Program-made: the position numbers and the translations under genes
Source of the DNA: Halobacteria archaeon HArc-gm2
GTDB lineage: Archaea; Halobacteriota; Halobacteria; Halobacteriales; Haloarculaceae
Direction of reading: 5' to 3'
Assembly: GCA_025517465.1 (NCBI GenBank)
Contig: JAOPKE010000008.1
Span: forward strand, 62,001-126,000
Length of the DNA stretch: 64,000 nt
The notes under the pieces: model-generated
Databases searched by the model: none
Seen by the model: only the letters and a program-made list of their open reading frames with translations
Told to the model about the DNA's origin: nothing
Shown here: piece after piece, positions 1-64,000 of the stretch
How positions within the stretch are numbered: the stretch's first letter is position 1
Layout: each line of letters starts with the position of its first letter

Positions 1-204
1 CGAATTCATTTCTTCATGTGACTTTTTCACCGGCTGACATCAAATAACTGGTCCATGCCAATGGATAGGGGGAGGGGTTCTATCCAAAGGACCGGGGGTA
101 TTGAGTGTGGAAAATATACGCGTAGACATGGAAAGAGTGCATGGAAGGAGAGATTCAATACCGTTCGAAGAAGTTTTGGTTGGGCCTGTTGAGGAGATTT
201 AATA

Positions 205-471
205 ATGGCCCAGCCAATGAAATACATGGCTTCGGTGGTCTCTCTTCAAATGGGCATCCTTCTAATCCTCGCTGCCGCAAGTAAACTCACACTCCCTCTG
301 TATTTTGTGCTAGGGACTTTCGGATTTGTTATTGTTACTTTTTCAGTCGGTCCAAAGTGGGTACCATATAGCAGATTCACCCGTTTGAAATATTTTGCCT
401 ATATCAGCGGAGTTGTCGCTGCACTTGTTGCAATGTGGCAAGTCATTCCAAACATCATACAGCAAGTTTAG
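205..471 (+). CDS. Small hypothetical membrane protein
   Basis: This 88-residue protein has three hydrophobic stretches, roughly residues 8-28, 31-48 and 65-85, so it is probably an integral membrane protein with very short loops. I do not recognise a family. Its stop codon overlaps by four bases the stop of the convergent membrane protein on the other strand. The ATG follows an AT-rich leader. It sits at the edge of a glycan-biosynthesis island, but nothing in the sequence links it to glycan chemistry. Confidence 0.5.
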   Translation: MAQPMKYMASVVSLQMGILLILAAASKLTLPLYFVLGTFGFVIVTFSVGPKWVPYSRFTRLKYFAYISGVVAALVAMWQVIPNIIQQV

Positions 472-2111
472 TTTCTATAATTCGCTTCCCTGAATATATA
501 CACATCCCCGTTTTCATACACCTTCTGAGTTAAGGGGCTTTCTGAATATTTGGCGGGGAACTCATCCTCTGGAGGCTTCGCGTAGGCTACAAAGAGTGAA
601 ACACCACGTCTTTCCATCTCCTCAGAGAAAATAAGGTAGGTAGCGTCTGATGTCTGGGAAATCGATTGTCGTTCCTTCACCTGGTCTATAGCTTCAAGCC
701 CCTGCCGAGCAGTCCCTGAATAATAGACCTCTTCTAACCTCTCATCATAGTCCCGATCATATCCCATATGAATAGCCAGGATCGCACGTTGGTCTGCGTA
801 CAACATCGTCATACCTAGTCGTCCATCGGAAAATACAGGATTTGACTGAGGAATGTTTCCCTCTGCAAACTTCACGCTTTCCGCTTCATGGACCGTTACG
901 CTACTTTCCCCATAGGATGGTTGGGTAACAATAGCTACTGACGTAGAGGCAAAAACAACAAAAATAGCCATTCCAATGATCCAGCGGCGGCGGGATGACG
1001 CCCGAACAATCAATGCACCAGTGGCTAAAACCACGAACCACATTAGTGCAGCTCCGGATCGTTGAACTGCAGGACCGAGTCCATTCCATAAATAGAACGC
1101 GAGAATCACGAAGGGGCCACTAAAAATGCCGAGTATCACGACTCGGTCAACGGGAGTTTGGACTACGCTTTCCCAAGTATCTTCCATGCCGGTTTTGAAT
1201 CTATTAAATACGTACCAACTCATAAGGAAGAACGCTGCCGCCAATGCTAACACCGTTGAAATCACTCGAGGGTGGAATACGTTGGTAGCAGCACTTTGGA
1301 GCTGAGAAGAAAACACCGTCTCGTATCCCGGGTCGGATGGCAGGAGAAGGCCGATACCCTTCCCCAGAAGCTCACTTATACGATTATTTATGTAAACCCC
1401 AATTGCAGTGTATAGGAGGAGGGCTGAAAAAAGAAGTTCAGAATTTATAGAGCGGCTCCAATACTGCCCCGGCAGAAATCGATTTCCCAGAAAAAATACG
1501 CCCATTATGACCAAGAAAACCATAGCATGTGTATGATAGGCCATTGAAGCTGCTGATACGGAAATGAGGAGTATAATCAGCTGCTTCCTATGGTCTCGTA
1601 CTATTATTAGGGTTACCAGAAAGAGAACGATGTAGGCGATCGCCATATTGGCAGTATGATATCCATGAGCAACTGAGCCAAATCCCTGATATGTGGGCAA
1701 TACGGCAAAAGCAAAGATACCTACAGATGCTACCGGATTAGTAATTCCTGCACGACGGGCGCCAGCGACCAAGAGGAGTGGGATAATCAAAGCGCCAATG
1801 AGTGGTGCTTGCTGGATTAAAGCGAGCCCGGAATCAGCAGATTCAGTTCCAGTAACGATATTAACCATCGCGAGGAGTCTCGAACCAATGTCATAGAATT
1901 GTGCAGTGCCCCACTGAGAGAGTAACGTCAAACCTTCCCCGTTGCTTTCAGGTCTGCCATTTTCTACGATTAACTGGCGGGTCATATCGACATTTGCGCC
2001 ATACCCGCTCCTCAATTGTGAGCCGGTGAATGCGGAGCCCCTCAAGGTTCGGAAAAAATATCCGATGAGAAAGACCCAGATAGTCAGAGTGAGGGCCAGG
2101 CGTCTCTTCAT
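468..2111 (-). CDS. Large polytopic membrane protein, possibly GT-C glycosyltransferase-like
   Basis: The 547-residue protein starts with an uncleaved-looking membrane helix (residues 5-22) and has about ten further hydrophobic segments up to near residue 410, followed by a soluble C-terminal domain of about 130 residues. Many membrane helices plus an exported C-terminal domain is the plan of GT-C enzymes and O-antigen polymerase-like proteins, and the neighbourhood (flippase, glycosyltransferases) agrees. I see no diagnostic catalytic motif, so the function is an inference from topology and context. The gene is lower in G+C than typical haloarchaeal DNA, as are its neighbours. Confidence 0.6.
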   Translation of the reverse strand: MKRRLALTLTIWVFLIGYFFRTLRGSAFTGSQLRSGYGANVDMTRQLIVENGRPESNGEGLTLLSQWGTAQFYDIGSRLLAMVNIVTGTESADSGLALIQQAPLIGALIIPLLLVAGARRAGITNPVASVGIFAFAVLPTYQGFGSVAHGYHTANMAIAYIVLFLVTLIIVRDHRKQLIILLISVSAASMAYHTHAMVFLVIMGVFFLGNRFLPGQYWSRSINSELLFSALLLYTAIGVYINNRISELLGKGIGLLLPSDPGYETVFSSQLQSAATNVFHPRVISTVLALAAAFFLMSWYVFNRFKTGMEDTWESVVQTPVDRVVILGIFSGPFVILAFYLWNGLGPAVQRSGAALMWFVVLATGALIVRASSRRRWIIGMAIFVVFASTSVAIVTQPSYGESSVTVHEAESVKFAEGNIPQSNPVFSDGRLGMTMLYADQRAILAIHMGYDRDYDERLEEVYYSGTARQGLEAIDQVKERQSISQTSDATYLIFSEEMERRGVSLFVAYAKPPEDEFPAKYSESPLTQKVYENGDVYIFREANYRN

Positions 2112-2142
2112 GGTGGCCGATGAAGTCGGTAGGAGAAATCAG

Positions 2143-2686
2143 TTACGCAATTCGCGGTGGTGCTGTGTAGAGACTAACACTGAGCGAATAGGCGGGCGTA
2201 AATAGACCAGCCCACGCCCCATCGAGTTGGAAGTCGTATCCAAAGGATTCGATCCTCGCGTTCCCGGCATAGTCGATGTTGGGGTTCGAGAGGTGGCACT
2301 GTCCAACGTCCAGACTAATCGCAGGCCCAGCGCCTTGATGGTCGATCCACATATCGAGGGTGTTGGTCCGCTTCGTTGATGGTGACGGTAGGGTCAGACG
2401 GCTCATTTTCGACGGGGGGTGTGGATGCCGTCACGTTTTGTGACTCCGCACTTTAGATTGATGCCAAAACCTGGGTAGCGGTTGTCTCCTCCCGTGATGG
2501 GGAATAGACTTCGCCACCCGCACTCCCGAACCAGTCATTGTAGGTAGGAATTGAGTCCTGTGCCTGTTGTGGCGTGTCGAATCGCTCAGTGACGACATCC
2601 CCTGTTTCAACATCTCGGTAAACAGTTACTGGCCCATCGCCACCAGTGATATCTTCTTTGTCTGGATATACAAAAGCGAGTTGCAA
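2143..2686 (-). pseudogene. Probable broken coding remnants between membrane protein and flippase
   Basis: Two short open stretches lie on the minus strand in different frames: 2453-2686 (77 codons, acidic, soluble-looking, with a segment resembling an exported-domain fold: PVTVYRDVETGDVVTERF) and 2143-2406 (87 codons, containing IESFGYDFQLDGAW). Both have haloarchaeal-like acidic composition and neither resembles a complete protein. I read them as pieces of one or two decayed genes, perhaps the soluble tail of a cell-surface or glycan protein. The family was not recognised. Confidence 0.3.
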
Positions 2687-2736
2687 ACGGCGATTCCAAG
2701 TCAGAGATTATAACAGGTCGCAAAACGGCTTCATGA

Positions 2737-4206
2737 ATGATGAGTATTTCAGGTGAGTTGCTGAGTAGATTTAAGTCAGAATTTGCAAGTCAAATTATCA
2801 AAACATTCACTGGCTCTGTTCTTGTAGTTATCCTTGCACGCCTCCTTAGTACAGAAGAATATGGGCTATTATTTTTAGCAATCTCCATATTTGGGGTATT
2901 GAATGTTTTTAGCAAGTTAGGACTCGCTAAGTCTGGAGCAAGATATATTGCTGAATATAAATCGAGTAATAGCAACCAGATTCCTCATATCCTTAAAAAG
3001 TCACTCAAATACAATATCCTAACGATTGGTGTCGTTACCGCAGTTTTATTCCTCGGACATACCCTCATATCAGATGCTTTAGGAGAGCCTCAACTGGAAC
3101 CTTTACTCCTCATTGGAACATTATACATTATTTTCGGATCACTAATGACATACGTCCGACTCTGTTTCCAAGGTTTTGAAGAGATCGAACTATCTGCCTT
3201 CATAAACGCAGCTAATAATGTAATCCGCTTGGTCATCGCTGTAACAATGGTTGGGCTAGGGTTCGGTGCATCTGGTGCGCTCCTGGGTTACGTTCTTGGA
3301 TTTGCGGTGTCATCCTTCATCGGATTTTGGTTAATATATTCTAGAATTTATACAGATTATATTTCTACTGAAAGCGCAGCACCAGATCTCGGGATGCAAA
3401 TTTTCAGATACAGTATCCCTCTCACCTTGACTAGCACGGCCGATGTAATCGATCGTCGCATCGATACAATCTTAGTTGGCTTTTTTCTGAATCCTGCGGC
3501 AGTCAGTTTCTACGTGGTCGGTAAACAGGCAATTCAGTTTATAAAAACCCCTTTGTCTGCATTGGGGTTCACTATTTCGCCAACTTTAGGCTCTCAAAAG
3601 GCGGAAGGGAATATAGAAAAAGCCTCAGAGATCTACGAAACCGCACTTCTTCACTCACTCCTTTTATACATTCCTGCTGGGGCAGGCCTATTTCTCACAG
3701 CTGAACATCTTATCAGACTTATTTTTGGTGCAGAGTATCTTAATGCAGTGCCAGTCCTCCAAGTGATGGCGATCTATGGTGTGTTTCAGTCGATAACTCA
3801 AATCACAAGTAATGGATTAGATTACCTTGGGCGAGCTCGAGCTCGATCGATCTCAAAAGGCATTACCGCTATTTTGAACGTAACCCTAAATATAGTACTC
3901 ATCCCCAGAATAGGTGTAGTTGGAGCAGCGATCGCTACAGTGATAACGTTTGGTATATATACAACAATTAACTTCTACATCATCTATACTGAATTTGTTC
4001 TAAACCCATGGCGATTGGCAAAAAGTCTGGTTTCCATAATAGGGATAACCCTGGTAATGACCTTAGTAATTTACCCACTCACTGACATCATTAGTGGATG
4101 GGGCTCTCTTGTAGTGGTAGTTTTAGTAGGCGTAACTGTATGGGCGATCTTAGTTTTCGGCTCCGGTATTCTAGGTATTCGAGATTCATTTGGAGAAATC
4201 GTTTGA
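2737..4206 (+). CDS. Polysaccharide flippase of the MOP/Wzx (RfbX) superfamily
   Basis: The 489-residue protein has about 12-14 membrane helices spread along its full length and begins with the typical short cytosolic segment, then ARLLSTEEYGLLFLAISIFG, a signature region of lipopolysaccharide/polysaccharide flippases. It should move lipid-linked oligosaccharide across the cytoplasmic membrane. The length is normal for the family. Two adjacent ATG codons open the gene. Local G+C is low (23 of 60 bases in one line I counted), which fits horizontal acquisition of a glycan cassette. It is convergent with the pyruvyl-transferase-like gene, separated by about 14 bases. Confidence 0.88.
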   Translation: MMSISGELLSRFKSEFASQIIKTFTGSVLVVILARLLSTEEYGLLFLAISIFGVLNVFSKLGLAKSGARYIAEYKSSNSNQIPHILKKSLKYNILTIGVVTAVLFLGHTLISDALGEPQLEPLLLIGTLYIIFGSLMTYVRLCFQGFEEIELSAFINAANNVIRLVIAVTMVGLGFGASGALLGYVLGFAVSSFIGFWLIYSRIYTDYISTESAAPDLGMQIFRYSIPLTLTSTADVIDRRIDTILVGFFLNPAAVSFYVVGKQAIQFIKTPLSALGFTISPTLGSQKAEGNIEKASEIYETALLHSLLLYIPAGAGLFLTAEHLIRLIFGAEYLNAVPVLQVMAIYGVFQSITQITSNGLDYLGRARARSISKGITAILNVTLNIVLIPRIGVVGAAIATVITFGIYTTINFYIIYTEFVLNPWRLAKSLVSIIGITLVMTLVIYPLTDIISGWGSLVVVVLVGVTVWAILVFGSGILGIRDSFGEIV

Positions 4207-4220
4207 TCAGTATAGTAAAT

Positions 4221-5264
4221 TCAATCATCAATATACCGACCCATCAATCTGAAATTCTCCATAGCTTTATTGCGGATCTCATCTCTATTCGAGATTGATT
4301 CAAATTTTAAAGGGATCGTCTCATGGGGCCTATAAGAGGAAATACTTGCCCGATCAGCGAGGGACTCTACTTTGGGGTCATAATTAATTGCTAAGACAGG
4401 TTTTTGGCAAATTATAGAGAAGACTAATGAATGATAACGCATGGTGACCATTTTGTCGACGGAACTTACTCGATCCAGAGTTTCTTCAACCGAAAAACGG
4501 TAAGGATAGACGTCAATATTTAAATTCTCACGCGCAAATTTCTCATCATTCAAATGAAAAGGGATGAATATGGGATTTTCTAATTGGTTGCATATTCTTT
4601 TTATATTCGTCAAATATTGGGCCTTCGCCTGCTCTCTATCAATTCCACTTTCATAATCAAAATAACGTACGAGCTTCTCAGACTCTAAATCAAACCATGG
4701 CAGAAAGTTTACGCCGGTTCTGCCCGTAGATCTAACATCCGGACTTTGGTGCAATAGGGCTGGGCAGGCAGTCGTATGAATTTCACCATCATACACCTGC
4801 TTCAGTTGCTGCCTCGACCGTTCATCCCGTACAGTAATGAGGTCGATCCCTGAAAGCCCCTCCCTAACTAAATTACGTGAGTAAGACGACTGAAAGCCTG
4901 GTACACCTACTCCTATAACCATACCCCCATTATCTAGAAAATCAATTCTTCGGCGGAGATGTTCAGTGCCGTAAAAATCATGGATGACACCACCTCCACC
5001 AAGTATGCTGGTTGGGGCGTTACAACTCTCGATATTCTTTGAAAATAGTTGTACATTCCGGTGGTCAGAAGATAGATGCTTGAGGAATACTTCTCCAATT
5101 GACCGGTCCCCAATATTTGTTGTCCAATAACTTCCTTGTACACCGATATCGTGGGGTAATTTTGAGGAGATCCTCTGCCACTTTCGAGACAATTCACACT
5201 TTGCCAAAACAGGATCCTTTAATCCTTTAATTAGCTGATCGGATCCGTACATTATTTCAACCAC
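4221..5264 (-). CDS. Polysaccharide pyruvyl transferase family protein (WcaK/CsaB-like)
   Basis: This 347-residue protein shows the family plan: an N-terminal Rossmann-like start with NIGDRSIGEVFL (about residue 52), a glycine run SILGGGGVIHDFYG, the segment LITVRDERSRQQL, and a C-terminal TMRYHSLVFSIICQKPVLAINYDPKV-type block (about residues 275-300) matching the conserved MR-H and Y-D-K positions. Members transfer pyruvyl groups from phosphoenolpyruvate to sugars as ketals, or act as related GT-B enzymes. It precedes no gene closely and follows the GT2 gene by 43 bases, so co-transcription is likely. Confidence 0.82.
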   Translation of the reverse strand: MVEIMYGSDQLIKGLKDPVLAKCELSRKWQRISSKLPHDIGVQGSYWTTNIGDRSIGEVFLKHLSSDHRNVQLFSKNIESCNAPTSILGGGGVIHDFYGTEHLRRRIDFLDNGGMVIGVGVPGFQSSYSRNLVREGLSGIDLITVRDERSRQQLKQVYDGEIHTTACPALLHQSPDVRSTGRTGVNFLPWFDLESEKLVRYFDYESGIDREQAKAQYLTNIKRICNQLENPIFIPFHLNDEKFARENLNIDVYPYRFSVEETLDRVSSVDKMVTMRYHSLVFSIICQKPVLAINYDPKVESLADRASISSYRPHETIPLKFESISNRDEIRNKAMENFRLMGRYIDD

Positions 5265-5307
5265 CCATTTAGATTCATATCCATATTATTTCCCAGAGAC
5301 ACTGTTA

Positions 5308-6111
5308 TTAATTTGTTTGATTCCAGAACATCTGCACTCTGACCATAACTGCCGTTAACAAACTAATTAGCAAGTAACCTGGCACAAGATTAGGTCTATA
5401 CTTAGCTTCTCGGATCAAAGCTGAATAGAATGATGTAGGCTTTTTCGAACCATTTTCACTATGCTTTGTCCTCGCAAACTTGTGATATTGTGGAAGTGTT
5501 TGAAGATAGGCCCAGCGTTGACAAAGAATGCTTAGAAGGGTTTCGCGACCAACATGATGCTTTATCACGGTATTTATATGTCCGATATTAGCCCCATGAT
5601 CTTTTACCAGATCATGAAGTTCCTCATCTTCCTTGACGACCAATTCGCTATTATGCCCACCCACGCGATCGTATAGAGACTTAGGTAAGAACCGTAGATT
5701 ACCGGATTCCATCCGGCAAGAAATCGATTTTTCAATATCCGTACACTTCGTCCAATAAGTGCTTCCAATATTTGTCTCAGGAATGATTAGGGCATCATAT
5801 TGGGAGGATGCTTTAACACATTCCTTAATTACACTAGGAGATAATTCCATGTCGGAATCTACGTGTAGCAAATAATCGCCACTCGATAGCTCCCCTCCTC
5901 TCACTCTAGCCGCAGCTCTGCCTAATTCTGTTTGAACTAATTGCACGTCATATCGCCCACAAATATCTGTCGTAAAGTCATCGCTTCCTCCATCCACAAC
6001 GATCACCTCAATATTGTCATATTTCTGTCTGTTGATTGACTCTAAGCATATTCCGATTGTAGATTGGTTATTATAAGTCGGGATTATGACAGAAATCTTT
6101 GGAGATCTCAT
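5308..6111 (-). CDS. Family 2 glycosyltransferase
   Basis: A 267-residue GT-A fold enzyme. It opens with KISVIIPTYNNQSTIG, carries the nucleotide-binding segment NIEVIVVDGGSDD and the metal-binding DxD-type motif in LLHVDSDMEL (about residues 85-95). It probably adds one sugar from a nucleotide-sugar donor to a lipid-linked glycan on the cytosolic face. A hydrophobic stretch close to the C terminus (about residues 240-260) may anchor it to the membrane. It lies upstream of the pyruvyl-transferase-like gene on the same strand. Acceptor and donor cannot be read from sequence. Confidence 0.85.
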   Translation of the reverse strand: MRSPKISVIIPTYNNQSTIGICLESINRQKYDNIEVIVVDGGSDDFTTDICGRYDVQLVQTELGRAAARVRGGELSSGDYLLHVDSDMELSPSVIKECVKASSQYDALIIPETNIGSTYWTKCTDIEKSISCRMESGNLRFLPKSLYDRVGGHNSELVVKEDEELHDLVKDHGANIGHINTVIKHHVGRETLLSILCQRWAYLQTLPQYHKFARTKHSENGSKKPTSFYSALIREAKYRPNLVPGYLLISLLTAVMVRVQMFWNQTN

Positions 6112-6214
6112 TTAACTGTTGAAATAAATACAGGCCGGGATTCTTAATCATGTCGGTTCAGTCCATTACCGAAACCCGATACAAACATCTTGATGAAAGA
6201 GATTCAAATTTCCC

Positions 6215-7342
6215 TCAAACGCTTATTAAATTCGAATACATGTATATAAGTTCAGTGGCTGACCCTTCCCAACGGAACCTTTCTTTAACTCTTTGAACCC
6301 CTCGTTCTTTTAATGTGTTCCGTAATTCGCTGTCAGAAAGAATTCTACACACATTTTCGGCAATGGCTGTTGAATCCTTAGGCTCTACCAACAGCCCGGC
6401 GTCGTCCACTACCTCTGGGATAGCGCTCGTATCAGAGGCCACGACCGGGGTTCCGAAGCACATGGCCTCCGCCAGGACCATCCCGAACCCTTCGAGCAAC
6501 GAAGGCAAGATGAAGACGTCCGCGGACACGTAATACGAGACCAGCCTCTCTTCCTCGACGAATCCCGCAAACTCGACGCTTTCGGCGACGCCGATGCGCT
6601 CGGCGAGATCGGCGTACTCCTCCTGGTCCCCGCCACCCACGATGTGTAGATTCGCACCTGGGTGCTCGGCTAAGATATCCGGCATGGACCGGATCAAGTA
6701 CTCTATCCCTTTCCGTTCAGTCAGCGGTCCCACGTAGAGGAGGTCGAACTCTGAATCGGACGAAACATCGGCCGTCGCTTCCCCGTCGTTTTCGAAGTCG
6801 ACGCCGTTATAGACAGTCGTAATTTTCTCGGCCGGAACACCCCTCTCCACGAGGTCGTTTGCCGAATAGTCCGAGACTGAGACGACTCGGTCGGATATCG
6901 CATAGGTCCGCATCCACATTTTGTGGGCCGTGGGAAGATAGAGGTATTCGGTTGCTGAACCCGGAGTATCCCAATGGTGATAGTGTGAGACGAGAGGGGC
7001 ATCGAAGCCCTTGTGAACGATCGGGGTGAACGTGTGGACTACATCCGCTTCAGAGAGAACGCGGGACTGGCGATTGATGAGGTAGTTCAGTGAGAGGAAG
7101 TCGAGAGAGAATATCGAACCGAGGCGACCTATCCGCTCCCTTACGTCCGCAAGGCGTATAATTTCCACGCCCTCGTGGTATTCGCGTTTCTTCGTGCCTC
7201 CGTTTCTGTACGTCGTGAGAACAGTGACGTCGTGGCCTTTGGCTGAGACGGCCTCCGCTAACTCACCGACGACACGCTCGATCCCGGGATTGAAACCCGG
7301 GTCGGGATGGGGATAAACGTACGTTGTGAAAACTACGTTCAT
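6215..7342 (-). CDS. Family 4 glycosyltransferase, composition mosaic
   Basis: A 375-residue GT-B glycosyltransferase. N-terminal domain: FTTYVYPHPDPGFNPGIERV, the family's acceptor-side G-rich loop. C-terminal domain: LLYVGPLTERKGIEYLIRSM and the donor-binding LLEGFGMVLAEAMCFGTPVVAS with the E-x7-E pair. It should transfer a hexose-type residue from an NDP-sugar. An oddity is the sharp change of base composition inside the gene: the last 55 or so codons (6215-6380) are about 40% G+C while the rest is about 65%. The start is the first ATG, with the divergent GT4 gene beginning 176 bases away. Confidence 0.9.
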   Translation of the reverse strand: MNVVFTTYVYPHPDPGFNPGIERVVGELAEAVSAKGHDVTVLTTYRNGGTKKREYHEGVEIIRLADVRERIGRLGSIFSLDFLSLNYLINRQSRVLSEADVVHTFTPIVHKGFDAPLVSHYHHWDTPGSATEYLYLPTAHKMWMRTYAISDRVVSVSDYSANDLVERGVPAEKITTVYNGVDFENDGEATADVSSDSEFDLLYVGPLTERKGIEYLIRSMPDILAEHPGANLHIVGGGDQEEYADLAERIGVAESVEFAGFVEEERLVSYYVSADVFILPSLLEGFGMVLAEAMCFGTPVVASDTSAIPEVVDDAGLLVEPKDSTAIAENVCRILSDSELRNTLKERGVQRVKERFRWEGSATELIYMYSNLISV

Positions 7343-7518
7343 GACTTGAGTGAAGGGGCCAGTGAGAGACGAGAGACGAGGAGTGCGGAGATAGTCGATG
7401 TCGCCATTGGACGAGCAGTAATTATTTTCTCTTTCACTTAGGTTTTATCGAATGGCATCTCCGGCCCATCTATTTCAGTTCAAAAGGAATTTGATATGGG
7501 GCCGATATGTGTTCTTCA

Positions 7519-8700
7519 ATGAACATCCTTCAGGTGACTTCGGGGTATCCGCCAACCTATAGATCAGGAGGTGCTGCACGATCTGCGAAGGACCTCTCCG
7601 AAGGGCTAGTAGAACGAGGCCATTCAGTCACGGTCTATACGACTACCCTATCTGAGAATGGGGAAAACGACATTCGCCAAGAGGAAGTGATAAATGGAGT
7701 TACTGTCAAGCGATTCAGACTCCTCAGCCAGTCACTTGCCTATAACCAGAAGATGCCGATGGCTCCAATGATGTATAATTCGATCAGAAAGAATAGGGAC
7801 GAATTCGACATTGCCCACATCCACGAGTTCAGAACGATACAGGCATTATTTCTGTATCACGGTTCCCGCGAGTTACCGTACGTACTCGAACCCCGTGGCG
7901 AAGTGCCGATAAATACCAAGGCGATGATGAAAAACGCCTTCGACAAGGTGGGAGGGAAATCGATACTACGCACTTCTGCGAGGATAATCGCAGCCTCGAA
8001 CATAGAGGCGGACCAGATCAAGAGTCACCTTACGGACCAGTCGAATCCAGAGATCTCGCTTGTTCCGAACGGAATAGATCTAGAAAAACACCACTACGTC
8101 GAACCTGATCGTGATTTTCAGGAGAAGTACGGGATATCCGATCACGACACGAACATCCTGTTCCTCAGTCGGCTATCGAAGAGAAAGGGGCTCGACGTCC
8201 TACTCGAGAGCTATAACGAGGTCTATGAGGAATTTGAGGACCCGAACCTGATAATCGCCGGTCCTGATGAAGGGGCGCTGGCGAGTACGAACGCTCTCGT
8301 CGATGAACTGGGCCTTGACGAGTTTGTGACCATCACGGGGCCGCTATACGACACGGAAAAGCTGATGGCGTATTCGACCGCGGACCTGTTTGTGTTACCG
8401 TCGACTGATAAGCAAGAGTCGTTTGGACGAGTCGTTCTCGAAGCGCTCGCCTGTGGGACTCCCGTCGTCGTTACGAACGTGTGTGGTGTCGGAGAGTGGC
8501 TTCAGTCGGAGTACGTCACAGTCACCCCACCGCGTATTGATCGAATGGCTGAGGGGCTACGCACGACGTTGACGAAGGCCACTCATTCGGACGTGAAAGC
8601 GGAGTTGAGAGAGGACCTGGCCGAGCTTTCGTGGAGCGGCGTGGCAAAGCGAACTGAAGACGTATACGATGAGGTACTCGGCGGCGGGAGTAACCGCTGA
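7519..8700 (+). CDS. Family 4 glycosyltransferase
   Basis: A 393-residue GT-B enzyme. It starts MNILQVTSGYPPTYRSGGAA, the usual GT4 opening with the glycine loop; an ATG four codons upstream (7507) is possible, but MNIL is the common start in this family and an AT-rich box near 7489-7496 would place the transcript start almost at it. The donor site shows ILFLSRLSKRKGLDVLLESY and FVLPSTDKQESFGRVVLEAL with the E-x7-E pattern, then GTPVVVTNVCG. It is divergent from the other GT4 gene and convergent with the fused dehydrogenase gene, 12 bases away. Confidence 0.9.
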   Translation: MNILQVTSGYPPTYRSGGAARSAKDLSEGLVERGHSVTVYTTTLSENGENDIRQEEVINGVTVKRFRLLSQSLAYNQKMPMAPMMYNSIRKNRDEFDIAHIHEFRTIQALFLYHGSRELPYVLEPRGEVPINTKAMMKNAFDKVGGKSILRTSARIIAASNIEADQIKSHLTDQSNPEISLVPNGIDLEKHHYVEPDRDFQEKYGISDHDTNILFLSRLSKRKGLDVLLESYNEVYEEFEDPNLIIAGPDEGALASTNALVDELGLDEFVTITGPLYDTEKLMAYSTADLFVLPSTDKQESFGRVVLEALACGTPVVVTNVCGVGEWLQSEYVTVTPPRIDRMAEGLRTTLTKATHSDVKAELREDLAELSWSGVAKRTEDVYDEVLGGGSNR

Positions 8701-8712
8701 CAAGCGTCTTGG

Positions 8713-10869
8713 TTAGTTCAGGTACGGACCGATATCAGTCGTTACCGGCTCTCCTTGTTTCACGGCTTCGAGAACGTCGAATGATACAGCAGTCACCTCA
8801 ATAGCCTCTTCCAAGGGAACAGGCGACGGTTCTCCAGCCAGAATGCTGTCCACAAAGGCGTCAAATTGACTCGCGTGCCCCTTGTCCTGACCGAGATTCA
8901 GTGTGCCGCCTTTGAAGTTGTTTATCTTTTTGGCCTCTCCATTCCCGAACGCTTCGACGTACTCTTTAGCCAGTGAACTATTCCCAAGAGTGGTGTAGAT
9001 GACAGACGCCGTGCTTCCATCCTCGAAGTCGAGGGTTATATTGACGTTCTCCGGTCGGCCCGACTGTTTGCCCCGTTCGACCGTCGTCGCGAATACCTTC
9101 TCGACGCTTCTCTCGGTAACGAAACGAGCAAAGTCGATGAAGTGGCAGACTTCGCCTACGACCCGGCCACCACCGACGTCAGGGTCACGAGTCCAGTGGT
9201 CTTCCGGGAGTTCGTCGGCGTTGACGCGATAATTGAGCATGATCGGCCCGGAACCATCCCTAACCGCACCCTTCAGCTCTTGACTGGGATCCGCGAATCG
9301 GCGGTTGAAGCCCACCATCAACCTGCTCTCGGTTTCTCGAGCCGCACCGGCCACTCGTTGGAGTCCCTCCTCAGTGATAGCAACCGGTTTCTCCACATGA
9401 ACGTCTTTGTCGTTGGAGAGCGCTGCTGCCGCGATCTCGGCGTGAAGGTTGTGGCGGGTTGCGACGACGACGACGTCGATGTCGTCATCCTCAACGATTT
9501 CCGAGTAATCCGTCGTAGAATAGTCACAGTCGTGCTTCTTCGCCACCTCAGATGCTGATACGCCAGTGGCAGACGCGACAGCTTTCAGATTGAGATCCTC
9601 GTGCTCTGAAAGTATCGGTAGGAGCGTTCCTTTCGCGAATGTTCCAGCACCGACCATGCCAACCGAAAGCGGGGCAGATCGCTTTGTACTAGACTGGTCA
9701 TTCGCTGCGTTGTGAACTTGTTTCACCGTATGTTCACGTTCGGGGTCGTACTTCAGCAAAACGCCCGTGAAGTCCTCGTTATCTGGATTGTCGAGTATGA
9801 GATCGTAGGCTTTCGTCGCTTCGTCGATCCCAAACTCGTGCGTTTTCATAGATTCAAAGTCAACCCCGCCATCATCCATCAAGCGGAGGCATTCACGCAT
9901 GTTCCGGTTCTCGGTCCAGCGTACGTATCCGACGGGGTAGTCCATCCCCTTCTCCTCGTACACCTTGTCATACCGGCCAGGGCCATACGAACGTGAAATC
10001 AGGAAGTCGAGTTCTTTGTCGTAATAGAGTTCTCTCGGAACGTCCATTCCCACCTGGCCGACTACCGACACCCGCCCTTGCTTGCGAGTGATTTCACCAG
10101 CCTGCTCAACGGGCTGGTCGCTCTTCGTAGAGGCCGCGATAATGGTAGCGTCGACGCCGTTCCCGTTAGAGAAATCGTCGGCCAACGCTTCGATGTCGTC
10201 GTCTCCGATAACACCCCCCTCATCTGCGCCTAGTTCGAGTCCTTTCTGAACCTGGGATGGGTCAATATCCAGTCCCAAAACCGGGAACCCGTAAGCGTCT
10301 AAAATTTGCGTAGCAGTCTGTCCCACCAGGCCAAGTCCGAGCACTGCGACCCGCTCACCCGGTGTAAGATCCGCCCGGCGAATGCCCTGCATGGCGATCG
10401 CTCCGATAGTCACGAAGGCAGCATTGGAGGGTTCGACGGCGTCAGGTACCGGTGCACAGAGGTTTTTGGGCACAGACACGACTTCGGCGTGATTCGCGTA
10501 CCCTGCTCCGGCGCAGGCCACGATGTCCCCCCTCGAAAACTCCTCCACGTCTTCACCGACGTCGATCACTTCACCACAGCAGCTGTAACCCAGCGGCGTC
10601 GCTTCTTCGAGGCGGGCCATGACTGATTGATACGTCGAAATGAGGCCGTCGTTTCTCGCTTTCTCGAAGACTTTCTTTGCGAGGTCAGGTCGCTCCCTCG
10701 CTTTCCCCAGATAGCTCTTTTTACCAAGCTCTATCATCGACTTCTCCGTCCCCGCACTCACACAGGAGTAGTGATTCTTGACGAGGACGCTCTTCTCGCC
10801 CATACGAGGTCGGGATATCTCTGCGAGCCGTACGTCGCCTGTTTTGAAATCCTGAATTACTTGCTTCAT
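8713..10869 (-). CDS. Fusion of zinc-type alcohol dehydrogenase and Gfo/Idh/MocA oxidoreductase
   Basis: This 718-residue protein joins two dehydrogenases. Residues 1-370 are a medium-chain alcohol dehydrogenase-like domain (cofactor loop VAVLGLGLVGQTATQIL; GYSCCGEVIDVGEDV). Residues 395-718 are a Gfo/Idh/MocA domain (SVGMVGAGTFAKGTLLPIL; the EKP motif in VHVEKPVAI, with the catalytic-type lysine). The same fusion is known from bacterial exopolysaccharide and O-antigen clusters, usually next to a heparinase-like gene, as here. It probably oxidises or epimerises a nucleotide sugar or glycan residue; the substrate is unknown. It is the last gene of the minus-strand operon, 88 bases after the heparinase gene. 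Confidence 0.85.
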   Translation of the reverse strand: MKQVIQDFKTGDVRLAEISRPRMGEKSVLVKNHYSCVSAGTEKSMIELGKKSYLGKARERPDLAKKVFEKARNDGLISTYQSVMARLEEATPLGYSCCGEVIDVGEDVEEFSRGDIVACAGAGYANHAEVVSVPKNLCAPVPDAVEPSNAAFVTIGAIAMQGIRRADLTPGERVAVLGLGLVGQTATQILDAYGFPVLGLDIDPSQVQKGLELGADEGGVIGDDDIEALADDFSNGNGVDATIIAASTKSDQPVEQAGEITRKQGRVSVVGQVGMDVPRELYYDKELDFLISRSYGPGRYDKVYEEKGMDYPVGYVRWTENRNMRECLRLMDDGGVDFESMKTHEFGIDEATKAYDLILDNPDNEDFTGVLLKYDPEREHTVKQVHNAANDQSSTKRSAPLSVGMVGAGTFAKGTLLPILSEHEDLNLKAVASATGVSASEVAKKHDCDYSTTDYSEIVEDDDIDVVVVATRHNLHAEIAAAALSNDKDVHVEKPVAITEEGLQRVAGAARETESRLMVGFNRRFADPSQELKGAVRDGSGPIMLNYRVNADELPEDHWTRDPDVGGGRVVGEVCHFIDFARFVTERSVEKVFATTVERGKQSGRPENVNITLDFEDGSTASVIYTTLGNSSLAKEYVEAFGNGEAKKINNFKGGTLNLGQDKGHASQFDAFVDSILAGEPSPVPLEEAIEVTAVSFDVLEAVKQGEPVTTDIGPYLN

Positions 10870-10957
10870 TGAAATACCCAGTTGCTAGTGGTGTTTGCGT
10901 GTTCGTGATGACCGTAGGCGGGTGAAATTAGTGTTACGAAGGCGTAATTTCGTAAAA

Positions 10958-12871
10958 TCATAATTCATCACTCCTGCCTATCAGATCGTAGGTTGACCCA
11001 TTGATCTCGAGCGTGTCTTGGCCCCTATCGTACGTTGCGTGCTGTATATTCGCTACCGAGATTAGCATACCCGAGGGAGTCGCCTTGTACGTCGCTTCGA
11101 GCGCGGCCCTGCTGATTTCGTGGCCAAACTCGGGGAAATATCGACTCGTAGTCATAGAAGCGCTTTCACAGCCGATCAGGTGAATATTGCACAGTTCGCT
11201 TCCCGACTGGCCGTGGACCTGGAACTCGTTCTCGTCGCTTCTACGTACGCTCACTTCCGGTGAGAAGTGAAGCCGCGATGTTTTGGGTAGCTCGTTTGCC
11301 CCTTCAATTCTATCCAGTACGAGCCACCAGTCCCCGTCAGTGTGAATTCGGCGACCGTGACGATAGCGTTCACCGAACAACTTCCTGACGTGATAGTCAC
11401 CAGCGAGGAGTTCAAGAGAATCCTCTCGACGGTGGTTGACTGTCGGCTGGGTTCGTCTACCCATCAAATACTGACCGGCGATGTCTATGGGTTCACTCCC
11501 ACCGACCTGGATCGTATTATGAGCAGAGACGCTGCGTGAGTAGAACCGTCGTTCCGAGGCTGCGTACTCGAACACTCCCGTGTCTGCCAGAACCTGTTCT
11601 CCATCGACCCAGAGGAGGAAGCTCAAGAGGTCGTTGTGTGAATGAGCAGGGAGATGCGGTGGGCCGACCGCGCCACCGTCTACAAGCATCGTATCGTCGC
11701 CACTCCCCAGCCAGTAATATCCCGACGCGTCCAGCGTTCTGGACTGAGCATCAGTGATACCGACTGCCTCCGCATAATCCAGGCATGCTTCTAACGGAAG
11801 AGCCTCTCTGAGGACCGAATCATTGAGAAGAGGGATTTTCCCGTCCGGTGGACGGATCGACTCGAGATATCCCGTGGCGTTTCGCGCGACGTCTTCGATC
11901 GCGAGTGGCCTCGTCGTATTCGAGAGAGTCGTGAGATCGTAAGCCGTGAGATAACGCGTCAGACACTGGACGTGGTACATCGGACTGCGCTCGAAGTGGC
12001 CGCCATCGTCGAAGAATTGGTCCGCACAGGCTGTCAAGATGAAGAGCCCCTGTTTCAGCCACCCTTCCCGGTCAGATTCGAGTAGCGAACCAGCCAGAAC
12101 GAGGCCGGCAGCGTTCTCGATCAGATGATTCCCACCGACGTCGTGCTCCACGTGATTCGACATGAACAGCGCGTTCTTATAGAGTATCTTCGCGAGCTTG
12201 GAATGTACGTCCGGGTCTAGGTTTCCGTCCCACCACGCGAGGTAACGGGAAAGGTTAACGAGCCTCAGTGAAACCGAATGGGGTATCCAGTTCTTCCGAA
12301 GATACCCCTCCGACCCGATTTCAGTTCGCTCTCCCCAGTCGAGAATCCAGCTGTTCATACAATCTACCAGCAGTGATGGACAGTCCGCTGGCGATTCGTA
12401 TCCTAAATACGCCAGCTCGAGGAACGCAAAGCCATGAAGCTTCAATCGCCAGAACAGGGGGATTTCAGTGAGCCTGCTATCGTTCCACTGTAGCCTACTT
12501 CCGTCTGCGATGTCGAGAGGTCGATTCATATACTCCAGCGTCCCGTCCATAGCCCGCTCGGAATCGCTCTGAAGACGTTCTCTCGCCGTTGGCGGGATAG
12601 ATCGATGCAACTTCGCGAGGTTCCGAGCAACAGGAGTTCGGTTGAGGGTGACATCCCCCGGAATCTGCTGCTCGTACCTGGCGTCGAAATCAATGGGAAG
12701 TCGTGGAATGAGAGCATGACGGAGCTTACGCTCGAGCACACCGGCCAACTGCTGGCGTCGCATATTCGTCCCCGTGTGGTAAAACAACGGCCAGTTGCCG
12801 GGATCGAGGAAGAAACCAATACGTGACTGCTGATCTGACGTCATGAGTATCCGCTCATCGTTCTGAGACAA
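10958..12871 (-). CDS. Heparinase II/III-like protein
   Basis: The 637-residue protein has a helical N-terminal half of alginate-lyase/heparinase type (about residues 60-350, with ENAAGLVLAGSLL) and a C-terminal heparinase II/III beta-domain marked by HLPAHSHNDLLSFLLWVDGE and FYSRSVSAHNTIQVGG. Family members are polysaccharide lyases acting on uronate-containing glycans; members inside biosynthesis operons are thought to trim or modify the polymer. No signal peptide is visible, so it probably works in the cytosol. ATG at 12871 leaves a 6-base gap to the upstream GT4 gene; ATG at 12844 is an alternative. Confidence 0.82.
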   Translation of the reverse strand: MSQNDERILMTSDQQSRIGFFLDPGNWPLFYHTGTNMRRQQLAGVLERKLRHALIPRLPIDFDARYEQQIPGDVTLNRTPVARNLAKLHRSIPPTARERLQSDSERAMDGTLEYMNRPLDIADGSRLQWNDSRLTEIPLFWRLKLHGFAFLELAYLGYESPADCPSLLVDCMNSWILDWGERTEIGSEGYLRKNWIPHSVSLRLVNLSRYLAWWDGNLDPDVHSKLAKILYKNALFMSNHVEHDVGGNHLIENAAGLVLAGSLLESDREGWLKQGLFILTACADQFFDDGGHFERSPMYHVQCLTRYLTAYDLTTLSNTTRPLAIEDVARNATGYLESIRPPDGKIPLLNDSVLREALPLEACLDYAEAVGITDAQSRTLDASGYYWLGSGDDTMLVDGGAVGPPHLPAHSHNDLLSFLLWVDGEQVLADTGVFEYAASERRFYSRSVSAHNTIQVGGSEPIDIAGQYLMGRRTQPTVNHRREDSLELLAGDYHVRKLFGERYRHGRRIHTDGDWWLVLDRIEGANELPKTSRLHFSPEVSVRRSDENEFQVHGQSGSELCNIHLIGCESASMTTSRYFPEFGHEISRAALEATYKATPSGMLISVANIQHATYDRGQDTLEINGSTYDLIGRSDEL

Positions 12872-12877
12872 CTAGCT

Positions 12878-14098
12878 TCAGCCATCGGCCCTCACCAAGT
12901 CAGCGAGTGTGGAACTTAGCGTCCGGGCAATCTGCTCTCGGTCGTAATGCGCTTCGATGTGGGTACGGCCATTTTGGCCGAGTTGCTCGCGCAGGTCGCC
13001 GTCGACGAGTAACCGTCTGAAAGTGTCCGCTAACGCTTCTGCGTCGTTGTCGACCACGTAACCTGCATCCGCTGCATCTAGCAAATGCTCGATTTCTCCG
13101 ATACCGGTCGCGACAACGGGCGTTCCAGAGGCCATATACTCGTATGCCTTCGTCGGGACGGCATACTCGAGCGTCGGATCCTCTTTGAGCGGCGCTAATC
13201 CGATTGAGGCGTCGTCGACGATATTCGGAATCTCATCTCGGGGAACGAGCCCAGTAAACTCGACCTGGTCCTCGAGGTTTAATTCGCCGACGAGTTGCTC
13301 AAGTTGTGGTCTGATATCACCGTCACCGACGATTTTCAGGTTTGCTTTGGTCCCGTTCAGATGATTCAACGCCCTGATACAGGCCTCTAGGTTCTGTGCA
13401 TGCCCTACGTTCCCCGTGTAGACGAGTTGAGGATCAGGCTCGGCCTCACTAGGAGTGAACCGTTCCGAATCCACACCATTGGGCAGATGCAGGAGCTTCT
13501 CAGATGTGACTCCGTACTGCTCCGTCAGCCGCGATCCTAGTTCCTCTGTTGTCACCGTGATACGGTCTGCCAGCCGCAATACGACTCCCTGATATGCTCG
13601 GCTCAGTCTCTCCAGGGGTCCCCCTTCCGAGATGAACCCGAGACCAACTGACGCGTCAATCCAGAGGTCCCGTACGTCGACGACCCAGGGCTTCCCTGTG
13701 AAAATCCCAAGCGGGAGACCAGCCAGCCCAGTGAAGATCGGTGGCGATGACGTAATCACTGCGTCGTATTCCCGGTGGTTGAATAGAAGCCACAGAAGCG
13801 CGTGAACGGGGAACAGGAGATAGTAGGCCATACGACTGAGAAAGCTTGGATCTTCACGCGTCGGCTGCCAGGCCCACAGTCGGTGCGCAGTTATCCCATC
13901 TAACTGCTGAGTCGTCTTCCGGTCCCACGTCCGGTCGAACTGGCCATGCGGAAAAGCTGGCGGCGGAGCAAGAACCGTTACATCCCAACCTTCCTCGGTG
14001 AGATGCACAGCTGTGTCCTTGATCCGAGAGGCGTTCCCCGAGTTATCCGGCGGGAAATGTTGCGTGACGATGACGACGCGAGAGTCCTCCTCTAACAT
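12878..14098 (-). CDS. Family 4 glycosyltransferase (WcaI/WbuB-like)
   Basis: A 406-residue GT-B enzyme that opens VVIVTQHFPPDNSGNASRI, the start of the WbuB/WcaI branch, followed by a hydrophobic patch (LLFPVHALLWLLF, about residues 90-103) that may dock on the membrane. Donor-site motifs are LVYTGNVGHAQNLEACIRAL and YEYMASGTPVVATGIGE. It sits three bases after the WecC-type gene and six before the heparinase gene, inside one operon, and probably transfers a sugar derived from the same UDP-HexNAc pathway. Specificity is not readable. Confidence 0.88.
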   Translation of the reverse strand: MLEEDSRVVIVTQHFPPDNSGNASRIKDTAVHLTEEGWDVTVLAPPPAFPHGQFDRTWDRKTTQQLDGITAHRLWAWQPTREDPSFLSRMAYYLLFPVHALLWLLFNHREYDAVITSSPPIFTGLAGLPLGIFTGKPWVVDVRDLWIDASVGLGFISEGGPLERLSRAYQGVVLRLADRITVTTEELGSRLTEQYGVTSEKLLHLPNGVDSERFTPSEAEPDPQLVYTGNVGHAQNLEACIRALNHLNGTKANLKIVGDGDIRPQLEQLVGELNLEDQVEFTGLVPRDEIPNIVDDASIGLAPLKEDPTLEYAVPTKAYEYMASGTPVVATGIGEIEHLLDAADAGYVVDNDAEALADTFRRLLVDGDLREQLGQNGRTHIEAHYDREQIARTLSSTLADLVRADG

Positions 14099-14101
14099 CA
14101 G

Positions 14102-15394
14102 TCAGAGACGGATAAGATCAATCTGGTCCCGGTCCCAGTCGGCAGGTTCCAGAATATCTTTGGTGTCGATAATACGCGGTGTACGCATCGAAGAAGTCAC
14201 GGCCCCAATATCGAGATCGGCATACTCATCGTGATCAGTCGTGATCACTGCCGCGTCTGCTCCCTGAAGCGCCTCTGAAAGCGGTTCGAGTGACAGCGTT
14301 TGATCTTCGACGTGAGGATCCGTGAGGGCCAACTCCACATCGGAGGGTTCTCCCCCGTCTGCGACCGCATTTGGCGCTGCTTCTGTTCGCTCCTGGAGCT
14401 CCTGTGCAAGCGCGAGGCCTGGACTTTTTCTGGTATCGCCGACGTTCCCTTTGTAGGCCACCCCGAGGATGGCGATCTTCGCGTCGTTTAACGAGCCCAG
14501 TTCACCTTCGAGCAACTCGACCACGTAGTGGGACATCCCGTCGTTGACGTCTCGAGCTGTGGAGATCAACTCTAGCTGGTCAGATCCCTGCCCGAGGAAC
14601 CAGGGATCGATCGGCAGGCAGTGTCCACCGACGCCAGGTCCGGGCTGGTGAATGTTCACTCTGGGGTGGTCGTTAGCCAGATCGATCACTTCCCTAGAAT
14701 CGATTTCGTAGTCGGCGGCGAGTTTCGCGATCTCGTTCGCTAGCGCGATGTTCGTGTCACGGAAGGTGTTCTGAATGAGCTTCACGAACTCGGCCGTCGT
14801 AGCGTTCGCAGTCGTTCGGATTTCCCCCTCTACGAACGACTCGTAGAGGCGAACCGCGGCTTCGGTAGACACGCCATTGACGCCACCGATGATCCGGTTG
14901 TTCTGTCGGAGTTCGGTGATGATGTTACCCGGCAAGACAGTCTCGGGACAGTGAACGAGTGCGAAGTCCCTCCCTGCGGAGAGACCGGACTCTTCGAGCG
15001 CTGGTTGTAACGTCGCGACAGTCGTTCCGGGTGGAACTGTCGACTCGAGGATGACGGTATCACCGGTTCGAAGATGTGGTGCGATCGCCTCGCCAGCCGC
15101 TTCGACGTAGTCGAGATTAGGTTCTTTCGCATCATCGTCGAACGGTGTCGGTACACAGATAATGTGGTACTTCGCAGGTACCACTTCGTCGCTTACAGAA
15201 AGATTCCCGGACTCGAGAGCTTGAGTAACGAACGCCCGCAGACCTGGTTCGTCGAAGTGTACTTCCCCATTCTCGAGCTGGCTGATAACTTCTGTGCTCG
15301 TGTCGTACCCAATTACGTCGTTGTCGTAATTGGCAAACATCGCGGCAGTTGGAAGCCCGATGTACCCAAGACCATGTGCGCAAATTGTGCTCAT
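14102..15394 (-). CDS. wecC: UDP-N-acetyl-D-mannosamine dehydrogenase-like nucleotide-sugar dehydrogenase
   Basis: A 430-residue NAD-dependent UDP-sugar dehydrogenase that oxidises the C6 alcohol to a carboxylate in two steps. The N-terminal Rossmann loop is AHGLGYIGLPTAAMFA, then CVPTPF and LESTVPPGTT; the central domain carries the catalytic cysteine in GVGGHCLPIDPWFL (about residue 258); the C-terminal domain has AILGVAYKGNVGDTRKSPG. The PWFL context and the adjacent 2-epimerase point to UDP-ManNAc as substrate rather than UDP-glucose. Its start overlaps the epimerase stop by four bases. The product UDP-ManNAcA would feed the surrounding glycosyltransferases. Confidence 0.88.
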   Translation of the reverse strand: MSTICAHGLGYIGLPTAAMFANYDNDVIGYDTSTEVISQLENGEVHFDEPGLRAFVTQALESGNLSVSDEVVPAKYHIICVPTPFDDDAKEPNLDYVEAAGEAIAPHLRTGDTVILESTVPPGTTVATLQPALEESGLSAGRDFALVHCPETVLPGNIITELRQNNRIIGGVNGVSTEAAVRLYESFVEGEIRTTANATTAEFVKLIQNTFRDTNIALANEIAKLAADYEIDSREVIDLANDHPRVNIHQPGPGVGGHCLPIDPWFLGQGSDQLELISTARDVNDGMSHYVVELLEGELGSLNDAKIAILGVAYKGNVGDTRKSPGLALAQELQERTEAAPNAVADGGEPSDVELALTDPHVEDQTLSLEPLSEALQGADAAVITTDHDEYADLDIGAVTSSMRTPRIIDTKDILEPADWDRDQIDLIRL

Positions 15395-16497
15395 TGTATC
15401 ACTTTGACAGTCTGCTTCGTCATGATGGTTTCGAGTATCTGCTTGCTGGTCGTCCCATCTCCGAAGGGATTCTCCCAGTCGGCTGGTTTATCCAGCATGT
15501 GGAGGACGCTCTGGACTATCGTCTCGGGGTCGGTCCCCGCGAGTTTGTTCGCCCCGACGTCGACAGTTTCTGGCCGTTCGGTGTTGTCCCGGAGCGTCAC
15601 ACAGGGGACCTGGAGGACACAGGCCTCCTCTTGAACCCCACCGGAGTCAGTAAGGATCAGCTGGGCGTTGTCCTGTAGCTTCAGGAAGTCCAGGTAGTCC
15701 TGTGGTTCGACGAGTCGAACCGACTCGGGGACGGGAATATCGAATTCATCCAGTTTGTTCTCCGCGCGTGGATGGATCGGGTAGACAACTTCGGCATCGA
15801 GGAGATGGCTGGTTTCTTCGACGCCCGCGAGAAGTCCCTGGAATCGGTCACGGGAATCTACGTTCTCCGCGCGGTGAGCCGTCAAGAGGACGTATTCTCT
15901 TGATTCGAGACCGAAGGTATCCAATACGTCACTTTTCTCCACCGCAAGTGACCGGTTCTGGTGAACGGCATCGACGACTGTGTTCCCAACGACATGGATG
16001 AAGTCCTCGTCGATACCCTCGTCGAGTAGATACTGTTCCGACTCGGTAGTGGGAGCGAACAAGTAGTCAGCGGCGTGGTCGGTAAGTACCCGGTTCGTCT
16101 CTTCAGGCATTTCTCTGTCGAAGCTTCGGAGGCCGGCCTCCACGTGTCCGAGTTCAACATCGAGTTTGCTGGCTGCAATCGCGCCCGCGAGGACAGAGTT
16201 CGTGTCCCCCTGTACGAGCAGGGCATCAGGCTCTGTATCGAGGAGGATCTCCTCGATTCCAGCGATCATGGCAGCGGTCTGCTGACCGTGACTGTCCGAA
16301 CCCACGCCGAGATGGTAGTCCGGTTCGGGAAGTTCGAGCTGGTCGAAGAACACCTGGTCCAGATTGTCCGAGTAGTGCTGGCCGGTATGGATGAGGTCGC
16401 AATTGAGACCACGCCGTTCGCACTCCCGAATCACCGGTGCCATCTTGATGATCTCTGGACGTGTACCTAGCGCAATCGCGATCCGGTCAACCGTCAT
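15391..16497 (-). CDS. wecB: UDP-N-acetylglucosamine 2-epimerase (non-hydrolysing)
   Basis: A 368-residue GT-B fold epimerase converting UDP-GlcNAc to UDP-ManNAc. Diagnostic blocks are ALGTRPEIIKMAPVI at the start, DLIHTGQHYSDNLDQVFF, LVQGDTNSVLAGAIAA, GHVEAGLRSFDREMPEE(T/N), and LTDSGGVQEEACVLQVPCVT near the UDP-binding C terminus. The length is normal. It overlaps the GT2 gene and the dehydrogenase gene by four bases each (ATGA junctions), a translationally coupled cassette for UDP-ManNAcA. Confidence 0.93.
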   Translation of the reverse strand: MTVDRIAIALGTRPEIIKMAPVIRECERRGLNCDLIHTGQHYSDNLDQVFFDQLELPEPDYHLGVGSDSHGQQTAAMIAGIEEILLDTEPDALLVQGDTNSVLAGAIAASKLDVELGHVEAGLRSFDREMPEETNRVLTDHAADYLFAPTTESEQYLLDEGIDEDFIHVVGNTVVDAVHQNRSLAVEKSDVLDTFGLESREYVLLTAHRAENVDSRDRFQGLLAGVEETSHLLDAEVVYPIHPRAENKLDEFDIPVPESVRLVEPQDYLDFLKLQDNAQLILTDSGGVQEEACVLQVPCVTLRDNTERPETVDVGANKLAGTDPETIVQSVLHMLDKPADWENPFGDGTTSKQILETIMTKQTVKVIQ

Positions 16498-17807
16498 TGG
16501 CTGACCTCCGCGAGCATGTTGGCAGTTTGATTTAGCACCAACCCAGCGAACACGCCAAGCGTGCCCAGTATCGATGCGAACCCAGCGACGAGGACCTTCG
16601 CCGGATAGAACACGCCCGAATTCTGGTAGATGAGGATGGCATCCAGCCCGTACAGCGCTCCAAAGAGGAGCAATGCAGTTCCTGGAAGACCGAAGAAGAT
16701 CAATGGATGTCGATCTCTGACCAGCTGGACGAGGAAGACGACGACCGATAACCCGTGGTGGAGTGGATTGTAGGTCTGGCCGTCGATCCCATCGTAACGG
16801 ACGTCAATGGGAACCTCCGTCATTTCGATGTTTTTCTCGGCAGCGTTGTTGATCATCTCACTCTCGACACCGATACCGTCCGTCGATACGTGCATCTCCT
16901 CAACTGCTGACGGGGACAGTGCTCGAAATCCACTCTGGGAGTCCGTAACCTCAGCCCCACTGGAGCCCGTCGTGAGTACGTCGAGAACACGCTGCCCAAA
17001 TCGACGGTAGAGCGGCGTTTCATCATCTCCATCGGTTTCGAGATATCGACTACCAATGACCATGTCCGCATCTTCTTCGAGCACGGGATCGACAACGGCA
17101 GGGATGTCCTCGGGAAGATGCTGACCATCGCCGTCGAGTAACACAGTGGCTTCCCACTCGTCTCGAGTGGCGAAGTCGAGTATCGTCTGTATGGCAGCGC
17201 CCTTCCCCTTGTTCTCCTCGTGCTTGATTACTGTCGCGCCCGCACGTCGAGCTACTTCTGCAGTCGAATCACTGCTGCCGTCGTCAACGACGACTACTTC
17301 AGGAGCATACTGTTGGGCTTTGTGTATTGTACTTCCTATCGCGAGTTCTTCATTGTAAGCCGGGATGGCGACGAGAATATTGTCGGTGTCATGTCCCGGC
17401 AAAGCAGATTCATAGGTTGCTGCGTCGACGCAGAACTCATCTTCTTCAAGCAGTCGCTCACTGCGACCATAGTCTACGCGGTCAGTGACGTCCAGATTAA
17501 CGAGTATATTCGAGCATCCCCGCTTCTCCGCAGCTATCGCGAGTCTCTGGCGAAGCGCGTTATTATCGGGCTCGTCTGCCCGCAGTTCGACGACTGTCGC
17601 ACCCAGCGACTCGGCGAAATGAAGAGCCTCGCCGTGACACTCCCCGTCGTTCGTAACGAATACCTCGTAGCCCTGATCTTTCGCACGCAGAATTGCCCGT
17701 GCGAGTGGCTCGCTATTCCCTTCGGACGCGACGAAACCGACGGCGTACGTCGACTCCGGCGTCGCGACATCTGTCTGACGACCGCTCTCGTGAATTCCTT
17801 CGGACAT
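16494..17807 (-). CDS. Family 2 glycosyltransferase of dolichol-phosphate sugar synthase type, with extra N-terminal domain
   Basis: With the start at the ATG at 17807 the protein has 437 residues. The GT-A domain begins near residue 135 (ILVAIPAYNEELAIGSTI; VVVVDDGSSDSTAEVARRAG; VLLDGDGQHLPEDI as DxD) and is followed by two membrane helices near the C terminus (about residues 350-425). This is the arrangement of dolichol-phosphate glycosyltransferases such as AglJ-type enzymes, which load the first sugar on the lipid carrier. Residues 20-130 are an additional cytosolic domain of unknown role. A more upstream ATG at 17897 is open but adds only poorly structured sequence. Confidence 0.8.
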   Translation of the reverse strand: MSEGIHESGRQTDVATPESTYAVGFVASEGNSEPLARAILRAKDQGYEVFVTNDGECHGEALHFAESLGATVVELRADEPDNNALRQRLAIAAEKRGCSNILVNLDVTDRVDYGRSERLLEEDEFCVDAATYESALPGHDTDNILVAIPAYNEELAIGSTIHKAQQYAPEVVVVDDGSSDSTAEVARRAGATVIKHEENKGKGAAIQTILDFATRDEWEATVLLDGDGQHLPEDIPAVVDPVLEEDADMVIGSRYLETDGDDETPLYRRFGQRVLDVLTTGSSGAEVTDSQSGFRALSPSAVEEMHVSTDGIGVESEMINNAAEKNIEMTEVPIDVRYDGIDGQTYNPLHHGLSVVVFLVQLVRDRHPLIFFGLPGTALLLFGALYGLDAILIYQNSGVFYPAKVLVAGFASILGTLGVFAGLVLNQTANMLAEVSQ

Positions 17808-18349
17808 AGTCCACCTGGCACCACCCAGAGTTGCGTGCTCGTTACGGCCCCAGACCACTGTAAAGGCAACAGTGCCGTCCAAACGTGGAGCCACCACACT
17901 CCGCGTGAACGGACGTCGCCAGCGGTAGGGTTACTGATGCACCGCACCGATGCGCTCCATCGGCGGTCCGAGTGCAACCCGTGGGCACCTTGCCATTCCT
18001 TCAATGACAGTGACAGATGCCACCGGTATATAGTTAGTGGATATTATTGTTCGGGTTCGAATTAAACAGACCCAATGGCAAGAGGACGGCGAGAATTTAA
18101 CGAGTGATTAAGTTAAGAACGGAACCATCTGATTAACATGTCGGATATTATACGCCCTCAAATTTAACAACCGTGTAAGTGACCTACTAGGGAAATTGTA
18201 GAGGCGGGATTGAAGTGAATCACTCTCGGATGAAGCACGACCGTTTACAGTTGGCCCGGACGTGGGAGAATCTTGGGCCTGTAATGGGACAAGGGCACAA
18301 AAGGCGCTCAGCAGCGAACAGACCGTGCTAGTAGCCCTGCGTCCGTCTT
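17808..18349 (-). other. Intergenic region upstream of the glycan operon
   Basis: About 540 bases without a supported gene. The part from about 18,010 to 18,170 is AT-rich with several TATA-like stretches (for example GGATATTATTG near 18,037-18,047 and TTAACGAGTGATTAAGTTAA near 18,096-18,115) and is the likely promoter zone of the minus-strand glycan operon, which would then have a leader of about 200 bases. A single stretch near 18,190-18,205 resembles the end of haloarchaeal CRISPR repeats but is not repeated. Confidence 0.35.
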
Positions 18350-18490
18350 CTACTCGTTAGTTCGGTGCTGTATCGGACTCTTCCCACATTCCACGCACGC
18401 AAACTCGTCGTCTACCGTTTCAACGACGGGCGCATTGCACGAAATACACTTCAAGGCAGATCCCCTTACCACCCGTGGATACCTTCCCAT
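18350..18490 (-). CDS. 46-residue zinc-ribbon protein, copy 1
   Basis: A very short gene, missed by length cut-offs, encoding 46 residues. Two CxxC pairs, LKCISCNAPVV and FACVECGKSPI, sit 16 residues apart and make a compact zinc ribbon. The N terminus is basic (MGRYPRVVRGSA). A clear paralogue with the same length and spacing lies at 25,050-25,190; most residues agree, which supports real coding despite the small size. Such proteins are often regulators or accessory nucleic-acid or protein binders, but no function can be assigned. A TATA-like box inside an inverted repeat precedes it. Confidence 0.72.
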   Translation of the reverse strand: MGRYPRVVRGSALKCISCNAPVVETVDDEFACVECGKSPIQHRTNE

Positions 18491-18510
18491 TGCTGAGTCA
18501 TCCCAACGAC

Positions 18511-18540
18511 TGGCAATCTCAAATAGTTATTGGATTGCCA
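18511..18540 (-). promoter_or_regulatory. Inverted repeat around the promoter of the zinc-ribbon gene
   Basis: TGGCAATC (18,511-18,518) and GATTGCCA (18,533-18,540) are perfect inverted copies separated by 14 bases that contain, on the minus strand, the TATA-like AACTATTTGAG. The ATG of the small zinc-ribbon gene is 21 bases further downstream. A dyad framing a TATA box is the expected layout of an archaeal operator that blocks TBP/TFB. A second palindrome, CAGGAATTTTCCTG, overlaps its outer edge at 18,539-18,552. Confidence 0.5.
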
Positions 18541-18765
18541 GGAATTTTCCTGTGTTGGAGATTGGAGAAAGTGATCTCGAAAGGGCGTATTTTGCCAGTC
18601 ATCTCCCTGTGTAGAAGTATTCAGTTCAGCGTCACCGAGTCGTCCGTGTCCTCGCCGGTACTGTCACGGACGCCATACGTCGGCACTTGCTCGATACACC
18701 CATTCGCATCGGCCTCATTTTCGACTGTGTCGCTCGCGCGGGCCCCACCACGTCCTCGTAATTGA

Positions 18766-18960
18766 ATCAACGAAACTGCACGGGTCGTCGATCGGGACGT
18801 GAAGAACGTCCACGAAGAACTCAGTCGCCTCGCCCAGCTGGGCATCGTCTTCTTCGAAGAAGATGGCCAACGGAAGCGACCGGTCGTCTGGTTCGATGAG
18901 TTCGTCATCAACCTCCCGTTCGATCCAGAGGCTGGCGATACGGCTACTGCCCCGCCGTGA
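18766..18960 (+). pseudogene. 3' remnant of a haloarchaeal HTH regulator (HVO_A0114-like)
   Basis: The plus strand stays open from just after a TGA at 18,763 to a stop at 18,958-18,960 and reads INETARVVDRDVKNVHEELS, then LAQLGIVFFEEDGQRKRPVV and a short acidic tail. This matches the second half of small winged-helix regulators common in haloarchaea (recognition helix plus E-D-G-x-x-K-R-P wing). The first half, with the start codon, is missing. Upstream sequence instead reads, on the minus strand, like the tail of another protein (18,621-18,765), so this is a recombination scar. Confidence 0.6.
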
Positions 18961-19032
18961 ATTTACGTGCTACAGGTGGAACATGTGATACACGTCGCAA
19001 CATTTTTGCGGTCGCGGTGCTGATCGATACCC

Positions 19033-19347
19033 ATGGGAACGAGTTCCGGGTCCGACCAGTTTCGATTCCGGGGACAGGAAGTGAGCGAGGCCGTCGACCT
19101 GCTCGACGAATTTCGACTGGAAGGAGTCAACAAGAGTGAGATCGGGCGGCAGGGTGTCAAAAAGGTCCTCCGCGAGGTGACGACTGGCGAAGAGAAGGCA
19201 GCGGTGTTCGCACAGTACCAGCGGTCCGAAATCGACGAGGACGTCGCTCGCGTGTTCCTCGGGGATCGACTCGATACGATGCTCGCCGACGCCGAGGCGA
19301 CGCGGGAAGCGATCGAAGACGGCGACACCAGCGATCTAGTTCAGTAG
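19033..19347 (+). CDS. Putative antitoxin partner of PIN-domain protein
   Basis: A 104-residue acidic, helical protein with no recognised domain; it contains LLDEFRLEGVNKSEIGRQGV, which could be a small DNA-binding or dimerisation helix pair, and ends in a charged tail. It lies 37 bases upstream of a PIN-domain gene on the same strand, which is the usual antitoxin-toxin order. The ATG follows an AT-rich stretch. The assignment as an antitoxin is by position only. Confidence 0.55.
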   Translation: MGTSSGSDQFRFRGQEVSEAVDLLDEFRLEGVNKSEIGRQGVKKVLREVTTGEEKAAVFAQYQRSEIDEDVARVFLGDRLDTMLADAEATREAIEDGDTSDLVQ

Positions 19348-19384
19348 CGACGAGCCCGCACGACGTTCAAAATTCCCGCTGGAA

Positions 19385-19981
19385 ATGACTACCCGGTATC
19401 CTGTACTCGCTGATTCGAGTGCACTCATCGCGTTGGCGATGTCGTCGGTCTGGCCGACGGCACGTGAGCAGCTGAAGGTCACGACGACGAACATCTGTCT
19501 CAACGAACTCCGTCGACACCGACAGAACAACCACGAGTACGCCCTCGAGGGGACGCGAGAATATCGGCTCCATCACGGAAGCGATCGGATCCTCGAGGCC
19601 GTCGATGCGGACGGACCAGCGCTATCGAGCGTTACAGTCGTCCCTGCACCGCACGGTGAGGATGCCGGCGAGAAATCTATTGCGCAGGAACTCGAATCGA
19701 ACGCGACGGCGTACCGATACGTAGTCCTGAACGACGCTGCTGCCCGAGATACCGTACGCGAGGTCGCCGAAAAGCAGGGCCATTCTTACGCCGTCGTCCC
19801 GCCGACACATCTCTTCTACGTACTCTACGACAACGACCTGATCGAGAAACCGGATCTCTGTCACGCCTGTGAAGAGATGATGAAAGGCGAAGGATGGGAC
19901 AGCGCGGGGGCTATCCACGAGATGTGGCGAACGATACCGCTCGATTGTTCGGGGTACGTCGACGATAGATTCCTTCCCTGA
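19385..19981 (+). CDS. PIN-domain protein, VapC-like putative ribonuclease toxin
   Basis: The 198-residue protein begins with a PIN-type strand and first acidic residue, YPVLADSSALIALAMSS, followed by a second acidic site at NICLNELRR, a third in GEKSIAQELE and a fourth in YVVLNDAAARDTVRE. These four positions correspond to the Mg-binding carboxylates of PIN nucleases, closest to the DUF3368-like branch. It is longer than a typical VapC (about 130), with an extra C-terminal 50 residues. Likely role: RNA cleavage held in check by the upstream protein. Confidence 0.65.
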   Translation: MTTRYPVLADSSALIALAMSSVWPTAREQLKVTTTNICLNELRRHRQNNHEYALEGTREYRLHHGSDRILEAVDADGPALSSVTVVPAPHGEDAGEKSIAQELESNATAYRYVVLNDAAARDTVREVAEKQGHSYAVVPPTHLFYVLYDNDLIEKPDLCHACEEMMKGEGWDSAGAIHEMWRTIPLDCSGYVDDRFLP

Positions 19982-20020
19982 ATTCGCAACTCGCTCTGGG
20001 GAAGACCCACTGGTACCCAT

Positions 20021-22027
20021 TCACATCTGGTACCAGAGCAGGTTCCAGTACCCCAGCACAAGCACCATCCCAACAGCGGCAAGCGCCACCAGCGAGTAGT
20101 GGAGGCGACTCCAGCGGCCCCAGTACCCGTCGCGCCAGGCGACCACCGCAAGCCCGACAGCCCCAACTGTCGCTATCCCCCCCACGAGTGGCAACAACAG
20201 CAATAGCTGGAACGTCAATGGATCGCCGAAGAGCAATCCCGCCGGATCCGTTAGCACGAACCCGCCGAAGACCACCAGAAACCCAACGAACGCCGCAGCA
20301 GCGACGCCACCCACCCAGCGCCCGTAGCGAGCCATCGACCCAGCCCCAGACCGAGTAACACCACGATATCGTCGCCACCCCGCCGAAACAGGCCACCCAA
20401 ATAACGCAGACAAGAACACCAACAGAGACACCCCCAGCACGGCCAGATGGACCATCGTCTGCTCGTAGACGCCGATGCGTTCGAAGGCCAGGGGCGGCAG
20501 GTTGCCGAAGGCCAGGTGCGTTATCTCCCCGTCGTCCTCCAGAAAAGCGAGCGCGTCCTCGCCGCCGACCTCCTCGAAGTACAGCGGCTCGACTTGCGCC
20601 CAGCGCTGGGTTTCGCCGCCCAGGAGCGAGGTGACGAGTCGGCCCTGGTCGTCGACGGAGACGGACGTCGTCCCCGTCGCGCCGACGTACTTCTCCGACG
20701 TGGTGTAGGGCATCCGAATCGCACGATACGTCCCAGTCAGGGCCGACGCACGAGTGGGCGCTTTCCCGTCGTTCTGGGGCGTCTCCTCGTCGGTCGGGTA
20801 GTACTGCTCGAAGAACGCGTCGACGAGTTCCTCCCGGGCCGGGACGCCCCCGGGGCTGTTGTACGAGACGAACAGTCCCACGTCCTCCTCGGGGATCAGA
20901 AAGAGGAGGCTGTGGAACAGATCCGTGTCGCCGCCGTGGGCGATGGCCCTGACTCCATTTCGAGACTGCTCGTAGAACCCGAAGCACATCCCGTTCAACC
21001 GGTCGTGGTGGGTGAACCGGCGCTCGTGCATCGCCTCGGTGGACTCGGCCGAGAGGACCCGTCCCGCGTCCGTCGAGCCGTCCCCGAGGTGCGCGCGCAT
21101 GAACGACACCATGTCCGTCGCCGTCGCGCTCATCGACCCGGCCGGGGGGACGCCGACGTACTCGAACTCGCCCGCCTCGAACGTGTCGCCAGCGGGCGTG
21201 TATCCCTTCGAGAGCGTGCCCGGGTGGTCGTCGGGGACCGGCTGGGCGAACGTGCTCCGGTCCATCCCGAGGGGCTCGAAGATCGACGAATCGACGTAGT
21301 CGTCGAAAGACTGCCCGCCGGCCCGGGCGGCGATGTGCCCCGCGAGCGCCGCGCCGTAGTTCGAGTACGCGGCGAGTTCGCCTGGTGGGCGCACCCTGGC
21401 CGGTTGCTCCCCGCGCAGGACGGTCGGAAGCGGTTCCAGCGAGTCGGCGTCGGGGGCGAACGTCCCGCGGGCGCGCTCCTCGAAGCCGGGCGTGTGCGTC
21501 GCCAGGTGGTCGAGCGTGATCGGGTCGTCGTACGCGTCGGGAACCTCGACGTCCTCGAGGTACTCGTTCACGTCGACGTCGAGGGCGAGGTCGCCCCGCT
21601 CGACCCCCTGCATCACGGCCGTCCAGGCGAACAGCTTGGAGACGGAGCCGATCCGAAACATCGTCTCGTCGGCGTCCACGGACTCACGGGCCTCGACGTC
21701 GGCGTAGCCGTACCCCTTCGCGAACGTCTCCGATCCGTCCACGACGGAGACGGTCGCCCCCGCGATGTCGTGAGCGTCCAGGTGCGCACCCATCACGCCG
21801 TCGAGGAACGCCTCGAAGGCGTCGGGGTCGGCGAGCGGCCCGTCGGCGGCCTGGCCCTGCTGGCCGGATCCCCCCTGCTGCTGGGACTGCCCGGCGAGGG
21901 CACCACTGGCAGGGGCGGCCGTGGCGAGGCCCGTCGCCGCGAGCCCGCCGAGCATCGACCGACGGGTGCAGGTCTGCGACGACAGCTCGGGAGGATCGTC
22001 GTCGGCAGCGGTGAGGGGTGGTGTCAC
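20021..22027 (-). CDS. Tat-exported serine hydrolase (beta-lactamase/CubicO family) with C-terminal membrane helices
   Basis: A 668-residue protein starting at GTG. Residues 22-45 hold a Tat signal (TRRSMLGGLAATGLATAAPA). The serine beta-lactamase-like domain (about 60-400) has the S-x-x-K motif in RIGSVSKLFAWTAV, the Y-x-N motif in AAYSNYGAAL, and HGGDTDLFHS near the third motif. A beta-rich segment follows, then about four to five membrane helices (510-668). The active site should therefore face the outside, anchored by the C terminus. Substrates of CubicO relatives are esters, peptides or beta-lactams; none can be named here. A TATA box 22-31 bases upstream of the GTG supports this start. 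Confidence 0.85.
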   Translation of the reverse strand: MTPPLTAADDDPPELSSQTCTRRSMLGGLAATGLATAAPASGALAGQSQQQGGSGQQGQAADGPLADPDAFEAFLDGVMGAHLDAHDIAGATVSVVDGSETFAKGYGYADVEARESVDADETMFRIGSVSKLFAWTAVMQGVERGDLALDVDVNEYLEDVEVPDAYDDPITLDHLATHTPGFEERARGTFAPDADSLEPLPTVLRGEQPARVRPPGELAAYSNYGAALAGHIAARAGGQSFDDYVDSSIFEPLGMDRSTFAQPVPDDHPGTLSKGYTPAGDTFEAGEFEYVGVPPAGSMSATATDMVSFMRAHLGDGSTDAGRVLSAESTEAMHERRFTHHDRLNGMCFGFYEQSRNGVRAIAHGGDTDLFHSLLFLIPEEDVGLFVSYNSPGGVPAREELVDAFFEQYYPTDEETPQNDGKAPTRASALTGTYRAIRMPYTTSEKYVGATGTTSVSVDDQGRLVTSLLGGETQRWAQVEPLYFEEVGGEDALAFLEDDGEITHLAFGNLPPLAFERIGVYEQTMVHLAVLGVSLLVFLSALFGWPVSAGWRRYRGVTRSGAGSMARYGRWVGGVAAAAFVGFLVVFGGFVLTDPAGLLFGDPLTFQLLLLLPLVGGIATVGAVGLAVVAWRDGYWGRWSRLHYSLVALAAVGMVLVLGYWNLLWYQM

Positions 22028-22048
22028 ACCATTCTTTCACACCAATCT

Positions 22049-22058
22049 ACATATAGTA
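22049..22058 (-). promoter_or_regulatory. TATA-like box for the serine hydrolase gene
   Basis: On the minus strand this reads TACTATATGT, centred about 27 bases upstream of the GTG start at 22,027. This spacing implies a leaderless transcript, common in haloarchaea. Confidence 0.5.
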
Positions 22059-22251
22059 GTATGGGTGACGGAGAGGTAGGGGCAGGCAGATTCGGCGCGG
22101 GACCGACTATCGTCGAATCCACTCGCCAGCAGAGCGGATGAGGAACGAGAACGGGGACGGACCTATTTCCCGCTCCTGGGCGCATTCCAAGTATGCACAC
22201 TCCAGGCGCCGAAACCCAAACATCGAAACACCAGTCATCGACCGACGACCG

Positions 22252-23166
22252 ATGACCGACGCCTCACAGGACGCCGGTGTCCGGGCGTGGATCGATCGCC
22301 ACCGGCTCGCCTCGTTCGTCGGCATCGCCTACGCGTTCACGTGGGTAATCCAGGGCGCGCTGCTGGTCAGCGGCATGGAGGCGTCGTGGACCCAGTCGAT
22401 CCTCATCGGTTTCGGCGGGTTCGGCCCACCGGTCGGCGCTGCGGTGGTCATCTGGGCCAGTGGCGGCGACCTCCGCAAGTGGGTCGGCCAGTTCTTCGAA
22501 TGGCGCATCGGCGCGAAGTGGTGGGCGCTCGCGCTGGGCCTCCCGCTCGTCATCCTGACCGCGGGGAGCCTGCTGTTCGTCGCGCTCGGCGGGCCGGTCG
22601 ACCTGGGCGCGTTCCCGTTCCCGGGCATCTACCTCTTCGCGCTGGCCTGGGGGACCGTCTGGGGCGGCGGGCAGGAGGACCTGGGCTGGCGCGGGTTCAT
22701 GCTCCCCCTCTTGCAGGAGAAGTACAGCGCCCTGGCCGCGAGCGTCGTCGTCGGCGTCGCGTGGGCGGGCTGGCACCTGCCGCTGTTCCTCAACGCGACC
22801 ACGACGCACGGCAACTGGCCGCTCTCCCAGCAACTGCTCTGGATCGTCTCGATCCTCGCGGGGTCGATCCTCTGGACCTGGATGTACAACAGCACGGGTG
22901 GGAGCGTCCTCGCCGTCGCCGTCTTTCACGCGGGCGTCAACGCGATGGGCATCTTCCACCCCGCGGACCTGGCGGCGCTGGCGCCCGGTGGCGTCCCGGA
23001 CCCGGCGTTGAACCTGCTGGCCGAGGTGACCGGCGCCGTCCCGATGGTCGTCCTCGCGCTCGGCATCGTGGCCGCATACGGCGCCCAGCGGCTGTCCAGT
23101 CGCGAACCCCCGGGGGTGGAAGTCGTCGGTCTCGAGCCGAACGGCCCGTCGGCCAGCAGCGACTGA
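22252..23166 (+). CDS. CPBP family intramembrane metalloprotease
   Basis: From the ATG at 22,252 (preferred over an upstream in-frame ATG that adds a non-membrane, basic extension) the protein has 304 residues and about eight membrane helices. CPBP (Abi/Rce1-like) motifs are GGGQEDLGWRGFMLPLLQ, WAGWHLPLFLN and VFHAGVNAMG, giving the glutamate, arginine and two histidines of the metal site. The first motif has Glu-Asp where Glu-Glu is usual. Members cleave prenylated proteins or peptides within the membrane. It is divergent from the serine hydrolase gene. Confidence 0.87.
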   Translation: MTDASQDAGVRAWIDRHRLASFVGIAYAFTWVIQGALLVSGMEASWTQSILIGFGGFGPPVGAAVVIWASGGDLRKWVGQFFEWRIGAKWWALALGLPLVILTAGSLLFVALGGPVDLGAFPFPGIYLFALAWGTVWGGGQEDLGWRGFMLPLLQEKYSALAASVVVGVAWAGWHLPLFLNATTTHGNWPLSQQLLWIVSILAGSILWTWMYNSTGGSVLAVAVFHAGVNAMGIFHPADLAALAPGGVPDPALNLLAEVTGAVPMVVLALGIVAAYGAQRLSSREPPGVEVVGLEPNGPSASSD

Positions 23167-23249
23167 CGAAGTGACGCGCGTACGCACGGTTGGGCAACGG
23201 CAACCGCGGACGGATCAAGAGGTATGCGTCGTGGCAACATAGATACACC

Positions 23250-24041
23250 ATGACCGACGGCAGCGACCGCGCGGAGCCACTCTCGATCCAGCGGCGCGGA
23301 ACGATAGATTACATGCGAGCCGCGGGCCGGCGCAGCGTCGTTCACGGCCTCGTCGAACTCGACGTCACCGAGGCGAGACGACGCATCCGCGACCGGGAAG
23401 CGGAGACGGGCGAACGGCTCTCGTTCACCGGGTTTCTCGTGTACTGTCTGGGCCGGGCCATCGACGACCATCCGGCGGTGCACGTCTACCGCGACTGGCG
23501 GGGACGCGTCGTTCGGTTCGACGACGTCGACGTGAACGTCCTCGTCGAACGGGAAATCGACGGCGAGCGCGTCGGCGTCCCACACGTCGTCAGAGCGGCG
23601 AACCGGCGGTCGCTCCAGTCGATCCACGACGATATCCGGGCGGCCCAGGCGGATCCGGGAGAGGGGCGCCAGACCAGGCTCGCCTCGCTGGGCCTCCGGC
23701 TCCCCGGCCCGATTCGACGGCAGTTCTGGCGGCTGCCACAGCTGTTTCCCCGGTACTGGAAACGCGTCGCGGGCACCGTCGCCGTGACCGCCGTCGGCAT
23801 GTTCGGCACCGGCGGCGGCTGGGGGATCAGCCCGACCAACTACACCCTCCAGTTGACGGTCGGTGGGATCGACCGGAAGCCGGGCGTCGTCGACGACGAA
23901 ATCGAACCCCGTGAGTACCTCGACCTCACGGTGACGGTCGACCACGACGTCGTCGACGGTGCGCCCGCAGCCCGGTTCGTCCAGCGGCTGACGGACCTCG
24001 TCGAAGCGGCCCACGGGATCGAGGCGGAACCCGGGACGTGA
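23250..24041 (+). CDS. Orphan 2-oxoacid dehydrogenase E2-type acyltransferase domain protein
   Basis: The 263-residue protein is the catalytic domain of dihydrolipoamide acyltransferases without lipoyl or peripheral-subunit-binding domains. It starts with the R-R-x-x-I-D-Y-M type segment, has LSFTGFLVYCLGRAIDDHP and DVDVNVLVEREIDGERVGVP, and ends with the active-site DHDVVDGAPAARFVQRL (His and Asp of the HxxxDG motif). No E1 or E3 genes are nearby. Relatives include acyltransferases and stand-alone CoA-dependent enzymes, so the true acyl donor is open. The start at 23,250 fits the domain boundary better than the open extension to 23,190. Confidence 0.82.
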   Translation: MTDGSDRAEPLSIQRRGTIDYMRAAGRRSVVHGLVELDVTEARRRIRDREAETGERLSFTGFLVYCLGRAIDDHPAVHVYRDWRGRVVRFDDVDVNVLVEREIDGERVGVPHVVRAANRRSLQSIHDDIRAAQADPGEGRQTRLASLGLRLPGPIRRQFWRLPQLFPRYWKRVAGTVAVTAVGMFGTGGGWGISPTNYTLQLTVGGIDRKPGVVDDEIEPREYLDLTVTVDHDVVDGAPAARFVQRLTDLVEAAHGIEAEPGT

Positions 24042-24222
24042 GCCGTGAACGGCGCCGAGAACCGACGTTCGATCGTGTCGCGGTGTCATCTGGCACTCCG
24101 AACGCGACGGCCGCGCGTGCACGCACGGACGGACTCCGGTGACGCGGCCGAGATGCCACCAGTCGACCGGGCCGGACTTCACTTTCCCCAGCGGGAGGGC
24201 CAGACCGGGACGACGGCCGGCA

Positions 24223-24570
24223 TCAGCCTGGCGGCAACGCCAGCGTGTCGTCCGGTGGCCACGCGCCGATCACGTCCGCGGCCTCGATCAACCGCTCTCG
24301 ACACGCGTCGCCGGTGAGGGCGACTTCGTCCTCGCCCCGCGTGACGACGTCCATGTCGACCAGCAACGGGAGGTGGATGTGCACCAGTCGGATGCGAGCG
24401 CGATGGGCCGTCGGCTCACGCACCGCTTCGCGCGGGATCTGGTGGCGCCGGGCGGCCACGGTGCGAGCCAGGGCCGCTTCGCTCACGGGCCCGTCCGTGG
24501 TCACCAGTTCGTACAGCAGGATCTGGCGGTCCGCGCTTCCCAGCGCTCGGAACACCTCCGTGCCTTCCAT
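24223..24570 (-). CDS. Small winged-helix protein (haloarchaeal DUF7344 type)
   Basis: The preferred ATG at 24,570 gives 115 residues. Residues 5-75 look like a winged helix: EVFRALGSADRQILLYELVT, then a helix-turn-helix around VSEAALARTVAARRHQIP and a wing with HIHLPLLVDMDVV. These small regulators are numerous in haloarchaea, and their targets are mostly unknown. It is convergent with the E2-like gene, about 180 bases away. A longer open frame upstream adds only Arg-rich sequence with no family support. Confidence 0.7.
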   Translation of the reverse strand: MEGTEVFRALGSADRQILLYELVTTDGPVSEAALARTVAARRHQIPREAVREPTAHRARIRLVHIHLPLLVDMDVVTRGEDEVALTGDACRERLIEAADVIGAWPPDDTLALPPG

Positions 24571-25049
24571 ACGGCGTCCTCGGTACGGCGTACGCCACCA
24601 GGCATCAAAGGAAGCGCGCCTAGGTCCTTTGGATATCGGGTGTCGACGGCCAACAGGAGCGACGCGAAGGGCCAGACGGGAAGCGACCTCGGTCCCGACC
24701 GTCACCGATAGCCGGTGACACCAACCGAGAAGACACCGGAGACGATACAGAACAGATCCTCACGACGTCGTGCGAGGGCGAAAACGCGCCGTGGGAAGAG
24801 AAGCGGCCTCCACGGCGGGCGTCAGTGGTGGGTGGGAAGGTGGGTAGTGCCGGGTGGGAACGCCGGCGTTCAATCAGAGGCTCGCGTGGATAATGGTTGT
24901 ACGCTGATTAACGTGTATAGATTAACAGAATGAGCCCTCGGCGCTCGCGACGGCGGCGACGACGAAACCCGGTGATGACGGGAGTCTGTCGCTGGTCGAC
25001 AGGATTTACGGCCTCACTAACCAGAACAACCAGCCGAATACGACAATCG
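24571..25049. other. Intergenic region
   Basis: About 480 bases with no convincing gene on either strand. The segment 24,890-24,925 is AT-rich (TTAACGTGTATAGATTAAC), could be a promoter facing either way, and is the only structure I noticed. Confidence 0.3.
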
Positions 25050-25190
25050 CTACCCGGACACGCGGCGTCGGATTGGGCTCTCGCCGCACTCGACGCAGGT
25101 GAACTCGTCGTCGACCGTCCGCACGACGGGCGCGTTGCAGGCGATGCACTTCAGCGCCGAACTTCGCGCGGATCGCGGATAGCGTGTCAT
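25050..25190 (-). CDS. 46-residue zinc-ribbon protein, copy 2
   Basis: A short gene of 46 codons plus stop. The product has two CxxC pairs, LKCIACNAPVV and FTCVECGESPI, in the same spacing as the paralogue at 18,350-18,490, and a basic N terminus (MTRYPRSARSSA). The two proteins share RYPR, SALKCI-CNAPVV, TVDDEF and CVECG-SPI, while the DNA differs in G+C, so the similarity is at the protein level. Function unknown; a zinc-binding nucleic-acid or protein interaction module is a reasonable guess. Confidence 0.75.
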   Translation of the reverse strand: MTRYPRSARSSALKCIACNAPVVRTVDDEFTCVECGESPIRRRVSG

Positions 25191-25234
25191 CAGTCCACCC
25201 ACAGAGAGAGGCGGAACGGACGTTTAGTTGTGGG

Positions 25235-25244
25235 ATAATATATT
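25235..25244 (-). promoter_or_regulatory. TATA-like box for zinc-ribbon copy 2
   Basis: The minus strand reads AATATATTAT about 45-54 bases before the ATG at 25,190, implying a leader of about 20 bases. Imperfect inverted sequences ACGTTTAGTT and AACTCGCGAACGT flank it. Confidence 0.4.
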
Positions 25245-25446
25245 AACTCGCGAACGTGTGGCGCCATCCGGAAACCGGCCGGGGAGCAACCGATCAGGAC
25301 GGCAGTCCGAGCGAGCGCGTAGTGAGACCACCGGGGCGGCGAGTTCTGCACGAAGCGTCCGGGCAGGACCCGGCCTTCGTGGCGGACCGGTTCACTCGCG
25401 TCCATCCTGGCGACGCTTTATCGTCTCCGCAGCCCAATCTTGAACC

Positions 25447-26040
25447 ATGAGTTCCTTTCTCGTCTGCTACGGCACCGGTGAAGGACAGACCGCCAGGATA
25501 GCCGACCGTATCGTCGACGCCCTCGGTGAGCGCGGCCACGACGCGACGGCGGTCGACGCCGCCGACCGACCGGCCGATCTCGACGTCGAGGACTTCGACG
25601 CGGTCCTCGTCGGGTCGTCCATCCACGCCGGGAAACACCAGTCCGAAGTCGCCGCGTTCGTCGAAGCGAACCGCGAGGCCCTCGCCGAACGGCCGACTGC
25701 CTTCTTCCAGGTGTCGATGTCGTCGGCCACCGAAGAGGGCGCGACCCAGGCGGCGGAGTACGTCGAGTCGTTCCTCGGCGACACCGGCTGGCACCCCGAC
25801 CGCATCGCCCAGTTCGGCGGCGCCCTGCGCTTCTCGGAGTTCGGCTTCCTCAAGCGCCTGCTGGTCAGGCAGGTGATGAAGCGGGAGATGCCCGACCTCG
25901 ACACCAGCGAGGACGTCGAGTTCACCGACTGGCAGGCCGTCGACGACTTCGCGAACGACGTCGCCGCGTTCGTCGAGGGGCGCCTCGGCCACACGGTCCC
26001 CGACGCCGGAGTCAGTGAAGCGGGCGACCGGTCGGAATGA
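25447..26040 (+). CDS. Flavodoxin-domain protein of the HemG (menaquinone-dependent protoporphyrinogen oxidase) type
   Basis: A 197-residue flavodoxin-fold protein. The FMN phosphate loop is FLVCYGTGEGQTARIADRI at the N terminus, followed by FDAVLVGSSIHAGKHQSEVA and AFFQVSMSSATEEGATQAAE, which fits the HemG branch. HemG oxidises protoporphyrinogen IX with quinone as acceptor; in haloarchaea the alternative haem route makes that role uncertain, so a general quinone-linked flavodoxin is also possible. Its stop overlaps the next gene's start by four bases. Confidence 0.75.
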   Translation: MSSFLVCYGTGEGQTARIADRIVDALGERGHDATAVDAADRPADLDVEDFDAVLVGSSIHAGKHQSEVAAFVEANREALAERPTAFFQVSMSSATEEGATQAAEYVESFLGDTGWHPDRIAQFGGALRFSEFGFLKRLLVRQVMKREMPDLDTSEDVEFTDWQAVDDFANDVAAFVEGRLGHTVPDAGVSEAGDRSE

Positions 26041-26897
26041 CGGCCAGTCACGCGCCGGTTCCGCGCTCGTCCGTCCTCGCCTCGGTCGCGATACTCGCCC
26101 TGGCAGTCCTGGCGACGGCCGTCGGGCTGTTCGTCCCCGGATTCTACCGCGACGCGCCGGCCCTCCTCCCGCAGGTGTACGGCCAGGACTTGCTGACGCT
26201 CGCCGTCGCCGTCCCGGCATACGCCGTCGCGCTGTTCTACGCGACCCAGGGGTCGCTCCGGGGATACGTTGCGTGGCTCGGCGTGACCGGCTACTTGCTG
26301 TACACCTACGCTTCCTACGCGTTCATGACCGCGTTCAACGAGCTCTACCTGGCGTACGTGGCGCTACTGTGGCTGACGCTGTACACCTTCGTCGGCGGGA
26401 TGGCCCGGCTCGACGCCGAGGGGCTGAAGCGGGCCGTCGGTGAGCAGTCCGTGTGGCCGTACGTCGCCTTCCAGCTGGTGCTGGTCGTCCTCGTCGGCGG
26501 CCTCTGGCTGGGCGAGATACTCCCGGCGACGCTCGCGGGGACCGTCCCCCCGAGTATCGCCGAGGCGGGTCTCCCCACCTCCGTCATCTACTCGCTCGAC
26601 CTAGGCGTCGTCGTGCCCGCGTTCGCGCTCTCGGCGTCCCTGCTCTGGCAGCGTGATCCCTGGGGCTACGCCTTCACGGCGGTACTGCTGGTGAAGGTGG
26701 CGACGCTCGGCGGCGCCGTGCTGGCGATGGCCTGGTTCGTGATCCGGGACGGCCAGCCCGTGCCGGTGGCACAGATCACCATCTTCGGGACGCTGACGCT
26801 CCTGAGCCTGGTACTGATGGCGCGATTCCTGCTCGCGATCGGTGGCGATACACGAGTGAGCGAGGAGCGACCGACCGCGGAGACGGCGGGCGAGTAA
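26037..26897 (+). CDS. Hypothetical membrane protein
   Basis: A 286-residue protein with about seven to eight membrane helices, no recognised catalytic motif, and a short acidic C-terminal tail. It is translationally coupled (ATGA overlap) to the HemG-type flavodoxin, so the two may act together, for example in membrane redox chemistry. That link is inferred from position only. Convergent with the DoxX gene, 10 bases away. Confidence 0.65.
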   Translation: MTASHAPVPRSSVLASVAILALAVLATAVGLFVPGFYRDAPALLPQVYGQDLLTLAVAVPAYAVALFYATQGSLRGYVAWLGVTGYLLYTYASYAFMTAFNELYLAYVALLWLTLYTFVGGMARLDAEGLKRAVGEQSVWPYVAFQLVLVVLVGGLWLGEILPATLAGTVPPSIAEAGLPTSVIYSLDLGVVVPAFALSASLLWQRDPWGYAFTAVLLVKVATLGGAVLAMAWFVIRDGQPVPVAQITIFGTLTLLSLVLMARFLLAIGGDTRVSEERPTAETAGE

Positions 26898-26907
26898 CAG
26901 AACCAGT

Positions 26908-27462
26908 CTAGCCCAGGATGTACCGCATCCAGGGGTAGCGTTCGACGAGCGTCTCGCCGCCGACGTCGTAGTTCTCGATGTACGCGTCGAGACCCAGAAT
27001 TCGGCCGGCGCCGAAGGCGGCGACGGCGAGGAACGTGAGCATGTACGCGAAGTCGCCGTTGATGAACCCGTGGGCCATGTCCCAGTTGCCCAGGTAGAAC
27101 ATGAGCATCATGAACGCGCCCCAGAACGCCGCCAGGCGCGTCAATGCACCGAAGACGAGGCCGAGGCCGATGAGGACCTCACCCCACGGGACGGCGACGT
27201 TCACGAACGAGACGAAGACCTCCGACTGACCCATCGCCAGGAACAGGTCGGCGGCCGGACTGCCGCTGTTCGGGACGGCACCGGTGAGGTAGCCGCCGGC
27301 GCTGAACTCCCCTGACAGGACCTTGCTGAACCCGCTCTGGAAGAACGCGATCCCCATCATCAGCCTGAGCGCGAGGATGAACCAGACGCTCAGCGTGTGT
27401 AACCTGCCGCTCGCAGTGAACCCGGCCACAGTGCTCTCTAAGCGGACTTCTTCAGTAGACAT
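26908..27462 (-). CDS. DoxX-family membrane protein, copy 1
   Basis: From the ATG at 27,462 the protein has 184 residues and four membrane helices, with LRLMMGIAFFQSGFSKVLSG at the first helix, GEVLIGLGLVFGALTRLAAF in the centre and a C-terminal ENYDVGGETLVERYPW segment. DoxX relatives are small membrane subunits, some from a thiosulfate:quinone oxidoreductase, many of unknown role in redox or stress. An in-frame extension to 27,645 is open but charged and unlike the family. A TATA-like ACTTAAGAC lies about 30 bases upstream of the chosen start. A paralogue is at 61,584-62,108. Confidence 0.82.
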   Translation of the reverse strand: MSTEEVRLESTVAGFTASGRLHTLSVWFILALRLMMGIAFFQSGFSKVLSGEFSAGGYLTGAVPNSGSPAADLFLAMGQSEVFVSFVNVAVPWGEVLIGLGLVFGALTRLAAFWGAFMMLMFYLGNWDMAHGFINGDFAYMLTFLAVAAFGAGRILGLDAYIENYDVGGETLVERYPWMRYILG

Positions 27463-27492
27463 GGTGTGGGCAGATACCACAGTATGGAGGGT

Positions 27493-27501
27493 CTTAAGTG
27501 T
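27493..27501 (-). promoter_or_regulatory. TATA-like box for DoxX copy 1
   Basis: The minus strand shows CACTTAAGA-type sequence about 30-38 bases before the ATG at 27,462, consistent with a nearly leaderless transcript. A short dyad TGTGG-N7-CCACA lies between it and the ATG (27,465-27,481). Confidence 0.4.
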
Positions 27502-27580
27502 GTTCGCCAGGGCCGGCTCGATGAACGGCTCAGACGGCGCTGTGGGCCCGGTGTCGGAGACGTCTCGCTGGCGGTCTCGA

Positions 27581-28228
27581 TCACGCGCCCGTTCGGCGGT
27601 AGGCGTCGTACAGCGCGGGGAGTCCGAGTGGGAGTGCGAGCACACCGAACGTCACCTCCAGCGCGACGACCCTGGCCGAATCGCGGACCGCGACAGCGGA
27701 AACGGCCGCGATGGCGCCGATGGCCACGACGACGTACGCGAAGTCGCTCCAGAGCGGGTCGTACGTCGAGCAGTACAGCCAGCAGACGAACGTGTACGAC
27801 GGCGCGTTCCACGTCGGCGGCGTGAGTTTCGGCCAGAACACCCGACAGTAGGTCGTCCAGCCCAGCATCGCCAGCGTCGGTGCTCCGACCAGCCACGTCT
27901 CGGCACCGAACCGCGACCGGTCGGCGAGGCGTTCGTACCCCGCCAGAAACAGGGCGGGAAAGCCGAGTATCCACAGCCAGATCCCGATCGAGTACGTCAC
28001 GGGCCAGTGCTCGATCCGGGGCTGCGTGACCGGCAGGCGGAACGAGGCGGGCAGGGAGAACCACGGGAACGACGGGTCCGGGACGGGGTTCGTGAACAGG
28101 GCGAGGAGACACAGACCCGTCCCGACGACGAGGCCGGACAGTGCGTACCTCGTGTACGTAGATAGCAAGCGTGGTAGCTGTCGCTCGCCGCCAGCGGTCG
28201 CCGTCCGTCGCGTAGTGTTTCGAGCCAT
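27581..28228 (-). CDS. Hypothetical membrane protein, last gene of the metal-permease operon
   Basis: A 215-residue protein with about five membrane helices and one conspicuous segment with cysteines (SYTFVCWLYCSTYDPLWSDF). No family recognised. It starts three bases after the stop of the YHS-domain permease, so it is almost certainly co-transcribed with it. The two cysteines in an extracellular-looking loop could bind metal, but this is a guess. Confidence 0.65.
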   Translation of the reverse strand: MARNTTRRTATAGGERQLPRLLSTYTRYALSGLVVGTGLCLLALFTNPVPDPSFPWFSLPASFRLPVTQPRIEHWPVTYSIGIWLWILGFPALFLAGYERLADRSRFGAETWLVGAPTLAMLGWTTYCRVFWPKLTPPTWNAPSYTFVCWLYCSTYDPLWSDFAYVVVAIGAIAAVSAVAVRDSARVVALEVTFGVLALPLGLPALYDAYRRTGA

Positions 28229-28231
28229 CGG

Positions 28232-29632
28232 TCAGTGGTCGTCGTGCCCGCCCGAAGCCGCCCCCGACGCCGTCGGGTCGACCGTGGCGAACTCGTCTGG
28301 CGTCGCCTCGAACGCTCGTTTGCAGGTCCGCGAGCAGAAGTGGTACGTCTCCCCGTCGTGGGTCGCGCTGGGACCGTCCTCGCCGGTCCGCATCCCGCAG
28401 ACCGGGTCGCGGTACTGGCCGGGCGCGCCGAGTCCGCGGCGGTAGACGAAGAGGAGGAACCCGGAGAGGGCGAACGCGACCAGGTTGAGGTAGAACGTGT
28501 AGTTCAGTTCGAAGTACGTCTGTTCGGTCGCCGTCTGGCCGCCGGCCAGGTCCGGGACGATGCCGAGCAGGTCGAACAGTTGCTCCATGAGAAAGCCCGT
28601 AAATGCCATCGTCACGAAGAAGACGCCGAGGATGTACGCCATCACCTTCCAGCCGTAGTACTTCCGGTAGACGTTGAGGACCGGGACGGTGATGAGGTCG
28701 GCGTAGACGAACGCGATGACGCCGGCGAAGCTGACGCCGCCACCCCAGAGCGCGACGGCGAAGGGGACGTTGCCCATGCTGCCGACGAAACTGACGACGG
28801 CGATGGCGACGCCCATGACCGCGTTCTCGGCGCTCACCAGCAGGCCGTCGCCCTGCAGAAAGAGGGCGTTCCACACCCACTGGGGGACGAAGACGATGAC
28901 GAACCCGGAGATCAGGAAACCTGCGATCACGTCCTTCCAGAGCATCGACCACTCCTTGCGGTACTGGTTACCGACCCTGTACCAGCCGCCCCACGACAGG
29001 AGTTCATCGCGCCAGCCGCCGGTGCTCGCCGCTTCCTGTCGGTAGGTTTCCATGCAGCCCGCCGAGCAGAATTTCAGCGTCTCGCCGCCGTCCGTGACGA
29101 TGGAGAACTCGTCACTGCCCTCCATTCCGCAGGTCGGGTCCTCCGTAACACCGTGCTCGTGGTCGCGCTCGTTCAACTCCTCGCGAACCTCGTCGAAGAG
29201 ATTCTCGGGAAGGGTCAGGTGGACGATGACCGCCATGACCGCGATGAGGACGACGCCGCCCAGCAGTTCGGCGACGAGGAACTCCCAGCCGAGCAGTAGC
29301 AGGATCATCAGCCCGAGTTCGACGATGAGGTTCGTCGACGCGAACATGAACGCGAAGAAGTTCACCGCGTGGGCGCCCTTCTTGAACAGGCCCTTGCCGA
29401 TGGCCACGGCGCCGAAGCTACAGCCGCTACTCGCCGCGCCGAACAGCGTCGCCTTCGTGATTCCCTCGACGTCGCCCTCGCCGAGCACCGCCGCCATTCG
29501 CTCCTTGGAGACGTAGACCTGAACGAGACTGGTGATCGTCAGCCCCATGATGATCGCCCACGCCGCCGTCCAGAGGAACCCCACGCCGATGCGAAGCGCC
29601 TCGAACACCTGCGGCACGAGTGTCCCCTGCAT
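28232..29632 (-). CDS. Metal permease (UPF0718/ArsP-like) with two YHS domains
   Basis: The 466-residue protein has two blocks of four to five membrane helices. The first contains AASSGCSFGAVAIGKGLFKKG, the cysteine-bearing motif of the ArsP/SO_0444-type permeases. Between the blocks (about 165-200) lies a YHS domain, DPTCGMEGSDEFSIVTDGGE with FCSAGC, and at the C terminus (about 410-450) a second, DPVCGMRTGEDG with FCSRTC. YHS domains bind soft metals such as copper. Likely role: export of copper, zinc or arsenical compounds from the cytosol. It follows a SHOCT protein gene by nine bases. Confidence 0.82.
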   Translation of the reverse strand: MQGTLVPQVFEALRIGVGFLWTAAWAIIMGLTITSLVQVYVSKERMAAVLGEGDVEGITKATLFGAASSGCSFGAVAIGKGLFKKGAHAVNFFAFMFASTNLIVELGLMILLLLGWEFLVAELLGGVVLIAVMAVIVHLTLPENLFDEVREELNERDHEHGVTEDPTCGMEGSDEFSIVTDGGETLKFCSAGCMETYRQEAASTGGWRDELLSWGGWYRVGNQYRKEWSMLWKDVIAGFLISGFVIVFVPQWVWNALFLQGDGLLVSAENAVMGVAIAVVSFVGSMGNVPFAVALWGGGVSFAGVIAFVYADLITVPVLNVYRKYYGWKVMAYILGVFFVTMAFTGFLMEQLFDLLGIVPDLAGGQTATEQTYFELNYTFYLNLVAFALSGFLLFVYRRGLGAPGQYRDPVCGMRTGEDGPSATHDGETYHFCSRTCKRAFEATPDEFATVDPTASGAASGGHDDH

Positions 29633-29641
29633 CGGTCGGTC

Positions 29642-30031
29642 TCACTGGCCGGTTTCGAGGCGTTCCCGTCGCCGTTCGTACTCCTCGTCGCTCAGTTCGC
29701 CACGCGCGTAGGCGGCCCGGAGTTCGTCGAGCGCGGGGTCGGTCGACGCGTCCCAGCCGGTCAGCGCCCTGTAGCCGAGGTAGCCGACGCCGACGAGGAC
29801 GGCGAGGAAGAGGAGTTGCATCCCCACGCCGACGACGAGCAGCCACCCCGACGGCCCGCCACTCGCGCCCCACATTCCGTGGTCCCACGTTCCGTCCATC
29901 ATCGGTCCCGTGCCCATCGGTCCAGTGCCCATCGTCCCGAACCCCATTCCGAACACGGGAACGGCGACGAGGACACCGACGGTCGCGAGGACGACCCAGC
30001 CGAGCTGTCGGTCGGTCGAATTCGTTGTCAT
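29642..30031 (-). CDS. SHOCT-domain membrane protein
   Basis: The ATG at 30,031 gives 129 residues with two membrane helices separated by a Gly/Met-rich loop (GMGFGTMGTGPMGTGPMMDG) and a C-terminal SHOCT motif: LDELRAAYARGELSDEEYER. SHOCT segments are short helical oligomerisation modules. The methionine-rich loop is of the kind that binds Cu(I), consistent with its place as first gene of the metal-permease operon. An in-frame extension to 30,085 is possible but less typical. Confidence 0.78.
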   Translation of the reverse strand: MTTNSTDRQLGWVVLATVGVLVAVPVFGMGFGTMGTGPMGTGPMMDGTWDHGMWGASGGPSGWLLVVGVGMQLLFLAVLVGVGYLGYRALTGWDASTDPALDELRAAYARGELSDEEYERRRERLETGQ

Positions 30032-30043
30032 GGTATCACCCGG

Positions 30044-30077
30044 GTCGCGCCAAAACGCGACTCCTGTCTGAACAGAC
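30044..30077 (-). promoter_or_regulatory. Two small dyads upstream of the SHOCT-permease operon
   Basis: GTCGCG-N6-CGCGAC (30,044-30,061) and GTCTGAACAGAC (30,066-30,077) are perfect inverted repeats lying next to each other just upstream of the SHOCT gene start. They could be an operator pair for a metal sensor or leader hairpins. Confidence 0.35.
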
Positions 30078-30280
30078 GGGTGCATCGTTCAATGCGATTG
30101 TCGTTACGATGTCAAATACAGACCGGGTGGAAATATTCGAATCGTGTCTCTGCACCGGTCCAAAGCTGTGAACGGACAGCGAACGTCGGGCAGGCCACGG
30201 GAGAAGGCGACAGTTTCGAGCGAGGGCGACCGCTTGCGATCCGAAGCCGGCGTCGAACCAGCCGGCCCGCCGTGACGGCC

Positions 30281-33097
30281 TTACTGGGTGAGTAGCCGTC
30301 TGAGGACGGCGTGGAGGATGCCGCCGTGTTCGACGTAGCTCACGGCGGCCGGCGTGCCGACCTGCGCCGTCACCGGGAACTCCACGGTCGAACCGTCGTC
30401 CCGCTCGGCGACGACGGTCAGCTCGTCCATCACGTCCAGGCCGTCGTCGAGGCCGTGAATCTCGAACACCTCGGACCCGTCGAGGCCGAGCGACTCCCAC
30501 GAGTCGCCGTCCCGGAACTGGAGCGGCAGGACGCCCATGCCGACGAGGTTGTCCCGGTAGATGCGTTCGTAGCTCTCGGCGATGGTCGCGCGGACGCCCA
30601 GCAGGTCGGTCCCCTTCGCCGCCCAGTCGCGGCTGGACCCGGTCCCGAACTCCTCGCCGGCGAGCACCACGAGCGGCGTGCCCGCCTCCCGGTAGCGCTG
30701 GCTCGCCTCGAACACCGTGGTCTGCTCGCCGGTCGGGTGGTGGATCGTCTCCCCGCCCTCGACGCCGTCGAGCATCTCGTTCTCGATGCGGACGTTGGCG
30801 AACGTGCCGCGCATCATGACCTCGTGGTTGCCGCGGCGCGAGCCGTAGGTGTTGAACTCGTGGGGCTCGACGCCGTGGTCGAGCAGCCACTGGCCGGCGG
30901 GGAGGTCCGGACCGAACGGACCGGCGGGACTGATGTGGTCCGTCGTCACGGTGTCGCCCAGCGTCAGGAGACAGCGGGCGTCCGCGACGTCCGCGACGCC
31001 GGGCTTCTCCAGCGGGAAGTCCTCGAAGAACGGCGGCTCGCGGATGTACGTCGAGTCGTCGTCCCACTCGTACACGTCGCCGGTCGGCGCGTCGAGGGCC
31101 GCCCAGCGCTCGTCGCCCTCGAACACCGAGGCGTACTTCTCCGCGAACATCTCCGGCGAGACGTTGTCGTGGATGGCTGCCTGCACCTCCTCGGCGTCCG
31201 GCCAGACGTCTTCGAGATAGACGGGCTCGCCGTCGGCGTCGGTCCCCAGCGGCTCGTGTTCGAGGTCGACGTCCATCCGCCCCGCGAGGCCGTAGGCGAC
31301 GACCAGCGGCGGGCTGGCCAGGTAGTTCGCCCGGATCTTCGGGTGGATGCGCGCCTCGAAGTTGCGGTTCCCCGAGAGGACGCTCGTCGTCCAGAGGTCG
31401 TGCTCGTCGATGGCCGCCTCGATGGCGTCGGGGAGCGGGCCCGCGTTGCCGATACAGGTCGTACAGCCGTACCCGACGACGTCGTAGCCCAGTTCTTCGA
31501 GGAAAGGCAGCAGCTCCGACTCCTCGAGGTACTGCGTGACGACGCGGCTGCCCGGTGCGAGGCTCGTCTTCACGTAGTCGGGCACGGTGAGTCCCTTCTC
31601 GACGGCGTTGCGGGCGAGCAGGCCGGCCGCGATCATGACCGACGGGTTCGAGGTGTTCGTACAGCTCGTGATGGCGCTGACGAGGACGTCACCGTGACCG
31701 ATCTCGACCGTCTCACCGTCCAACTCGACCTCGACGCGCTTCGTGAGCGGCGGCAGTTCCCCGCCGTCGACGACCTCGTCGGCGGTCTCGCCGGCCGTCA
31801 CACCGCCGTCGCTCTCGATACCGCCGTCGGTCTCCGCGCCTGCACCGCCCTCGCCGAGCCAGCGCTGGAGCGCGTCATCGTCGACGGCGTCGAGGTCGTC
31901 CTCGAACTGTCCGTGGAGCAAGCCGCGGAAGCTCTCCTTCACGTCGCCCATCGGGATTCGGTCCTGGGGGCGCTTGTGCCCCGCGAGGCTGGGTTCGACG
32001 GTCGAGAGGTCGAACTCGACGACTTCGGAGTACTCGGGTTCCTGTTCCCCGAACAGTCCCTGGGCCTCCAGATACTCGCGGACGAGGTCGACGTGGTCGG
32101 GGTCGCGCCCGGTGAGTTCGAGGTACGCCAGGGTCTCCTCGTCGACGGGGAACATACTGACAGTCGAGCCCTGTTCGGGGGCCATGTTGGCGATCGTCGC
32201 CCGGTCGGGCACGGTGAGGTTCCCCACGCCCGGGCCGAAGAACTCGACGAACCGGTCGACGACGCCCACCTCGCGGAGCTGTTCGGTGATGTGGAGCACG
32301 AGGTCGGTCGCCGTCGCCCCCTCGGGGAGTTCCCCCTCGAGTCGGACGCCGACGACCTCCGGGAGCTTCATCGTGATTGGCTGGCCGAGCATCGCCGCCT
32401 CCGCCTCGATGCCGCCGACGCCCCAGCCGACGACGCCGATACCGCCAATCATCGGCGTGTGGCTGTCCGTCCCGACGAGCGTGTCGGGCAGCAGCCACTG
32501 CTCGCCGTCCCGCTCGCGGGCGTGGACGACGCGCCCGAGGTGTTCGAGGTTGACCTGGTGGACAATGCCCGTCCCCGGCGGGACGACGTTGAAGTTCTCG
32601 AAGGCGCCCTGGGCCCACTTGATCGCCCGGTATCGCTCCGCGTTGCGCTCGTACTCCAGGTCGACGTTCTTCTCGTAGGCGTCCTCGGAGCCGAAGTAGT
32701 CGACCTGGACGCTGTGGTCGATAACCAGGTCGCAGGGGACCTCCGGTTCGACGAGCGTCGGGTCCCGGCCCTCCCGCTCGACGGCGGACCGGAGCGCCGC
32801 CAGGTCGACGACGGCCGGAACGCCGGTCAGGTCCTGCAGGACGACCCGTGACGGCCCGAACGGGAGTTCGGTGTCGGGGACGTCGGGCTCCCAGGCGGCC
32901 GCGTTCCGGACGTCGTCCTCGGTGATCGTCTCCCCGTCGGCGTTCCGGAGGACGGACTCCAGGAGGATCCGGATACTCACCGGCAGGTCGTCGAGGTCGC
33001 ACAGGCCCTCGTCTTCGAGGACCGTGAGGTCCGCCATCCGGTAGGTCGTTCCACCGACTTCGAGTTCGCGAACCGCGTCGAATGGTACTTCGGTCAC
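30281..33097 (-). CDS. acnA: Aconitate hydratase
   Basis: A [4Fe-4S] enzyme isomerising citrate and isocitrate via cis-aconitate in the TCA cycle. Starting at GTG 33,097 gives 938 residues beginning VTEVPFDAVRELEVGGTTY; an in-frame ATG 51 bases upstream is the alternative. Cluster-binding cysteines are in VSAITSCTNTSNPSVM and GYGCTTCIGNAGPLPD. Other landmarks: LVGTDSHTPMIGGIGVVGWG, SVLSGNRNFEARIHPKIRAN, and the swivelling domain with EFGTGSSRDWAAKGT. An inserted acidic segment near residue 405-450 looks like a haloarchaeal linker. It is a full-length, IRP/AcnA-type protein. Confidence 0.95.
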   Translation of the reverse strand: MTEVPFDAVRELEVGGTTYRMADLTVLEDEGLCDLDDLPVSIRILLESVLRNADGETITEDDVRNAAAWEPDVPDTELPFGPSRVVLQDLTGVPAVVDLAALRSAVEREGRDPTLVEPEVPCDLVIDHSVQVDYFGSEDAYEKNVDLEYERNAERYRAIKWAQGAFENFNVVPPGTGIVHQVNLEHLGRVVHARERDGEQWLLPDTLVGTDSHTPMIGGIGVVGWGVGGIEAEAAMLGQPITMKLPEVVGVRLEGELPEGATATDLVLHITEQLREVGVVDRFVEFFGPGVGNLTVPDRATIANMAPEQGSTVSMFPVDEETLAYLELTGRDPDHVDLVREYLEAQGLFGEQEPEYSEVVEFDLSTVEPSLAGHKRPQDRIPMGDVKESFRGLLHGQFEDDLDAVDDDALQRWLGEGGAGAETDGGIESDGGVTAGETADEVVDGGELPPLTKRVEVELDGETVEIGHGDVLVSAITSCTNTSNPSVMIAAGLLARNAVEKGLTVPDYVKTSLAPGSRVVTQYLEESELLPFLEELGYDVVGYGCTTCIGNAGPLPDAIEAAIDEHDLWTTSVLSGNRNFEARIHPKIRANYLASPPLVVAYGLAGRMDVDLEHEPLGTDADGEPVYLEDVWPDAEEVQAAIHDNVSPEMFAEKYASVFEGDERWAALDAPTGDVYEWDDDSTYIREPPFFEDFPLEKPGVADVADARCLLTLGDTVTTDHISPAGPFGPDLPAGQWLLDHGVEPHEFNTYGSRRGNHEVMMRGTFANVRIENEMLDGVEGGETIHHPTGEQTTVFEASQRYREAGTPLVVLAGEEFGTGSSRDWAAKGTDLLGVRATIAESYERIYRDNLVGMGVLPLQFRDGDSWESLGLDGSEVFEIHGLDDGLDVMDELTVVAERDDGSTVEFPVTAQVGTPAAVSYVEHGGILHAVLRRLLTQ

Positions 33098-33202
33098 AAT
33101 GTGTGGACGTTCGTGCCAGGGCGATATCAATGACGCCCCCAATCTCACGCGCCGAGAATCGTTCGTGCGCGGGCAACGAGGTGCAGGGGTCCGGGCGGTC
33201 CG

Positions 33203-33823
33203 CTAGTCCCGGTCGATGACGCTCGTTCGCTGGGTGACCGGATCGACGTAGACGACGTACGACGAGGCGTCGCTCTCGGCGTCGACGACCCAGACGCTGA
33301 CCTGGCGCTCGACGCCGGTGACGGTCGCGTCGATACCGTCCCGTTCGATCGCGGCGGTCGCGAGCTCCCGCGCCTCGTCCTTCGAGTCGACCGTGACGTC
33401 GGTCTCCCCGAGGCGGACGGTCATCACGGGACAGGTCGCGTTGCGGACGATGCGCTCGGCGACGCTCCCGATGACGCGTCGTTTGATCCCGGTCCGGCCG
33501 TGGGTCCCCGCGACGATCAGGTCGGCGTGAATATCGTCCGCGTACGCGACGATGGACTCGGCGGGGTCCCCCTCCTCGATGGCCGTGGTCACGTCGACGC
33601 CGTGGGCCTCGGCCATCTGCTCGATCCGTTCGAGCGCGCGCTGTCCCTCCGTCTCGAGTGCGTCCTCGCCGGAGAGCCCCTCGACGAGGCCCCGGAGGTC
33701 CTCGTCGACGACGTGGAGGACGTGTATCGTGGCGCCGTACTGCTGGGCGAGGTCGATCGCCTGCAGCGCGACGTGGGCCGTGCCGGCGCTCCCGTCGGTC
33801 GGGAAGAGGATCCGTTCGTACAT
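33203..33823 (-). CDS. Universal stress protein with C-terminal extension
   Basis: A 206-residue protein. Residues 1-140 are a UspA domain: ERILFPTDGSAGTAHVALQA at the start and the nucleotide-binding GTHGRTGIKRRVIGSVAERI near 108-127 (G-x2-G-x9-G-S). About 60 extra residues follow (TVDSKDEARELATAAIERDG and a beta-like VSVWVVDAESDASSYVVYV), unusual for single-domain family members. Role: stress response, probably ATP-binding. It stands alone between aconitase and the copper ATPase on the same strand. Confidence 0.88.
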   Translation of the reverse strand: MYERILFPTDGSAGTAHVALQAIDLAQQYGATIHVLHVVDEDLRGLVEGLSGEDALETEGQRALERIEQMAEAHGVDVTTAIEEGDPAESIVAYADDIHADLIVAGTHGRTGIKRRVIGSVAERIVRNATCPVMTVRLGETDVTVDSKDEARELATAAIERDGIDATVTGVERQVSVWVVDAESDASSYVVYVDPVTQRTSVIDRD

Positions 33824-33898
33824 AGCGGACTCAACGTCCTCCGGGGGTAAGAAAGCAGGCGTCCGTTGGCGCGTGGTGGTGGGGCGAGCGTGCCGCCG

Positions 33899-36211
33899 CT
33901 AGTCCCCCGGCCGGGCGTCGGCGCGCGGCGACACGCCAGGGAGACTCGGGACGGAGAGGTCGACGCGGCGGAGCAACTGCGCGTTGACGGCGACGATCAC
34001 CGTCGAGAGTGACATCAACAGCGCGCCGACGGCCGGCGAGAGCAGGATCCCGATGGGCGCCAGCACGCCCGCGGCCAGCGGGATGGCGAAGACGTTGTAG
34101 CCGGCGGCCCAGACGATGTTCTCCTGCATCTTCCGGTAACTCGCTTTGCTCAGTTTCGCGAGCCGGACGACGTCCATCGGGTCGTTCTGGACGAGGATGA
34201 CGTCGGCCGACTGGACGGCCACGTCCGTCCCGCTGCCGATGGCGATACCGACGTCGGCCCGGGCCAGCGCGGGCGCGTCGTTGACGCCGTCGCCGACCAT
34301 CGCCACCAGTTTGCCCTGATTCTGGATTTCCTGGACCTTTGTGTCCTTGTCCTCGGGCAGCACCTCGGCGAACACGGTGTCGATCCCCAGTTCGTCGGCC
34401 ACTGCCTCGGCCACGTCCCGCGAGTCGCCGGTGAGCATCGCCACCTCGATACCGAGGTCGTGGAGCGCGTCGACGACCCGGAAACTCGACTCGCGGACGA
34501 CGTCGGCCATCGCGAACGCCGCTATCGGTTCTCCCTCGCGGCTCGCGGGTCCGCCGTCCCCGCTCGCCCGTTCCGTGGCCTCGCTTCGCTCGCCCCCGCG
34601 GATCAAGTACACCACGGTCTGTGCGTTCTGGCCGGCCTCGTCGGCGAACGACTGGAGTTCGGGCGGCACGTCGCTATCGAGGTGAGCCAGGAGGTTCGGG
34701 CCGCCGACGTAGACCTCCCGGCCGTCGACGGTCGCCCTGACGCCCCGGCCCTTCATCGCCTCGAAGTCGGTGGCGTCCGGGACCGCGACTTCGCGTTCGG
34801 CAGCGGCCTCCCTGACAGCCCGAGCGATCATGTGTTCGGAGTCCCCCTCGACCGCGGCGGCGAGCGCGAGCGCCTCGTCCTCGTCGACGCCCGCGACGGT
34901 CTCCGTCCCGACGACGCCGTGTTCGCCCTCGGTCAGCGTCCCGGTCTTGTCGAAGACGACGGTGTCGAGGTTCCGGGCCTGCTCCATGGCGACGCGGTCG
35001 CGGACGAGCATCCCGTTGCGGGCCGCCAGCGAGGTGTTGATAGCGACGACGAGCGGGATGGCCAGCCCCAGCGCGTGCGGACACGCGATGACGAGGACCG
35101 TGACCACGCGCTCGATGACGGCGGCGTCGAACGACGTCGCGACGGTCCAGGCGACGGCGGTGACGACCGCGGCCCCCAGCGCGACGTAGAACAGCCACCC
35201 CGCGGCCCGGTCGGCCAGGACCTGCGTCTTCGACTTGCTGCCCTGGGCCTCCTCGACGAGGCGCACGATTCCGGCGAGCGTCGAGTCGTCGCCGACCGCG
35301 TCGACCCGCACCCGGAGGCTCCCGTCGCCGTTGGTCGTGCCCCCGATGACCTCGTCGCCGGGTTCCTTCGAGACGGGTTTCGACTCGCCGGTGATCATCG
35401 CCTCGTTGACGTCGGAGTCTCCCTCCTCGACGACGCCGTCGGCGGGCACGTTCGCGCCGGGCCGGACGAGCACCAGGTCGCCTGCAGAGAGGTCGCTCAC
35501 GGGCACTTCCTCGGTCTCGCCCGACTCGGTGATCCGCTCGGCCGTGTCGGGCAGCAGCTTCGCGAGTTCGTCGAGCGCGCTGGAGGCCCTGCGGACCGAG
35601 CGCATCTCGATCCAGTGGCCCAGCAGCATGATGTCGATCAGCGTCACGAGTTCCCAGAAGAAGGCCGACTGGGTCGGGTAGACCACGCTCGCCAGGCTGT
35701 AGGCGAAGGCGACGAGGACGGCCATCGAGATGAGCGTCATCATCCCCGGCGACCGGTCCTTCAGTTCGGGCGCCGCCATCCGGAGGAACGGGACGCCGCC
35801 GTACGCGAAGACGATCACCGCGAAGACCGGGGTGATCCACTCGCTGCCGGGGAACGCCGGGACGGAGAAGCCGAGCCACTCCTGCAGGGTCTCGCTGTAC
35901 AGCAGGACGGGTATCGACAGCAGCGTCGAGAGGAAGAAGCGCCGGCGGAACAGTTGTTCGTGGCCCTCGTGCATACCGCCGCCGTGGCCGTCACTGTGAG
36001 CGGCGCCGTGGCCCTCGCCGTGGCCGTCACTGTGACCGCCGTCGCGACCGCTCCCGTGGCCGGTCCGGGAATCGGCCTCGCTCTCGGCTTCGTCCGCGAG
36101 CATCGACTGTTCGACCCTGGATTCGTCGTCGAGTCCGTCGTCCGTCTCGGCACTGTCGTGAGGACGGGAGTGTTCCGGCGAGTCGCCATCGTCGGGTGGA
36201 TCGTCGGCCAT
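33899..36211 (-). CDS. copB: Copper-type P1B ATPase (CopB-like, CPH motif)
   Basis: From the ATG at 36,211 the protein has 770 residues. The first 110 are acidic then histidine/glycine-rich (runs such as [20 protein letters not shown]), a probable metal-binding tail in place of an HMA domain. Eight helices are expected. Motifs: ITGESKPVS (actuator), [15 protein letters not shown] (CPH in helix 6), [12 protein letters not shown] (phosphorylation), [30 protein letters not shown] (helix 7) and [15 protein letters not shown] (helix 8). CPH with YN and MSxST marks the P1B-3 group, exporters of Cu(II)/Cu(I) or silver. An upstream extension to 36,370 is unlike the family. Confidence 0.92.
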
Positions 36212-36333
36212 GCCGTCTCGTTGACAGACTCTACAGTAGCGAGCGTGATGGATGTATGGGTGATGCCGGTTGCCAGGCCCGCCGAGCGTAGGGCGCGAAA
36301 CGTCACAGAGAGACGAGACGGAGGCCAACGGCG

Positions 36334-37347
36334 TCAGTCCCGGGAGGAGGTCGACTCCGAACCAGGCCACTGCCGTTCGTCAGACGTGACGAGCCCCAGC
36401 AGTTTTCGTCGTCGGTCGTCGAGCGCGTCTACCGAACGCCCGAATTCCCCGTCAGAGACCGTCGGAATCCCCGCGTCGCGGAGAACTGATATCTCCGGGT
36501 CGGGCGGGGCCTCGTCGGCCGGTTCGACGAACGCGCTATCGAGCGTGTCCAGATAGCTCTGGACGCTGGATCTGGCCCCCGTCAAAGCGAGTTCGTGACG
36601 TCCATGCTGTTCGGGAACGCCGAACCGGAGGAGCGTGAGCGTCTCGTCGAGAAGAGCGATGCTCCGTGCCGGTGCCTGGCCGGCCTGTGGGGTGTAGAAG
36701 TAGTGGAGAACTGGGTACGCCTTGTGGTTCGAGACGAGGGTGTCGAGCTCGGAAGAAATCGCGTTCAACTGGACGTCGAGTCCCCGGAACTCGTCGCCGT
36801 CCCAGCTCGTTTCGAGGATGTCGGTACTCCGGTCACCGAGGCCGCTGATACCGCTCGCGACGGACCGCTTCTGGGTGACTGCGCCGAGGACGGAGAGGAC
36901 GTAGGTGACGCCCAGGGTGACGAACAGCATCCCGCTCCCGGTCGTCAGAGCCGTCGCGACCTGCCAGACCCCGTCTCGCGGCGTGAAATCTCCGTTGCCC
37001 ATCGTGAACACCGAGTAGCCGACGAAGTAGAACCGCTCGACCCAGGATATCGGGCCCGCATCGCGAGTGTCGAAGAGGGCGTTCTCACCGCCAGCGAAGA
37101 GAACCGTCCAGCCGGCCCAGAGGAGCGCGATCCACGTCGCGAGACTGACGACGAGGACGAGGGGCCCAGCGAGGGAGAGCACCCGCGAATTGCCGCCCGC
37201 AACCGTCCGGAGCGCCTTCCAGGTCCACGACATCAGTCGCGTCGTGAGCGGGCCGGCACCGCCCTCCACCCACAGCGTCGTCCACAACAGATCCGTCGTG
37301 ACGACCGCGAGGAGGACCGCACCGAGAGCGAGATACGCGGGCTCCAC
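36334..37347 (-). CDS. Two-helix ion channel (potassium-channel pore family)
   Basis: The 337-residue protein has membrane helices near residues 3-20, 55-85 and 130-155, a pore loop reading [18 protein letters not shown], then helix [20 protein letters not shown] and a cytosolic C-terminal region of about 180 residues. The pore loop aligns with the T-V-G-Y-G-D filter of potassium channels but reads T-M-G-N-G-D, so ion selectivity may differ. The C-terminal region lacks an obvious RCK nucleotide-binding loop. Function: passive cation channel, ion uncertain. Confidence 0.78.
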
Positions 37348-37636
37348 GGAGCTACCTCCGGAGGTGCGTCTCTCGCTGGCGGTCGGGCCTCGCAGTGGCC
37401 GCTCGCTCGATAGCTGGACTGTCCGGGGTGGTCGACGACAGTGATGACACAGGCACGGCTACCTGTTCGCTCGCCAACCGGAAGTCCTCGGCGGTGAGCG
37501 TTCCAGTAGCCACGTCTCGATCCGGGCGCTCACCGGGAAACACCGTGGAACCGCACGCCACCGACGACGGGATGGCCGTCACCGACGCCGGACGCCTCGA
37601 CCGCGTTCGACCCCCTCCAGGTCGGCGTCGAGTAAC

Positions 37637-38656
37637 TCAGTCCACTCGCTCGTCGAGGTGTCGGGCCAGGCCGCGTCCGATAGCCTCCATCCCGGCGTCG
37701 CCCGGGTGGAGGAGGTCCGCGGCGAGCCCGGATATCTCCAGCAACTCGGGCCCCTCGACGATGGAGAGGTTGTCGTGGGGCGACTCGGCGACGATAGAGC
37801 GCAGCGACTCCCGGTAGGCCGCGGCGTGGTCGGCGTCGCCCGAGTCGGTGAGGTCGTCGAAGTAGGGGAACAGCGTCACACAGGCGATGGGTTTGTCCGG
37901 GTGTGCCGCTGCGATCGTATCGACGAACGTCTCGGCGCGGTCGCGGAACACCTCGGGTTCGAAGCCGCCGGTGTTGGCCATGTTGACCGAGAGCGCGAGT
38001 GTCGCGACGTCCCAGTCCTCGCGACTGGCGATGTAGTCGGCTATCGCGGCCTCGCAGTAGGCGGACCCGGAGCTACCGAAGTTCAGCGCGTCGAAGCCAC
38101 AGTCGCGAGCGACGTGAGTGACGTAGTCCGTGTGAGTCGCCGACGCCGCGGCGCCCTCGGTGATCGACGTCCCGTAGGCGAGGTAGCGCCGGTCGGGCAG
38201 TTCGTCGGCCGTCGGCGGGCGACAGTCGCCGGCGACGTCGTGGATGGCGGCTGCGGTCCGGCGCTCGAAGAGGATCCGACCGACCCGCGGGTCAAACCGG
38301 CCCGTCCCGTCGCTCTCGGGGAGTTCCCGGAGCCGCTCGGGAACGGTGAACGTGAGCGTCTGGGGTTCGGGACCGATCTCGGTGGGCTCCCAGGGCTGGA
38401 ACTCGCCCCAGAACTCGCGGACGTGCGTGGGTTCGACCGCCGAGAGCGTGATCTCGATCTCCGCCGCCTCGTCGGTGGGTACGAACCGGACCTCGCTCCC
38501 GGTGGGGTGGCGAACTCGCTCGCTGGCCATCTCGTTCAGTTCCGCGCCGACGTCGGCCGGGACGCGACAGAGCCTGTCACCGGCCGCGTCCCACTCGGCG
38601 GGCACTGTCTCCGCGACGTTGTGCAACGAAACCGACGGATACACCTCCCCCGTCAT
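37637..38656 (-). CDS. SGNH/GDSL-type hydrolase
   Basis: A 339-residue protein with an N-terminal beta-rich domain of about 150 residues and a C-terminal SGNH hydrolase fold. Catalytic blocks: LAYGTSITEGAAAS (block I Ser, about residue 177), NFGSSGSAYCE (block II Gly), SVNMANTGG (block III Asn), and DLLHPGDAGMEAIGR (block V with Asp and His). It resembles the two-domain esterases that act on acylated carbohydrates. No signal peptide is visible. It stands alone on the minus strand. Confidence 0.82.
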   Translation of the reverse strand: MTGEVYPSVSLHNVAETVPAEWDAAGDRLCRVPADVGAELNEMASERVRHPTGSEVRFVPTDEAAEIEITLSAVEPTHVREFWGEFQPWEPTEIGPEPQTLTFTVPERLRELPESDGTGRFDPRVGRILFERRTAAAIHDVAGDCRPPTADELPDRRYLAYGTSITEGAAASATHTDYVTHVARDCGFDALNFGSSGSAYCEAAIADYIASREDWDVATLALSVNMANTGGFEPEVFRDRAETFVDTIAAAHPDKPIACVTLFPYFDDLTDSGDADHAAAYRESLRSIVAESPHDNLSIVEGPELLEISGLAADLLHPGDAGMEAIGRGLARHLDERVD

Positions 38657-39237
38657 CTAAATCGGATTACCAGTCGGGGACCGCCCACATGGTTCTGTTG
38701 GAAACGGGCCGTCTCGCACTCGCTGAAGTCGACCTGACGTCGGCTCACACCGGTGCCGTGCCGGGAATTGTTTCGGAGGGGTTATCCGTTACAACACCAA
38801 GTGTAAAACGCTGGTACACGCACAAGTACTGGCATGGGACGCCCCGGCCGTCGATAGCCACCCCCACCCACCCCCAATCCACCCCACAGGCCATCACACC
38901 GGGGCCTTTTCGACGTACATCGCCGCGACGTGTTCGTCAGCGCGTGGTCGACACTGTTTGCCCGGCCAGCCACAGTGACGACGGGAACGCACGGGGACCG
39001 TTTTCCGACCCAGAAGTTCGGCATCGGCGTTCTTTACCACGGACGTTCCAGGGTCACACGCCAGCACAACTGGCAATGGGCCCCCTGGGAGTCCCCGCAT
39101 AGCCTCTGACACCGCTATCGTCGGTCTCTTCCCGGGGTTTTTCGGACGAGTGGGCGAAGAGTGGCGACGCAGCCTGCCATCAGTCCCCGAACTCACTCAC
39201 CGCGAGCAGGGGCTGACGTCCACGAACACGACAGTCG
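38657..39237. other. Intergenic region
   Basis: About 580 bases without a supported gene. It contains a C-rich run near 38,860-38,885 (CCCACCCACCCCC) and no clear TATA box, hairpin or repeat that I could find. Short open frames on the minus strand (for example 38,894-39,196) have no recognisable family and odd composition. Confidence 0.3.
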
Positions 39238-40467
39238 CTACCGCGAGATGTACGAGAGCGGCGACACCCTGGCGATCAGGACGCTCGCCGCGAGGCCGCT
39301 CAGGAAGCTGATCACGACGCCGAGCACCAGCCCGCCGACGAGAATCTCCGTGGAGAGCTGGACGAGCCCCTCGAACCCGGCGATGGCCGCGGCCACCTCG
39401 TTGACCACCGCGACGCCGGGGTAGGTGAGGACGAGCCCCAGCGCGGCGCCCAGAATCCCGACGACTAGCGCTTTCACCGTCGTCACGGCGACGAGTGTCC
39501 GGGTTCGCCAGCCGATGGCCTTGATGGCGGCCAGCCGGTCGCGGCGCTGGTACACCAGCGAGAACTGGAGGTTGGTCGTCAGCGCGACGCCAGCGGCGAC
39601 GGCGAAGGCGACCAGCGAGATACCGCTGGCGATCAGGACTGCTTGCTCGCGCAGCGTCGCCTCCAGTTGCTCCTCGTTGGTCCGGACGTCGTAGGAGGGG
39701 TAGTCGGCCTGTATCTCCCGTTCGACCTGTCCGACGTCGGCGCCGTCGTGGACGTCGATGGAGATGAACGTCGCCCGGTCCGAGTCGGTCGTCCCCGTCA
39801 CCTCCTGGAGTTCGCTCAGGTGCATCGTCACCGTCGCGGAGCCGACGAACGCGGAGAAGGTGTTCGAGACCCCGACCACCTCGAACTCGTTCTGCCGGGC
39901 GGCGCTCAGCGTCCCGCCGACGTAGAGGCTGTCCCCCACCTCGACGCCGAGCTGGTCGGCCGTCCGCTCGTCGATGACGATCTCGTGGGACATCGGCCCG
40001 TCGTAGGTGCCGTTGGCGTAGTGGGTGTCCCGCGTCGAGAACTCGCTGCCGTTGATGACGTTGACCGAGGGGCCGCGGGCGGGCGCGCCGACGCCGACGA
40101 CGGTCTGGAACTCCTCGCCGTCGGTGCTGGCGTAGACAGTTTGAAAGCTCATCGGCACCGCCGTCTGTATCTCCTCGCGTTGCTCGATGTCGGCGGCGAC
40201 GCGGTGAGAGTCGACGAGCGTGTTCTCGAAGCCGCCGACGGCGCCGGGAGAGAACTTCAGCGGGCCGCCCGTCACCCACAGGTCCCGGCCGGAGGTGTCG
40301 AACTTCTCCTGGCCCGTCTCGACGACGCCGTAGCCGACGCTGGCCAGTATCGTCGTCGCGAGCACGGCCAGCGCGACGGCGACGATGGCCAGCAGCGTCC
40401 GGCCGCGTTCGTGGCGCAGTTGCGCCGCCGCGATGCCGAGAACTGCGCGGAAGCGCGACCCGATCAT
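39238..40467 (-). CDS. ABC transporter permease (FtsX/MacB type)
   Basis: The 409-residue protein has one membrane helix near the N terminus (about 18-45, LAIVAVALAVLATTILASVG), a large extracytoplasmic domain (50-270) and three C-terminal helices (275-400), the FtsX-like plan. With the second permease and the ATPase it forms a three-gene exporter; MacB/LolCDE relatives move lipoproteins, peptides or drugs using mechanotransmission. It overlaps the neighbouring permease by four bases. The substrate is unknown. Confidence 0.85.
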   Translation of the reverse strand: MIGSRFRAVLGIAAAQLRHERGRTLLAIVAVALAVLATTILASVGYGVVETGQEKFDTSGRDLWVTGGPLKFSPGAVGGFENTLVDSHRVAADIEQREEIQTAVPMSFQTVYASTDGEEFQTVVGVGAPARGPSVNVINGSEFSTRDTHYANGTYDGPMSHEIVIDERTADQLGVEVGDSLYVGGTLSAARQNEFEVVGVSNTFSAFVGSATVTMHLSELQEVTGTTDSDRATFISIDVHDGADVGQVEREIQADYPSYDVRTNEEQLEATLREQAVLIASGISLVAFAVAAGVALTTNLQFSLVYQRRDRLAAIKAIGWRTRTLVAVTTVKALVVGILGAALGLVLTYPGVAVVNEVAAAIAGFEGLVQLSTEILVGGLVLGVVISFLSGLAASVLIARVSPLSYISR

Positions 40468-41708
40468 TCGGATAGCACCTCCAGAACGTCGGTCCGTCGG
40501 CCGAGGTAGATCGGATAGACGCTCCCGACGACGCCGACGACGGCGGCGACGACGAGCCCGTAGGGGACCAATAGCGGGTCGAAGACGGCGACCTCCGCGA
40601 TGCCGAACTGCGCGCCGACGACGCGGTTGACGACGCCGATGCTCCCGGCGCCGACGGCCACGCCGACCAGCCCGCCGACGACGGCGACGACCAGCGTCTC
40701 ACAGCCGATGAGCAGCGAGCGGGAGCGGCTGGCGAAGCCAAGCGTCGCGAGCGTCCCCAGCGTCGCCCGGTCGGCACTCACCTCCAGGCCCATCAGCGTC
40801 GCGATGAAGAGGACGCCGACGACCAGCGCCGACAGCAGCGCCGACAGCCCCACGGCCAGCGGGAGATTCGACGTCGAGGCCTGCTGGGCGGAGAGACCGC
40901 GCTTGGTGACGACCGTCGTGTGCGGGTACAGCGACGCCAGGTCCGAGCGGACGGCCGGGTCGTTCGTGCTGACGAGGATCTGGTCGGCCTGGTCGCTTTC
41001 GGCCAGCCCCGTCGCCGACTGCAACTCGCTCAGGTGGACGACCGCGATGGGCGCCGACCCGAAGCCGAAGCCAGCCTCGCCCTGGGAGACGTTGAGTACC
41101 CGGAACGACCGGTTCGTCCCCGTCCGGGCGACCTGGAGTTCCTCGCCCTCGGACGAGTTCGTGATGGACGCGGCGGCGTCGTTCACCACGGCCTCGCCGG
41201 TCCAGGGGCCGTCGTAGCTCCCGTTCGCGTAGTGGGGGTCGCCGGGTGCAAGCGGCGTCGTCGAGAGCCCGAACAGCTCCTGGCCCTCCCGCGGGATGAT
41301 CCCCGCGGCGAGTACGTACTCCGTCTCGCCGGTCGTCCGGTCCGTGACGGGGACGACGCTCAGCGCCACGGGCGTCGCGTAGTCGACCCGCTCGTCGCGC
41401 TCGATGCGTTCGCTGACGGCGTGGACGTCGCCGAGTTTGACGCCGCCGCTCGACACCGCGACGGATTCGGCCGTCGACTGCTCGGGGACGACCCAGAAGT
41501 CGGTGTCGTCGTTCTGGACGACGGACTCGGCGGTCAGGCCCAGTGCCACGCCCGTCACCGCGACCACCAGCGCGACGGCCAGCGCGACGCCGAGCACGCT
41601 CAGGACGACGCGCTGGGGACTGGAACGCAGTCGCCCGACGACGCGGTGGACGGCCAGCCCCACGAGCGCCCGGCGGCGTCGCAGCCACCTGGCTCCGGGA
41701 AGGCTCAT
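40464..41708 (-). CDS. ABC transporter permease (FtsX/MacB type)
   Basis: A 414-residue second permease with the same layout as its downstream partner: N-terminal helix (VVLSVLGVALAVALVVAVTG), extracytoplasmic domain, and three C-terminal helices. The pair share the phrase YANGSYDGP/YANGTYDGP in the external domain, so they arose by duplication. It overlaps the ATPase gene and the next permease by four bases each, indicating a single translationally coupled unit. Confidence 0.85.
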   Translation of the reverse strand: MSLPGARWLRRRRALVGLAVHRVVGRLRSSPQRVVLSVLGVALAVALVVAVTGVALGLTAESVVQNDDTDFWVVPEQSTAESVAVSSGGVKLGDVHAVSERIERDERVDYATPVALSVVPVTDRTTGETEYVLAAGIIPREGQELFGLSTTPLAPGDPHYANGSYDGPWTGEAVVNDAAASITNSSEGEELQVARTGTNRSFRVLNVSQGEAGFGFGSAPIAVVHLSELQSATGLAESDQADQILVSTNDPAVRSDLASLYPHTTVVTKRGLSAQQASTSNLPLAVGLSALLSALVVGVLFIATLMGLEVSADRATLGTLATLGFASRSRSLLIGCETLVVAVVGGLVGVAVGAGSIGVVNRVVGAQFGIAEVAVFDPLLVPYGLVVAAVVGVVGSVYPIYLGRRTDVLEVLSE

Positions 41709-42463
41709 CGGTCGGCGCCCTGCACGCGGCCGTCGCGGAGGCTGATCACCCGGTCCGCGATGGCCAGGGTCGGCTGGTCGTGGGAGGCCAGGACGATGGC
41801 GTGGTCCTCGCCCAGGTCCTCGAACAGGTCGAGCACCTGCCGGCCCGTCGCCGTGTCGAGTTCGCCCGTCGGCTCGTCGGCGATCAGGAGGTCCGGTTCG
41901 GTCGCCAGCGCCCGCGCGATGGCCACCCGTTGCTGTTCCCCACCGCTCAACTGCCCCGGCCGGTGCGTGGCCCGCTCACCCAGGCCGACATCCGCCAGCA
42001 GGCTCGTCGCGCGTTCGCGTCGCTGCCGCTTGGACCACCCCAGCTCCACCAGCGGCAGGGCGACGTTCGCCCGCGCCGACAGTGCCGGCAGCAGGTGAAA
42101 GCGCTGGAAGACGAGGCCGACGTGTTCGAGGCGAAGTTTCGCCCGGCCGCGTTCGGAGAGGCGCCTGACGTCCTCGCCGGCGACGCGCAACTCGCCCGCC
42201 GTCGGCGTGTCGAGGGCGGCCAGCAGGTGCAACAGCGTCGACTTCCCGCTCCCGCTGGGGCCCTCAATCCCGACGATCTCACCGCGTCTGACCGAGAGGC
42301 TTACCCCGTCCAGCGCGCGCACGGTCGGCAGGCTGCCGCTGCCAAACCACCCACCGCCCGACCCGCGCGTGTACTCCCGGACGAGTGACTCGCAGGCGGC
42401 GATCACCTCGGTCTCGGTCGCACCCTCCCGTGCCACACCCCGCTCCTGGTTCCGGGAACTCAT
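41705..42463 (-). CDS. ABC transporter ATP-binding protein (LolD/MacB type)
   Basis: From ATG 42,463 the ATPase has 252 residues (an ATG four codons upstream is possible). Walker A is GPSGSGKSTLLHLL, Q-loop LVFQRFHLLPALS, signature QLSGGEQQRVAIARAL, Walker B LLIADEPTGELD and H-loop ASHD. The E-P-T-G-E-L-D ending is typical of the exporter group partnered with FtsX permeases. First gene of the exporter operon. Confidence 0.92.
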   Translation of the reverse strand: MSSRNQERGVAREGATETEVIAACESLVREYTRGSGGGWFGSGSLPTVRALDGVSLSVRRGEIVGIEGPSGSGKSTLLHLLAALDTPTAGELRVAGEDVRRLSERGRAKLRLEHVGLVFQRFHLLPALSARANVALPLVELGWSKRQRRERATSLLADVGLGERATHRPGQLSGGEQQRVAIARALATEPDLLIADEPTGELDTATGRQVLDLFEDLGEDHAIVLASHDQPTLAIADRVISLRDGRVQGADR

Positions 42464-42572
42464 TCCTATGCGCACTCTGTAACGACAGTGACATAACAGT
42501 TTGGCGTTTGGTGCGACGGTGTCGATGGGGCGGCAGCGTTTCCGAAAAAGGATCGACGGGTTCGGTCCGGCC

Positions 42573-43277
42573 TCAGATCGCCAGGTGGCTGGCGATGGCG
42601 TCCTCGTCGGCGATCTCCGCGCTCGTCAGTTCGTCGACGATGGTGCCCCGTTCCATCGCGTAGCACCGGTCGGCCATCGTCTGGATGACGCCGAGGTTCT
42701 GCTCGACGAAGAGGACGGTCGTCCCCAGTTCGTCGTTGATCGCGCGGATGTCCTCGCTGATCTGGTCGACGATGGAGGGCTGGACGCCCTCGCTCGGTTC
42801 ATCGAGCAGCAGGAGGTCGGGGTCGCCGACGAGCGCCCGCCCGATGGCGAGCATCTGCTGTTGCCCGCCCGAGAGCGTCCCGCCGTCCTGTCCGGCGCGC
42901 TCTTCGAGCACTGGGAACAGGTCGTACACCTCCTCGTAGCGGGTCACGTCGCCGTCGGCGTTGACGTGCTCGCCCATCCGCAGGTTCTGCTCGACGGTCA
43001 GGTCGGGGAAGATGTCCCGCCCCTGCGGAATGTAGCCGATGCCGGACCGCGCGCGGGCGTCCGCGGTCAGTCCGGTGACGTCCCGACCGTCGTAGGTTAT
43101 CGTTCCCGCCGTGGGCTCGAGCAGGCCCGTGACGGTCTTCATGAGCGTCGTCTTGCCGACGCCGTTCTTGCCGACGACGCCGACGATTTCGCCGGCCTCG
43201 ATAGCGAGGTCGATCTCCCGGAGGACCGGGGTCGAGCCGTAGCCGGCGGTCACGCCGTCGAGCGAGAGTACCGTCAT
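42573..43277 (-). CDS. urtE: Urea ABC transporter ATP-binding protein UrtE
   Basis: A 234-residue branched-chain-type ATPase. Walker A GKNGVGKTTLMKTV, Q-loop YIPQGRDIFPDLTVEQNL, signature LSGGQQQMLAIGRAL, Walker B LLLLDEPSEGVQPSIVDQI. The G-x-Q-P-S-I-V sequence after Walker B is characteristic of UrtE rather than LivF. It is the last gene of urtABCDE, overlapping urtD by four bases, and powers import of urea together with UrtD. Confidence 0.92.
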   Translation of the reverse strand: MTVLSLDGVTAGYGSTPVLREIDLAIEAGEIVGVVGKNGVGKTTLMKTVTGLLEPTAGTITYDGRDVTGLTADARARSGIGYIPQGRDIFPDLTVEQNLRMGEHVNADGDVTRYEEVYDLFPVLEERAGQDGGTLSGGQQQMLAIGRALVGDPDLLLLDEPSEGVQPSIVDQISEDIRAINDELGTTVLFVEQNLGVIQTMADRCYAMERGTIVDELTSAEIADEDAIASHLAI

Positions 43278-44083
43278 CGCGCATCACCCTCGGCGTCGCC
43301 GTCGGTCCCGAGGTAGATCCGCTGAACCTCCGGATCGTCCTCGATTTCCTCGATGGGCCCCTCCCGGAAGATGTCGCCCTGGTGCAACACCGTCACGCGG
43401 TCGGCGATCTCCGCGACGAACTCCGTGTCGTGTTCGATGACGACGAAGGCGACGTCGCGCTCCTCGTTGAGCGTCCGGATCCGGTCGGCGATCGCCGCGC
43501 GCTCGTCGACGGAGAGGCCGGCGACGGGTTCGTCCAGCAGGAGGAGGTCGGGGTCGAGCGACGCCGCCATGCCGATCTCCAGTTGCTGTTGCCGGCCGTG
43601 CGAGAGGTCGCCCGCCCGCGTGTCTTCGACGTCCGCCAGGTCGGCGGCGGCCAGCGCCTCGTCGACGCGCCGCCGCCGTTCGTCCCCGTCCGCGAGCCGC
43701 TGGTTCGGCAGTCGCAGGTTCTCGCGGACGGTCAGGTCCTCGAAGACGCTGGGGACCTGGAACTTCATGCTGAGGCCGCGGTCGATCCGCTCGTTGGGTG
43801 CGTCGTCGGTGACGTCGAACCCGTTGAAGTAGATACTGCCCGCGGTCGCCGCGTGCTGGCCCGTGACGAGCTTCATCAGTGTGCTCTTGCCGGCGCCGTT
43901 GGGGCCGATCAAACAGCGTATCTCGCCGGCCTCGACGCTGAAGTCGACGGCATCCGTCGCAGTGAAGCCACCGAACTGCTTGACGAGGCCGTCGGTCTGC
44001 AACAGCGTGTCGGTGTTCGTCCCCGTCGCCCGCTGGGCGGCGGTGGTCCGGACGTTGACGTCCTGCCCGGTCGACTCGCTCAT
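43274..44083 (-). CDS. urtD: Urea ABC transporter ATP-binding protein UrtD
   Basis: A 269-residue ATPase of the LivG type. Walker A IGPNGAGKSTLMKLVTGQ, the UrtD-like SMKFQVPSVFEDLTVREN Q-loop, a slightly altered signature LSHGRQQQLEIGMAA, and Walker B LLLLDEPVAGLSVDE. The signature reads S-H-G-R instead of S-G-G-E, which is common in UrtD. Overlaps urtC and urtE by four bases each. Confidence 0.92.
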   Translation of the reverse strand: MSESTGQDVNVRTTAAQRATGTNTDTLLQTDGLVKQFGGFTATDAVDFSVEAGEIRCLIGPNGAGKSTLMKLVTGQHAATAGSIYFNGFDVTDDAPNERIDRGLSMKFQVPSVFEDLTVRENLRLPNQRLADGDERRRRVDEALAAADLADVEDTRAGDLSHGRQQQLEIGMAASLDPDLLLLDEPVAGLSVDERAAIADRIRTLNEERDVAFVVIEHDTEFVAEIADRVTVLHQGDIFREGPIEEIEDDPEVQRIYLGTDGDAEGDAR

Positions 44084-45231
44084 TCCTGCACCACCTCCGA
44101 ACTCTCGTCGACGGCGATCGGACCGCCGACGCGACGGCCGACGGCGCGCCTGGCCCGGTCGATGGCCAGTCGACTCCCGTCAGCGAGGCCGTGGCGGTCG
44201 AAGTACCGGGAGGCGCCGCGGAGTCCCGGTACGACGCCGTCGGGCAAGAGCAGGATCGAGGCGATCATCAGGACGCCGACGCCGATCTTCGCGAACTCCG
44301 GGAACTGTACCGACGCCGTGGTGCGGAGCCACTCGATGGCGACCGCCGCGACGATCGGTCCCGAGAGCGTCTTGCGTCCACCGACGCTCACCCAGACGAC
44401 GGGGTAGGCCGCCGCGGCGGCGCTGAACACGACCTCGGGAGTGATCGAGTACCCCCAGGCCATGTACGTGACGCCGCCGAGTCCGGCGATACCGCCACCG
44501 ATCGTGAACACGACGAGTTTCCGGAACTTCACGTCGTAGCCGAGCATCTCGGCGCGGTCCTCGTCCTCCCGGATCGCGACCATGACGCGCCCGAAGTCGG
44601 AGTTGACGAGGGCGCGAAGACCGAGGTAGGTCGCGAGGAGGACCGCGACGATGACGTAGTAGGTGGCCGGCTGGACCAGCGTGTACGTCGCCGGGCCGGC
44701 GCCGAGCGTGATCTCGCCGATGCCGACGCCGGTGTCGCCGCCGAGGTTGACGGAACCGACGAACACCTGGCTGGCCGTCTTGCCGTAGGTGTTCAGGACG
44801 ATGGTCACGACCAGCGTCGTGATGGTGACGTAGACGTCCCGGACGCCCCCGTAGAACATGAAGTAACCGAGGACGAGCGCCGACAGCGCGCCGAACAGGA
44901 TGGCGACGCCGACGCCGACGGTCGTCCCCAGCGGCGACGCCAGGTTGCCGACGACCACCGCGAAGGCGTAGCCGGACAGGCCGTAGAACGCGTTCTGCCC
45001 GAAGCTCAGGATACCGGCGTACCCCCAGACGAACGCGAGCGAGAGGGCCAGGAACGCGGAGACGAGGTACCTGGTCAGCTGCCCGGCCGCGAACGGTCCC
45101 ACGACGCTCGGGTACGCCAGCAGCGCCACGACGGTGACGGCGAGGGCGGCCCAGAAGCGGGTTCCGCTCCCGACGGTGTTTGGCCCCTCGAAGCGACCGA
45201 GGACGCCGGTGGGAAACGCGTCGGTCCCCAT
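44080..45231 (-). CDS. urtC: Urea ABC transporter permease UrtC
   Basis: The 383-residue LivM-like permease has about ten membrane helices; the segment LSFGQNAFYGLSGYAFAVVV and the EAA-like cytosolic loop VMVAIREDEDRAEMLGYDVK are typical. It forms the inner-membrane channel with UrtB. Its start is immediately after the urtB stop, so the two are translated from one message. Confidence 0.92.
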   Translation of the reverse strand: MGTDAFPTGVLGRFEGPNTVGSGTRFWAALAVTVVALLAYPSVVGPFAAGQLTRYLVSAFLALSLAFVWGYAGILSFGQNAFYGLSGYAFAVVVGNLASPLGTTVGVGVAILFGALSALVLGYFMFYGGVRDVYVTITTLVVTIVLNTYGKTASQVFVGSVNLGGDTGVGIGEITLGAGPATYTLVQPATYYVIVAVLLATYLGLRALVNSDFGRVMVAIREDEDRAEMLGYDVKFRKLVVFTIGGGIAGLGGVTYMAWGYSITPEVVFSAAAAAYPVVWVSVGGRKTLSGPIVAAVAIEWLRTTASVQFPEFAKIGVGVLMIASILLLPDGVVPGLRGASRYFDRHGLADGSRLAIDRARRAVGRRVGGPIAVDESSEVVQE

Positions 45232-46119
45232 CTATGTCCCCTCCCTCGCGAGGCGGTCGCGAACGCGGTCCGTGAAGCCGGTGACGCCGTCCTGGAAGAA
45301 ACGGATGACGACGACGGTGACCACCAGCAAGACGATGCTCCCCGCGGTCTGGCCGTAGACGTTGGTGACCACGGCGTCGACGGCGCCGAGCAGGCCGCCC
45401 GACAGGCCCGTCCCGAGAACGACCGACGGGCCGCCGACCACGACGACGACGAAGGACTTGACGAGGTACGTGCCCCCCATCGTCGGCGTGACGGAGACGA
45501 TCGGTGCCAGCAGCGCGCCGGCGAGTCCGGCCAGCGCCGACCCGATGGCGAACGTCGTGCTGTAGACGCGCTCGGTCCGCACGCCGAGCGCCCGTGCGGT
45601 CCCCTCGTCCTGGATGGTCGCGCGCGCCCGAATCCCGTACTCCGTTCGGGTGAACAGCCAGTAGACGCCGACCAGCACCGCGACGGCGGCCAGCGCCAGC
45701 GCGACGCGATAGACCGACTGGGAGAAGGCGCCGTAGGAGATGGTTCCGAACGGCGTCGGGACGGACGGTTCGGACGTCCCGCGGAGGACGAGCATCCCCT
45801 GGGAGAGCACGAGGCTCAGTCCCAGCGTCACGACCATCGAGTCGAACAGCCGGCCGTACGTCCGCTTGATGAGGAGTCGCTCGACCACCATCCCGAACGC
45901 GGCCGTGACGCCGACAGCGAGAGCCATCGACGCGACCAGCGGGAGGCCCAGGTCGTGGTAGCCGAACACCGTCGCGTACGCGCCGACCATGATGAACTCG
46001 CCGTGGGCGAGGTTGATCACGCCCATGATCCCGAAGATGATGGCCAACCCCACGGCCGCGAGGACCAGCACGGAGAACCCCTGCAGGTACTGAAACGCGA
46101 GGTTCAGCCCGTTGACCAT
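45232..46119 (-). CDS. urtB: Urea ABC transporter permease UrtB
   Basis: A 295-residue LivH-like permease with about eight helices, including LAIIFGIMGVINLAHGEFIM at the start and the cytosolic loop GIRARATIQDEGTARALGVR. The ATG at 46,119 is favoured: it lies one base after the urtA stop, and the open extension to 46,188 would overlap urtA and adds a basic, non-membrane segment. Confidence 0.92.
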   Translation of the reverse strand: MVNGLNLAFQYLQGFSVLVLAAVGLAIIFGIMGVINLAHGEFIMVGAYATVFGYHDLGLPLVASMALAVGVTAAFGMVVERLLIKRTYGRLFDSMVVTLGLSLVLSQGMLVLRGTSEPSVPTPFGTISYGAFSQSVYRVALALAAVAVLVGVYWLFTRTEYGIRARATIQDEGTARALGVRTERVYSTTFAIGSALAGLAGALLAPIVSVTPTMGGTYLVKSFVVVVVGGPSVVLGTGLSGGLLGAVDAVVTNVYGQTAGSIVLLVVTVVVIRFFQDGVTGFTDRVRDRLAREGT

Positions 46120-46120
46120 C

Positions 46121-47434
46121 CTATTTCGCCTCCTCGAAGTAGTCTCTGGGGGTGTACTGAGTCTCCTCGTCTTCGCTGGTGAGGTCACAGCCGACCGTCT
46201 CCGAGAGGAACTGCTCGGGGATCTTGCGGTCGGCGACCGAGGTGACGTTGTGCTCGGCGTCGGCCTTCATCACCCACATGTGGTGGTCGACGTGGTGGGT
46301 CGCCCCGTCGAGTTCGATCGTCTCGCCTTCCGGAGCTTCCGGCGCGCGTTCCGGACCGAGACTGATGCCCGATTCGAGCGCCTCCCTGACCTCGGGCTGC
46401 TCGAAGGTGCCGGCCTGTTCGACTGCCTTCTTGTACATGTAGGTCGAGAAGTAGTTCGTCTCGGCCTCCTCGTTGAGGTACGGTGCGTCGGGGTACATGT
46501 CGTAGTACCGGTCGACGAAGCCGCCGTCTTTCGTGTTGGCCGTCGAGGGGATCTCCTCCATGTAGTTGACGCCCGCGTAGATGTTCTCCATCGCCGGCGG
46601 GTCCAGGCGGCGGTGTTCGTACCCCTGGGCCATCGCCGTCGAGGTCCCGATGGGAACCTCCAGCCCCGCCGAGGCCTTCTGCTTGTAGAAGGCGGTGTGA
46701 TTCTTCCCGACCAGCATCGACATGACGAAGTCCGGGTCGGCCTCCTGGATGTTGTTGATAGTCGAGCTGAACTGGGACGTGTCGAGGCTGATGAACTCCT
46801 CGCCGACGACCTCGGCGTCGTTCTCGTCGGCCAGGACCTTCACCCAGTCGGCCGACAGCTGCCCGAAGTTGTAGTCGGCGGCGATCGTGTAGATCTTCGG
46901 CCCGTACTCCTCGCGCAGGTACGGGAGGACGCTCCCGAGCTGCTGGCGCGCCGTCGGCCCGACGGCGAAGACGTTCTTGTCACACACCCCACCCTCGTAC
47001 TGGGTCGTGTAGAAGTAGAGCTGGTCTTGCCGGTCGATTATCGGCCGGATGGCCTCGCGCGTCGACGACGCGTAGCCCGCCCACAGGACGTCGACGTCCC
47101 GCTGCTGGATCATCTTCCGGGTGAGCTGCTTGTACCGCGAGTTGTCCGACTGGGGGTCGGGGTCGAACAGTTCGATCTGGTTGCCCATGATCCCCCCGTC
47201 GGCGTTGATCTCCTCGATAGCGAGCTTGCTCGCCTTCCACTTCGGCGTGCCCACTAGCGAGAACGTCCCCGACCGGTCCTCGAGGACCCCGATTTTGACG
47301 GTGCCGCCCGAACTGGCGCTGTCGGTCGAGGTACCGCCGCTTGCCTCGCCGTCGCTCGAACAGCCCGCGAGTCCGGCGACCATCGCGGCGCCCCCGGCGG
47401 TGACGAAGCGGCGGCGACTGATCCGGTCGTTCAT
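46121..47434 (-). CDS. urtA: Urea-binding lipoprotein UrtA
   Basis: A 437-residue substrate-binding protein. Residues 6-25 form a Tat signal with a lipobox (SRRRF ... LAGC, Cys25 as lipid anchor), then a Ser/Thr/Gly linker. The mature domain has IGVLEDRSGTFSLVGTPKWK and LYFYTTQYEGGVCDKNVFAV, which are diagnostic of the urea/amide-binding group rather than amino-acid binders. It captures urea outside the cell for the UrtBCDE permease. It is the first gene of the operon; its ATG overlaps the stop of a short upstream reading frame. Confidence 0.94.
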   Translation of the reverse strand: MNDRISRRRFVTAGGAAMVAGLAGCSSDGEASGGTSTDSASSGGTVKIGVLEDRSGTFSLVGTPKWKASKLAIEEINADGGIMGNQIELFDPDPQSDNSRYKQLTRKMIQQRDVDVLWAGYASSTREAIRPIIDRQDQLYFYTTQYEGGVCDKNVFAVGPTARQQLGSVLPYLREEYGPKIYTIAADYNFGQLSADWVKVLADENDAEVVGEEFISLDTSQFSSTINNIQEADPDFVMSMLVGKNHTAFYKQKASAGLEVPIGTSTAMAQGYEHRRLDPPAMENIYAGVNYMEEIPSTANTKDGGFVDRYYDMYPDAPYLNEEAETNYFSTYMYKKAVEQAGTFEQPEVREALESGISLGPERAPEAPEGETIELDGATHHVDHHMWVMKADAEHNVTSVADRKIPEQFLSETVGCDLTSEDEETQYTPRDYFEEAK

Positions 47435-47535
47435 TGGCTGGCCCCCAGCATTCGTGCGGCTTCCGTAAATTCAGACGGCGATACTTCGTTCAGTCCACTG
47501 CTTTTCGGCGAGATTGCGCGACGAACGTCCATCAT
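47431..47535 (-). CDS. Possible 34-residue leader ORF upstream of urtA
   Basis: An open frame of 34 codons starts at the ATG at 47,535 and ends in a TGA overlapping the urtA ATG (ATGA junction), the same coupling seen between real genes of this region. The product has ordinary composition (MMDVRRAISPKSSG at the start). It may be a translated leader that couples ribosomes into urtA, or chance. No homology is claimed. Confidence 0.2.
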   Translation of the reverse strand: MMDVRRAISPKSSGLNEVSPSEFTEAARMLGASQ

Positions 47536-47565
47536 ATGTTTCCATCCCTTCCGTTTCGCACTTGC

Positions 47566-47573
47566 TAAATAAG
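47566..47573 (-). promoter_or_regulatory. TATA-like box for urtABCDE
   Basis: The minus strand reads TTATTTAG, preceded by GGCAACCC as a possible BRE. It lies about 30-38 bases before the short leader ORF and about 135 bases before the urtA start, so the urt message probably has an untranslated or leader-ORF-bearing 5' segment. Confidence 0.4.
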
Positions 47574-47817
47574 GGTTGCCAATCCAATCTTATATTCATC
47601 CAACTGACCTTGGAGGTGTATAAGGAATGCATTAAACTTGGGTACTAAACCGAGATTTCGTTCATTCTTGAGTGCGCTAGTGGACAGACGATCCGTTTTC
47701 CAGAGCGCTCCGGCGCCCGAACTGTCGGCCCGTCAAATCCAGCGAGAACGTGTCATCGAGGCGTGGTGTTCGAAAACCGCGGGTGATTCTGCCCGGTTCG
47801 TCAAGAAATCCCGTGAA

Positions 47818-48228
47818 TCACTCGCCGACGACGACGACCTTCACCTGCCGAACGCCCTTCACCGACCGGAGGCGGTTGGCCAGGTCGCTGATCTCGGCCC
47901 CCGGGCCCTCCACCGTGATGGTCTCCATGCAGCGGTGGTGCGAGAGGTGGACGTGCTGGACGGCGGTGATGATGTCCTCCGATTCGTGCTGCAGGCGCTG
48001 GAGCCGGTCGGCCAGGCCGTCGACGTGGTGCTCGTGGATGACCACGAGCGTCCCGTAGTGGGTCTCGCCGTGGTCGCTCTCCCACTCGTAGGCGGTGAAG
48101 AAGTCCCGCAGCGCGTCCCGGACCGCCTCCGACCGGCTGGCGTAGTCCCAGTCCGTCGCGATGTCGTCCAGCCGGTCGGTCATCTCCGGCGGGAGGGTGA
48201 GGCTGATGCGGTCGAGGTCCTCGCTCAT
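47818..48228 (-). CDS. nikR: Nickel-responsive regulator NikR
   Basis: A 136-residue ribbon-helix-helix repressor. Residues 8-45 are the DNA-binding domain (ISLTLPPEMTDRLDDIA, RSEAVRDALRDFF). The C-terminal ACT-like domain keeps the nickel ligands: a His in VIHEHHVDGL and the H-x-H-x5-C set in AVQHVHLSHHRCMETI, equal to His87, His89 and Cys95 of E. coli NikR. It should repress nickel uptake when nickel is plentiful. It is divergent from cbiMNQO; the shared promoter holds a 28-base dyad. The start at 48,228 fits the family length; an open frame extending further upstream is antisense to cbiM. Confidence 0.95.
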   Translation of the reverse strand: MSEDLDRISLTLPPEMTDRLDDIATDWDYASRSEAVRDALRDFFTAYEWESDHGETHYGTLVVIHEHHVDGLADRLQRLQHESEDIITAVQHVHLSHHRCMETITVEGPGAEISDLANRLRSVKGVRQVKVVVVGE

Positions 48229-48274
48229 GCGCTCCCGTTTCGCGCCGGGCGCCAAGAGCCTGTTCCCGGCCCGA

Positions 48275-48302
48275 ATAATACTGCGCGAAGGAAAAGTATT
48301 AT
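48275..48302. promoter_or_regulatory. Candidate NikR operator in the nikR-cbiM divergent promoter
   Basis: ATAATACT (48,275-48,282) and AGTATTAT (48,295-48,302) are perfect inverted repeats separated by 12 bases, 28 bases in all. That equals the overall length of the E. coli NikR site, a 6-16-6 dyad. Each arm is also TATA-like: the right arm is about 26-33 bases before the cbiM ATG, the left arm about 47-54 before nikR. Binding would therefore block both promoters. Confidence 0.7.
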
Positions 48303-48327
48303 CGACGGGGCGCCGGTCTCTGTGGGT

Positions 48328-48969
48328 ATGCACATCCTCGACGGGTTCCTCGACCTGGCGGTCGCTGCCGTCTGTGCGCTGGCGTCGGCCGCGGTGCTCG
48401 CCTACGCGGCCAGACGCGTCGACGGCGAGCTCTCGGACGCCCGGGCGCCGCTGCTGGGTCTCGTCGCCGCGGGTATCTTCGCCGCCCAGATGCTCGACTG
48501 GCCGATCGTGGGCGGCACGAGCGCCCACTTCGTCGGCGGTGCCTTCGCCGCCATCCTGCTGGGCCCCCACCTCGGCGCGCTCTGCGTCGCCACTGTGGTC
48601 ACCGTCCAGGCACTCGTCTTCGGCGACGGCGGCGTCGTCGTCCTCGGCGCGAACGTGTTCAACATGGCCATCGTGGAGGTGTACGTCGGCTACGCTATCT
48701 ACCGGGCCCTCGCGGGCCACCACGAGATCGCCGCGGCCTTCACCGCCGGCTGGCTCGGCATCACGGCGGGCGCGCTCAGCGCGGCGGTCCAGCTGGGCCT
48801 GTCGTCGGCGTTCGCCTACGAACTCGGCACGGTCGTCCTGATCATGGGCGCCGGCCACCTCGCCCTCGGACTGATCGAGGGCGCCATCACGGCCGTCGTC
48901 TACCGCGCCGTCGTCGACGCGCGGCCGGACGTCCTCCCCGCGTCCCCGCTCCGGGAGGTGAAGGCGTGA
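48328..48969 (+). CDS. cbiM: Nickel/cobalt ECF transporter substrate component CbiM (NikM-like)
   Basis: A 213-residue membrane protein with about seven helices. The N terminus MHILDGFLDL places the metal-binding His at position 2, and GTSAHFVGGAFAAILLGPHL provides further His ligands, the hallmark of CbiM/NikM. It binds the divalent cation for the CbiNQO module. The adjacent NikR and downstream urease make nickel the likely metal, although cobalt cannot be excluded by sequence. The ATG at 48,328 follows a TATA-like operator arm and is nearly leaderless. Confidence 0.92.
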   Translation: MHILDGFLDLAVAAVCALASAAVLAYAARRVDGELSDARAPLLGLVAAGIFAAQMLDWPIVGGTSAHFVGGAFAAILLGPHLGALCVATVVTVQALVFGDGGVVVLGANVFNMAIVEVYVGYAIYRALAGHHEIAAAFTAGWLGITAGALSAAVQLGLSSAFAYELGTVVLIMGAGHLALGLIEGAITAVVYRAVVDARPDVLPASPLREVKA

Positions 48970-49262
48970 GCGCTCTCGACCGCTCCTGGTTTCTGAAGGG
49001 GCTCGCGATACTCCTCGTCCTGACCCTCCTCGCCCCGGTGTTCGGCTGGGCTGCCGGGCAAGTGGGCTACGCCGAGCCGCTGGACAACGCCGCCGAGGCG
49101 ACCGGCGCGACCGACGCCGCGGAGACGATCAACCCCGGGCTCATGCCGGACTACGGCGTCCCGGGGCTGGGCTCCGCGTCGGGGACGCTCCTGGCCGCGC
49201 TCATCGGGACCGGACTGACCCTCGTCCTCGCGACGGGCATGGGCCGGGTGCTGGCGGACTGA
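48966..49262 (+). CDS. cbiN: CbiN-like / PDGLE-domain component of the nickel transporter
   Basis: A 98-residue protein with one helix at residues 10-30 and another at 72-92, joined by an external acidic loop (TGATDAAETINPGLMPDYGV). This is the layout of CbiN/PDGLE proteins that assist CbiM loading. It overlaps cbiM by four bases and is followed one base later by cbiQ, so its place in the operon supports the assignment, while residue-level similarity to CbiN is weak. Confidence 0.75.
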   Translation: MSALDRSWFLKGLAILLVLTLLAPVFGWAAGQVGYAEPLDNAAEATGATDAAETINPGLMPDYGVPGLGSASGTLLAALIGTGLTLVLATGMGRVLAD

Positions 49263-49263
49263 G

Positions 49264-50079
49264 ATGGTCGTCGACGCCCTCGACCGCACCGTCTCGACCG
49301 TGAGCGAGCGCGCGACGGCGTTCCTGCTGTCGGCGACCGTCCCCGAACGGGACGGCTTTCTCCAGGCAGTCCACCCCGTCGCCAAGCTCGTGGGCCTGGT
49401 CGCGCTCGTCGTCGTCACCGTCGTCACCGACGACGGCCGCGCCCTCGCCGCGCTGCTCGGCCTCGCCGTCGCACTGGCCCTCGCCTCGCGCGTCCCGGTC
49501 GGCACCTTCGCCGAGCGACTCACCCTGCCGACGCTCCCGTCGCTCCTGGTCGTCGCGCCGCAAGCCGTGCTGATGGACGGCCCAGCGATGGCGACGCTCC
49601 AGCTGCCGGTCGCTTCCCTGACGGTCACCGAACCCGGCGTCGCCTACGTCGTCGCGTTCGCCGTCCGGGTCGCCGCCTGCGTGGGCTTCCTGTCGCTGCT
49701 CTTGCTGACGACGCGCTTTGCCGGCGTGCTGGCCGCGTTCCGCCGGCTCCGCGCGCCACCGCTCGCCATCACGCTCATCGCCGTCACCCACCGGTACCTG
49801 CTGCTGTTCTTCCGGGAGTTGACCAGAATGACGCTCGCCCGGCGGAGCCGCCGGTTCGCACCGGAGTCGCTGCGGTCGTCGTGGCGGACCTCCGGGTCCT
49901 TCCTCGGCACCTTCTTCCTGCGGACGTTCGAGCGAGGCGAGCGCGTCCAGCGCGCCGCGGCCGCCCGCGGCGGCACCCAGATGCGTCCCTACGCCCGGCG
50001 CCAGCCCGTGGGCGTCGCAGACGCCGGATTCGCCGCGGTGGTGGCCCTCGCCGTCGTCGGCCGGGTGATGCTCGCGTGA
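49264..50079 (+). CDS. cbiQ: ECF transporter transmembrane component CbiQ
   Basis: A 271-residue energy-coupling T component with about five to six helices. It has the family's cytosolic arginine-rich coupling segments: ARRSRRFAPESLRSS and ERGERVQRAAAARGG (the A-R-G pattern). It connects CbiM with the ATPase CbiO. Its TGA overlaps the GTG start of cbiO. Confidence 0.9.
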   Translation: MVVDALDRTVSTVSERATAFLLSATVPERDGFLQAVHPVAKLVGLVALVVVTVVTDDGRALAALLGLAVALALASRVPVGTFAERLTLPTLPSLLVVAPQAVLMDGPAMATLQLPVASLTVTEPGVAYVVAFAVRVAACVGFLSLLLLTTRFAGVLAAFRRLRAPPLAITLIAVTHRYLLLFFRELTRMTLARRSRRFAPESLRSSWRTSGSFLGTFFLRTFERGERVQRAAAARGGTQMRPYARRQPVGVADAGFAAVVALAVVGRVMLA

Positions 50080-50879
50080 CGGACCCGGTGATCGAGGCCC
50101 GGAACCTCGCCTACGCGTACCCGGACGGCACGGCCGCCGTCTCGGAGCTCGACGTGTCCATCGGCGCCGGCGAGCGCGTGGCTATCCTCGGCCCGAACGG
50201 CGCCGGGAAGTCGACGCTGTTGCTGTTGCTCGGCGGGTTGCTCGACCCCGACACGGGGACGGTCCGCTTCTTCGGCGAGGACCAGCCCGCAGACGACGTC
50301 CGCGAGCGCATCGGCGTCCTCACCCAGGACCCCGGCGAGTACCTGTTCAACCCCACCGTCCGCGAGGACGTGGAGTACGGCCCCTCGCAGTTCGACCTCC
50401 CGAAGGAGGCGGTCGACGAGCGAGTCAGCGCCCTCGCCGAGCGGTTCGGCCTGACTCACCTGCTGGACCGGCCCCCGTTCCGCCTGTCGGGTGGCGAACA
50501 GCGCCGTGCTGCGCTGGCGAGCGTGCTCTCGTTCGACCCAGAGGTGCTCCTGCTCGACGAGCCCCTCTCGAACGTCGACGGCGCGAACCGGGCGGAACTG
50601 CTGGACCTGCTCGACGACCTCGTCGACGACGGCGTCACGCTCGTCGTCTCGACGCCCGACGCCGACCTCGTCCCCGCGGTCGCGGATCGGGTGATCCTCC
50701 TGGACCGCGAGGGTGAGATCGCCGCCGACGGGCCGACCCGCGAGGTGCTGACCGACGTGGCGTCGCTCCGGCGGGTCGGGCTCTCCGTCCCGACGGTCGT
50801 CGACCTGTTCGACCGGCTGGGAGTGGACGACCCGCCGATTACGATCGACGAAGCGGCCGAGAAACTGGACGATCGGTGA
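50076..50879 (+). CDS. cbiO: ECF transporter ATPase CbiO
   Basis: Starting at the GTG that overlaps the cbiQ stop (GTGA), the protein has 267 residues. Walker A LGPNGAGKSTLLLLLG, Q-loop LTQDPGEYLFNPTVREDVEYG, signature RLSGGEQRRAALASVL, Walker B VLLLDEPLSNVD. The V-x-x-D-V-x-x-G-P sequence after the Q-loop is typical of CbiO/EcfA. It provides energy for nickel import. No ATG start of this frame fits the family. Confidence 0.93.
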   Translation: MTDPVIEARNLAYAYPDGTAAVSELDVSIGAGERVAILGPNGAGKSTLLLLLGGLLDPDTGTVRFFGEDQPADDVRERIGVLTQDPGEYLFNPTVREDVEYGPSQFDLPKEAVDERVSALAERFGLTHLLDRPPFRLSGGEQRRAALASVLSFDPEVLLLDEPLSNVDGANRAELLDLLDDLVDDGVTLVVSTPDADLVPAVADRVILLDREGEIAADGPTREVLTDVASLRRVGLSVPTVVDLFDRLGVDDPPITIDEAAEKLDDR

Positions 50880-51021
50880 GTTCTGTCCGGTGGGAGTGCC
50901 AATATTGCGCACAACGTCGGTGATTTAGTCGCGACAGGGGAACCTCAGCGCAGATGAGCCACGAACGAGTACCGGCGAAAGCGGAGTCGAAGCGCGCACG
51001 GACGGGAGCGGGTGATCCGTC

Positions 51022-51429
51022 GTGACCGACCCGTTCGTCCCCGGCGAGGTACGGACGGACGAGGGAACGGTAACTCTCAACGAGGATCGCGAGACGACGA
51101 CGGTCCGCGTCGCGAACACGGGCGACCGGCCCGTCCAGGTCGGCTCGCACTTCCACTTCTTCGAGGTGAACCGGGCGCTGTCGTTCGACCGCGCGGCGGC
51201 CTTCGGGACGCGGCTGAACGTCCCGGCGGGCACCGCGGTCCGGTTCGAACCCGGCGACGAGAAGACGGTCGACCTGGTCGCCGTCGGCGGCGAGGGGCAC
51301 GTCCACGGGATGAACGGCCTGACGAACGGCGACGTCGACGACGCGACGAAGGAGCGCGCACTCCAGCGGGCCCGCGAGCGGGGCTTCGTCGCGGACGAGG
51401 ACTCGACCGAGGGAGGTGAGCAGGCGTGA
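51022..51429 (+). CDS. ureB: Urease beta subunit, copy 1
   Basis: A 135-residue subunit starting at GTG. Landmarks of the family are [37 protein letters not shown] and [19 protein letters not shown]; the trailing 30 residues are acidic. It packs against UreC. It overlaps ureC copy 1 by four bases. A short open frame of 23 codons (50,954-51,025) ends in a TGA overlapping this GTG. It differs in its tail (ends [10 protein letters not shown]) from copy 2. Confidence 0.94.
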
Positions 51430-53132
51430 CCCGCGACGTCGACCGGGAGTCCTACGCCGAGCTGTACGGGCCGGGCGAGGGCGACAGCGTCCGTCTCGGC
51501 GACACCGAGTTATTCGCCGCGGTCGAGCGAGACCTCCGGACGCCGGGCGACGAGGCGGTGTTCGGTGGCGGCAAGACGCTGCGGGACGGCCTGGGGCAGG
51601 CGCCGGGCGTCACCAACGCCGATGGCGCGATGGACTGGGTGATAACGAACGCGACGATCATCGACCCCGTCCTCGGCGTCGTCGCCGCGGACGTCGGTAT
51701 CCGCGACGGGGAGATAGCGGGGGTCGGATCGGCCGGCAACCCTGACACGATGGACGACGTGGACCTGGTCGTCGGCCCCGGCACCGACGTCTATCCCGCC
51801 GAGGGGAAGATCGTCACCCCCGGCGCGCTGGACATCCACGTCCACTTCAACTCCGGCCAGCTGGTCGAGCACGCGCTGGCCTCCGGCGTGACGACGATGC
51901 TCGGCGGCGGCTTCGGCGGCGGCGCGACGACGTGTACGCCCGGGCCACGAAACGTCGAGCTGTTCCTCCGGGCGGCGGAGGAGTGGCCGGTCAACGTCGG
52001 CTTCTACGGGAAGGGCAACGCCTCGAAGCCCGACGCCCTCCAGGAACAGGTCGAGGCGGGCGCCTGCGGGCTGAAGCTTCACGAGGACTGGGGCTCGATG
52101 CCCGAGGCCACCGACACCTGCCTCGACGTCGCCGAGGAGGAAGACGTCCAGGTGTGCATGCACACGGACACGCTCAACGAGGCGGGCTTCGTCGAGAACA
52201 CGTTCGCCGCCCTCGACGGCCGGACGATGCACCTGTTCCACATCGAGGGCGCCGGCGGCGGCCACGCCCCCGACATCATGGCGATGGTCGGCGAGGAGAA
52301 CGTCCTCCCCTCGTCGACCAACCCGTCGATGCCCTACACCGAGAACACCTTCGACGAGCACCTGGACATGGTGATGGTGTGTCACCACCTCAATCCAGAC
52401 GTCCCCGAGGACGTCGCCTTCGCCGAGTCTCGCATCCGCGCCGAGACCATCGCCGCGGAGGACGTCCTCCACGACGAGGGCGCCATCTCGATGATGACGA
52501 CGGACTCCCAGGCGATGGGGCGGATGGCCGAACTGGTCTGTCGAACCTGGCAGACCGCGGACAAGATGAAGCGACAGCGCGGTCCGCTCCCGGAGGACGA
52601 GGGAACCAGCGGCGACAACCACCGGATCAAGCGCTACGTCTCGAAGTACACCATCAACCCCGCCATCGCGGCCGGCATCGACGACTACGTCGGATCGCTC
52701 GAACCGGGCAAGGTCGCCGACCTCGTCCTGTGGGACCCGGCGTTCTTCGGCATCAAGCCCGCGGTGACGTTCAAGGGCGGCTTCCCGGTGTACTCGGAGA
52801 TGGGCGAGGCCAACGGCTCGCTGATGACCTGCCAGCCCATCCAGCAGCGCCCCCGGGCGGGGGCGATGGGGACCGCCAAGCAGGCGACGTCGATGGCGTT
52901 CGTCAGCCAGGCGGCCCACGACGCCGGCGTCGGCGAGGCCTACGACCTCCAGCAGGAGGTAGTCCCGGTCGGCGGCGCGCGCTCGCTCTCGAAGTCGGAC
53001 ATGCACTACAACGACTACTGCCCGGACGACGTCGAGGTGGACCCCGAGACGTTCGAGGTCCGCGTCGACGGCGAGCCGGTCACCTGTGAGCCGGTGGACA
53101 CGGTGTCGCTGGGCCAGCGCTACATGCTGTGA
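51426..53132 (+). CDS. ureC: Urease alpha subunit, copy 1 (catalytic)
   Basis: The 568-residue catalytic subunit hydrolyses urea to ammonia and carbamate at a dinickel site. By my count the residues are His138 and His140 (DIHVHF), carbamylated Lys217 (GLKLHEDWG), His246 (HTDTLNE), His272 ([13 protein letters not shown]), flap Cys319/His320 (VMVCHHLNP) and Asp360 (TTDSQAMGR), all intact. The [10 protein letters not shown] stretch (about 167-176) has the standard form found in most ureases. It is followed by 209 bases before the second ureB, which seems to have its own promoter. Confidence 0.95.
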
Positions 53133-53169
53133 TGGGAGGAACGCCCAGTATCCCGGACACGATCTGGAC

Positions 53170-53179
53170 GTATTTACAC
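53170..53179 (+). promoter_or_regulatory. TATA-like box ahead of second ureBC
   Basis: GTATTTACAC lies in the AT-rich gap after ureC copy 1, in a 209-base intergenic stretch whose lower G+C stands out. It suggests that ureBCAGDEF can be transcribed separately from the first ureBC. No NikR-like dyad is visible here. Confidence 0.35.
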
Positions 53180-53341
53180 TATCCACAAATGTCTTGCCCT
53201 GCCTGAGGAAATAACTCGCTGATAACAACAGATGTTCAACGATAACGCGACATCCACGACCGAGCGATCGAGGCGAGAAACTGGAAGCGATCGGTCGGTG
53301 GATTCGCGGCGGTCGATGCCGGCGGAGTCGCGGAGGTGGGT

Positions 53342-53719
53342 ATGAGCGGCGATCTAGTGCCGGGAGCCATCACCGCGCGCGGGGACGGCGTCCGAATAAA
53401 CGAGGGGCGCGAGACCGCCACGCTCCGCGTCGCGAACACGGGCGACCGGCCGATCCAGGTGGGGTCGCACTTCCACTTCTTCGAGGCGAACCGGGCGCTG
53501 TCCTTCGACCGCGCGGCGGCGTTCGGGATGCGCCTCGACGTCCCCGCCGGCACTGCGGTACGGTTCGAACCCGGTGACGAGAAGACGGTCGACCTGGTCG
53601 CCGTCGGCGGCGCGCAAATCGTGACGGGGATGAACGACCTCACCAACGGGCCGATAGACGAATCGACGAAGGAGCGGGCGCTCGAACGCGCCGCGGCCGC
53701 GGGATTCGAGGGGGCCTGA
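53342..53719 (+). CDS. ureB: Urease beta subunit, copy 2
   Basis: A 125-residue beta subunit (from ATG 53,342; an ATG at 53,336 gives two more residues). It matches copy 1 along most of its length: [56 protein letters not shown]. The loop after that differs ([19 protein letters not shown] against [19 protein letters not shown]), and the tail is shorter. It lies three bases before ureC copy 2. Confidence 0.94.
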
Positions 53720-53722
53720 CCG

Positions 53723-55432
53723 ATGCGTGACCTCTCCCCCGACGAGTACGCGTCCCTCTACGGACCGACGACGGGAGACCGGGTGCGCCTCGCCGACACC
53801 TCCCTCGTCGCCGAGGTCGAAGAGGACCGGATCACCCGCGGCGACGAGACCGTCTTCGGCGGCGGCAAGACGCTCCGCGACGGGATGGGGCTGAAACCGG
53901 GCCACACGGCCGCCGAGGGCGCGCTCGACTGGGTGCTGACGAACCTCACGATCCTCGACCCCGTGCTCGGCGTCTGCAAGGCCGACATCGGGATCAAGGA
54001 CGGGCAGATCGCCGGCGTCGGTAACGCCGGCAACCCGGACACGATGGACGGCGTCGACGAGGACCTGATCGTCAGCGCCAACACCGAGGTCATCTCCGCC
54101 GAGGGGAAGATCGCGACGGCCGGCGGCCTGGACATCCACGTCCACTTCAACTCGGCACAGCTCCCGAAACACGCCATCAGTTCGGGCGTGACGACGATGC
54201 TCGGCGGCGGCGTCGGCCCCTCGACGGTCGGCATCATCACCAGCGGGAAACGGAACCTCGAACTGATGATGAAGGCCGCCGAGGAGTGGCCGCTCAACTT
54301 CGGCTTCTACGGCAAGGGCTCCTCGAACGAACCCGAGGTCATCCGCGAGCAGGTCGCGGGCGGCGCGGTCGCGCTCAAGATCCACGAGGACTGGGGCGCC
54401 ACCCCGGCCGTCATCGACACCTGTCTCGAGGTCGCCGACGAGACCGGCGTCCAGGTCGCCATTCACACGGACACGCTCAACGAGTCCGGCTTCGCCGAGG
54501 ACACCCTCGACGCCATCGACGGCCGGACGCTCCACGCGTACCACGTCGAGGGCGCCGGCGGCGGCCACGCCCCCGACATCATCGAGATCGTCGGGAAGTC
54601 CCACGTGCTCCCGTCGTCGACGAACCCGACGATGCCCTACACCGAGAACACCTTCGAGGAACACCTGGACATGGTGATGGTGTGTCACCACCTCAACCCG
54701 GACGTCCCCGAGGACGTCTCCTTCGCGGAATCACGCGTCAGGACCGAGACCATCGCCGCAGAGGACGTGCTGCACGACCTTGGCGCCATCTCGATGATGA
54801 CGACGGACTCCCAGGCGATGGGACGGATGGGAGAGCTGATCCCGCGCACCTGGCAGACGGCGAGCAAGATGAAGGACCAGCGCGGGCCCCTCGCACTCGA
54901 CGCCGAGGCCGACAACGACAACGAGCGGATCCTGCGCTACCTCGCGAAGTACACCATCAACCCGGCCATCGCGGCCGGTATCGACGACTACGTCGGCTCG
55001 CTCGAACCCGGCAAACTCGCCGACGTCGTGGTGTGGGATCCGGCCTTCTTCGGGATCAAACCCGACGTCGTGATCAAGGGCGGCTTCCCCGCCTGGAGTT
55101 CGATGGGGGAGGCCAACGGCTCGCTGATGACCTGCGAACCGGTCGAGCAGCGCCCGCAGTTCGGCGCGATGGGGCGGGCCGGCGACGCGACCAGCCTCCA
55201 GTTCGTCAGCCCGCAGGCCCACGAGAACGGCCTCGATGAGGCCTACGAGCTACAGAAGGAGGTCGTCCCCGTCGCGGACACGCGCGACCTCTCGACCGAC
55301 GACTTCGTGCGGAACACGTACAGTCCGTCCGTGGACGTCGACCCCGAGACGTTCACCGTCGCGGTCGACGGCGAGCATCTCACGTGCGACGCCGCGGACG
55401 AAGTGGCGCTCGGACAACGGTACCTACTATGA
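53723..55432 (+). CDS. ureC: Urease alpha subunit, copy 2 (catalytic)
   Basis: A 569-residue alpha subunit. Ligands by count: His139, His141, Lys219 (ALKIHEDWG), His248, His274, Cys321/His322 and Asp362, all present. The region at 166-178 reads [13 protein letters not shown] instead of the usual A-T-T-C-T-P-G of copy 1, a clear difference close to the active-site wall. The 4-base overlap with ureA, and the following accessory genes, make this the canonical copy of the operon by position, yet copy 1 is closer to the consensus in that loop. Confidence 0.95.
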
Positions 55433-55815
55433 AACTCAATCCGAAAGACCAGGAACGGCTGACGGTGTTCATGACGGCAGAGCTCGCACGACGGCGCAAG
55501 GACCGCGGCGTCGCGCTGAACTACCCCGAGACGGTGGCGTACATCTCCGACTGGGCGTTCGAACGCGCCCGCGACGGCTGGTCCGTCGCCGAGATCCGGT
55601 CGGAGGCCACGCAGTTGCTCTCCACGGACGACGTGATGGAGGGCGTCCCGTCGATGGTCGACATGATCCAGGTCGAGCCGACGTTCCCCGACGGGACGAA
55701 GCTGGTCACCATCCACGACCCCGTCCGGTCGTCGAGCGCACGCGGGGAGAGCGGCGGCGGTGCGGAGGACGGGACGAACGAGGCCGACGAGTCCGGCGCG
55801 GAGGCCGAGTCGTGA
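55429..55815 (+). CDS. ureA: Urease gamma subunit
   Basis: A 128-residue subunit beginning [20 protein letters not shown], with the family blocks [40 protein letters not shown] and [20 protein letters not shown]. About 27 acidic residues are appended after HDPVRSS. It is the only gamma subunit in the window, so both UreBC pairs must share it. The ATG overlaps the ureC copy 2 stop by four bases; an upstream open frame to 55,384 is not supported. Confidence 0.95.
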
Positions 55816-56435
55816 GCCTCACCCACCGGGACGTCGCCACGGTCGGCATCGGCGGCCCCGTCGGCTCCGGCAAGACCTCGCTGGTCAGCGAACTCGTCCC
55901 GGAACTCGTCGACCGCGGCCTGGACGTGGGCGTCATCGCCAACGACATTCTCACCCAGGAGGACGCCGACGCGCTGCGCGAGCGGTTCGCGGGCATCGTC
56001 CCCGAGGACCTCGTGGCCGGCGTCGAGACCGGCGCCTGCCCGCACACGGGCATCCGCGAGGACCCGTCGATGAACCTCACGCAGATCGACGCGTTTCTGG
56101 CCGACCACCCCGACCTGGACCTCGTCCTGATCGAGAGCGGCGGCGACAACCTCGCGGCGACGTTCAACCCCGAACTCGCCGACTACTCGCTGTACGTCAT
56201 CAGCGTGGCGGAGGGCGAGGACATCCCGCGCAAGCGCGGCCCTGGTGTCGTCGACTGCGACCTCCTGGTGATCAACAAGACCGACCTCGCCCCCCACGTC
56301 GGCGCGGACCTGGACGTCATGAAGGAAGACGCCGAATCGGTGCGAGAGGGGCCGTTCGTCACCACGAACTGCAAGACCGGCGAGGGGGTCGAATCGGTCC
56401 TCGAACACGTCACCGAGGGGGTCCTGTTCGCGTAG
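55812..56435 (+). CDS. ureG: Urease accessory GTPase UreG
   Basis: A 207-residue GTPase starting at GTG (GTGA overlap with ureA). P-loop [18 protein letters not shown], the UreG-specific [18 protein letters not shown] (metal-binding Cys-Pro-His), [11 protein letters not shown] and the guanine-specificity motif [15 protein letters not shown]. UreG drives nickel insertion into urease with UreD and UreF. Confidence 0.96.
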
Positions 56436-57356
56436 ATGGCCGCCGACGCCCCCCACCCCGCGTTCGAACCGTACGCGGCCGAACCGGTCCCGCAGGCCCC
56501 CGTCGGCGCGCCGGGCAAGGAGGGCCGGCTGGAACTGGCCTTCGCCGCCGACGAGGACGGCCAGACCCACCTCGTCCGCGACTTCGCCCGGGTTCCCTTC
56601 CACCTGAGCGGGACGCTCGGCCACGATCCACACCCCGACGCAGAGACCGTGTTCGTCCAGTCGCCCAGCGGCGGCGTCGCCCAGGGCGACCGCCACACCA
56701 TCGACGTCGAAGTGAAAAACGGCGGCGTCGCCCACGTCACCACCGGGAGTTCGACGAAGGTGCTCACGATGGAGCGCAACTACGCCGCCGCGGACGTCTC
56801 GCTCTCGGTGGGTTCGGGGAGCCACCTCGACTACGTGCCCGAACCAGTGATCGTCAATCCCGACGCGCGATACTACCAGGAGCTACGCCTGGACGTGGCG
56901 CCCGACGCGACGGCCGTCGTCGGCGACGTCGTCGTCCCCGGGCGTCTGGCCCGCGGCGAACGGTTCGACTTCGAACGCTACGTCTCCCGGTTGGCGTGCC
57001 ACAGCGACGGCGACCTGCTGTTCGAGGACGCGACGCACCTGACGCCGGCCGACGGCGACCCGACCGCCCCCGGCGTGATGGGCGAGTATTCGGTGTACGG
57101 GACGCTGTTCGTCGTCGCGCCCGAGCGCGACGGGGACGCCCTGTCGGACGCGATTCACGACCGGGTCACCGAGCGGACTGAAGCCGGGGAATCGAACGCC
57201 CGCGCCGCGGCGACGACGCTCCCGAACGACGCGGGCGTCGTCGTCCGCGCGCTCGGCCACCGGGCCGAGGACGTCACCGGGTTGCTGCACGCGGCCTGGG
57301 ACGAGGCGCGAAGCGAGTTGCTCGACGTCGGCGCCCCCGACGGGAGGAAGCTCTGA
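56436..57356 (+). CDS. ureD: Urease accessory protein UreD
   Basis: A 306-residue UreD/UreH-type protein. It contains QSPSGGVAQGDRHTIDVEVK, VTTGSSTKVLTME and YVPEPVIVNPDARYYQEL, the typical order for the family, which binds apo-urease and recruits UreF/UreG. It directly follows ureG with no gap. The ending has an acidic/Ala-rich stretch and HAAWDEARSELLDVGAP, similar to other haloarchaeal forms. Confidence 0.93.
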   Translation: MAADAPHPAFEPYAAEPVPQAPVGAPGKEGRLELAFAADEDGQTHLVRDFARVPFHLSGTLGHDPHPDAETVFVQSPSGGVAQGDRHTIDVEVKNGGVAHVTTGSSTKVLTMERNYAAADVSLSVGSGSHLDYVPEPVIVNPDARYYQELRLDVAPDATAVVGDVVVPGRLARGERFDFERYVSRLACHSDGDLLFEDATHLTPADGDPTAPGVMGEYSVYGTLFVVAPERDGDALSDAIHDRVTERTEAGESNARAAATTLPNDAGVVVRALGHRAEDVTGLLHAAWDEARSELLDVGAPDGRKL

Positions 57357-57973
57357 TGCTCGTCGCCGACAGCTACGTCGGGAACGTCGACGAGGACTCG
57401 GACCTCGCCGAACGCCTCGACGCCGAGGACGCGCTCACCGTCACCGTCGGCGAGACGGAGCGCCGACGTTCCCGCTTTCGCACGACGGGCGACGACGGCA
57501 CCGACCTCGGCGTGGTCGTCGGGCGCGAACTCCGGGCGGGCGACGTCCTCTCGGCCGACGGACGGCTCGTTACGGTCTCGCTCGAACCGGTCGACGCGAT
57601 GGTGGTCGACCTCGGCGGCGTCGACGCCGATTCGGCCGCGGTCGCGACCGCGCTCGAACTCGGCCACGCCGTCGGCAACCGGCACTGGGATCTGGCCGTC
57701 GAGGGCCAGCGGGCCTACCTCCCGATGGCCGATTCCCGCGAGCGGATGGAAGCCGAGCTCGAACCCCATCTGCCCCAGGGCGCAACGATCGGCTACGACG
57801 AGGTGAGTCCCGCGCTGTTCGACGAGGGCAGTGGTGGTGGGCACGGTCACGAAGACGGTGGTCACTCGCACAGTCACGGCGACGGCGGCCACTCTCACGA
57901 CCACTCGCACGGACACGACGGCCACAGCCACGCCCACGGCGTCAGAGAGGTCGACCCGGAGGGATCGTCGTGA
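57356..57973 (+). CDS. ureE: Urease accessory protein UreE (nickel chaperone)
   Basis: A 205-residue chaperone. The N-terminal UreE peptide-binding-like domain (about 1-75) and the nickel-binding C-terminal domain (LELGHAVGNRHWDLAVEGQR, with the conserved HAVGNRH region) are followed by a His/Gly tail (residues about 157-195, repeated HSHSHGDGG-type units). The tail likely stores or sequesters nickel. It overlaps ureD by one base. Confidence 0.94.
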   Translation: MLVADSYVGNVDEDSDLAERLDAEDALTVTVGETERRRSRFRTTGDDGTDLGVVVGRELRAGDVLSADGRLVTVSLEPVDAMVVDLGGVDADSAAVATALELGHAVGNRHWDLAVEGQRAYLPMADSRERMEAELEPHLPQGATIGYDEVSPALFDEGSGGGHGHEDGGHSHSHGDGGHSHDHSHGHDGHSHAHGVREVDPEGSS

Positions 57974-58677
57974 GCGACGAGTCGACGCTGGCGGCGCTCC
58001 GGCTGGCCGACTCGGCGCTCCCTGTTGGGACCGACAGCGTCTCCTACGGCCTGGAGCAGTTCGTCGCCGAGGACCGCGTCGAGGACGCCGAAGACCTCCG
58101 AGCCCTCCTGGAGACGTACCTCCGCCGTCAGCTCGGCGTCGCAGACCTGGTTGCGCTCCGGGTGGCTCACGAGGGTGCGACAGGGGGTGAGGATGGCACC
58201 GAGGACGACGTCGACGCGGTCGTGGCGGCCGACCGGCGGCTGTCGGCGACGACGCTGACCGCGGAGTTCCGCGAGAGTTCCACGCGGACGGGCGAGCGGC
58301 TGCTCTCCCTCCAGCGCGAGTTGCGTGACGACACAGTTCTCGACGAGTACGCCGCCGCGGTCGAGGCGGGCGACGCGCCCGGGAACCACGCCGTCGTCCT
58401 GGGTGCGGTCGCCGGCCGCGACGGGGTCGACGCCGACGAGGCGTGCCTGGTGGCCTGTCACGGGTTCGTGACCGGCCTGCTCGGCGCCGCCCAGCGACTC
58501 CTGCGTCTCGGCCACACCGACGTCCAGCGGACGGTCGACGAGTTGCGGCCGGTGATGACGACCGCAGTCGAGGACAGCGCCGACCGCTCGCTCGACGAGA
58601 TGGAGCCGTTCGCGCCGCTCGTCGACGTGGCGTCGGCCGACCACGAGCGCGCCGACCGGCGGCTGTTCGTCAGCTGA
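57970..58677 (+). CDS. ureF: Urease accessory protein UreF
   Basis: A 235-residue, all-helical protein starting at GTG (GTGA overlap with ureE). Typical features are LRLADSALPVGTDSVSYGLE near the start and GNHAVVLGAVAGRDG plus FVTGLLGAAQRLLRLGHTDV in the middle. UreF bridges UreD-urease and UreG. Last gene of the urease operon. Confidence 0.93.
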   Translation: MSDESTLAALRLADSALPVGTDSVSYGLEQFVAEDRVEDAEDLRALLETYLRRQLGVADLVALRVAHEGATGGEDGTEDDVDAVVAADRRLSATTLTAEFRESSTRTGERLLSLQRELRDDTVLDEYAAAVEAGDAPGNHAVVLGAVAGRDGVDADEACLVACHGFVTGLLGAAQRLLRLGHTDVQRTVDELRPVMTTAVEDSADRSLDEMEPFAPLVDVASADHERADRRLFVS

Positions 58678-58806
58678 TCGGCGGCGATCGGCTGGACGGC
58701 ACTCGGTTCGAGAACGGCGACGTCGCGACGGCGACACTCCCCTCGCCGCAGCCGTGACGGTGGCGCTACGGAGGTCCGGAAGTCGAACATCCGTCGTATC
58801 AACGGC

Positions 58807-58817
58807 CCTACTTAAAC
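58807..58817 (+). promoter_or_regulatory. TATA-like box for superoxide dismutase
   Basis: The sequence TACTTAAAC lies about 50-59 bases before the ATG at 58,866, giving a leader of about 25 bases. Confidence 0.4.
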
Positions 58818-58865
58818 TGAGTTCAGCAAGCCGTTATGGGGTAGGGCGCCATCGTCTCCGGTGTC

Positions 58866-59477
58866 ATGTCTGAACAGTCGAACCCGGAGCTTCCGGAACT
58901 ACCCTACGACTACGACGCGCTCGAACCACACATCTCTGAGCAGGTGCTGACCTGGCACCACGATACGCACCACCAGGGCTACGTCAACGGCCTGCAGTCG
59001 GCCGAGGAGACCCTGGCCGAGAACCGCGAGTCCGGTGACTTCGGCGGCTCCGCCGGCGCGCTCGGCAACGTCACCCACAACGGCAGCGGTCACTACCTCC
59101 ACACGCTGTTCTGGGAGAACATGTCCCCCAACGGCGGCGGCGAGCCCGAGGGCGACCTCGCAGACCGCATCGCCGAGGACTTCGGCTCCTACGAGGGCTG
59201 GAAGGGCGAGTTCGAGGCCGCCGCGGGCGCCGCCGGTGGCTGGGCGCTGCTCGTGTACGACCCCGTCGCCAAGCAGCTGCGTAACGTCGCCGTCGACAAG
59301 CACGACCAGGGCGCACTCTGGGGATCCCACCCCATCCTGGCTATCGACGTCTGGGAGCACTCCTACTACTACGACTACGGCCCGGACCGCGGGAGCTTCG
59401 TCGACGCCTTCTTCGAAGTCGTCGACTGGGAGAAGGCCGCCGAAGAGTACGAGAAGTGCCTCGACCACTTCGAATAG
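58866..59477 (+). CDS. sod: Superoxide dismutase (Mn/Fe family)
   Basis: A 203-residue enzyme that dismutes superoxide. Metal ligands are visible in TWHHDTHHQGYVNGL (N-terminal His), HNGSGHYLHTLFWEN (second His) and AIDVWEHSYYYDYG (Asp and third His). Haloarchaeal family members are manganese enzymes, and the strongly acidic composition is typical. Length normal. A T-run after the stop (59,495-59,500) is a likely terminator. Confidence 0.96.
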   Translation: MSEQSNPELPELPYDYDALEPHISEQVLTWHHDTHHQGYVNGLQSAEETLAENRESGDFGGSAGALGNVTHNGSGHYLHTLFWENMSPNGGGEPEGDLADRIAEDFGSYEGWKGEFEAAAGAAGGWALLVYDPVAKQLRNVAVDKHDQGALWGSHPILAIDVWEHSYYYDYGPDRGSFVDAFFEVVDWEKAAEEYEKCLDHFE

Positions 59478-59494
59478 GTCGGTAACCACCGCGC

Positions 59495-59500
59495 TTTTTT
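59495..59500 (+). terminator. Poly-T terminator after sod
   Basis: Six T residues follow a GC stretch (GCGCTTTTTT) 17 bases after the stop codon, typical of archaeal transcription termination. Confidence 0.5.
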
Positions 59501-59575
59501 CGCGAATCCGGCCGTGGGCGCACGGTTCGAACGCCGGCCAGCTGCGGATCGAGGAGATCGGCAGGGCCGGCCCGC

Positions 59576-60427
59576 TCAGTGCGCCATCGACGGTTTCGGC
59601 GGCTGGTGACGCTTGTGGCGGGTCCGCGCACACCACCGTCTGGCCCGGCGGACGACGGCCTCGTCGACGTCGACCCGCTCGGCGACGGCGGCGTCGGGTT
59701 CCTGCTCGTCGATAGAGAAGTGGAGGAGACTGTCCAGGGTCGTCTGCCCGACGCCGAGTTTCTCGGCGTCCGTGGGTTCCGCGTTCCCGGTGCGGCGCCG
59801 GGTGCCGTCGAGGATGACCTCCGGAAGGGCCATGTCCCTGGCGAGCGCCCGGATCTCGGTCCGGTAGAGGTCGCCGAACAGCGAGAGGTCGACGCCGTTC
59901 TCCCCGTACTTCGTGACGGAGCCGAGCAGGCGCTCGGTGCGGGTGACGGTGCCGACGACGAGCCGGTTCGTGGTGTTAGCGACGTAGTATGCGCAGGCCA
60001 TCCGGAACCGTTCGCCGGCGTTCCCGACCGCGACGAGGTCGTCGGCCGGGGAGCTGGCCGTCCCGACGACGCGCTGGAACGCAGTGAGGAGCGGTTGCAG
60101 CGCCAGGCGCCGGTAGTCGACGTCGAGTATCGAGGCGACGGCCTCGGCGTCGCGAGCGGGCGCCTCGTCGTTCAACTGGGCGGGCATGACGAGTCCGGTC
60201 ACGCGGTCGGCGCCGACCGCGTCGACGGCCAGCGCGGCGGCGACCGCCGTCTCGACGCTGCCGTCGAGTCGGACGACGAGGCCGTCCGCGTCCGCCTCGG
60301 CGACCCCGTCCTCGAGAAAGGCGGGCAGCAGTTGCTGGACCCGCCTGACTGCCGGTTTGGACGTCGCCAGTCCCGTCTCCTCCCGGGGCAGTTCGAGTAT
60401 CCGTGGGTGTGTCGTCGCGTCGCTCAC
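59576..60427 (-). CDS. NAD synthetase-like protein with altered pyrophosphate loop
   Basis: A 283-residue protein starting at GTG and aligned with NadE over most of its length: GLVMPAQLNDEAPARDAEAV, ACAYYVANTTNRLVVGTVTR and SVTKYGENGVDLSLFGDLYR, the ATP/NaAD-binding region. But the loop that should read L-S-G-G-x-D-S reads VVRLDGSVETAV (residues 51-62), with Ser to Asp, Gly to Ser and Asp to Glu changes. The last 30 residues are basic, unlike the acidic body. It may be a non-canonical or inactive NadE paralogue; a separate functional NadE would be expected elsewhere. Confidence 0.75.
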   Translation of the reverse strand: MSDATTHPRILELPREETGLATSKPAVRRVQQLLPAFLEDGVAEADADGLVVRLDGSVETAVAAALAVDAVGADRVTGLVMPAQLNDEAPARDAEAVASILDVDYRRLALQPLLTAFQRVVGTASSPADDLVAVGNAGERFRMACAYYVANTTNRLVVGTVTRTERLLGSVTKYGENGVDLSLFGDLYRTEIRALARDMALPEVILDGTRRRTGNAEPTDAEKLGVGQTTLDSLLHFSIDEQEPDAAVAERVDVDEAVVRRARRWCARTRHKRHQPPKPSMAH

Positions 60428-61268
60428 GTCACGCCGCTCCGTTCGCCGTGGTCGGTTCGACGGCCATCGCGACGTCGTCAGCTTCGACAGGTTCGACTGA
60501 TACGTTCACGGTGAGTGTTGGGATTCCGATTCGATATAACGGTTGCCAACAAATACCATAATCGCATTGAATCCCCTCACAATACCTATTACATAGAAAG
60601 CGATCTGTGATGTTTGAAAATAGCCGTACAGTTCTTCCCCCAGTCAGTCGAATTTCTGTCGGAAAAACGAGACTGAACGCGACGACCCAGCGTGCCCGAA
60701 ACAGTGTGGATCAGTGCCAGCTGTGGGCGGTCCGAGCCGTCGCTCCGGGATGCGTGTACAGTGAAGCGCAGGCAGTGCCGTCGGCCCCCTCCGAGAGAGG
60801 CGGACCGGACGGCGACTGGCCGCTCCAGACGAACACCAGTTCGGCCGAACTGGGACGGATCGGCCGGTATATGCCGGTGATGGTGACAGGTCACGTTCTC
60901 GACGATGACACGGTACGACCGGGTTCGAGCACCAGCAGCGAGCTGCTGGCGAGTGATTTCGTCTCACGCTCGGGTCGCACCACCTCCGTGAATCATGAGA
61001 ATAACTGACTCACGCAGGGGCTTGAGTGTTTCGTACGATCTCCTAGAACACATCCCCAATATAGCAAAGATATAACGAAGTTTGTCGAGATTTCCAGCTA
61101 TTCTAAGATTTGGGTGGTGATATATAAATACACGTCAGATTGTGTAGCTCACAATGAGACCGCCGAGACAGCCGGTATCACCGTCGGGTGTCTCGTCGTG
61201 TGTGCCGGGTCAGCAGCGGCTACCAGTACAGTGTGTGAAGAAAAGCAGCCGGAAGTCGGAATCTCGAT
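60428..61268. other. Intergenic region with palindrome and AT-rich promoter zone
   Basis: About 840 bases without a convincing gene. It contains a perfect palindrome, CCAGCAGC-GA-GCTGCTGG (60,932-60,949), and AT-rich DNA from 61,020 to 61,140. Open frames in the middle on either strand have poor composition. The AT-rich zone ends in a strong TATA-like box listed separately. Confidence 0.35.
61121..61155 (+). promoter_or_regulatory. Strong TATA-like box followed by a dyad
   Basis: TATATAAATA (61,121-61,130) is one of the best TATA-like sequences in the window. Nine bases later begins a perfect dyad ATTGTG-TAGCT-CACAAT (61,139-61,155) located where the transcript would start. A 55-codon frame starts at 61,154, but its Arg/Ser/Pro-rich product does not look real, and it runs antisense into the 3' end of the next gene. 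Confidence 0.45.
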
Positions 61269-61568
61269 CTAGTCGGCCGTGCTCTCGACCGGCGTCGTTT
61301 CCGTGTCGCCCCCGGCCATAGGCGTCGCGAGCTTGTAGAGGCCCCACAGTAGCAGGACCACTAACCCGAGGATCACCAGCCCCGTCCGGAGGTTCGGGTC
61401 TATCAGTGGCATCGCGATCACTTCGCCCGCGTCGTTCGTCAGCGGTGCCGCCCCGTAGGGCTGGCCCGCGAGCGTCTCTATCAGTCCGAGGACGACGACA
61501 CCCAGCAGTATCAGGCCGCCGCTGACCGCCATCGCCGCCCTATCGACCGTCGATTTGATCTGTGTCAT
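61269..61568 (-). CDS. Small membrane protein downstream of DoxX copy 2
   Basis: A 99-residue protein with two helices (about 13-32 and 60-80), an external loop with AGQPYGAAPLTNDAGEV and an acidic tail with TETTPVESTAD. It follows the DoxX gene by 15 bases on the same strand, so it is probably an operon partner, perhaps a subunit of the same membrane complex. No family recognised. Confidence 0.6.
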   Translation of the reverse strand: MTQIKSTVDRAAMAVSGGLILLGVVVLGLIETLAGQPYGAAPLTNDAGEVIAMPLIDPNLRTGLVILGLVVLLLWGLYKLATPMAGGDTETTPVESTAD

Positions 61569-61583
61569 TGTTTGGTCACCTCG

Positions 61584-62108
61584 TCAGCCGAGCAGGTACC
61601 GGAGTTTCGGACGTTGCTGTACGAACTGCAGCTTCTCGATGACGGCGTCCAGGCCGTAGTACCGCCCCGCGGCCAGGACCATGATCGTCACGAACAGCAG
61701 CAGGCCCATCAGGTCGCTGTTGACCAGCCCGTGGCCGAAGCCGGCGTTCCCGACCCAGAACAGGACCATGAAGAAGGCCCCGCCGAAGGCCGCGAGCCTG
61801 GTCAAGACGCCGGCCATGATCGCCAGGCCGATCAACGTCTCGAACAGCGGCACGCCCGGTGCGATCAGCCACGCCAGGTTGTTCCCCATCCACACGGGGA
61901 TGGGGCCGAGCGCGGTGCCCTCCATGCCCTGCATGTACATCGGCCCGTAACTGTACGCCAGGCCGTCCTCCAGCAGCTTGGTCATGCCGGCGTGGAAGAA
62001 CCACCAGCCGGTGAGTACCCGGAGGATCGCCAGCCAGTACGCCGTCAACGGCCCGTCCATGGCCAACTCGAACTCGCCCGCCAGTGGGTTGGCTGTGTTA
62101 GTAGACAT
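61584..62108 (-). CDS. DoxX-family membrane protein, copy 2
   Basis: A 174-residue protein with four helices and the family segments AILRVLTGWWFFHAGMTKLL, PLFETLIGLAIMAGVLTRLA and GGAFFMVLFWVGNAGFGHGL, ending RYYGLDAVIEKLQFVQ. It is related to the protein at 26,908-27,462 but has a longer external loop after the first helix (YGPMYMQGMEGTALGPIPV). DoxX relatives are linked to thiosulfate:quinone oxidoreductases and redox stress; the substrate is unknown. Its promoter carries a dyad. Confidence 0.85.
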   Translation of the reverse strand: MSTNTANPLAGEFELAMDGPLTAYWLAILRVLTGWWFFHAGMTKLLEDGLAYSYGPMYMQGMEGTALGPIPVWMGNNLAWLIAPGVPLFETLIGLAIMAGVLTRLAAFGGAFFMVLFWVGNAGFGHGLVNSDLMGLLLFVTIMVLAAGRYYGLDAVIEKLQFVQQRPKLRYLLG

Positions 62109-62109
62109 C

Positions 62110-62122
62110 TGTGTGGCTCACA
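62110..62122 (-). promoter_or_regulatory. Dyad at the DoxX copy 2 start
   Basis: TGTG-TGGCT-CACA lies one base upstream of the ATG at 62,108, about where transcription would begin given a TATA-like TTTATACC at 62,146-62,153. A nearly identical sequence, TGTG-TAGCT-CACA, lies at 61,141-61,153 on the far side of this operon. Confidence 0.45.
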
Positions 62123-62446
62123 TGTACGACTCCACCCTCATAGCAGGTATAAACGGGAGAGGGTTCCCGATAGCTGAAAATCCGGGTAGATGGGTTAAGT
62201 GTGGACTTCTTCACTGGGGGTGTAGGCCACAGACGACCATCGCTTGACAGCTGGCCTACCTCTGGCGGTTTTCCTGTCGGTAGCCAGATATCACGAGGTG
62301 ACGCTCTTCCCGGGGCGTGAGAACGACGCTCATGCTTGAAGGTGTGTCCAGGAGAAGTCGCTAGTAGATGCAGCGGTCGTATCACTGGGCCCGGGCGTCC
62401 CGGTCTCCGGGCCACAAACCAGGCGTTCCACGCACGAGCCGACACC
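62123..62446. other. Intergenic region between DoxX operon and small membrane protein
   Basis: About 320 bases with the divergent promoters of the two flanking genes. The TATA-like TTTATACC (minus, 62,146-62,153) serves the DoxX operon. I see no gene inside. Confidence 0.35.
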
Positions 62447-62749
62447 ATGACACTTCACGCCACACTCACCCCACTGATCGCCGTCGTGACGACCGTCGCG
62501 GTCGTCATCGGCGCGACGATAACGGTTCTCGCCTTTCGAGCCGCAGATAGACACACGTCCCGGGCGCTCCGGCTGTTCAGCTACGGGTTCGGCGCCATCA
62601 CCCTCGGGCTGCTCGTCGGTGGCGTCGGCGGCCTCGTGGTCGGTCTGGACGTCGAGCGAACCCTGCTGATCCAGGGCGCGCTGGTCGCCCCCGGATTCGT
62701 GCTGTTGCTCCGGTCGCTGTACAGCATCCCGCGGTCCGTCAGCGCGTAG
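62447..62749 (+). CDS. Small two/three-helix membrane protein (haloarchaeal DUF7521-like)
   Basis: A 100-residue protein with three helices (about 6-28, 42-65 and 72-90), a short basic cytosolic loop (FRAADRHTSRALRLFSYGFG) and little else. It resembles a small family of haloarchaeal membrane proteins often found next to transcription regulators; none is seen here. The ATG at 62,447 is chosen because the upstream open extension is not hydrophobic. Confidence 0.65.
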   Translation: MTLHATLTPLIAVVTTVAVVIGATITVLAFRAADRHTSRALRLFSYGFGAITLGLLVGGVGGLVVGLDVERTLLIQGALVAPGFVLLLRSLYSIPRSVSA

Positions 62750-62860
62750 TCGAGCACGGCCGCGAAAGTGGAAAAGGAACGGAGCGGAAAGGGGCGCGGA
62801 AACGGGAACGGAGCGGAAACGAGTGCAAACCGCCGGTTCTCAGGTCACCTCCCGGGTTCG

Positions 62861-63616
62861 TCACTCACTCCCGTCGAGAAACGCGGAAATTCGTCGCGCG
62901 GAGTCCGCCAGGAGCGGGACGTCGTCGGTGAACACCTCGACGGCGACCGTCCCGTCGAAGCCGGCGAGGTGTTCGGTGACGAGGTCGTACTCGATTTCGC
63001 CCGCGCCGAGCGGGAGGTGGGTGTCGCCGCGCCCGCGGGCGTCGTGGACGTGGAGGTGGGAGACGAGGTCGGCGTACTCGCCGAGGAACCTGTCGACGCC
63101 GTCGTCGCCGTCCTCCATGTAGGCGTGGCCGACGTCGAAGCAGACGGCCGTCCCCGTCTCCTGCGCGATGTCACCGAGGACGGAGAGCTGTACCCCGCGG
63201 GCCTGGTGGCCGACGTTCTCGACGACGACCTCGACGCCGGCGTCCGCGCCGGCGGCGGCGATGGCCGAGAGCTGGTCGGCGAACACCGGGCGCTGGTCGG
63301 TGTCGTGCGGGTTCCGCATCGTCGCGTGGAGGACGGCCTTTCTCGCCCCGAGCGAGCCCGCCCACTCGAGCAGTTCCGACTGGTAGTCGACGATGGCGTC
63401 GTCGATCTGTGGAATCGCCGTCGCGACGACCTGGTCGAACGGGAGGTGGACACAGAGGTCAGCGTCGACGGCCGCCAGTGCCTCGCGGATCCGTGCCTCG
63501 TCCGTCTCGGCCGGAACGAGCGCCGACTCCCCGACCGAGAGTTCGACGAACGAAAAGCCGCCGCCGGTCGCTTCCAGCCGTTCGATCGAGTCTCCTACCG
63601 TGAGTCCGACGTCCAT
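62861..63616 (-). CDS. TIM-barrel sugar-phosphate isomerase/epimerase-like protein
   Basis: A 251-residue protein of the AP-endonuclease-2/xylose-isomerase-like fold. It has the start VGLTVGDSIERLE, a metal-binding histidine in LCVHLPFDQ, HATMRNPHD, the glutamate in GVEVVVENVGHQARG, the D-V-G-H motif in AVCFDVGHAYMEDGDD, the histidine pair in SHLHVHDARGRGD, and VAVEVF near the end. Members isomerise or epimerise sugars, or act as endonuclease IV; residues fit a metal-dependent epimerase but the substrate is unknown. Confidence 0.8.
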   Translation of the reverse strand: MDVGLTVGDSIERLEATGGGFSFVELSVGESALVPAETDEARIREALAAVDADLCVHLPFDQVVATAIPQIDDAIVDYQSELLEWAGSLGARKAVLHATMRNPHDTDQRPVFADQLSAIAAAGADAGVEVVVENVGHQARGVQLSVLGDIAQETGTAVCFDVGHAYMEDGDDGVDRFLGEYADLVSHLHVHDARGRGDTHLPLGAGEIEYDLVTEHLAGFDGTVAVEVFTDDVPLLADSARRISAFLDGSE

Positions 63617-63712
63617 GGGATCACGATAGTCCCGACGGGCCTTATGTGGTCGCCAGGGCGACGAACCCGGCCAGGGTCGCCGCCAGCGAACTGGGCGGCG
63701 GCCCTGGTCGGG

Positions 63713-64000
63713 TTAGCCCTCCTCGTCGGCCCGAACGGTGAGTACCGGAACGTCGGCAGCCCTGACGACCTTCTCGGTGACACTCCCCAGCAGGTACCGG
63801 TCCAGGCCCCGCCGTCCGTGCGTTCCCATGACGATCACGTCCGCGGCGGCCTCGTCCGCGTAGTCGAGGATCTCCCGGTACGGTTCGCCGCTCCGAATCG
63901 TCGTCGTGACGTCGACGCCGCGGTCGCGAACCCGGTCGGCCGACTCCTCGACGGTCGTCTCACCGGTCGTCCGGAGGGCGTCGACGGTCGTCGCTTCCGC
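63713..64000 (-). CDS. Universal stress protein, partial (5' end beyond the window)
   Basis: The C-terminal 95 residues are visible; the N-terminal part lies beyond base 64,000. The nucleotide-binding loop is GTHGRRGLDRYLLGSVTEKV, followed by the last strand PVLTVRADEEG. This is the classical UspA ending, without the extra domain seen in the other universal stress protein of this window. Confidence 0.85.
   Translation of the reverse strand, partial: AEATTVDALRTTGETTVEESADRVRDRGVDVTTTIRSGEPYREILDYADEAAADVIVMGTHGRRGLDRYLLGSVTEKVVRAADVPVLTVRADEEG

Follow-up and report, generated by a model that had tools for sequence, protein, structure and literature searches.

The interval between two divergently transcribed genes, that of the regulator NikR and nikM (cbiM), the first gene of a nickel importer, carries a perfect A/T-rich inverted repeat in the stretch of DNA analysed here (64,000 nucleotides, hereafter the window). 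Two questions are raised by this locus: which protein would recognize such a repeat, and which of the two genes would be controlled through it?

The nikR-nikM interval

The dyad, ATAATACTGCGCGAAGGAAAAGTATTAT, consists of two perfect 8-base arms, ATAATACT and AGTATTAT, separated by a 12-base spacer, 28 bases in total (Table 1). The window letters agree exactly with the sequence and the coordinates (48275-48302) given in an earlier note on this DNA. The distance to the ATG is 46 bp on the nikR side and 25 bp on the nikM side.

Table 1. Features of the nikR-nikM interval and of the flanking genes, in window coordinates
Feature	Position	Strand	Remarks
nikR	47818..48228	-	136 aa, RHH + NikR_C; DNA-reading strand R7-S9-T11; nickel ligands H81, H92, H94, C100
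nikR's own TATA position	48252..48258	-	weak here; -24 to -30 from the nikR ATG
Proposed NikR operator, 28-bp dyad	48275..48302		7-mer reading ATAATAC-N14-GTATTAT, from conservation
nikR-side arm ATAATACT	48275..48282		putative operator half-site only; family consensus RTAWTACT
BRE-like purine-rich stretch GAAGGAAA of the nikM promoter	48287..48294	+	in the dyad spacer; spacer positions 17-20 mostly A (51 rows)
nikM-side arm AGTATTAT	48295..48302	+	putative half-site coinciding in part with the TATA box of nikM; 25 bp from the nikM ATG
nikM (cbiM)	48328..48969	+	importer operon gene 1; PF01891 CbiM (P0003)
nikN	48966..49262	+	PDGLE domain, CbiN-like; PF13190, weak CbiN models
nikQ (cbiQ)	49264..50079	+	PF02361; TIGR02454
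nikO (cbiO)	50076..50879	+	ABC ATPase; PF00005, ECF ATPase models
Urease cluster	51022..58677	+	ureB, ureC, second ureB, second ureC, ureA, ureG, ureD, ureE, ureF

The nikR product (P0002) matches PF08753 NikR_C and RHH_1 and scores above the cutoff of the NCBIfam NikR equivalog. It shows the organization of the family, with an N-terminal RHH, a C-terminal NikR_C and a His/His/His/Cys nickel site. Its closest solved structures are NikR proteins: the best is 2bj1, which we take to be NikR of Pyrococcus horikoshii, followed by those of H. pylori and E. coli. Pfam and NCBIfam domain matches show that the earlier calls of nikR and cbiM were right. On the other side of the dyad, the importer operon may run on into the urease genes, and the urease cluster downstream is the user of the imported nickel; the names nik, rather than cbi, seem appropriate from this genomic context. 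The identity of ureG was read from its translation. In the urease cluster itself, two tandem ureB-ureC (beta-alpha) pairs (window 51022-55432) are followed by only one ureA and by the accessory genes.

Conservation of the dyad and its association with NikR

We examined the dyad in a sample of 392 genomes of the same order, taken to be haloarchaea from the proteins they encode and their base composition. True NikR orthologs, defined by at least 44% identity with E < 1e-30, were found in 64 genomes (tally from the search table), and both the DNA-reading residues R7, S9 and T11 and the nickel ligands H81, H92, H94 and C100 were invariant in 64/64 orthologs. A separate NikR-like family of about 30% identity was nearly ubiquitous in the 392 genomes.

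Inspection of the regions upstream of the true nikR genes revealed the dyad at every locus where nikM is divergent from nikR. The profile obtained from 51 rows, one genome being represented twice, reads [AG]TA[AT]TAC-N14-GTATTAT, i.e. RTAWTAC-N14-GTATTAT. The left arm was invariant at T-A-x-T-A in 51/51 rows and the right arm nearly so, with variable flanks and a half-site spacing constant at 14. The dyad has thus passed the check proposed in the earlier note, its conservation upstream of nikR/cbiM in relatives.

Presence of the dyad followed that of the regulator. Each of the 52 genomes that encode both NikR and a NikM ortholog carried it upstream of nikM, versus none of the 13 NikR-negative ones with NikM (Fisher 6e-14), counts which are not independent since the genomes are related by descent. 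The 13 NikR-less genomes carry a NikM ortholog at 54-63% identity and no true NikR; 12 of these NikMs were placed on the tree and formed one clade (12/12, support 0.92), so that few independent events are represented. Genome-wide, the strict motif was detected in 56/64 NikR-positive genomes versus 5/328 other genomes of the order (Fisher 6e-53). Among the eight NikR-positive genomes where it is missing, relaxed or flipped forms were observed in five (G003, G112, G010, G023 and G054), and no dyad was seen near nikR in the other three (G174, G247 and G348). Finally, in two genomes (G129 and G170; L145, L146) nikR is located about 240 kb from nikM and the full dyad is still at nikM.

Dyads in front of other transporter genes

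The dyad was also observed 24-30 bp before genes for Peripla_BP_2-type lipoproteins, at 12 loci in 12 genomes (L131-L135, L137, L138, L140-L143 and L051), four of these 12 lipoproteins being covered by the Pfam scan. By profile, the corresponding ABC systems look iron/siderophore-like. Those preceded by the dyad are likely unrecognised nickel importers, and the dyad would provide a means of assigning uncharacterised binding-protein ABC systems to nickel import. In G003, a genome without a NikM match, the dyad lies 26 bp before a gene for a His-rich NicO-type permease (L144, gene on the minus strand), an assignment slightly below the Pfam cutoff (E 7e-6). It is located between nikR and two genes for BPD-type (peptide/nickel-type) permeases in G315 (L068), and flipped half-sites were found before a ZnuA-like gene in two genomes (L052, L053). 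These promoters have no homology to the nikM promoter, and a dyad shared with it argues strongly for regulation by one common protein. The dyads L136 and L147 of the relaxed scan were discarded as operators, not being located at promoters.

The dyad very probably represents the haloarchaeal NikR operator at the nikMNQO promoter, including shut-off of the importer at sufficient nickel. The earlier note had proposed such an operator, and the proposal is upheld by comparison of sequences: the dyad tracks NikR presence, stays at a distant nikM and recurs before unrelated nickel importers. Control of nickel uptake by NikR via the dyad is well supported on these grounds.

Overlap with the nikM promoter and possible control of nikR

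In haloarchaea the TATA core is TTWT and the BRE is CGAAA, with mostly leaderless transcription (PMC4983044). The GTATTAT arm stops 24-29 bp short of the nikM ATG and has A-rich DNA ahead of it, the arrangement of a TATA/BRE core promoter spaced normally from a leaderless start, and conservation of this arm taken alone could be explained by TATA function. The situation is different on the nikR side. In the nikR upstream rows (n=65), A/T predominates in a block from -28 to -25 and again in the pair of positions -11/-10, and no fixed distance links the left arm to the nikR start: the dyad lies at a variable 35-147 bp from the nikR ATG, whereas its distance to nikM is fixed at 24-29 bp. In addition, of the 13 nikR loci where no neighbouring nikM was detected, eight had no dyad at nikR (L030, L037, L041, L044, L050, L057, L066 and L069). 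The separate A/T block, the variable distance and the dyad-free loci together indicate that the left arm is not the TATA box of nikR. Accordingly, the description of each arm as TATA-like holds for the nikM-side arm, which is correctly placed, and fails for the nikR-side arm as a TATA box of nikR.

The same observations bear on the model of the earlier note, in which both divergent genes would be shut by a single NikR site. Some effect on nikR is possible in the window since the dyad is close to its promoter, starting near enough to the nikR ATG to interfere, and in a distant relative (L199) a related dyad is found directly before nikR. However, the distance from dyad to nikR is not conserved and eight of the 13 nikR loci discussed above lack the dyad; such autoregulation is therefore doubtful. 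The idea that one site shuts both genes is not supported, nikR having its own TATA. Control at one site survives for nickel uptake and is left without support for nikR, whose repression through the common site would be, judging from these comparisons, at most occasional.

It is highly improbable that the dyad merely consists of two back-to-back TATA boxes, belonging to divergent nikR and nikM promoters, with symmetry as a by-product. The nikM-side arm does make a good TATA box, correctly spaced from the ATG and adjoined by a spacer that resembles a BRE, and both arms are A/T-rich within a G+C-rich genome. But the left arm is kept without an evident divergent gene (L145, L146 and most of the FecB-like loci, L131-L143), the spacing remains fixed at 14 while the nikR distance varies, and NikR-less genomes retain nikM, not the dyad. 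We rejected this explanation on the basis of the dyads at non-divergent genes and of the separate nikR TATA at -28 to -25.

Other regulators and chance repeats

Another regulator could also be considered as the protein binding the dyad, for example the NikR-like paralog of nearly all sampled haloarchaea. One such paralog is encoded at L002 1492-1908 (G000 C11:312536-312901), with RHH and NikR_C domains, apparently intact nickel ligands and a different DNA-reading strand. The paralog is present in the home genome, and the NikR domain and the nickel-ligand pattern are kept in it. Its reading strand is VSISMP versus RISLTLP in NikR, however, and a match to the NikR family (E <=1e-10) occurs in 380/392 genomes, whereas the strict dyad is found in 61, of which 56 possess a true NikR. 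Control by the paralog was rejected owing to this discrepancy between the distribution of the family and that of the strict dyad, and we consider it highly improbable.

That the dyad is a chance inverted repeat can be practically dismissed: perfect 8-bp inverted repeats of any kind number 95 in the window, but no other among them is A/T-rich (0.1 expected), and dozens of genomes keep the dyad at a constant position in the promoter. More precisely, it is the sole perfect 8-bp inverted repeat of the 64-kb window with arms of at least six A/T (gap 3-25); dinucleotide shuffles gave 0.1 A/T-rich 8-bp repeats on average and none with a gap of 12. No copies of the dyad with up to three mismatches are expected by chance. 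A second exact match to dyad-related patterns was not found in the 4.25-Mb genome, where the dyad is thus single copy. Three one-mismatch matches beyond the operator were considered as additional sites in the home genome; this number equals the control level and none is credible.

Proposed mechanism

A simple model of the dyad as NikR operator would be the following. When nickel is sufficient, the Ni(II)-loaded NikR tetramer would set its two RHH dimers on RTAWTAC and GTATTAT, which, with 21 bp between their centres or close to two helical turns, lie on the same face. As the half-site on the nikM side serves as TATA box and the BRE lies in the spacer, bound NikR would cover both and exclude TBP/TFB, and transcription of the importer would stop. 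When nickel is scarce, NikR would leave, allowing expression of nikMNQO and supply of the adjacent urease. The gene nikR, on its own promoter, is probably not strongly controlled through the dyad. Direct binding of NikR, its nickel dependence and repression by TBP exclusion are all predicted here.

In a broader form, haloarchaea would possess one NikR (R-S-T) and one new operator, RTAWTAC-N14-GTATTAT, with a half-site that is at the same time the TATA box of the target. This module could be moved among unrelated importer families and act by TBP exclusion, with nikR mostly outside its own regulon. We lean towards this wider scheme with some reserve. The half-site coinciding with a TATA box offers a clean case of a metal-sensing repressor versus TBP/TFB in a tractable archaeon. 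A nickel regulon can be predicted in dozens of genomes, and the recognition sequence for haloarchaeal NikR is now testable.

Relation to known NikR operators

The dyad has the geometry taken here for NikR operators, which are inverted repeats 27-28 bp long whose 6-7-bp half-sites are separated by roughly two helical turns: it measures 28 bp, with 7-mer arms and N14. The operator of E. coli nikABCDE, GTATGA-N16-TCATAC, is also 28 bp long (PMC7055735), so the equal total length stated in the earlier note is correct. Both are inverted repeats for repression of nickel uptake by NikR, predicted in the case of the dyad, but they differ in half-site bases, in promoter type (bacterial in E. coli) and in the transporter. 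The E. coli half-site GTATGA/TCATAC is not matched by the dyad, whose half-site is RTAWTAC; it is not required for membership of the class, because NikR half-sites differ between lineages (PMC545781).

For delta-proteobacterial nikMNQO, the predicted NikR operator is GTGTTAC-[N13/14]-GTAACAC (Rodionov 2004, PMC545781). Regulator family, nikMNQO target, 7-base half-sites, N14 and the GTnnTAC pattern are shared with the dyad, and flipped half-sites occur in both. The haloarchaeal half-site has AWT at its centre (GTAWTAC) instead of GTT, and overlaps archaeal TATA and BRE. The NikR sites of H. pylori have 11 bp between two half-sites of 7 bp (PMC4464171). They resemble the dyad as A/T-rich partial palindromes and are found at nickel-uptake and urease genes, but their spacing is shorter, and H. 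pylori NikR also activates (ureA). Eight methanogen genomes are likewise reported to contain predicted NikR sites (Rodionov 2006, as cited in PMC10617489), with archaeal NikR and nikMNQO targets in common with the dyad.

The claim of a new archaeal recognition sequence can thus be kept in part. The bases do differ from those of E. coli, but the motif is near the delta-proteobacterial one (PMC545781), and methanogen sites, as described in the citing paper, had been predicted in 2006 (PMC10617489). A description of a haloarchaeal NikR site was not found in the accessible literature, the 2006 methanogen motif standing outside this comparison. From its sequence the dyad would belong to a known class, the NikR operators, with a lineage-specific half-site, rather than to a new kind of system.

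Related sequences in other genomes

Related dyads were also observed in three archaea more remote within the phylum, one preceding nikR (L199), one a gene resembling cbiM and one the gene of a binding protein. The phylum-wide scan, performed with a single consensus, gave sites in 13/60 genomes; only three being clearly at nickel genes, we do not claim a general archaeal motif.

A perfect GTATTAC-N14-GTAATAC, likewise from the relaxed scan, was observed in a NikR-positive genome 29 bp before an acetyltransferase-like gene (L139 3526-3553). About 16 bp from the main dyad in the direction of nikR, genus g3 has an additional GGTAATACTC half-site (L014-L017, L019-L021, L023-L025, L027-L029, L032 and L036), which may give NikR a third contact or take part in the control of nikR. 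Finally, dyad-less cbiM copies of two genomes (L157 and L164) have another sequence, AGATTATGATT...TATATATC, in common at their promoters, on which a different regulator may act.
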